From IMG/VR virus record IMGVR_UViG_3300032286_000717, positions 1 through 21,098 of that record: a stretch of DNA of 21,098 nt; one strand, 5' to 3'. This DNA is from a virus. Shown here one piece after another: positions 1 through 21,098 of this stretch. Positions within the stretch are counted from its first letter, which is position 1, and each line of letters opens with the position of its first letter. Under the pieces are notes generated by a model. That model saw only the letters and a program-made list of their open reading frames with translations. It made no database searches and was not told where the DNA came from. The position numbers and the translations under genes were made by a program.

Positions 1-141
1 CCATTTTTTCCGCTCTGCACGAGCGAGAATTTCGGCAAAGTTTTCAATATCTTGAGGAAGGCAAACCCAATCGTCATCTGTATGCCCCAAACGCTCAAAG
101 CCCGCCTGCTTAGCCATTTCTAAGATTTCATCTTGTGTCAT
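1..141 (-). CDS. Partial small phage protein, C-terminus cut by window edge
   Basis: The first 47 residues are visible, beginning MTQDEILEMAKQAG; the frame stays open to base 1, so the C-terminus lies outside the window. The ATG at 139-141 overlaps the stop of the preceding gene as ATGA, and AAGGGGTG lies just upstream as the ribosome binding site. The stretch is acidic and helical and ends in a run of charged residues (ARAERKKW). It is the last visible member of the coupled gene chain starting at 1407. Similar short openings occur in many phage hypothetical proteins, but I assign no function. Confidence 0.7.
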   Translation of the reverse strand, partial: MTQDEILEMAKQAGFERLGHTDDDWVCLPQDIENFAEILARAERKKW

Positions 142-416
142 GCTTCACCCCTTGCTCGGATGGCGGCGGCAGCAACTGTCCCGTAAATTTTCACGCCTGT
201 CGGTATGTGAATATCGCACACGGTAGTCGCCGCCAACTTTGCACACGCCTCACGCTCGGCTTGCACATAAGCGTTTTCACGCATGGCACGCTCACGCTCA
301 TCAGCACGGACAAGATTTGCAAACCGTTGTAGTGCAGCAACAAACGCCAAATGGTCTTTCCCAAGACCGTACACATCGAGGCGCGACTCACGCGCCATCT
401 TAATAACGTCTTTCAT
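138..416 (-). CDS. Small conserved-type phage protein, function unknown
   Basis: This is a 92-residue protein starting MKDVIKMARESRLDVYG. Its middle part, LAFVAALQRFANLVRADERE, followed by an EREACAKLA segment and an AAAAIRARGE end, is a pattern I recognise from many small phage hypotheticals; it predicts a long charged helix. It has a good ribosome binding site (AGGAG, 8 nt before the ATG) inside the preceding gene and shares ATGA overlaps with both neighbours (413-416 and 138-141), so translation is probably coupled. No catalytic motif is visible and the function is unknown. Confidence 0.8.
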   Translation of the reverse strand: MKDVIKMARESRLDVYGLGKDHLAFVAALQRFANLVRADERERAMRENAYVQAEREACAKLAATTVCDIHIPTGVKIYGTVAAAAIRARGEA

Positions 417-568
417 AACATCGCTCCTCTCATTTCCCAGCCGAGTAAAAACATGGGCCAGCGCACTTGCAGGCCGGGGTGCAAGTACTTCCCTGTTGCG
501 CTCATCGAGAAATCATCGTGACCTTTGGCGGCCATAATTGCCTCGAACACTTGCTGTGCTTTGGTCAT
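413..568 (-). CDS. Small unknown phage protein
   Basis: This is a 51-residue protein starting MTKAQQVFEAIMAAKGHDDF. A longer frame reaches 610, but the ATG at 566-568 is preferred because GGAGG lies 8 nt upstream and this start makes an ATGA overlap with the stop of the preceding gene, as at the other junctions in this chain. The ending RWPMFLLGWEMRGAML is hydrophobic and aromatic and might touch a membrane, but it is too irregular to call a transmembrane helix. Function unknown. Confidence 0.72.
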   Translation of the reverse strand: MTKAQQVFEAIMAAKGHDDFSMSATGKYLHPGLQVRWPMFLLGWEMRGAML

Positions 569-753
569 ATAAATGCCTCCACAATTATTAAAACAGCGGT
601 GATCAGCCACCAGCAGAATGACACGGCAACAAGCAACGTGATGATGCTCATCACCACCGTGAACGTCACATTGCCGACTGATAAGGCGCTTTCTTTGTGC
701 GGGCAGTCGCGCCCTTGAGCGCAGTCACCAGTGCAGCATCGTTTGTCAGTCAT
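565..753 (-). CDS. Small single-pass membrane protein with Cys-rich N-terminus
   Basis: This is a 62-residue protein starting MTDKRCCTGDCAQGRDCPHK. Four cysteines and a histidine in the first 20 residues suggest metal binding or disulfides. Residues about 27-60 are almost wholly hydrophobic (VVMSIITLLVAVSFCWWLITAV) and form one or two membrane segments. The start was chosen over the longer open frame (to 843) because GGGGAGG lies 6 nt upstream and it gives an ATGA overlap with the winged-helix gene. Its stop overlaps the next gene the same way. Small Cys-plus-TM proteins of this form are common in phage early regions. A role in altering the host envelope is a guess. Confidence 0.75.
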   Translation of the reverse strand: MTDKRCCTGDCAQGRDCPHKESALSVGNVTFTVVMSIITLLVAVSFCWWLITAVLIIVEAFI

Positions 754-1241
754 ACGGCCTCCCCGAACAGCACCTTCAACTCGTCCAGCACTGCGCGTGC
801 CTGCCGAACGCTGAGCTTGTCCACCACCTCGCTGGCAGACCACTCTGTGGGGGCCACGGGCTCCGGGGTCACTGCTTTAACAGGCTTCTTTACTACCGTC
901 AGTGCAGTCTTTTTGGGGTAGTTAATTTTCACGTACGCATCCTGTGCCACGTACAGCAAGCCCCTGACTTCGCGGACGTTGCCCCGCTTGACCATCTGGC
1001 TCAGCAGTGATGTGACCGACCCTCGTTTGACGCCGGACGCAACCAGCATCTCAAAGATAGCCTGCCGGGTCTTGCCGGGGTTGTCCCGGATGCAGTTGAA
1101 CGTCGTCAGCGTGCTCCCTAAAGTTTCAGTGGCCGCGTTGTGGCGAACGGGCGGCGCAACAGTGTCGCTGTCGTCGTCCGTTGCCCACGCATGGGCGGTT
1201 TTCTTGAGTGCTTCTTGCATGGCGGTTTGAATATCAGGCAT
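750..1241 (-). CDS. Winged-helix-like DNA-binding protein, possible regulator
   Basis: This is a 163-residue protein starting MPDIQTAMQEALKKTAHAWA. Residues about 47-100 look like a winged helix: a helix (TLTTFNCIRDNPGKTRQAIF), a recognition-type helix (VKRGSVTSLLSQMVKRG) and a strand-turn-strand wing (NVREVRGLLYV). This resembles MarR or TrmB style folds. A Lys/Pro linker follows, then a C-terminal helix (VVDKLSVRQARAVLDELKVL) that could dimerise. GGAG lies upstream, and the gene overlaps the small gene before it by 8 nt. It is the second gene after the promoter at 1429-1458, which carries a perfect palindrome, so autoregulation through that site is an attractive inference. The fold call rests on sequence pattern only. 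Confidence 0.8.
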   Translation of the reverse strand: MPDIQTAMQEALKKTAHAWATDDDSDTVAPPVRHNAATETLGSTLTTFNCIRDNPGKTRQAIFEMLVASGVKRGSVTSLLSQMVKRGNVREVRGLLYVAQDAYVKINYPKKTALTVVKKPVKAVTPEPVAPTEWSASEVVDKLSVRQARAVLDELKVLFGEAV

Positions 1242-1407
1242 GGGGGGTCTCCAACTTTTTAACTTTAACGGGTGCGGCCAGTAGCCACTTACTTCCTAGC
1301 AAGTGCACAGAACGCGACCATGTTAGTACGTTGTGTCGTTGCGTAGAGCGAGGGATATCCGGGCGGCAGTAGTTCCGCCGGGCTATGGTTAGCAGGGAAA
1401 TGTTCAT
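1234..1407 (-). CDS. Very small basic phage protein, first gene after the 1429-1458 promoter
   Basis: This is a 57-residue basic protein (starts MNISLLTIARRNYCR, then STQRHNVLTWSRSVHLLGSKWLL) with many Arg, His and Trp residues. The ATG at 1405-1407 has AAGGAGAA about 6 nt upstream. The stop at 1234-1236 lies inside the start of the winged-helix gene (8-nt overlap). A short Arg-rich protein with the order RN-Y, RS-QRHN, RSV-LG-KWLL is a pattern I have seen in environmental phage genomes. Charge suggests nucleic-acid or protein binding; the function is unknown. It would be the first product of the operator-bearing promoter, with a leader of only about 15 nt. Confidence 0.7.
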   Translation of the reverse strand: MNISLLTIARRNYCRPDIPRSTQRHNVLTWSRSVHLLGSKWLLAAPVKVKKLETPHA

Positions 1408-1428
1408 CGTTTTCTCCTTAGGAAATAT

Positions 1429-1458
1429 ATTATCTGTCTAGTCTTAGACAGATGTCAA
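1429..1458 (-). promoter_or_regulatory. Sigma70-type promoter with embedded operator palindrome
   Basis: On the minus strand TTGACA (plus 1453-1458, perfect -35) is followed after exactly 18 bp by GATAAT (plus 1429-1434, 5 of 6 to consensus). The spacer is almost entirely a perfect dyad, TCTGTCTA-AGAC-TAGACAGA (plus 1433-1452), reaching into the -10. Transcription would start near 1422 and read the gene at 1234-1407. A dyad between -35 and -10 is a classic repressor position. Confidence 0.75.
1433..1452. promoter_or_regulatory. Perfect 8-4-8 palindrome, candidate operator
   Basis: Two perfect 8-bp arms, TCTGTCTA and TAGACAGA, are separated by GTCT. The site fills the spacer between the promoter elements at 1429-1458 and overlaps two bases of the -10 box. 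The position predicts that a bound dimeric regulator would block RNA polymerase. Confidence 0.65.
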
Positions 1459-1474
1459 GCACGCTCATAAATAT

Positions 1475-1678
1475 TTAATGGCATTCTCCTTGGGTTAGTT
1501 GACGGATTTGGAACTCGATTTTCCTGCGCTCGGCCCATGCTTGGTCGAAGTTCTCCAAGTCAGAGGGGCAGTTGCGCACTTGATGTGCGGGGCGTGTGTA
1601 CCGCTCGCAGTTGGCGATGGCCACGGCCAGCTTGGCGTGCAACTCAAAAAGGGATTGTTGATAGGGAAGTGCAGTCAT
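1475..1678 (-). CDS. Small unknown phage protein, helical
   Basis: This is a 67-residue protein starting MTALPYQQSLFELHAKLAVA. It is predicted to be mostly helical, with a charged second half (DQAWAERRKIEFQIRQL). GAGG lies upstream of the ATG, and the start overlaps the stop of the preceding gene as ATGA (1675-1678). It is the last gene before the promoter at 1429-1458, so read-through from upstream would also reach that promoter. No motif is recognised. Confidence 0.7.
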   Translation of the reverse strand: MTALPYQQSLFELHAKLAVAIANCERYTRPAHQVRNCPSDLENFDQAWAERRKIEFQIRQLTQGECH

Positions 1679-1887
1679 TTTGATGCCTCGTTGATAAGTG
1701 CGATGATTTCTTCAAAGGACACACCCTTGATGTCCGCCTGCCCTTGCTGGACGCCGTAGCACCAATGCACAGAGACGTGCGGCCATGGTTCCTTGTAGAA
1801 GTTCTTTGCATCGGGGTGGTTGATCACGCACGTAATCCATGCAGGGTTGACGGCTGTTCGGGTGTTTGGCAGGTGTACAAGTTTCAT
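1675..1887 (-). CDS. Small unknown phage protein
   Basis: This is a 70-residue protein starting MKLVHLPNTRTAVNPAWITC. The alternation of short hydrophobic and polar stretches (WITCVINHP, VSVHWCYGV, IKGVSFEEIIALINEASK) suggests a small alpha/beta fold. GGAG lies 8-9 nt upstream of the ATG, inside the end of the preceding small membrane protein gene, 1 bp away. The stop overlaps the next start as ATGA. Function unknown. Confidence 0.72.
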   Translation of the reverse strand: MKLVHLPNTRTAVNPAWITCVINHPDAKNFYKEPWPHVSVHWCYGVQQGQADIKGVSFEEIIALINEASK

Positions 1888-1888
1888 G

Positions 1889-2017
1889 TCAGGGTCTCCA
1901 GATTAAAAGGTCAAGGGCAAGGACAATGAGCGCGAGCAGGAAAAGCACTCGGTCAACTTTGTGGGTGATGGGCTCCCGGTACGTAGGTATGGGTTTGGCA
2001 GGGCCTGTGTATTTCAT
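1889..2017 (-). CDS. GPAKPIP-family small membrane protein, copy 1
   Basis: This is a 42-residue protein: an N-terminal MKYTGPAKPIPTYREPITHK segment, then VDRVLFLLALIVLALDLLIW, a clear single transmembrane helix, ending RP. The ATG at 2015-2017 overlaps the preceding stop as ATGA, and GGAG lies upstream. Two relatives lie nearby (2248-2373 and 2647-2757); 65 bp of this gene (1950-2014) are identical to 2687-2751. The basic, proline-rich N-terminus would be expected on the cytoplasmic side. The function is unknown; the repeated occurrence argues that it is a real gene. Confidence 0.72.
   Translation of the reverse strand: MKYTGPAKPIPTYREPITHKVDRVLFLLALIVLALDLLIWRP
1950..2014. repeat. 65-bp perfect direct repeat, copy A
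   Basis: This stretch is identical at all 65 positions to 2687-2751, 737 bp away and in the same orientation. It covers nearly all of the shared N-terminal coding part of two GPAKPIP-family genes. Identity even at third codon positions implies recent duplication or gene conversion. Confidence 0.95.
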
Positions 2018-2244
2018 TTCAGTTCTCCTTCGTTGCAGCCGATACCGAACACACGCTGTTCGAGGAGCGTGCCGTCATTCACGACGGCGTCTTGGAACGC
2101 ATCGAGGAAGTGGACGAGGCCGTTGAGCATCACACCCTGATCGTGCGTTGTCTTGGTGCTGTCTCGCAGTTCGAGCAGCAGCATCTTCTGATGCCAGAGC
2201 AGGTCGTAGTCGGTGTCGTTTATAACTGCTTGCATATTTTTCAT
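2014..2244 (-). CDS. Small unknown phage protein
   Basis: This is a 76-residue protein starting MKNMQAVINDTDYDLLWHQK. The sequence is helical and amphipathic (MLLLELRDSTKTTHDQGVML, GLVHFLDAFQDAVV). GGAG lies about 8 nt before the ATG at 2242-2244; M4 is a possible alternative start. It starts 3 bp after the second GPAKPIP gene, and its stop overlaps the first GPAKPIP gene as ATGA, so it is sandwiched between two paralogues. Function unknown. Confidence 0.73.
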   Translation of the reverse strand: MKNMQAVINDTDYDLLWHQKMLLLELRDSTKTTHDQGVMLNGLVHFLDAFQDAVVNDGTLLEQRVFGIGCNEGELK

Positions 2245-2247
2245 AGT

Positions 2248-2373
2248 TCACTCCAAGTAAAGAATCACTGCGGCCACGATGGCCAGCAGAAGAAAGATCA
2301 CGCGCTCAAGCTTGTCGCTGACGATCTCGATGTGCGTGGGGATGGGTTTGGCTGGGCCTTTGTATCGTTTCAT
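2248..2373 (-). CDS. GPAKPIP-family small membrane protein, copy 2
   Basis: This is a 41-residue protein starting MKRYKGPAKPIPTHIEIVSD, followed by KLERVIFLLLAIVAAVILYL as one transmembrane helix. AGAGGAGCTGAA precedes the ATG at 2371-2373. It aligns with copy 1 over its whole length (GPAKPIPT, then a K/R-V-I/L-FLL start of the helix), but the DNA is diverged, so this is an older duplicate than the 65-bp pair. It lies 3 bp before the gene at 2014-2244. Function unknown. Confidence 0.72.
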   Translation of the reverse strand: MKRYKGPAKPIPTHIEIVSDKLERVIFLLLAIVAAVILYLE

Positions 2374-2393
2374 TTCAGCTCCTCTGGTTTTGT

Positions 2394-2606
2394 TCAAGGT
2401 TGTGACCAGCCAAACGCAGGGCGTATTGATGTCAGAGCTTTGTGTGCTGCACGGGCCAGCACATTTAAACGATCCGCCTTTTTGAAATAGCGCAGTTCTT
2501 TACTTTCTTGGCGGTTGTACTGGGCACGCACGCCTCTGGCCCATGCCTTGTTGCTTTGCCGTACTAACCGCTCTTGAGTGCGAAAAAGTTGCTCGACTAT
2601 TCTCAT
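2394..2606 (-). CDS. Small basic unknown phage protein
   Basis: This is a 70-residue, strongly basic protein starting MRIVEQLFRTQERLVRQSNK, rich in Arg, Lys and Gln and predicted to be all helical until the SIRPAFGWSQP tail. AAGGAGAAGGAAG precedes the ATG. Charge and helical form suggest nucleic-acid or ribosome/RNA polymerase contact, but nothing specific is recognisable. It stands between two GPAKPIP-family genes. Confidence 0.7.
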   Translation of the reverse strand: MRIVEQLFRTQERLVRQSNKAWARGVRAQYNRQESKELRYFKKADRLNVLARAAHKALTSIRPAFGWSQP

Positions 2607-2646
2607 CTTCCTTCTCCTTGTTTGAGGACGCTTTAGCGCCTCTGGG

Positions 2647-2757
2647 TTAAACGCACCATCCGCAGCCGCCTACGGCGAACAGCACGCGGTCAACTTTGTG
2701 GGTGATGGGCTCCCGGTACGTAGGTATGGGTTTGGCAGGGCCTGTGTATTTGCGCAT
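2647..2757 (-). CDS. GPAKPIP-family protein, copy 3, lacking the membrane helix
   Basis: This is a 36-residue frame starting MRKYTGPAKPIPTYREPITH, identical to copy 1 through KVDRVLF except one added residue near the start. After that, where copy 1 has its transmembrane helix, this copy reads AVGGCGWCV and stops. A GAGGGGG run precedes the ATG at 2755-2757, and the preceding stop is 2 bp upstream. It may be a functional shortened variant or the truncated remnant of a duplication. The abrupt loss of similarity at about 2686 marks the recombination or divergence point. Confidence 0.55.
   Translation of the reverse strand: MRKYTGPAKPIPTYREPITHKVDRVLFAVGGCGWCV
2687..2751. repeat. 65-bp perfect direct repeat, copy B
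   Basis: Identical to 1950-2014. On the low-coordinate side the match continues for about six bases with one mismatch and then ends within the coding sequence, exactly where the protein loses its membrane segment. On the other side it ends 4 bp before the start codon, so the ribosome binding sites differ. Confidence 0.95.
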
Positions 2758-2759
2758 AC

Positions 2760-3038
2760 TTACACCCCCTCTGGTGGAAACTCAAAGTAGTCGAACATGG
2801 CGTCGATCACGTGTGCTAGCAACTCAAGCTGCTCCCACCACTCAGCGTCGCCCACATTGTCGTACCTACTCCAACGCGTCATGTCGTACTTGTCTAGCAC
2901 GCCGTTGATCGGGCCGAAGGTCTGGCCCAACTCATTGAATATATCCACCGCCATCTCTGGCGTGAGGGCCGTGTCTCCGCTGTCAGATACAAAGTGCATC
3001 ACCGCAGCGGCCTTGGCCGAATCGCTTACTTTTTTCAT
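2760..3038 (-). CDS. Small acidic unknown phage protein
   Basis: This is a 92-residue protein starting MKKVSDSAKAAAVMHFVSDS. It is acidic and rich in aromatics (WSRYDN, AEWWEQLELL, FDYFEFPPEGV). The helical, negatively charged C-terminal half could mimic nucleic acid or bind a protein, but that is only a possibility. AAGGAGAAATGA precedes the ATG. The gene follows the metallopeptidase after a 57-bp gap containing a strong hairpin (3062-3084). Confidence 0.75.
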   Translation of the reverse strand: MKKVSDSAKAAAVMHFVSDSGDTALTPEMAVDIFNELGQTFGPINGVLDKYDMTRWSRYDNVGDAEWWEQLELLAHVIDAMFDYFEFPPEGV

Positions 3039-3061
3039 TTCATTTCTCCTTGGGGTTGTGC

Positions 3062-3084
3062 TGGTGGGACACAGCGTCCCACCA
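3062..3084. other. Perfect 9-bp-stem hairpin between genes
   Basis: TGGTGGGAC and GTCCCACCA form a perfect 9-bp stem around a 5-nt loop (ACAGC on plus). The hairpin sits 11 bp past the metallopeptidase stop and 23 bp before the next start. No U-run follows on the minus strand, so it is not a standard intrinsic terminator. An mRNA-processing or stabilising structure, or a pause site, would fit. Confidence 0.7.
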
Positions 3085-3095
3085 TGCGGGTTGAT

Positions 3096-4229
3096 TTAAG
3101 CGGCGTAGGACTGGTCGAATATCACGGCCAGCACAGCCGTGGCGTCATACGTTGCACTGTTCTTGAGCGCAGTGGCAAGCACCTGCGCGTCAATCTTGTT
3201 GCGGTCGATCAGGCGCTCGGCCATCTCCGGGTCTTCAGGCCACACGGACTCGCACATCAGCTCGATGAGCCACTGCTTGGAGCCCGCCTGCGCATCGTAC
3301 AAAGCCTCCTGAAGCTCGATGGTGTACGAGTCATAGTCCCACTCGTTCGCATCATCAAGGTAATACTGCTTGGCCCCTGCGCTTGAGCCAGCAGAATTGA
3401 CACCCGTCAGAGACGCGTCACTGTACGCACCCCACCTGCCCCAGTCTAGGTACTCAACCACCGTCGGGTCACGGTCAGTGGGCAAGCTGTCCCAGTCGAG
3501 CAGTGCCGCACGCTCGGCCAGCGCTTGGAAGTGGATGATGTCGAGCGACTCCTTGTCGCTGTGCTCGGCGTAGTAGCCCACGCTGATGTTGGTGCACTCG
3601 GGGATGATGTCAATGAACTCGGCCGTGTCGGTGTACACGCCTGTACTGTCGGGCAGATACATCAGGGTATCGTCCGCATTGAGCGCGGCACTGAGCGCAT
3701 CGGCAAACGCATCAGAGCAACAACGGCCCCGGCCTTGGTGCGTGATGACGCTGTCGATACCCCGTCGGTCAAACGCAATGGCCCGGTCGAACTCAGAGAG
3801 ACGTTCTCTCTCGTGCTTGGCAAGCCACGTAGCACCGATACCGCCGCACTCCTCACCTTGCGTGAAGATGTAGTAAGCAGACACACCTGAGTACAGCAGG
3901 TGCATGAGCATCGCAACGCCCGCGCCATCGTCCGCCCCCAAAGCTGCACCGTCAGCGTACCAGTAGGTCGGTGTCTGCTTGATCTTGTTGGGGCCTTCCT
4001 TGCGGTGCACCGTGTCAACGTGCGCAACGAACAGCGTCCGGTTGGATGCGTTCAGGCGTGTGTCAACGTGCAGGTTACCCGCACCGTCACGCCCGACTAT
4101 GGCGTTGGGTAGCTTCTTGACGCGTTCCTCCAGCCAGTCAGTCATGCGGCGTGTGCCCTCGCTGTCATGTGGGCGCATCATCGAGAGCGCACGGGCTAGG
4201 GTCTTGTACAGAATAGTTGATTTGTTCAT
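3096..4229 (-). CDS. Clan MH (M20/M28-like) zinc metallopeptidase
   Basis: This is a 377-residue protein, probably an aminopeptidase-like di-zinc hydrolase of the M20/M28/M42 superfamily. Visible in order: HVDTVH (H70, D72; first zinc ligand and catalytic-site Asp), LGADDGAGVA (D100/D101, bridging Asp), TQGEECGG (E126 base, E127 ligand), AFDRRG (D154 ligand) and a terminal EHSDKE (H223 ligand). All expected ligands are present, so the enzyme is predicted to be active. Residues about 250-377 are an acidic extension of unknown role. There is no signal peptide, so it should act in the cytoplasm. The start at 4227-4229 is chosen for GGAGAAACATCC upstream; the frame is open to 4286 but overlaps the preceding gene. 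It follows the 498-residue gene by 13 bp. The substrate is unknown. Confidence 0.88.
   Translation of the reverse strand: MNKSTILYKTLARALSMMRPHDSEGTRRMTDWLEERVKKLPNAIVGRDGAGNLHVDTRLNASNRTLFVAHVDTVHRKEGPNKIKQTPTYWYADGAALGADDGAGVAMLMHLLYSGVSAYYIFTQGEECGGIGATWLAKHERERLSEFDRAIAFDRRGIDSVITHQGRGRCCSDAFADALSAALNADDTLMYLPDSTGVYTDTAEFIDIIPECTNISVGYYAEHSDKESLDIIHFQALAERAALLDWDSLPTDRDPTVVEYLDWGRWGAYSDASLTGVNSAGSSAGAKQYYLDDANEWDYDSYTIELQEALYDAQAGSKQWLIELMCESVWPEDPEMAERLIDRNKIDAQVLATALKNSATYDATAVLAVIFDQSYAA
3795..3811. repeat. AGAGAG/CTCTCT palindrome, copy 1 (inside metallopeptidase gene)
   Basis: AGAGAGACGTTCTCTCT: 7-bp arms around a 3-nt centre. It lies within the coding sequence and encodes part of an Arg/Glu/Leu/Ser stretch. 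Confidence 0.75.
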
Positions 4230-4242
4230 GGATGTTTCTCCT

Positions 4243-5739
4243 TCAGTTGGTTTCGGTTGGGCCTGTGACGTGGGGAGTCCACACACATTCGGCTACTGTC
4301 TCGACCGCAAGGTCTAACTCTTCTTGCGCTGACTCAGGCGCATTGTCCGGGTGGTACGTCTCACCGTCTACCTCTACGCTGTCCTCGTCATCGGTGTACC
4401 ACTTGCCGGACTCAGTGCACTGCCAGCAGTCATCGGTCAGCTCATACTGTCTGGTGTCCTCGGCGTAGCAGATGTCATCGTCATCGACGTGGTAGTACGT
4501 ATCTTGCGACTCGATGTACACAGCGTTGTCACTGTGCGTGTAGTCGCCGCTATGCAGCTCAACGATGTCGTTGTCAGACAGGTACTCGCTGTCGTACCAG
4601 TCACTCTCTTGCGTCTGCACTGCGTTGTCGTTGTGGACGTAGTAATCGTGACGTCTGCGGCCCTGCACCCTCTGGTAGTTGTCGATACAGCACTGGCCGA
4701 CACGACTGTCACCGTGGTAGCCGACATGGTAGGAGTCATCCTCGTCCATGCCTTCACCGCAGTCCTCGCAGGTACAGGTGTGGCCGTTGAGCATACCGCT
4801 CGTGCTGGCCGCCTCCCATCCGTTGTACTGTGAGATGTGGAACGTGTCATCCTCCTCGACAACGTGCTGACTGCTGCCGTCAATGTAGGGCATCAAGAAC
4901 CCACCACCACGGCGCAGTGGGTAGCGCATGATGTGTATGTGGTCAGGCCAGCCGCGCCACTTGGCATAACCCAAGCCCTTCAAGTATGCCTCGATGGCCT
5001 CGTCAGTACCTGAGTGCGATGAGTACTCCCGCTCTCGTTTGTATGAGCGCACAAACCCTTTGTCGCCATCCTCGCTCACATGCACAAGGCAGCGCCCCAA
5101 CACCATGCCATCAGTGTCAGTACGCACAGCCATACCCCAGCCAAGAGACGGGTCGTACACCTCGTAAGGATGGCGCTCCTCCCTGTCATCGCACAGCAGG
5201 TCGAAGCTCGAACTCATACATGAGCGAGGCCCGTGGATGACCGCATGCACCATCTTGTCCATGTCCTTGGTGATGGTGGTCGAGCCGCCGTAGGTGTACT
5301 GTGCAACGACGTCACGGATAAGGTTGGATGGCGCATCAGGGAAGTGACGCGTCAAGTACTTACCGATGGTTGTCACGACAGCTTTGATGTCGCTGTCCCC
5401 GTTGTGCATGGCGGACTGCTCGTTGCGTGTGTAGGCCAAGCGGTTGGGGTCAGTGATGGCTTTGTGTGGCCACTCAAGCAGCAACTGTTGCCAGTTATCA
5501 GGCTTGTACTTGTGTGTGGTCATGATGTCATACACAGCAGGGTGCAGTTGATGACGCTGGCGCTGTTGCTTGAACCAAGGCCGACCTGCGTAAGTCTCGC
5601 GCCACTCACGGCGGAAGGTGCGAGGCCCCGTGGGGATCATGACCGACTCGTGCGCACCATCGGATACGAGGTATGCGGCTTTCATAAACAAGTTGTCTGC
5701 GAAGTCAAAGGCTTCGCTAAGTGTGTTCCATGTAGGCAT
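4243..5739 (-). CDS. Large unknown early protein with Cys cluster and degenerate tandem repeats
   Basis: This is a 498-residue protein starting MPTWNTLSEAFDFADNLFMK. Residues about 165-290 hold a module with GPRSCMSS (171-178), HPYEVYDPSLGWGMAV (190-205) and GRCLV, a layout seen in unnamed phage proteins. Residues 322-351 (CTCEDC, then GQCC) look like a zinc-binding treble clef. Residues about 365-465 are five or six degenerate 16-19-residue units around Tyr, paired Asp and a hydrophobic residue (DNAVYIESQDTYYHVDDDD is one). A CWQC pair at 438-441 suggests decayed zinc-ribbon repeats. The start follows a GGAGAAAGCAAA site whose upstream sequence is duplicated before the gene at 6942-7178. Strongly acidic C-terminal half. 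I do not know its function. Confidence 0.85.
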   Translation of the reverse strand: MPTWNTLSEAFDFADNLFMKAAYLVSDGAHESVMIPTGPRTFRREWRETYAGRPWFKQQRQRHQLHPAVYDIMTTHKYKPDNWQQLLLEWPHKAITDPNRLAYTRNEQSAMHNGDSDIKAVVTTIGKYLTRHFPDAPSNLIRDVVAQYTYGGSTTITKDMDKMVHAVIHGPRSCMSSSFDLLCDDREERHPYEVYDPSLGWGMAVRTDTDGMVLGRCLVHVSEDGDKGFVRSYKREREYSSHSGTDEAIEAYLKGLGYAKWRGWPDHIHIMRYPLRRGGGFLMPYIDGSSQHVVEEDDTFHISQYNGWEAASTSGMLNGHTCTCEDCGEGMDEDDSYHVGYHGDSRVGQCCIDNYQRVQGRRRHDYYVHNDNAVQTQESDWYDSEYLSDNDIVELHSGDYTHSDNAVYIESQDTYYHVDDDDICYAEDTRQYELTDDCWQCTESGKWYTDDEDSVEVDGETYHPDNAPESAQEELDLAVETVAECVWTPHVTGPTETN

Positions 5740-5740
5740 T

Positions 5741-5761
5741 TTGCTTTCTCCAGTTTCAGAT
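5741..5761 (-). repeat. Duplicated 21-bp leader with ribosome binding site, copy 1
   Basis: The 21 bases just before the start of the 498-residue gene are identical to 7179-7199. They include the GGAGAAAG ribosome binding site. Both copies stand at the end of a longer untranslated stretch that also carries an AGAGAG palindrome and a hairpin. Confidence 0.85.
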
Positions 5762-5771
5762 TTTAGGAAAC

Positions 5772-5802
5772 GATGGGTATACCGGTATGGCCGCCACCCA
5801 TC
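5772..5802. other. Intergenic hairpin with nested palindrome
   Basis: GATGGGT (5772-5778) pairs with ACCCATC (5796-5802). The loop contains the 10-bp palindrome ATACCGGTAT (5779-5788). It lies between the AGAGAG palindrome at 5811 and the leader of the 498-residue gene. Confidence 0.5.
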
Positions 5803-5810
5803 AAGGCGTC

Positions 5811-5826
5811 AGAGAGAACTCTCTCT
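5811..5826. repeat. AGAGAG/CTCTCT palindrome, copy 2 (just after a stop codon)
   Basis: AGAGAGAACTCTCTCT. It lies 4 bp past the stop of the gene at 5831-6058, at the start of the untranslated region before the 498-residue gene. Confidence 0.8.
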
Positions 5827-5830
5827 AGAT

Positions 5831-6058
5831 TCACTCAACAACTACTGTCCACCCCATCGCCTCGATGACACGCTTGAGGGATGGGTCGGGCGCAAAGCCA
5901 ACGATGAGCGTTGCAATGCGGTCTTTCTTGTTGATACGCACCATCGTCATGGAGCGAGGCACCATCCACACACCGCCATCATTGACGGTGTCGAACATGT
6001 TGCGTGTCCACTGCACGGCATTCTTCATGCCTGCCTTGGTGTTGATGTCGTAGTTCAT
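5831..6058 (-). CDS. Small unknown phage protein
   Basis: This is a 75-residue protein starting MNYDINTKAGMKNAVQWTRN. The pattern of strand and helix (GGVWMVPRSMTMVRINKKD, RIATLIVGFAPDPSLKRVIE, AMGWTVVVE) suggests a compact alpha/beta fold with a conserved-looking GW-VVVE end. AAAGGATC precedes the ATG, which overlaps the preceding stop as ATGA. It is the last of a six-gene ATGA chain starting at 7178; an AGAGAG palindrome follows 4 bp after its stop. Function unknown. Confidence 0.77.
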   Translation of the reverse strand: MNYDINTKAGMKNAVQWTRNMFDTVNDGGVWMVPRSMTMVRINKKDRIATLIVGFAPDPSLKRVIEAMGWTVVVE

Positions 6059-6297
6059 TTGCGTGATCCTTTCTTCTTTGGTAATGTGAATGTGCCGAGG
6101 TACTCAGCACCATCGACTAGAGGGCAGTACATCTTGATGTCGTACCCTGTGGTGTGCGACACAGGCACAAGGAACAGGGCGTAGGTGTACCCGTCCTTGT
6201 CCATCAGGTCGAGCAGTGCGGGCAAGTCTCGCGTGTCATCGGTCGTTGCCCATTGCGCTACGCTTGATGCGTAGAAGTGGAAGTCTTTGTCTTTCAT
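6055..6297 (-). CDS. Small unknown phage protein
   Basis: This is an 80-residue protein starting MKDKDFHFYASSVAQWATTD. It has a helical, acidic first half (DLPALLDLMDKDG), a strand-rich middle (YTYALFLVPV, YDIKMYCPLV) and a Lys-rich end (TLPKKKGSRK). GGAG lies upstream, and both ends are ATGA overlaps (6294-6297, 6055-6058), so translation is coupled. The alternation resembles a small single-domain modulator, but no family is recognised. Confidence 0.77.
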   Translation of the reverse strand: MKDKDFHFYASSVAQWATTDDTRDLPALLDLMDKDGYTYALFLVPVSHTTGYDIKMYCPLVDGAEYLGTFTLPKKKGSRK

Positions 6298-6506
6298 TCC
6301 ATGTCTCCTTGGTTGAGTTTGTTGATGCGGTGCTGGCGGTAGAACTTGCAGAACAAGTCATCGAACGCTGTGATCAGGCGCTCTTTGTTGGTGGTGTCTG
6401 CTACGTAGAACGCACGGGCGATGTGCCCTGCGAAGCTACCGCCCTCATCCTCCATGGTCAGCGCCGCTGATAACAGCATGTCGTGGTCTAAATCCATTGC
6501 ACTCAT
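6294..6506 (-). CDS. Small unknown phage protein
   Basis: This is a 70-residue protein starting MSAMDLDHDMLLSAALTMED. It appears all helical, with AGHIARAFYVAD and LITAFDDLFCKFYRQHR forming amphipathic helices. GGAGAAACGAA precedes the ATG. ATGA overlaps join it to both neighbours (6503-6506, 6294-6297). Function unknown. Confidence 0.77.
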   Translation of the reverse strand: MSAMDLDHDMLLSAALTMEDEGGSFAGHIARAFYVADTTNKERLITAFDDLFCKFYRQHRINKLNQGDME

Positions 6507-6718
6507 TTCGTTTCTCCTTCGGTTACCAATACGTTGTCACGCCAGTCGTTCAGGTCAGAGAGAACTTTCTCTCTCGACCCTTTGAAGCCCATCATCTTGA
6601 GCGTTGAGTAGGCCGTTGGCCCACGGGATTTGCTCATGCCTAACATCTCCAGCTTGAGCATCTGGCGCAGGGTTAAGAGGCGAGCCGCCTCGATCTGGTG
6701 TCCGGTCAGTGTTGTCAT
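6503..6718 (-). CDS. Small unknown phage protein, helical
   Basis: This is a 71-residue protein starting MTTLTGHQIEAARLLTLRQM. Its first part (IEAARLLTLRQMLKLEMLGM) has the spacing of a helix-turn-helix, followed by KSRGPTAYSTLKMMGFKGSR, which could be a second helix pair; the DNA-binding reading is tentative. There is no strong ribosome binding site, so translation probably depends on termination of the preceding gene at the ATGA (6715-6718). An AGAGAG palindrome (6557-6574) lies within the coding sequence. Confidence 0.72.
   Translation of the reverse strand: MTTLTGHQIEAARLLTLRQMLKLEMLGMSKSRGPTAYSTLKMMGFKGSREKVLSDLNDWRDNVLVTEGETK
6557..6574. repeat. AGAGAG/CTCTCT palindrome, copy 3 (inside a small gene)
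   Basis: AGAGAGAACTTTCTCTCT: perfect 8-bp arms with a 2-nt centre, the longest form in the set. It lies inside the gene at 6503-6718. Confidence 0.8.
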
Positions 6719-6945
6719 GGCTTGCTCACTTTCACAATTGGTTCACGGTAGTGCGTCTCAATCACCTCTGAGATAAAGACTTGGTGGTGCACGTTGACGG
6801 TCTCATTTATCCAAGCACGTGACACGTTGTGTGCGTGCTCCAGACAATTAACGGTGCACGACTTCACGATGTGCTCCTGTCTTTGCTCTTGCCCCCAGTC
6901 GGGCTTTGATGCGTCGATCAGGGTGACGATGTACGTAGTTCTCAT
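6715..6945 (-). CDS. Small unknown phage protein
   Basis: This is a 76-residue protein starting MRTTYIVTLIDASKPDWGQE. A strand opening (TYIVTLIDA), a central helix and a strand end (HHQVFISEVIETHYREPIV) indicate an alpha/beta fold. The frame is open to 7302, but the ATG at 6943-6945 is chosen because GGAGAAAGCAA precedes it and it overlaps the preceding stop as ATGA. The same Shine-Dalgarno sequence is used before 7178, 5739 and, on the plus strand, 9603. Function unknown. Confidence 0.75.
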   Translation of the reverse strand: MRTTYIVTLIDASKPDWGQEQRQEHIVKSCTVNCLEHAHNVSRAWINETVNVHHQVFISEVIETHYREPIVKVSKP

Positions 6946-7178
6946 TTGCTTTCTCCGTTGTGTTTGAATTTCAGTGGCAGGTAGTTGTTGGCAAGTGCGC
7001 TCCACTTGGACAACAGCACGCCGTAGCGTGGGTCGGGTTTGTTCCATGCGTTCAGTCCCGGCTTGGTGTGGTTGAACACAAGCTCCGCCTCTCGTTGGTT
7101 GCTTGTGATGAGCACGATGGAGTTCATCCCACAAGGCGTGTACAGGCTGTCCGCCCGGTCTACTCGGTAGTCGTTCAT
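6942..7178 (-). CDS. Small unknown phage protein, head of a six-gene coupled chain
   Basis: This is a 78-residue protein starting MNDYRVDRADSLYTPCGMNS. It is mixed alpha/beta, with NSIVLITSNQREAELVFNHT at the core. It is preceded by the 21-bp duplicated leader with GGAGAAAG and begins the six-gene ATGA-linked chain ending at 5831. A longer upstream frame (to 7390) in a different register runs into the gene at 7275-8042 and is not used. Function unknown. Confidence 0.75.
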   Translation of the reverse strand: MNDYRVDRADSLYTPCGMNSIVLITSNQREAELVFNHTKPGLNAWNKPDPRYGVLLSKWSALANNYLPLKFKHNGESK

Positions 7179-7199
7179 TTGCTTTCTCCAGTTTCAGAT
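7179..7199 (-). repeat. Duplicated 21-bp leader with ribosome binding site, copy 2
   Basis: Identical to 5741-5761. In both cases the order in the transcript is stop codon, AGAGAG palindrome, hairpin, this leader, start codon. Confidence 0.85.
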
Positions 7200-7221
7200 G
7201 CCGCCCTTTGAAGGTAGGCTC

Positions 7222-7247
7222 CACCATGCGGGCGGCGTTGCATGGTG
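7222..7247. other. Intergenic hairpin, perfect 8-bp stem
   Basis: CACCATGC (7222-7229) pairs with GCATGGTG (7240-7247) around a 10-nt loop. A competing pair is possible between CCGCCC (7201-7206) and GGGCGG (7230-7235). It lies between the palindrome at 7256 and the duplicated leader. Confidence 0.55.
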
Positions 7248-7255
7248 AAGTTGTC

Positions 7256-7271
7256 AGAGAGATTTCTCTCT
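7256..7271. repeat. AGAGAG/CTCTCT palindrome, copy 4 (just after a stop codon)
   Basis: AGAGAGATTTCTCTCT, 3 bp past the stop of the gene at 7275-8042. Confidence 0.8.
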
Positions 7272-7274
7272 GGA

Positions 7275-8042
7275 TTAAAGAATGTTGAGTAGGCCTGTCC
7301 ATCGGGCAGGCAGGGGCATCGTTGGTTTGAGGTTGTCCATTGCAAGGTAGGCACGTTGCAAGTCCATCTCTCGCACATCCAGTGCGGCAATCGCTTCCGG
7401 GGTGGTTGCGATACGGCGCTCTACGTCGATGTCGTCTTTCGCTTTATTCATCTGGCCCACAAGAAATGAGCGTTGGATGGTGTGGACGTCCGGGGATACG
7501 CGCCGCTCGAACGGGACTTTGCGTTTGCCTCGGGCTGGATTGGGTGTGGCCTCGAACAGGTCACGCACATAGCGCTTTTGCGCAGCATCTACGTAATCCG
7601 TCCAGTGTTCGCCGTTGTTAGGGATGTCCCACCCCTTTTTCTCCTTAACGAAGGTAACGAACTGCCCCGGTGCGAACGTGCCTTTCTTTTGCACCTTGAC
7701 CAGATCGGCGATCACTTCAACGAGCACGTCCTCGTATTCACACAGCGCCCTGTACTTGGCCATCGTCCCCACGTTGCCGAACTCAGCGTCTGCTTGGCGT
7801 TTGGCTTGAGACTTCATGGTGCGCACACCGCCTAGCTCAATCCTTGCGGCGGATAAGATGTCGTCCCACAGTTGGTGCGATACGGTGGTCTTGATTTTCA
7901 GCTTGCGTTGCCGAGCTTTGGTCAGTTTCACAGCTTGCAAGATGTCGCGTATCACAGGTACAGGGTATTTTTGCGCACGCAGGTGGCGCTCCAAACGGGG
8001 CGTGCTCATGACCAACCAAGCGGGTTGAATGTTTTCTTCCAT
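7275..8042 (-). CDS. Unknown basic 255-residue phage protein
   Basis: This is a 255-residue, largely helical, Lys/Arg-rich protein starting MEENIQPAWLVMSTPRLERH. Features are a basic helix (AVKLTKARQRKLKIKTTV), a middle region with WDDILSAARIELGG, an aromatic patch (KKGWDIPNNGEHWTDYVDAA) and a C-terminal helix. The frame is open to 8132, but AAGGAG lies 8-9 nt before the ATG at 8040-8042. It is the first gene after the 389-bp gene-free region, so it probably has its own promoter. Charge suggests DNA or RNA binding, and its place beside an origin-like region would suit that, but this is inference. No family is recognised. Confidence 0.8.
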   Translation of the reverse strand: MEENIQPAWLVMSTPRLERHLRAQKYPVPVIRDILQAVKLTKARQRKLKIKTTVSHQLWDDILSAARIELGGVRTMKSQAKRQADAEFGNVGTMAKYRALCEYEDVLVEVIADLVKVQKKGTFAPGQFVTFVKEKKGWDIPNNGEHWTDYVDAAQKRYVRDLFEATPNPARGKRKVPFERRVSPDVHTIQRSFLVGQMNKAKDDIDVERRIATTPEAIAALDVREMDLQRAYLAMDNLKPTMPLPARWTGLLNIL

Positions 8043-8085
8043 ACTTTTACTCCTTAAAATAACAAATTGTACAGTGTTTGTCGGG

Positions 8086-8125
8086 ACTGTCCTAATTCTT
8101 TCACACATTAACGCTAAACGTGGAC
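8086..8125 (-). repeat. Left arm of 40-nt inverted repeat
   Basis: Read on the minus strand it begins GTCCACG and ends AGGACAGT. It matches 8361-8400 at 33 of 40 positions with no gaps, including an unbroken GTGTGAAAG. Confidence 0.85.
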
Positions 8126-8327
8126 GGGCCATTGCACCCTCGCAGGCCGCATGAATGCTAGGTTTCTAGGTTTCACTGAGTACCAGTGACCACTTCTTCC
8201 TACCAAAATAAAAAGAGAGCACGCTTCACTTTTAATTTTATATATGTGTGTATATGTACCAACATATAAAACAAATTCTCCTTCTCTATATGTATATAAA
8301 TATATATAGAAGAAGAGGACAGTTTTG

Positions 8328-8357
8328 CGCAAACCCACGCAACCATGCGGGTTTGCG
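8328..8357. other. Hairpin within the gene-free region
   Basis: CGCAAACCC (8328-8336) and GGGTTTGCG (8349-8357) form a perfect 9-bp stem around a 12-nt loop. No T-run follows on either strand, so it is not a standard terminator. Confidence 0.6.
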
Positions 8358-8360
8358 GCC

Positions 8361-8400
8361 GTCCACGCTTTGCTTTAAGGTGTGAAAGTAAAAGGACAGT
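8361..8400 (+). repeat. Right arm of 40-nt inverted repeat
   Basis: Same sequence family as 8086-8125 in the opposite orientation, 235 bp apart. Shared cores are GTCCACG, GTGTGAAAG and AGGACAGT. Confidence 0.85.
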
Positions 8401-8416
8401 TCGGACACTGTTTTTT

Positions 8417-8432
8417 AGAGAGAATTCTCTCT
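8417..8432. repeat. AGAGAG/CTCTCT palindrome, copy 5 (overlaps a stop codon)
   Basis: AGAGAGAATTCTCTCT, a perfect 16-bp palindrome. Its last base is also the last base of the stop codon of the gene at 8432-8659. Confidence 0.82.
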
Positions 8433-8659
8433 CAGATGCCGTTCATGGCGCGTTGCTGGCGTATGTTGACCTCATGCCAGAGCTGTGCGACTGAGGCGCA
8501 AGGGATGCTGATGGTCGTGCCTACCATGCTCACAGTATGGATGGTGTAGTTTTTATCCTTCTTGCCGTTGGGGTAGTAGGTTTGGGCGCACCAGAGTGCG
8601 CCTGCTTGGTCACGCCATTGGGTGATGGTTTCGATGGTGGGTTGTTTGGTGTTACGCAT
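8432..8659 (-). CDS. Small unknown phage protein
   Basis: This is a 75-residue protein starting MRNTKQPTIETITQWRDQAG. WCAQTYYPNGKKDKNYTIHT followed by VSMVGTTISIPCAS looks like a beta-rich core, and the end (VAQLWHEVNIRQQRAMNGI) is helical. The frame is open to 8761, but GGAGAAACTTCC directly before the ATG at 8657-8659 decides the start. About 140 bp of untranslated sequence with another AGAGAG palindrome precedes it. Function unknown. Confidence 0.75.
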   Translation of the reverse strand: MRNTKQPTIETITQWRDQAGALWCAQTYYPNGKKDKNYTIHTVSMVGTTISIPCASVAQLWHEVNIRQQRAMNGI

Positions 8660-8770
8660 GGAAGTTTCTCCGAAGGGCACGCTGGCTAGGCGTGGGGTTG
8701 TGTTGTGCCGTAGGCAAACGCCGTTAGACACGGTGGGTAACAACGGGCCAGCCAAGCCCATTGGGATTCG

Positions 8771-8786
8771 AGAGAGAAATCTCTCT
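8771..8786. repeat. AGAGAG/CTCTCT palindrome, copy 6 (after a stop codon)
   Basis: AGAGAGAAATCTCTCT, the exact reverse complement of copy 4. It lies 15 bp past the stop of the gene at 8802-9224. Confidence 0.8.
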
Positions 8787-8801
8787 GAGAAGCATTCGCA
8801 T

Positions 8802-9224
8802 TTACAGTGAACGCAACACGGTCAGGGCTTGCTTGATTTGTTCATCGAGGGACTCGCCCTCGAAGTTGGCCAAGAAGTCCATCGCCGCACTACGCAAGAC
8901 GGGGCTTATGCGCTTGGCGCTTGCGGGTGCGGCATCCTTGGGCTCAGGGCGAACAACCATGTACCGAAAGTCTGCGCTTGCGCGGTCAATGGCTTTGACG
9001 TGCTCAGGGTTTGCACCAGCGCCTTTGCCCTCAGAGAGAATTCTCTCTACGCCTTTGAAGCCTTGGCCCTCAAGGTGGCCAAGCATCCAACGATGGCGAA
9101 GGTCTTTGCGTTGCTCAGGGGTTGCGCCTACGTAGGCCACATGGAAAGGGTCAGCGGCTTCACGCACCTTGCGTGTAGCGGAACCGATGTTGAAGGCGTA
9201 TTGTTGAATGGTCAGTTTTGACAT
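8802..9224 (-). CDS. Unknown 140-residue phage protein
   Basis: This is a 140-residue protein starting MSKLTIQQYAFNIGSATRKV. GATPEQRKDLRHRWMLGHLE, an AIDRASADFRYMVVRPE motif and the helical tail DEQIKQALTVLRSL are visible. The DFRY-VVR type motif recurs in small phage hypotheticals I have seen, without an assigned role. The frame runs to 9275, but GGAGAAAATCC before the ATG at 9222-9224 decides the start. An AGAGAG palindrome (9033-9048) lies inside the gene and another follows it. It lies within the first genes after the promoter at 9455-9483 and so is probably expressed early. Confidence 0.78.
   Translation of the reverse strand: MSKLTIQQYAFNIGSATRKVREAADPFHVAYVGATPEQRKDLRHRWMLGHLEGQGFKGVERILSEGKGAGANPEHVKAIDRASADFRYMVVRPEPKDAAPASAKRISPVLRSAAMDFLANFEGESLDEQIKQALTVLRSL
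9033..9048. repeat. AGAGAG/CTCTCT palindrome, copy 7 (inside a gene)
   Basis: AGAGAGAATTCTCTCT, identical to copy 5, inside the gene at 8802-9224. Confidence 0.82.
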
Positions 9225-9264
9225 GGATTTTCTCCGTTGGGTTTGTGTCTTGCAAGGCCAATCC

Positions 9265-9432
9265 TCACTCGACAAACCCTAGTTTCCGGCAACCCTTGTT
9301 TGATCGCCACTCAGCCCCATTGTTTTCGAGGCACAAAGGCCACTTTCCGAGCCCCACCGTACCCCCATAGTCCCTTTTTGGAGCGTGGCACAGCTTCGTA
9401 GTACAACACTGTTCCCCAACCGCTCCCAGCAT
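9265..9432 (-). CDS. Possible small Cys-containing protein, first ORF after the early promoter
   Basis: This 55-residue open frame starts MLGAVGEQCCTTKLCHAPKR and continues through GKWPLCLENNGAEW and a KGCRKLG end. Five Cys and one His could bind a metal. It begins about 16 nt after the predicted transcription start and fills the space before the gene at 8802-9224. Against it, there is only a weak AGG 10-13 nt upstream, and an open frame of this length could arise by chance. No family is recognised. If it is not translated, the stretch 9225-9430 is an untranslated leader. Confidence 0.4.
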   Translation of the reverse strand: MLGAVGEQCCTTKLCHAPKRDYGGTVGLGKWPLCLENNGAEWRSNKGCRKLGFVE

Positions 9433-9433
9433 C

Positions 9434-9462
9434 TTTGTAATACCTAATACTTATTTTACAAA
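9434..9462. promoter_or_regulatory. Inverted repeat over the -10 of the early promoter
   Basis: TTTGTAA (9434-9440) and TTACAAA (9456-9462) are perfect 7-bp arms 15 bp apart, spanning the -10 and predicted start site of the leftward promoter. This is a plausible repressor site. Confidence 0.4.
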
Positions 9463-9483
9463 AGTACCTATGGTTTTTGTCAA
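9455..9483 (-). promoter_or_regulatory. Leftward sigma70-type early promoter
   Basis: On the minus strand a perfect TTGACA (plus 9478-9483) is followed after 17 bp by TGTAAA (plus 9455-9460, 4 of 6). It stands at the head of the whole leftward gene block. Two dyads overlap it, at the -35 (9478-9493) and at the -10 (9434-9462). Confidence 0.65.
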
Positions 9484-9493
9484 AACTTTGACA
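9478..9493. promoter_or_regulatory. Palindrome uniting leftward and rightward TTGACA boxes
   Basis: TGTCAAAACTTTGACA has perfect 7-bp arms with a 2-nt centre. It holds the leftward -35 box and, on the other strand, a rightward TTGACA (9488-9493). The rightward box has no convincing -10 at 16-18 bp. The site sits exactly at the divide between the two gene blocks. Confidence 0.55.
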
Positions 9494-9530
9494 GATTTGG
9501 CCGTCTCAAAAAATTTCTAAAAATTTTTAA

Positions 9531-9562
9531 AAAAACCGGGGCGAAAAAAAGCCCCGGTTTTT
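9531..9562. terminator. Strong bidirectional-type terminator hairpin in the leader of the structural block
   Basis: AAAAACCGGGGC (9531-9542) and GCCCCGGTTTTT (9551-9562) form a perfect 12-bp stem around GAAAAAAA. The stem ends in a T-run on plus, and A/T-rich sequence follows on minus, so both strands could terminate. The 3' half of the GC core can instead pair with CCGGGGC at 9565-9571 (see findings). Confidence 0.75.
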
Positions 9563-9571
9563 GGCCGGGGC
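9551..9571 (+). promoter_or_regulatory. Alternative hairpin competing with the terminator
   Basis: GCCCCGG (9551-9557) and CCGGGGC (9565-9571) form a perfect 7-bp stem with a 7-nt loop. Because 9551-9557 is also needed for the terminator stem, the two structures exclude each other, as in attenuators. Confidence 0.5.
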
Positions 9572-9576
9572 TTAAA

Positions 9577-9590
9577 AGGTCACTTGACCT
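9577..9590. promoter_or_regulatory. Dyad directly before the leader-ORF ribosome binding site
   Basis: AGGTCACTTGACCT: perfect 6-bp arms with a 2-nt centre, ending immediately before GAGGAG. It could be a DNA operator or a translation control site. Confidence 0.4.
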
Positions 9591-9602
9591 GAGGAGAAAG
9601 CA

Positions 9603-9683
9603 ATGGAACAACAAGTTGCACCAGTGCCGGGTGTGAGTGTACACTTAGCGCATCGGGACAGCAACCCGCAACTCCGGCCTTAG
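9603..9683 (+). CDS. Short leader ORF ahead of the terminase genes
   Basis: This 26-residue frame starts MEQQVAPVPGVSVHLAHRDS and ends PQLRP. GAGGAGAAAGCA gives it the best ribosome binding site in the region, better than that of the terminase small subunit gene 13 bp downstream. It may act as a translated leader that couples ribosomes to the next gene, or be a true micro-protein. The same Shine-Dalgarno string is used before several minus-strand genes. Reality as a protein is uncertain. Confidence 0.45.
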   Translation: MEQQVAPVPGVSVHLAHRDSNPQLRP

Positions 9684-9696
9684 CCGTCAGGACCAA

Positions 9697-10317
9697 ATGT
9701 TAGACCACCTCCTTGACTTCGACCCTGAAGTCCTGCCTAAGTCACAAGCGCCATCTCCGGCAGAGACGACCGCACCTGTTGAACTTCTCAACGGCAAAAT
9801 CAGTACCAACGACTGGCTCAAGGAAATGGGCATACCTGACGCGCAAACCGCCGTCTCTGAGTTGGAAAAACAGCAGGCCCGTCAAACTTTCTCGGCGCTG
9901 ACAACGGCCTCTCCTATAAAAGAACAGCATGAACTGGTCTCCAAGATAGAGACCCCTGCGGCCGTGCGCCATCTTGTAGGGATGCTGACGGCCTACGACT
10001 GGGAGTTTGTGCACCAAGCCAAGGAGCTGCGCGGTTACGCCGTGGCCAAACTGGTCGAAGAGTGCGAAAGCCCCAACGCCAATATCCGCCTAAAAGCCCT
10101 CGGCCTTCTGGGCAAGGTCACGGAAGTTGGCCTGTTCACTGAGAAGATTGAGATTAAGAAGACCGACATGACGGAAGCTGAGATCGACCAGCGCCTCAAA
10201 GAGAAGCTGGCCAAGTTCATGGATGTCTCAGACGCCGACGTAACGGACCTCGTGGACATCGCCGAAGTCACCCCCACCCCAATCCAAGATGACGACGAAC
10301 CCACCACTGACGCCTGA
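9697..10317 (+). CDS. terS: Terminase small subunit-like protein
   Basis: This is a 206-residue protein starting MLDHLLDFDPEVLPKSQAPS. It is predicted to be helical, with an acidic, Pro/Thr-rich tail (TPTPIQDDDEPTTDA). The central segment (TAYDWEFVHQAKELRGYAVA followed by LKALGLLGKVTEVGLFTEKI) is the kind of sequence found in genes directly before terL in environmental phages. Small terminase subunits bind the packaging site and regulate TerL. The call rests mainly on position (its end overlaps terL by 29 bp) and on this pattern, since no canonical helix-turn-helix is obvious. The ribosome binding site (CAGGA) is modest. GTG/ATG alternatives nearby have none. Confidence 0.75.
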   Translation: MLDHLLDFDPEVLPKSQAPSPAETTAPVELLNGKISTNDWLKEMGIPDAQTAVSELEKQQARQTFSALTTASPIKEQHELVSKIETPAAVRHLVGMLTAYDWEFVHQAKELRGYAVAKLVEECESPNANIRLKALGLLGKVTEVGLFTEKIEIKKTDMTEAEIDQRLKEKLAKFMDVSDADVTDLVDIAEVTPTPIQDDDEPTTDA

Positions 10318-11824
10318 GCAAGCTGCGGTTCTGTTCAAGAACCTTGGCAAGATGTCCTCCACGGAAAAGCTGGAGGCGTTGGAGCTGCTGGACAAGGCGC
10401 AAGAGCACAAGCAAAAGAGTTTGGCGCGCACGAACATGCTTGAGTTTGCCAAAGCGGTGTATCCGGGGTTCAAGATCGGGCCGCACCACAGGAAGCTGGC
10501 CAAAATCTTCACAGAAGTGATCGCTGGGACTAAAAAGCGCGTGATCATCAACATCGCGCCGCGTATGGGCAAGTCGGAGTTCAGCTCCTACTTGTTTCCT
10601 GCCTTCTTTTTAGGCAATTTTCCTGAGAAGAAGATCATCATGGGCACGCACACGGCCGGTCTGTCCGAAGACTTTGGTCGACGCGTGCGAAATTTACTGG
10701 CCGACGAGGACTACCATGGCCTTTTCCCTCAAACACAAGTGGCAGACGACCAAAAGGCTGCTGGTAAATGGTCTACAAGCCTTGGCGGTCAGTACTATGC
10801 TGCTGGTGTCGGCGGCGCTCTTGCTGGCCGTGGTGCTGACTTGTTTGTTATTGACGACCCTCACTCGGAGCAGGACGTTAAGGCCAACTCACGGCTGGCT
10901 TTCGACACTGCATGGTCTTGGTTCCAAACCGGGCCGCTCCAGCGACTGATGCCGGGCGGGGCGATCATCATCGTGATGACGCGCTGGGGCAAGCTGGACC
11001 TGACTGGGCGGCTGATTGACTACCAAGCCAAGAACCCCAACGCCGAGCCATGGGAGATTGTGGAGCTTCCGGCCATCTTGCACGAGGACACGGAGAACGA
11101 GAAGTCGCTTTGGCCAGAGCAGTGGCCGCTGGCCACCCTCAAGGCAACAAAGGCCAGCATCGACCCGCAGTACTGGAACGCCCAGTACATGCAGCAGCCC
11201 ACCAGCAACAACGCAGCGATCGTCTCACGCAAGGCTTGGCGGATATGGACCGGGGACGAGCCGCCGCGCTGCGACTACATCATCCAGAGCTGGGACACGG
11301 CCTTTGAGGTCAAGACCTCGGCCGACTATTCGGCGTGCACAACGTGGGGGGTGTTCTACAACGAGGAGGAGCGGGATCAGGCGCAGATCGTCCTGCTCGA
11401 TGCGTTCAAAGACCGCATGGCCTTCCCGGAGCTCAAGGCAGTCGCCTTGAAGCACTACCAAGAGTGGGAGCCTGATGCGTTCATCGTGGAAAAGAAAGCC
11501 GCCGGTGCGCCGTTGATCCAAGAGCTGCGCGCCATGGGCATCCCCGTGCAAGAGACAAACCCCAGCCGGGGCAACGACAAGATCGTCCGTCTCAACGCCG
11601 TGGCAGACTTGTTTGCGTCGGGCATGGTCTGGGCACCGGACACACGCTGGGCGCGCGAGGTGATCGAGGAAGTCGCCTCATTCCCCAACGGCGAGAATGA
11701 TGACTTCGTTGACACCACATCTCAGGCGCTGTTACGCTTTCGCCAAGGCGGCTTCATCGTTCTGGACTCAGACGAGCCAGAAGACAAGCGATACTTCAAA
11801 CAGCGCCGCGCCGCATATTACTAA
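10289..11824 (+). CDS. terL: Terminase large subunit (packaging ATPase-nuclease)
   Basis: This is a 511-residue protein, a typical length for the family. It is the motor that pumps DNA through the portal and cuts the concatemer. The N-terminal ATPase has a variant Walker A (APRMGKSEF, about 90-98), an adenine/coupling region with GTHTAG (119-124), and Walker B LFVIDDPH (185-192). The C-terminal RNase H-like nuclease has SWDTAFE (D336), VEKKAAGAPL (E401) and GENDDFVDTTSQAL (D471, D472, D475). The frame overlaps terS by 29 bp and has no clear ribosome binding site, so translation is probably coupled to terS. The lysine of the P-loop is in the usual GKS form. The function call is secure. Confidence 0.96.
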   Translation: MTTNPPLTPEQAAVLFKNLGKMSSTEKLEALELLDKAQEHKQKSLARTNMLEFAKAVYPGFKIGPHHRKLAKIFTEVIAGTKKRVIINIAPRMGKSEFSSYLFPAFFLGNFPEKKIIMGTHTAGLSEDFGRRVRNLLADEDYHGLFPQTQVADDQKAAGKWSTSLGGQYYAAGVGGALAGRGADLFVIDDPHSEQDVKANSRLAFDTAWSWFQTGPLQRLMPGGAIIIVMTRWGKLDLTGRLIDYQAKNPNAEPWEIVELPAILHEDTENEKSLWPEQWPLATLKATKASIDPQYWNAQYMQQPTSNNAAIVSRKAWRIWTGDEPPRCDYIIQSWDTAFEVKTSADYSACTTWGVFYNEEERDQAQIVLLDAFKDRMAFPELKAVALKHYQEWEPDAFIVEKKAAGAPLIQELRAMGIPVQETNPSRGNDKIVRLNAVADLFASGMVWAPDTRWAREVIEEVASFPNGENDDFVDTTSQALLRFRQGGFIVLDSDEPEDKRYFKQRRAAYY

Positions 11825-11833
11825 GGAAACATG

Positions 11834-12004
11834 ATGAGCACCCCAGATCAAGCACTGCGAGAGTTTGAGGCGATGACAAAACCGTTGATCGCTTGGCTCA
11901 ACGAAAATGGAAACCCCCACACAACGATTCTGATCACCCCCACGACTGCAGAAGTGCTCGAAGGGCGGCTCTGTTTCTACACCGACGAATTTATACAGGA
12001 TTAA
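11834..12004 (+). CDS. Small unknown protein between terL and portal
   Basis: This is a 56-residue protein starting MSTPDQALREFEAMTKPLIA. It continues WLNENGNPHTTILITPTTAE and ends TDEFIQD. AAGGA lies 6 nt before this ATG; an ATG at 11831 is in frame but too close to the ribosome binding site. It is acidic, of helix-then-strand form, and lies 2 bp before the portal start, so it belongs to the packaging operon. Such a short gene in this position recurs in related environmental phages as I remember them; no function is known. Confidence 0.75.
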   Translation: MSTPDQALREFEAMTKPLIAWLNENGNPHTTILITPTTAEVLEGRLCFYTDEFIQD

Positions 12005-12006
12005 GC

Positions 12007-14553
12007 ATGGCCACCAACATTGACAAAGCGCTGTTCCAACAGCCGCAGGGAATCGAGGCGCTTGCGCAAGACGAGTCCCCTATTGAGATTGAGATCATCG
12101 ACCCCGAAGCGGTACGCATTGACCTTGGTGACATAGAGATCGCCATCGTGCCCGGTGAAGACGAGTTCAACGTCAACTTGGCCGATGAGATGGAAGGCAA
12201 GGACGTTGCTGCTCTTGGGGAAGAGCTGGTCGGGGACATTGAGAACGACAAAGGCAGCCGCAAGGACTGGGAAAAAGCCTACACCCATGGGCTGAAGCTA
12301 TTGGGCTTGCAGTACGAGGCCCGCACGGAGCCTTGGGACGGGGCGTGTGGCGTGTTCCACCCCATGATCACGGAAGCAGTTGTGCGGTTTCAGTCGGAAG
12401 CCATCACAGAGACGTTTCCTGCGCAAGGTCCCGTGCGCACCAAGATCATCGGCAAGGAGACCCCCAAGAAGAAAGAGTCCGCCCGCCGCGTGCAAGAGGA
12501 CTTGAACTACGAGCTGACTGACGTCATGAAGGAGTTCCGCCCAGAGCACGAGCGCATGCTGTGGAGCCTGCCAGCCACGGGTTCAGCCTTCAAAAAGGTG
12601 TATTTTGACCCTAATTTAGGCCGTCAAACCTCTGTTTTTGTGCCTGCCGAGGACATCATCCTGCCCTACGGCACCACGGACATGGACACCTGCTACCGCC
12701 TGACGCACGTCATGCGCAAGACCAAAAACGAGGTGATCAAGCTCCAGAAGGCCGGTTTTTACATGGACATCGACCTGCCCGACCCCATGAAGGCGGACGC
12801 AGACGACATCCGCAAGGCCAAGGACAGAGAGACGGGCTTCAACGACCTGAATGACGACCGCTTTGTGCTGTACGAGGTGCATGTGGACTTGGACCTCAAG
12901 GGGTTTGAGGACAAGGAGGATGGGGAGGAGACGGGCATCGCGCTGCCGTACGTCGTCACCCTGATCAAAGGCAGCAACACGGTGCTGTCGATCCGCCGCA
13001 ACTGGCGGGAAGACGATGAGCTGCGGCGCAAGCGCCAGCATTTTGTGCACTACCAGTACATCCCCGGCTTTGGAGCCTACGGCTTTGGTCTGTTCCACTT
13101 GATCGGCGGGTTTGCCCTCTCGGCCACCAGTTTGATGCGGCAGTTGATCGATGCAGGCACGTTGTCTAACCTGCCCGGCGGTCTCAAGTCCCGGGGCCTG
13201 CGCATCAAAGGGGACGACACCCCGATTGCCCCCGGCGAGTTCCGTGACGTGGACATCGGCTCAGGGTCGCTGCGTGACAACATCTTACCGCTGCCTTACA
13301 AGGAGCCATCCACCGTTTTGTTCCAGCTTCTGGGCACGATCGTGGAAGAGGGCCGCCGCTTTGCCGCCACGGCGGACACAAAAATCTCTGACATGTCCGG
13401 TCAAGCCCCAGTGGGCACCACGCTGGCGTTGCTGGAGCGGCAACTGAAGGTGATGACGGCCGTGCAGGCCCGACTGCACTACAGCTTGAAACAAGAGCTG
13501 GCACTGCTCGTGGGCATCATCAAGGATTACACCGACCCGGACTACACCTACGACCCTGAGGAAGGCAGCCGCAAGGCCCGCAAGGAAGACTACAACCACT
13601 TGGACATCATCCCGGTGAGCGACCCCAACGCGGCAACCCTGTCGCAGCGCGTCGTGCAGTACCAAGCGGTCATCCAGATGGCGCAGATGGCCCCCGACAT
13701 CTATGACTTGCCAGAGCTACACCGCCGGATGCTGGAGGTGCTGGGCATCAAAAACCCTGAAAAGTTGGTGCCTTTGCCAGACGACCAGAAGCCACGAGAC
13801 CCTGTCACCGAGAACGCAGACGTGCTCAAGGGCGCGCCGGTCAAGGCGTTTTTCTATCAGGACCACGAGTCGCACGTCAAAGTGCACATGGCCCTCATGC
13901 AGGACCCGATCGTCATGCAGTTGATCGGCCAGAGCCCCAACGCGCCGAAGATTCAGGCTGCCATGATGGCGCACGTGGCCGATCACGTGGGGTTTGCCTA
14001 CCGCCAGAAGATCGAGCAGCAGCTGGGCATGCCCCTGCCGCCCGAGGACGAGAAGCTGCCGCCAGAGATGGAGATGCAGCTGTCAGCCATGATGGCCCAA
14101 GCGGCCAACCAAGTGCTTTTGCAGAACCAAGCCACGGTTGCTCAGCAGCAGGCCCAGCAGCAAGCACAGGACCCTGTTGTGCAGATGCAACAGCAGGAGT
14201 TGCAGATCAAAGGGCAAGAGCTGCAGATCAAGGCCAAGAAGGTCGACGGCGACTTGGCCATCAAGCAGCAAGAGCTGGCGCTCAAGCAACAGCAGGCGCA
14301 GCAAAAGCAAGGGGAAGACCCTCGCGTGGTGGCCGCGCGCGCAGCGCAAGAGCTTGCCGCCAACAGCCAGCGCCAGCAGCAAGAGAACATGAGCGCGCAG
14401 GCCAAGCAGTTCATGGCTGCCCAGCAACACCGTCAGAACCTTGTGCACCGTGATCAGGCGCACCAACAGAACCTCGCCCACAAACGTGAGCAGGCCCAAG
14501 CCCGCGTCAATCAGACGCGCGACCAACCCAAGCCGGAGAAGCCCAGTAAATGA
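12007..14553 (+). CDS. Portal protein, P22-type, with Gln-rich C-terminal tail
   Basis: This is an 848-residue protein starting MATNIDKALFQQPQGIEALA. It forms the ring at the unique capsid vertex through which TerL pumps DNA. Recognisable parts are YTHGLKLLGLQYEARTEPWD and GACGVFHPMITEAVVRFQSE (about 92-131), PAEDIILPYG, the KVYFDPNLG strand, YIPGFGAYGFGLFHLIGG and ISDMSGQAPVGTTLALLERQ, all in the order seen in P22-like portals. From about residue 690 the protein becomes a low-complexity helical tail of QQQA, QELQIKGQELQIKAKK and similar units, as the long barrel does in such portals. The frame is open to 11893, but the ATG at 12007, 2 bp after the small gene, fits better. Its stop overlaps the next start as ATGA. 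Confidence 0.9.
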   Translation: MATNIDKALFQQPQGIEALAQDESPIEIEIIDPEAVRIDLGDIEIAIVPGEDEFNVNLADEMEGKDVAALGEELVGDIENDKGSRKDWEKAYTHGLKLLGLQYEARTEPWDGACGVFHPMITEAVVRFQSEAITETFPAQGPVRTKIIGKETPKKKESARRVQEDLNYELTDVMKEFRPEHERMLWSLPATGSAFKKVYFDPNLGRQTSVFVPAEDIILPYGTTDMDTCYRLTHVMRKTKNEVIKLQKAGFYMDIDLPDPMKADADDIRKAKDRETGFNDLNDDRFVLYEVHVDLDLKGFEDKEDGEETGIALPYVVTLIKGSNTVLSIRRNWREDDELRRKRQHFVHYQYIPGFGAYGFGLFHLIGGFALSATSLMRQLIDAGTLSNLPGGLKSRGLRIKGDDTPIAPGEFRDVDIGSGSLRDNILPLPYKEPSTVLFQLLGTIVEEGRRFAATADTKISDMSGQAPVGTTLALLERQLKVMTAVQARLHYSLKQELALLVGIIKDYTDPDYTYDPEEGSRKARKEDYNHLDIIPVSDPNAATLSQRVVQYQAVIQMAQMAPDIYDLPELHRRMLEVLGIKNPEKLVPLPDDQKPRDPVTENADVLKGAPVKAFFYQDHESHVKVHMALMQDPIVMQLIGQSPNAPKIQAAMMAHVADHVGFAYRQKIEQQLGMPLPPEDEKLPPEMEMQLSAMMAQAANQVLLQNQATVAQQQAQQQAQDPVVQMQQQELQIKGQELQIKAKKVDGDLAIKQQELALKQQQAQQKQGEDPRVVAARAAQELAANSQRQQQENMSAQAKQFMAAQQHRQNLVHRDQAHQQNLAHKREQAQARVNQTRDQPKPEKPSK

Positions 14554-14744
14554 TTTCAGAATTTGCACGCGTATTGCGCGAACAAATACGCACTGACATG
14601 AACAACTACGCCGACGACTGCGCAGGTGGTTCATGTCGTACTTTTGACGAGTACCAAAAACTTTGCGGGGTCATTCAGGGTCTGGCCATTGCAGAGCGTT
14701 ACATCATTGACCTTGCACAGAAAGTCGAGAAATCAGATGAGTGA
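14550..14744 (+). CDS. Small unknown protein after portal
   Basis: This is a 64-residue helical protein starting MISEFARVLREQIRTDMNNY. A short Cys-containing loop (ADDCAGGSCRTFDEYQKLCG) separates two helices, and the tail is QKVEKSDE. Three Cys (25, 29 and 39 approximately) might bind metal or form a bridge. It overlaps the portal stop as ATGA and the next start by 8 bp. Its position suggests a capsid or connector role, but none is shown. Confidence 0.82.
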   Translation: MISEFARVLREQIRTDMNNYADDCAGGSCRTFDEYQKLCGVIQGLAIAERYIIDLAQKVEKSDE

Positions 14745-15171
14745 AATCCTCCTGCCGCCGGGCATCGCACTGCCCAAACACATCCAGCCGATGGCTGCCC
14801 CTGATCCGGAAGCGGACGCGGAAACAAAAGCCACGGCCATTCCCATTCCCACAGGCTACAAGCTGCTGTGTATGGTCCCGCCTGTCGACGAGAAAGTTGC
14901 AGGCACAAACCTCGACCTTGTTCGAGACGCTGCAACCCTGCGCCAAGAAGAGCACGCCACCACGGTGTTGTTCGTGATGCGGGTCGGCCCTGACGCGTAC
15001 AAAGACCCCGCCAAGTTCCCTTCGGGTGCGTGGTGCAAAGAAGGCGACTTTGTGCTCGTGCGTACTTATTCCGGTACGCGCTTCAAGATTTTTGGAAAAG
15101 AGTTCCGTGTCATCAATGACGACATGGTTGAGTGTGTTGTGCAAGACCCCCGCGGCCTGACCCGCGTATAA
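14737..15171 (+). CDS. Phage-encoded GroES-like co-chaperonin
   Basis: This is a 144-residue protein starting MSEILLPPGIALPKHIQPMA. After an acidic, Ala/Pro-rich N-terminal extension, GYKLLCMVPPVDEKVAGTN opens a Cpn10-type barrel. A long variable segment (RDAATLRQEEHATTVLFVMR) stands where GroES has its mobile loop. The end has the GroES order: KEGDFVLVRTYSGTRFKIFG then KEFRVINDDMVECVVQDP, like the GDIVIF and V-IM--DILA strands of GroES. Such proteins (T4 gp31 is the classic) replace host GroES on GroEL to fold the capsid protein. The position between portal and scaffold supports that. The start is chosen at 14737 for the 8-bp overlap with the preceding gene. Confidence 0.8.
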   Translation: MSEILLPPGIALPKHIQPMAAPDPEADAETKATAIPIPTGYKLLCMVPPVDEKVAGTNLDLVRDAATLRQEEHATTVLFVMRVGPDAYKDPAKFPSGAWCKEGDFVLVRTYSGTRFKIFGKEFRVINDDMVECVVQDPRGLTRV

Positions 15172-15180
15172 GGAGAAGTG

Positions 15181-16164
15181 ATGGCTGGGTATAAATTTCC
15201 TGACGAGCTTGACAGCCCGTCCAACAAACAAGATCAGTCAACTGATCTTGACATTGAGGTTACCGGGGTTGATGACGCCGACGTCGAGATTTCGATCGTT
15301 GACGACACCCCTGAACGCGATCGCGGCCGCAAGCCGTTAGACCGCAACGTGGACGACCCCACCGATGACGAGTTGGACACCTACACCGACAACGTCAAAA
15401 AACGCATCAAAGAGCTGACGCACGCCAGACATGACGAGCGCCGGGCCAAAGAGGCCGTTGCTCGAGAGAAGGCGGAGCTGGAGCGGCTGGCCCATGCAAT
15501 GGTTGAGGAGAACAAGCGCCTCAAGCAATACGTGCAGACCGGCACCGAGCAGTACAAGGGAATGGTTGCGCAAGCGGCCGAGGCCAAGCTGGAAAAAGCG
15601 CGTCGCGACTACAAGGCAGCACAGGAGTCGTTTGACACCGACGCCATGATGGCAGCGCAAGAAGCCCTCACGGATGCCAAGTGGGAGTTGCAGAATGCAA
15701 AAAATTTCCGCGCTCCTGCTTTACAAACCGACGAAGAAGAGGTACAAACACAACAAGCGCAACCTCAACGAGCGCAAACCGATGAAAAAACACTGCGCTG
15801 GCAGGCAAAAAACCAGTGGTTTGGTTCTGAGGGGTTCGAAGAATACACCAGCTACGCACTAGGGCTGCATCAAAAGCTAGTCAACTCCGGGGTCGATCCC
15901 CGCTCTGACGATTACTTCGACCAAATCGATGGTCGCATGAAGTCCACGTTCCCTGACGTCTTTGGCGGAGGGGCGGAAGACAGGCCACGTTCCGGTGGTA
16001 CTCCAGCTAAAAAACCAGCTGCTGTTGTTGCCCCAGCGTCTCGTTCGACTGGGAAGCGTCGAGTAGAGCTCACACCCACGCAAGCCGCGTTGGTAAAAAA
16101 GTTCAAGCTCGATCCGCAAAAATACGCAATGGAAGTTTTGAAATTGGAGAACCAAAATGGCTGA
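15181..16164 (+). CDS. Capsid scaffolding protein
   Basis: This is a 327-residue protein starting MAGYKFPDELDSPSNKQDQS. It has a very acidic N-terminal third (VDDADVEISIVDDTPERDRG), a long charged coiled coil at about 60-175 (KKRIKELTHARHDERRAKEA and on), a Gln-rich linker, and a basic end (RRVELTPTQAALVKKFKLD) of the type that binds the capsid shell. Composition and its place just before the capsid genes identify it as the scaffold, which guides procapsid assembly and leaves before or during packaging. AAGGAG precedes the ATG; an in-frame GTG sits one codon upstream. The end overlaps the next gene by 8 bp. Confidence 0.85.
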   Translation: MAGYKFPDELDSPSNKQDQSTDLDIEVTGVDDADVEISIVDDTPERDRGRKPLDRNVDDPTDDELDTYTDNVKKRIKELTHARHDERRAKEAVAREKAELERLAHAMVEENKRLKQYVQTGTEQYKGMVAQAAEAKLEKARRDYKAAQESFDTDAMMAAQEALTDAKWELQNAKNFRAPALQTDEEEVQTQQAQPQRAQTDEKTLRWQAKNQWFGSEGFEEYTSYALGLHQKLVNSGVDPRSDDYFDQIDGRMKSTFPDVFGGGAEDRPRSGGTPAKKPAAVVAPASRSTGKRRVELTPTQAALVKKFKLDPQKYAMEVLKLENQNG

Positions 16165-16609
16165 AAACCGTAACCCTCGTGACAACGTCTCACGCGAAAA
16201 AAGCACCCGGGCGGTATACGTACCTCCCACAAACTTGCCTGATCCGACACCTGAGCCCGGTTTCGTGTATCGCTGGGTAGCGACACACGTACTTGGACAG
16301 GCGGACCCGAACAACGTGTCTCGAAAGATGCGCGAAGGTTGGGTTCCTGTGAAGGCAGCTGACCATCCGGAATTGATGATGGTTGGTACGGCCGCAACTG
16401 GCAACGTCGAAATCGGAGGACTCATGCTTTGCAAGATTTCCAAAGACATGGCGATTGCACGTTCGGATTACTACCAAAACGTCTCACAAAACCAGATGGA
16501 GTCGGTAGACAATCATTTCATGCGAAACAATGATCCCCGCATGCCTCTGTTCAGTGAACGAAAGTCCACGACCAGTCGCGGTGTTGGGTTTGGTTCTGGT
16601 TCAAAGTAA
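16157..16609 (+). CDS. Conserved-type protein between scaffold and capsid genes
   Basis: This is a 150-residue protein starting MAENRNPRDNVSREKSTRAV. It has a Pro-rich N-terminal part (YVPPTNLPDPTPEPGFVYRW), a folded centre (REGWVPVKAADHPELMMVG, GNVEIGGLMLCKIS) and a disordered Ser/Gly end. GGAGAACCAAA precedes the ATG, which lies inside the end of the scaffold gene. Proteins with this WVPVKA-DHPE and GGL-LCK pattern recur at this place in environmental phages as I recall, and are taken to be minor capsid or assembly factors. The exact role is unknown. Confidence 0.82.
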   Translation: MAENRNPRDNVSREKSTRAVYVPPTNLPDPTPEPGFVYRWVATHVLGQADPNNVSRKMREGWVPVKAADHPELMMVGTAATGNVEIGGLMLCKISKDMAIARSDYYQNVSQNQMESVDNHFMRNNDPRMPLFSERKSTTSRGVGFGSGSK

Positions 16610-16623
16610 CAAGGAGTCCTTAA

Positions 16624-17475
16624 ATGGCTTATCCAGTTGTCGCAGCGCCTTACGGCCTGAAGCCGGTCAATTTGATCGGCGGGCAAGTTTTTGCGGGTTC
16701 TACTCGCAGTTTGCCTATTCAATACGGCTACGGCACGAACATCTTCTATGGTGATTTCGTGGTGTTGTCGCGTGGTTTCATCACCCGCGCAGCCGTTTCT
16801 ACCGGTACCGCCGTCAACCAAGTGACCGGTATCTTCTTGGGCGTGACGTTCACCAACCCAATCACCAAGCAAAAGCAATTCCAGCAGTTCTGGCCCGCCA
16901 GCACATTGGCAGGTGATGCTGAAGCTGTGGTCTGTGACGATCCTGACACCGTCTTCAAGGCTGTTGTCTGCTCGGCCACAACCGTCGTCGCCTCTGGCGC
17001 GCTGGCCATGATTGGCACCAACCTGTCGATGGTGGACAACGCATCTGTGGCGTCCAGCCTGAGCACTGGCAACTCTGCAAACGCTGTCTTGGCCCCTACA
17101 GCCACTCCTGTCACCACGATCCTGCCGGTTCGTTGCGTTGGCCTTGTGCCTGAGACGGCCATCACCGTGTCTGCCTCGGGTAGCTCGAGCTCCACAACCA
17201 TTACCTTGACTGGTACTGGCTTGCCTATCGCGATCCCAATTGGCACCAGCGTGGGCTACCTTGCCTCCAACGGCCAGCTGATCAATACAGGTTCGTTTGT
17301 GACTGCCGCCGCTTCTGCCGGTGCCACCTCGGTGACGATCAACGCTCAGCCAACCGTGCTGGGTTCTGGTACAAACATCCCATCGGCATCCACAATCACG
17401 TTCACTCAGTACCCAGAAATTCTGGTGAAGGTGAACTTATTGGTGCACGGCTATTACAGTTCTGCAACCGCCTAA
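16624..17475 (+). CDS. Probable capsid decoration or head-fibre-type structural protein
   Basis: This is a 283-residue protein starting MAYPVVAAPYGLKPVNLIGG. The N-terminal part (GQVFAGSTRSLPIQYGYGTN, IFYGDFVVLSRG) and KQFQQFWPASTLAGDA-type segments are a structural protein I associate with the gene before the MCP in environmental phages. Residues about 183-262 are a Ser/Thr/Gly-rich beta-type stretch (ITVSASGSSSSTTITLTGTG and on) that interrupts the conserved-looking VGLVPETA and YPEILVKVNLLVHGYY parts, perhaps an Ig-like insertion exposed on the head. AAGGAG precedes the ATG. It is transcribed with the MCP, 16 bp apart. The decoration role is inference. Confidence 0.78.
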   Translation: MAYPVVAAPYGLKPVNLIGGQVFAGSTRSLPIQYGYGTNIFYGDFVVLSRGFITRAAVSTGTAVNQVTGIFLGVTFTNPITKQKQFQQFWPASTLAGDAEAVVCDDPDTVFKAVVCSATTVVASGALAMIGTNLSMVDNASVASSLSTGNSANAVLAPTATPVTTILPVRCVGLVPETAITVSASGSSSSTTITLTGTGLPIAIPIGTSVGYLASNGQLINTGSFVTAAASAGATSVTINAQPTVLGSGTNIPSASTITFTQYPEILVKVNLLVHGYYSSATA

Positions 17476-17491
17476 TAAGGAGTAATTCAAA

Positions 17492-18403
17492 ATGGCAATC
17501 GCACGCGCACAACTGCTCAAAGAGCTGCTCCCGGGTTTGAACGCACTGTTTGGCTTGGAATACGCCCGTTACGGCGAAGAGCACAAAGAAATCTACGAAA
17601 CCGAGACATCGGAGCGTAGCTTTGAAGAAGAAACGAAGCTGTCCGGCTTCTCTGCTGCCCCTGTCAAGGCCGAAGGTTCTGCCATCGCTTATGACAACGC
17701 ACAGGAAGCGTTCACTGCTCGTTACAACCACGAGACCATTGCCTTGGGTTTCTCGATCACCGAAGAGGCGATCGAAGACAACTTGTACGACAGCTTGGCT
17801 GCCCGTTACACCAAGGGTCTGGCTCGTGCCATGTCGTACACCAAGCAGGTCAAAGGTGCATCCACACTGAACAACGGCTTCTCGGCGGCTTACCCCGGCG
17901 GCGACGGCGTTGCTCTGTTCAGCACTGCCCACCCATTGGTCAACGGCGATCGCAACTCCAACACACCAACCACTCAGGCCGACCTGAATGAGACATCGTT
18001 GGAAAATGCCGTGATCCAGATCGCTGCATGGACCGATGAGCGTGGTTTGTTGATTGCAGCCAAGCCCCGCAAGCTGATCATCCCACCTGCTCTGCAATTC
18101 GTTGCCACTCGTTTGTTGGAAACCGAACTCCGCGTCGGCACCAACAACAACGACCTCAACGCTTTGAAGAGCAACGGTTCGATCCCTGAAGGCTACACGA
18201 TCAACCACTTCTTGACCGACAACAACGCATGGTTTTTGACCACCGACGTTCCAAACGGCTTGAAGCATTTCGTGCGTACGCCTTTGGCAAACTCCATGGA
18301 TGGAGACTTCGACACCGGTAACGTGCGTTACAAGGCCCGCGAGCGATATTCTTTTGGTTGGAGCGATCCATTGGGAGTCTTCGGCTCCAGCGGTTCTTTC
18401 TAA
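17492..18403 (+). CDS. Major capsid protein
   Basis: This is a 303-residue protein starting MAIARAQLLKELLPGLNALF, the usual size of an HK97-fold shell protein. Key segments are a helix near residues 91-118 (EEAIEDNLYDSLAARYTKGL), FSTAHPLVNG (143-152), which recalls the Mu gpT-type capsid proteins, and KPRKLIIPPALQFVATRLLE. The last part (GNVRYKARERYSFGWSDPLG) is typical of the C-terminal P-domain strand. GGAG precedes the ATG, and the strong terminator 21 bp after the stop gives a transcript ending in the most abundant protein, as expected for capsid genes. It is the likely client of the co-chaperonin at 14737. Confidence 0.9.
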   Translation: MAIARAQLLKELLPGLNALFGLEYARYGEEHKEIYETETSERSFEEETKLSGFSAAPVKAEGSAIAYDNAQEAFTARYNHETIALGFSITEEAIEDNLYDSLAARYTKGLARAMSYTKQVKGASTLNNGFSAAYPGGDGVALFSTAHPLVNGDRNSNTPTTQADLNETSLENAVIQIAAWTDERGLLIAAKPRKLIIPPALQFVATRLLETELRVGTNNNDLNALKSNGSIPEGYTINHFLTDNNAWFLTTDVPNGLKHFVRTPLANSMDGDFDTGNVRYKARERYSFGWSDPLGVFGSSGSF

Positions 18404-18424
18404 TAAAAGAAACCAAAGTAGCAC

Positions 18425-18450
18425 AAAAGGGACCTTCGGGTCCCTTTTTT
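18425..18450 (+). terminator. Intrinsic terminator after the capsid gene
   Basis: AAAAGGGACC and GGTCCCTTTT form a perfect 10-bp stem with a TTCG tetraloop, followed by a T-run. It ends the packaging and capsid unit 21 bp after the MCP stop. Confidence 0.93.
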
Positions 18451-18459
18451 CTTGGCCCC

Positions 18460-18489
18460 TTGACTTTTGCTGTGGAGAAGGTGTATTAC
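18460..18489 (+). promoter_or_regulatory. Possible promoter just after the terminator
   Basis: TTGACT (18460-18465) is followed after 18 bp by TATTAC (18484-18489). It is weaker than the next one but lies ideally 10 bp past the terminator. Confidence 0.4.
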
Positions 18490-18537
18490 CTGTTACTAAG
18501 TCACAGGAGGAAAATCTGCGAAAGTCCAACAAGCATA

Positions 18538-18566
18538 TTGACCCTGTTTGACCGGTAGGGTATATT
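18538..18566 (+). promoter_or_regulatory. Strong sigma70-type promoter for the downstream structural unit
   Basis: TTGACC (18538-18543, 5 of 6) and TATATT (18561-18566, 5 of 6) are separated by exactly 17 bp. Transcription would start near 18573, about 80 nt before the gene at 18655. The stretch 18451-18654 holds no supportable gene, only these promoters and an AGGAGG (18505-18510) not followed by a usable ATG. Confidence 0.7.
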
Positions 18567-18654
18567 GACCGCATCTGGGTGATCCGCCTTACCACCACTG
18601 CCCCAGCAGACGATGCAACGATCGGTAAGGTATCTTTTGCATAAGGAGTTCCAC

Positions 18655-19350
18655 ATGGGACGCTCAACTTTCGAAGGCCCGATTCTTTCTGGCGACAACC
18701 GTTTTGGCCCCCTGCGTAATGTGGGCTACGCCATGCTGGCTCAGCACATTGACATCAACTTGGCCACCACAACCCCTTACACCGCCGGTTACAGTGGCGG
18801 CTCTGGTGTTTTTGTGAACGGCAACGGCATTCCGAATGCGCCTGCTGTTGTTTACACCCCCGGCACATCGACCTATGCTCCTGTGGCCATCCCCGCTGAC
18901 TCGGCCACCAACGTCTATCGTGGTGTGGTTTGCTACATACCAGCTGGTTGTGACATTGACGGCGTGAACGTGGACTGCCAGACTGTTGTGGCTGTTGCGG
19001 GCGGCACTGCTTCCCTGACCTCTGCCACCGTGTACGTGTCCAACAACTACACCGCAGCCGCCGGTACAGCCACCTACTTCAACACTGGCGCCATCAGCGC
19101 CGTCGGTCGTCAAGCGCTGTCTACGTTCACTGCAACGCAGATTACCAACCAGTCAACCACATCGACTGACATCATCCAGCCTAACGGGCAGCCAAACCTG
19201 TCGCAAGTGGTCATCACTTTGGCCATCGTCGGCACAACCTTGGACACAAGAACTTCCTTGACGGGCGCGTTTTCGTTCTTTGTTCGATACATCCAAAAAG
19301 ATGGCAACATTGGCACCACCACTGCTTACCCATACGGCAACTTGGACTGA
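18655..19350 (+). CDS. Structural-type protein after the capsid gene
   Basis: This is a 231-residue protein starting MGRSTFEGPILSGDNRFGPL. It is Ala/Thr/Gly/Ser-rich and beta-type (VVCYIPAGCDIDGVNVDCQT, TSATVYVSNNYTAAAGTATY), with RNVGYAMLAQHIDINLATTT in the first part. Start chosen at 18655 for AAGGAG 8-9 nt upstream; the frame opens at 18613. The MGRSTFEGPI opening recurs directly after the MCP in environmental phages as I recall. The composition fits a virion surface or connector protein. Exact role unknown. It is the first gene of the unit begun by the promoter at 18538. Confidence 0.8.
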   Translation: MGRSTFEGPILSGDNRFGPLRNVGYAMLAQHIDINLATTTPYTAGYSGGSGVFVNGNGIPNAPAVVYTPGTSTYAPVAIPADSATNVYRGVVCYIPAGCDIDGVNVDCQTVVAVAGGTASLTSATVYVSNNYTAAAGTATYFNTGAISAVGRQALSTFTATQITNQSTTSTDIIQPNGQPNLSQVVITLAIVGTTLDTRTSLTGAFSFFVRYIQKDGNIGTTTAYPYGNLD

Positions 19351-19363
19351 TTGATGCAGTCTT

Positions 19364-19377
19364 GGGGCTTTGGCCCC
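19364..19377 (+). terminator. Weak hairpin between structural genes
   Basis: GGGGC (19364-19368) and GCCCC (19373-19377) enclose TTTG, followed by GTTCTT. The T-tract is poor, so this may be a partial terminator or only a pause structure. Confidence 0.35.
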
Positions 19378-19399
19378 GTTCTTAATTTAAGGAGCCGTC

Positions 19400-19654
19400 A
19401 TGGGTAAATTGACAAACTTCAGCCCCACGTTTCCGATGTTTCCGGGCGATGCCGCGCTGGTCACGCCAAGCGACGTGGCCACGTTCAATCCTTCGGTGCT
19501 GTACATCGGGGGCACGGGCAACGTGCGTGTGCTGACAGCGCAGGGCACAGACATCGTGTTCTCAGCCATACCTGCTGGGTTCATCTTGCCTGTTCAGGTG
19601 ATTCAGGTGTTTGCAACCAACACCACTGCGACCAGCATCGCACGCATCTACTAA
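19400..19654 (+). CDS. Small structural-type protein
   Basis: This is an 84-residue beta-type protein starting MGKLTNFSPTFPMFPGDAAL. VTPSDVATFNPSVLYIGGTG and NVRVLTAQGTDIVFSAIPAG are followed by a hydrophobic end (FILPVQVIQVFATNTTATSI), giving one compact beta sandwich. AAGGAGCCGTC precedes the ATG. The layout (LYIGGTG--RV-TA-GTD-VF--IPAG--LPVQV--V) is one I recall from phage virion modules between capsid and fibre genes; a role as a head-completion or surface protein is inferred. Confidence 0.78.
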   Translation: MGKLTNFSPTFPMFPGDAALVTPSDVATFNPSVLYIGGTGNVRVLTAQGTDIVFSAIPAGFILPVQVIQVFATNTTATSIARIY

Positions 19655-19663
19655 GGTCTGACC

Positions 19664-21098
19664 ATGTCGTTCGGTTTTGGTTTCGCCATGCCCCGCATCT
19701 TTTACGGCAGCAGGGCGTTTAATCCTGCTTCCCTTTTCGCAAATGGTGAACAAGGATGGTGGTTTGATCCGTCAAATTTTGCAACTTTGTTCCAAGACAG
19801 CGCAGGCACCACGCCAGTGACAGCGGTGGAGCAGCCTGTGGGCTTGCAGTTGGACTTGAGTCAGGGAGGCGTGCCGGGACCAGAGTTATTTTCGTCTTTT
19901 ACAAGTACTGGCACTTGGACTGTAAGCGGCACAACGTATTCAATTACTTCTGCCGCAGCACAAACTGATTTACGAGTTGATTACACTGGCACAACCGGGA
20001 AGCGATATGTAATTAGCTTTACGGCTTCGGGTGTTTCTGGAACAGTAATTTTTTACCCGTTAAACACAAATCCACCTGCTGTTGTCAACGGAACAAATAT
20101 TATTAGGCAAGTGTCTGATGCTGGATTTTTTATCATCCGTGCAACAACAGGAGCGTCTGCGACAATTTCCAACATCTCCGCCAAAGAACTTCCCGGCAAC
20201 CACCGCTTCCAGACCAACTCCGGCAACCGCCCTGTGGTATCGGCGCTGGTGAACTTGCTGACCAAGACTGAGGATTTTGCAAACGCTGCGTGGACTAAGT
20301 TGAATTCCACAATTACAGCGAACAGCACAATTGCACCAGATGGAACCTTAACTGGCGACAAAATGGTGGCGGATACCACTAGCAATTTTCATTACGGCAG
20401 TCGCCCCATCACTTTAAGTCCCGGGGTTTACACGTATTCAATTTACGCAAAGGCGGGTGAGTACAACACCTGCTTTATAAATTTTCCAAACGACACTACG
20501 TTAAGCACATTTAACTTAACTACTGGAGTATTGATAAGCGCTGCTTTTGGGGTAACTGCAAGTATTACTTCGGTTGGTAATGGTTGGTATCGTTTGGTGT
20601 GTATCTACACCTATACAACTGGCCTTATAAACCCATTTTTTGGGTTGCAAACAGGCTCGTTTACTGGCGATGGAACCAGCGGCATTTTTATCTGGGGCGC
20701 AGACCTCCGCTACACCAACCAAGGCGTAGACCTCCCCGCATACCAGCGCGTCAACACCAGCACGGACTACGACTCCGTAGGCTTCCCGGTCTACATCAAG
20801 CCGAACGGCAGCAACCAGTTCATGCAGACCAACAGCATCGACTTCACCGCTACGGACAAGATGACGTTGTGGCAGGGGGTGAGGAAGTTGAGTGATTCGG
20901 CGCAAAGTGTTGTTGCAGAACTTTCTGCGTCAATTTCCGCTAACAACGGTGCTTTTTTGTTGGCCGCGCCAAATTCTGCTGCTGCAAATTACAACTTTGC
21001 ATCCAAAGGAACAACTCAGGTTGACAACATCGTTACCACTTACACCTCCCCAATTACCAACGTGTTAGTTGGGATTGGCGATATTTCTGGATCAATCA
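19664..21098 (+). CDS. Partial large tail-fibre or receptor-binding protein, lectin-like modules
   Basis: The frame stays open for 478 codons and is cut by the window edge. It starts MSFGFGFAMPRIFYGSRAFN, with FANGEQGWWFDPSNFATLFQ and AGTTPVTAVEQPVGLQLDLS, a conserved-looking N-terminal anchor. Residues about 75-170 form one beta module (TGTWTVSGTTYSITS to ATISNISAKE). About 185-375 holds a second (LLTKTEDFANAAWTK, GTLTGDKMVADT, YTYSIYAKAGEY, NGWYRLVCIYTY, then IFIWGADLRY), the form of carbohydrate-binding jelly rolls common in fibres. From about 400, TDKMTLWQGVRKLSDSAQSV begins a concanavalin-like domain. The modules are visibly more AT-rich than the joints between them, suggesting exchange. 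ATG follows the preceding stop by 9 bp; the ribosome binding site is weak. Confidence 0.82.
   Translation, partial: MSFGFGFAMPRIFYGSRAFNPASLFANGEQGWWFDPSNFATLFQDSAGTTPVTAVEQPVGLQLDLSQGGVPGPELFSSFTSTGTWTVSGTTYSITSAAAQTDLRVDYTGTTGKRYVISFTASGVSGTVIFYPLNTNPPAVVNGTNIIRQVSDAGFFIIRATTGASATISNISAKELPGNHRFQTNSGNRPVVSALVNLLTKTEDFANAAWTKLNSTITANSTIAPDGTLTGDKMVADTTSNFHYGSRPITLSPGVYTYSIYAKAGEYNTCFINFPNDTTLSTFNLTTGVLISAAFGVTASITSVGNGWYRLVCIYTYTTGLINPFFGLQTGSFTGDGTSGIFIWGADLRYTNQGVDLPAYQRVNTSTDYDSVGFPVYIKPNGSNQFMQTNSIDFTATDKMTLWQGVRKLSDSAQSVVAELSASISANNGAFLLAAPNSAAANYNFASKGTTQVDNIVTTYTSPITNVLVGIGDISGSI

Follow-up and report, generated by a model that had tools for sequence, protein, structure and literature searches.

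Seven palindromes dispersed over the early region of the window, which is the whole analysed stretch of 21,098 bases, are very probably double-stranded DNA operators for a dimer of the protein encoded at 8802–9224 on the minus strand, which most likely uses them to shut down the early operon. Judged by sequence comparison, this regulator is a small phage protein of a previously undescribed family. In over 100 relatives among water phages, the protein and its entire set of sites have changed sequence jointly, as in competing immunity groups. Such groups would be surprising here, since no sign of lysogeny was seen in these phages.

Palindromes and putative regulator gene in the window

The window represents one partial virus record, and the site density reported here covers those bases only. 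The pattern AGAGAG-N4-6-CTCTCT was counted seven times, and none of 100 dinucleotide-preserving shuffles gave a single copy. This shuffle comparison, named beforehand as a check in the initial annotation, places the palindromes beyond chance and rules out chance or a simple repeat as their origin. The copies reported at 3795, 5811, 6557, 7256, 8417, 8771 and 9033 were all recovered with the same positions, arms and centres, no further copy was found, and TC directly preceded five of the seven as described. The arm is better given as 7 bp with a centre of 2–4 nt (AGAGAGA-N2-4-TCTCTCT). The centre of this window class varies by 2 nt, which is unusual for a rigid dimer and counts against a dimer operator.

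All copies were located within 3795–9048, and the rightward structural block held none, as had been stated; the genes to the left of 3096 carried no copy either. Among the putative operator sites, which are given without strand, S1 (9033–9048, AGAGAGAATTCTCTCT) lies inside the regulator gene and S2 (8771–8786, AGAGAGAAATCTCTCT) 15 bp after the regulator stop (8802). S3 (8417–8432, AGAGAGAATTCTCTCT) is situated at the stop of a 75-aa gene (8432) with an offset of −1 bp, a one-base overlap with the stop codon; an AT-rich inverted-repeat element adjoins this site. S4 (7256–7271, AGAGAGATTTCTCTCT) follows the stop of a 255-aa gene (7275) by 3 bp, and S6 (5811–5826, AGAGAGAACTCTCTCT) that of the gene at 5831–6058 by 4 bp. 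S5 (6557–6574, AGAGAGAACTTTCTCTCT) is inside a 71-aa gene (6503–6718), and S7 (3795–3811, AGAGAGACGTTCTCTCT) is inside the gene at 3096–4229, a peptidase matching phrog_4191. These positions agree with the earlier description of four copies 0–15 bp after stop codons and three inside genes. The further claim that copies mark the only real breaks of the leftward gene chain was slightly off: the gap at 3038/3096 carries no copy.

The regulator gene (8802–9224, minus strand, 140 aa) heads the leftward operon, and the sequence of its product covaries with the arms. The putative leader/promoter region of this operon (9225–9400, minus strand) is conserved in sequence among relatives and includes a G-rich GGGGGTRYRGTGGGG-like element. 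The protein consists of a variable N-domain (approximately residues 1–95) and a common C-terminal two-helix tail; family members range from 120 to 150 aa. Its AlphaFold2 model was all-alpha (pLDDT 89), with helices at residues 6–15, 22–33, 36–53, 59–65, 73–91, 108–118 and 126–139. No significant sequence match to the family was found in Pfam, PHROG or PDB, and structural comparison of two AlphaFold2 models gave no match with Z ≥ 5 and no confident DNA-binding fold. The fold was therefore left unnamed and a new fold is not claimed, weak or absent fold matches of the N-domains being no proof either way.

Matched sites and regulators in related phages

No GenBank phage was close to the window by DNA; the terminase placed it in a group near Phage DSL-LC04, HTVC023P/027P and Pag-Yong1, with 44–54% identity. 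Each relative contained 3–8 palindromes in the same early region, with arms peculiar to that genome. The arm types comprised AGAGAGA, GTGGGACA, GTGATACA, GTGAGAC, GCGGACA, GGGGACA, GGGGGAAC and about 20 others. At least three same-arm palindromes were present in 100 of 107 unique loci, and three were never reached in 535 shuffles. The longer relatives (47–68 kb) carried cognate sites only in the same few kb beside the regulator. Pag-Yong1, a cultured Planktothrix phage, has 19 GGTTCA-N3-TGAACC sites, about eight of which stand 18–23 bp before start codons, and its first leftward gene encodes a similar C-tail, as judged by eye.

A lack of conservation at the same positions had been proposed as grounds for dismissing the element. 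Read literally, this is what the relatives display, as the site sequence is replaced genome-wide, but the slots are kept. Counted from the stop codon of the regulator, the slot at −3 to +25 was filled at 115 sites of unique relatives, and for the majority of regulators whose site sets were mapped, a site was present upstream of the gene or in its 5′ part. In relative G004, a GTGATAC-type site occupies the S4 slot, and the equivalent of S7 stands directly after the peptidase gene stop, not within the gene. Overall, 235 of 356 intergenic sites were found ≤25 bp after a stop codon, and 303–309 of about 670 sites (about 45%) were inside ORFs. The orientation of the centres across sites was biased; this was set aside as evidence, since conserved codons or common descent account for many of the centres.

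Identity of the regulator N-domain predicted common arms with an AUC of 0.968, compared to 0.67 for TerL, 0.58 for the portal, 0.76 for the small-terminase candidate, 0.73 for the 255-aa protein and 0.71 for the 75-aa protein. When only loci fetched by terminase were used, the N-domain retained an AUC of 0.953 versus 0.54–0.79 for the other proteins. Other candidates for the arm-tracking factor were rejected: the 255-aa protein was hypervariable (AUC 0.69–0.73), the 75-aa protein reached 0.54–0.71, and nearest-neighbour lists of the winged-helix-like protein at 750–1241 were unsorted by arm type. The C-tails were common to regulators of different N-classes.

In one class (class 2), residues on a single helix face (positions 82/85/86/89) covaried with two neighbouring arm bases. 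D/E82 and R85 were each present in 19 of the 22 genomes with G4 and in none of the 13 with A4. Residue 86 was K in 26 of 28 genomes with G5, M in all four with A5/C5 and Q in all three with T5. On a tree from which these columns had been excluded, several of the residue/base switches were independent. Variation at regulator residues 37 and 41 stems from the in-gene site, within which their codons lie.

Transitional genomes were also in hand. Hybrid sites joined half-sites of two specificities (GTGAGACA...TGTCCCAC), and hybrid half-sites together with leftover AGAGAG sites were found in L060, L062, L065/L264, L067, L189 and L191. In the recombinants L060, L189 and L191, the AGAGAG-type leftovers had the same N4 centre as S5. 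Such hybrids, together with the leftovers of the older type and the shuffling of domains, favour a dimer that reads half-sites in DNA over RNA hairpins.

Probable DNA operators and alternative readings

The initial annotation had held an RNA stem-loop to be at least as good an explanation as a DNA operator. Its view of a real, constrained and unusual element near stop codons held, and comparison with relatives proved the right course; the RNA leaning did not last, since mismatches, symmetry, hybrids and the helix code favour DNA. Hairpins of the transcribed palindromes, acting as transcript ends, as barriers to exonucleases or as targets of an RNA-binding protein, would suit the many sites close behind stop codons. 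They would also suit the sense-strand T-runs, seen after 42 of 223 class-5 sites (about 19%; antisense 6) and after 83 of all 669 sites (12%; antisense 28). However, the 116 window-type sites had T-runs in only three sense and seven antisense cases, and the window class lacks the intrinsic-terminator signature of a G+C-rich hairpin followed by a U-run. Single-mismatch sites had 18 A.C and 12 G.U pairs on the transcribed strand, without a preference for G.U. Several classes are symmetric to within 1–2 nt of the dyad (GGGACAAC-N-GTTGTCCC; GGGACA-NN-TGTCCC), which argues against RNA as a hairpin loop is unable to pair there. With nearly half of the sites within ORFs and a helix face that covaries with arm bases, RNA stem-loops appear very unlikely as the general explanation, and sequence comparison strongly supports the identity of the palindromes as DNA operators. 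Some sites, notably those of class 5, may also have an RNA role, such as ending transcription.

The protein could instead be an activator or promoter-linked regulator that switches on middle genes through promoters immediately downstream of its sites. This is rather unlikely, but it would fit the many intergenic sites standing 15–35 or about 70 bp ahead of the next start codon, and the TATAAT-like matches that 35 downstream sites have 12–30 bp past the centre. A promoter-like match is missing from most sites (in the window, 3 were found versus 3.8 expected from shuffles), and the frequent location within genes speaks against this role. Promoter elements near sites were rejected as a general feature, the signals being weak and lineage-specific. 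The chance is slight that a ParB/KorB-like or initiator protein acts in partition, packaging or replication on centromere- or iteron-like repeats. Dispersed palindromes with a cognate protein and the AT-rich element adjoining S3 recall such systems, but the sites span 3–6 kb at gene junctions, unclustered, and no ParA-like or initiator family was found among the window proteins tested.

Proposed action and comparison with known systems

In the preferred operator reading, the regulator, encoded at the head of the leftward early operon, would be produced early, and its dimer would read the two inverted half-sites of each palindrome. The N-domain would give specificity; the C-tail, exchanged between classes, may serve in assembly or partner contact. 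The regulator would occupy sites in its own gene, directly behind its own stop and, across about 5.5 kb, at several later gene junctions and inside genes. At these it most likely blocks RNA polymerase, which would turn off the early operon together with production of the regulator itself. This roadblocking, like superinfection immunity, is inferred. All sites of a genome must match one protein, so specificity would shift by protein swap or mutation followed by site replacement.

The multiplied specificities among close relatives suggest diversifying selection, the simplest driver of which may be escape from shut-off by the protein of a co-infecting relative. We tentatively consider it possible that seemingly non-lysogenic aquatic phages have a rapidly diversifying heteroimmunity, in which a new-family protein with swappable domains turns off early genes at the dispersed palindromes. 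Co-infectors of the same specificity would then silence each other and others would escape, which would have driven more than 25 specificities with a natural, readable protein–DNA code. Phage_integrase, the one Pfam family searched, was not found in eight long relatives, records that may be incomplete. No prophage or host relative was detected by terminase and class-2 regulator in 84,980 bacterial/archaeal genomes by scans that detect close relatives only. If the immunity reading is true, the specificity-group dynamics of temperate phages extend to abundant, seemingly lytic aquatic phages. The undescribed family with its more than 100 matched protein–operator pairs offers ready material from nature for working out a recognition code, and the transitional genomes make the joint change of regulator and all sites testable. 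No publication on Pag-Yong1 or such palindromes was found in the open-licence literature.

Lambdoid cI/Cro proteins define immunity groups and bind palindromic operators clustered at promoters, which are read by a recognition helix. The present sites are likewise palindromes and the helix covariation parallels the recognition helix; unlike lambdoid operators, they are scattered through the region beyond the promoter and occur within genes, and a lysogeny module was not found.

Cluster K mycobacteriophages carry short repeats at gene boundaries, the start-associated sequences SAS, which are asymmetric, tied to start codons and have no known cognate protein, and ESAS, which contain inverted repeats with a variable spacer (PMC3203893). 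The sites described here are likewise short repeats at gene boundaries within a single group of phages and share with ESAS the inverted repeats and variable spacer. Unlike SAS, they favour stop codons or gene interiors, have a covarying protein and keep no fixed start-codon spacing, only Pag-Yong1 being intermediate.

Cluster A mycobacteriophages (L5, Bxb1, TipsytheTRex) have operators/stoperators and an immunity repressor (PMC6550527, PMC9283540). Their stoperators are 13-bp asymmetric sequences oriented with transcription, at more than 20 sites in temperate phages, and the repressor is a monomer with two DNA-binding domains (PMC6550527, PMC9283540). The L5-type repressor combines an HTH with a stoperator domain, blocks transcription elongation and maintains lysogeny. 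Compared to these, the present sites are symmetric palindromes with an apparent dimer logic, usually 3–8 per genome. The regulator family appears to be different, as judged by the absence of significant Pfam/PHROG/PDB sequence matches and of a confident structural match, and no sign of lysogeny was seen in integrase and prophage scans of possibly incomplete records. As in Cluster A, many sites are scattered along transcription units in short intergenic spaces, for the most part away from promoters, with one site near the regulator gene and one phage protein per genome; the consensus and the protein co-diverge among relatives, forming specificity groups. The array is stoperator-like, and it has apparently evolved apart from its mycobacteriophage counterpart, its sites being palindromic and its protein apparently a different one.

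Palindromic sites in the window and its relatives

In the 21-kb virus record, the early region runs leftward and a block of terminase, portal, and capsid genes runs rightward. The seven AGAGAG-N4-6-CTCTCT palindromes listed in the initial annotation could be recovered at 3795, 5811, 6557, 7256, 8417, 8771, and 9033; the record holds no others, and none occurred in 100 dinucleotide-preserving shuffles. The 6-bp arms stood, while closer reading extended them to 7 bp (AGAGAGA/TCTCTCT) and reduced the centre from 4–6 to 2–4 nt. As had also been noted, four sites adjoin the stop codons at 5831, 7275, 8432, and 8802 (at most 15 bp away or overlapping by one base), three are intragenic, and the structural block contains none of the seven.

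The window terminase showed 44–54% identity to those of Phage DSL-LC04, pelagiphages HTVC023P/027P, and cyanophage Pag-Yong1, and 80–93% identity to dozens of IMG/VR contigs. Among 80 relatives retrieved by terminase, most contigs containing the early region carried several same-arm palindromes per genome, the arm varying from genome to genome: AGAGAGA, AGATAGA, GTGATACA, GTGGGACA, GTGGCACA, GTGAGAC, GGGGACA, GCGGACA, GCAGACA, GCTGACA, GTGGTCA, and more. In full-length relatives, cognate sites were confined to the same few kb adjoining the gene of a 140-aa putative regulator (window 8802-9224(-)), in slots partly common to relatives and window. In the GTGATAC-type relative G004, sites lie just past the regulator gene, past the gene of the 255-aa protein (window 7275-8042(-)), and at the peptidase gene (window 3096-4229).

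Adding a second set of 230 contigs, retrieved with five regulator alignments, gave a total of 107 unique loci covering 3.5 kb or more. At least three same-arm palindromes were present in 100 of these loci vs 0 of 535 shuffles. Approximately 45% of sites were inside ORFs; 54% were intergenic vs 21% for random positions, the majority of the intergenic sites at most 25 bp past a stop codon. Usually one site lies 33–50 bp upstream of the regulator gene or in its 5' part, and a second 0–25 bp past its stop codon. The distance from intergenic sites to the next start peaked near 70–75 bp in every class, besides a 15–35 bp group.

Other elements were observed nearby. The site at 8417..8432 adjoins a 120-bp AT-rich stretch (75% AT vs 45% for the record) inside a 49-nt inverted repeat (window 8079-8407), which looks like a replication origin. 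AT-rich equivalents occur 415 to 785 bp past the regulator stop in L005, L006, L009, L010, L020, and L068; for L010 and L020 the inverted repeats could be confirmed too. A G-rich element, GGGGGTRYRGTGGGG, at window ~9350-9400, about 150 bp before the regulator start, was also seen in loci L010, L007, L270, and L315, and overall in 103 of 177 unique loci, 118–249 bp (median 147) upstream of that start. Three dispersed copies of a TGGGTTTGGCAGGGCCTGTG-like sequence (1990-2009, 2343-2362, and 2727-2746, + strand) lie where small genes meet, to the left of the palindrome-bearing region. The 255-aa protein, present in 108 of 147 loci, is hypervariable (often 25–40% identity) between conserved neighbours, and its Pfam search gave no match.

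The putative cognate regulator and its candidate recognition residues

Among the gene families compared, only the product of window 8802-9224(-), the first gene of the leftward operon, sorted by arm type. Its N-domain identity predicted shared arms between two genomes with an AUC of 0.968, vs 0.67 for the large terminase, 0.58 for the portal, 0.76 for the small-terminase candidate (9697-10317), 0.73 for the 255-aa protein, and 0.71 for the 75-aa protein (gene stop at 8432). With terminase-retrieved contigs only, chosen so that retrieval could not favour the regulator, the values were 0.953 vs 0.54–0.79 for other proteins.

The regulator spans 120–150 residues across relatives. Its N-domain falls into five or more classes, with poor alignment between classes. 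Variants of the C-terminal tail (~42 residues) are common to several classes, one tail cluster covering classes 1, 2, and 3 and another 1, 4, and 5; specificity is therefore not a property of the tail, for which a role in assembly or partner contact is conjecture. AlphaFold2 predicted an all-alpha window regulator (mean pLDDT 89) and a helix-helix-hairpin-helix class-2 regulator (pLDDT 81). Searches against Pfam, PHROG, and PDB sequences revealed no significant relative, and comparing the predicted models with known structures gave no confident match.

Covariation was analyzed for the class-2 half-site GTG-N4-N5-AC (residue numbering of L010). Residue 82 was the top column for mutual information with the arm, and residues 85, 86, and 89, which share its helix face, also scored highly. 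Of the 22 genomes with G4, 19 had an acidic residue 82 and 19 had Arg85; none of the 13 with A4 had either. Lys86 accompanied G5 in 26 of 28 genomes, Met86 accompanied A5 or C5 in 4 of 4, and Gln86 accompanied T5 in 3 of 3. On a class-2 tree computed without the covarying columns, base 4 changed about four times and base 5 about five times. A matching residue-86 change was seen in the GTGGCAC case, both GTGGAAC lineages, and the GTGATAC lineage, and the two GTGAGAC lineages lost Arg85 through different residues (Thr, Gln). The covariation of residues 37 and 41 with the arm has a different cause, as their codons fall within the in-gene operator. Translating the site GTGGGACACCNTGTCCCAC or one of its variants gives G[G/D/E]TPC[P/I/A/S]T, and at this point protein sequence is thus determined by the DNA site.

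In the cultured Planktothrix phage Pag-Yong1 (OL906435), the first leftward gene encodes a 187-aa putative regulator, found at 100% identity in MinM2 and Pra-JY27. By eye, its C-terminal sequence, KADKVAALVKAFKELSPAEQARFTATL, is similar to the tail of class 5, DPVKRLLKAYAELTGAEKRRFKSAL. The genome stretch carries 19 GGTTCA-N3-TGAACC sites and one with a 7-nt centre; several lie 3 bp past stop codons and about eight lie 18–23 bp before start codons. A second paralogue, 39% identical, was observed at L126:17306-17827 (-).

DNA operators or RNA stem-loops

Against the initial view that an RNA stem-loop fits at least as well as a DNA operator, mismatch types, near-dyad symmetry, and hybrid sites favour DNA. 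RNA helices are expected to favour G.U mismatches; single-mismatch sites, read on the transcribed strand, comprised 18 of A.C type and 12 of G.U type (raw counts, shared descent included). In several lineages symmetry reaches 1 or 2 nt from the dyad, so a hairpin loop would be too short. Among transitional genomes (L060, L062, L065/L264, L067, L189, and L191), hybrid sites were found that combine half-sites differing in specificity (GTGAGACACCATGTCCCAC), as were AGAGAG sites left over alongside a regulator of another class. T-runs followed the sites in 83 of 669 cases on the sense strand and 28 on the antisense, chiefly in class 5 (42 of 223 sense vs 6 antisense); the window class had 3 of 116 and 7 of 116, respectively. 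Given this sense bias, some of the sites may also act as intrinsic terminators. Class-5 leaders (L049, L315) also have a terminator-like hairpin and T-run directly before the ribosome-binding site of the regulator, which suggests attenuation or antitermination.

Proposed mechanism and relation to known systems

Comparison across genomes shows, at the sequence level, the sites, their joint replacement throughout a genome, a protein that tracks them, and in that protein a candidate helix for recognition; we infer that a regulator dimer binds the sites. Strung along the early operon from the regulator's own gene onward, occupied sites would be roadblocks halting elongation, which would also limit the regulator itself. 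Such action, a step further from the data than dimer binding, would best explain the string of sites. The main rival is activation from promoters downstream of the sites; promoter-like sequences near the sites were searched for and not generally found.

Many specificities among close relatives, with the protein swapped, resemble immunity groups, yet no integrase match was found in eight long relatives, and searches with the terminase and the class-2 regulator found no prophage relative in 84,980 bacterial and archaeal genomes; it is therefore proposed that co-infecting phages silence one another. Judged from sequence, the putative operator-binding regulator, of a new family, and its dispersed palindromic sites form a real, coherent system. 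In Cluster A mycobacteriophages, stoperators have been proposed to act as roadblocks of elongation (PMC6550527, PMC9283540). Asymmetric sites are a criterion of that family and the sites here are palindromic; the array is thus stoperator-like, but of a new form and outside the family.
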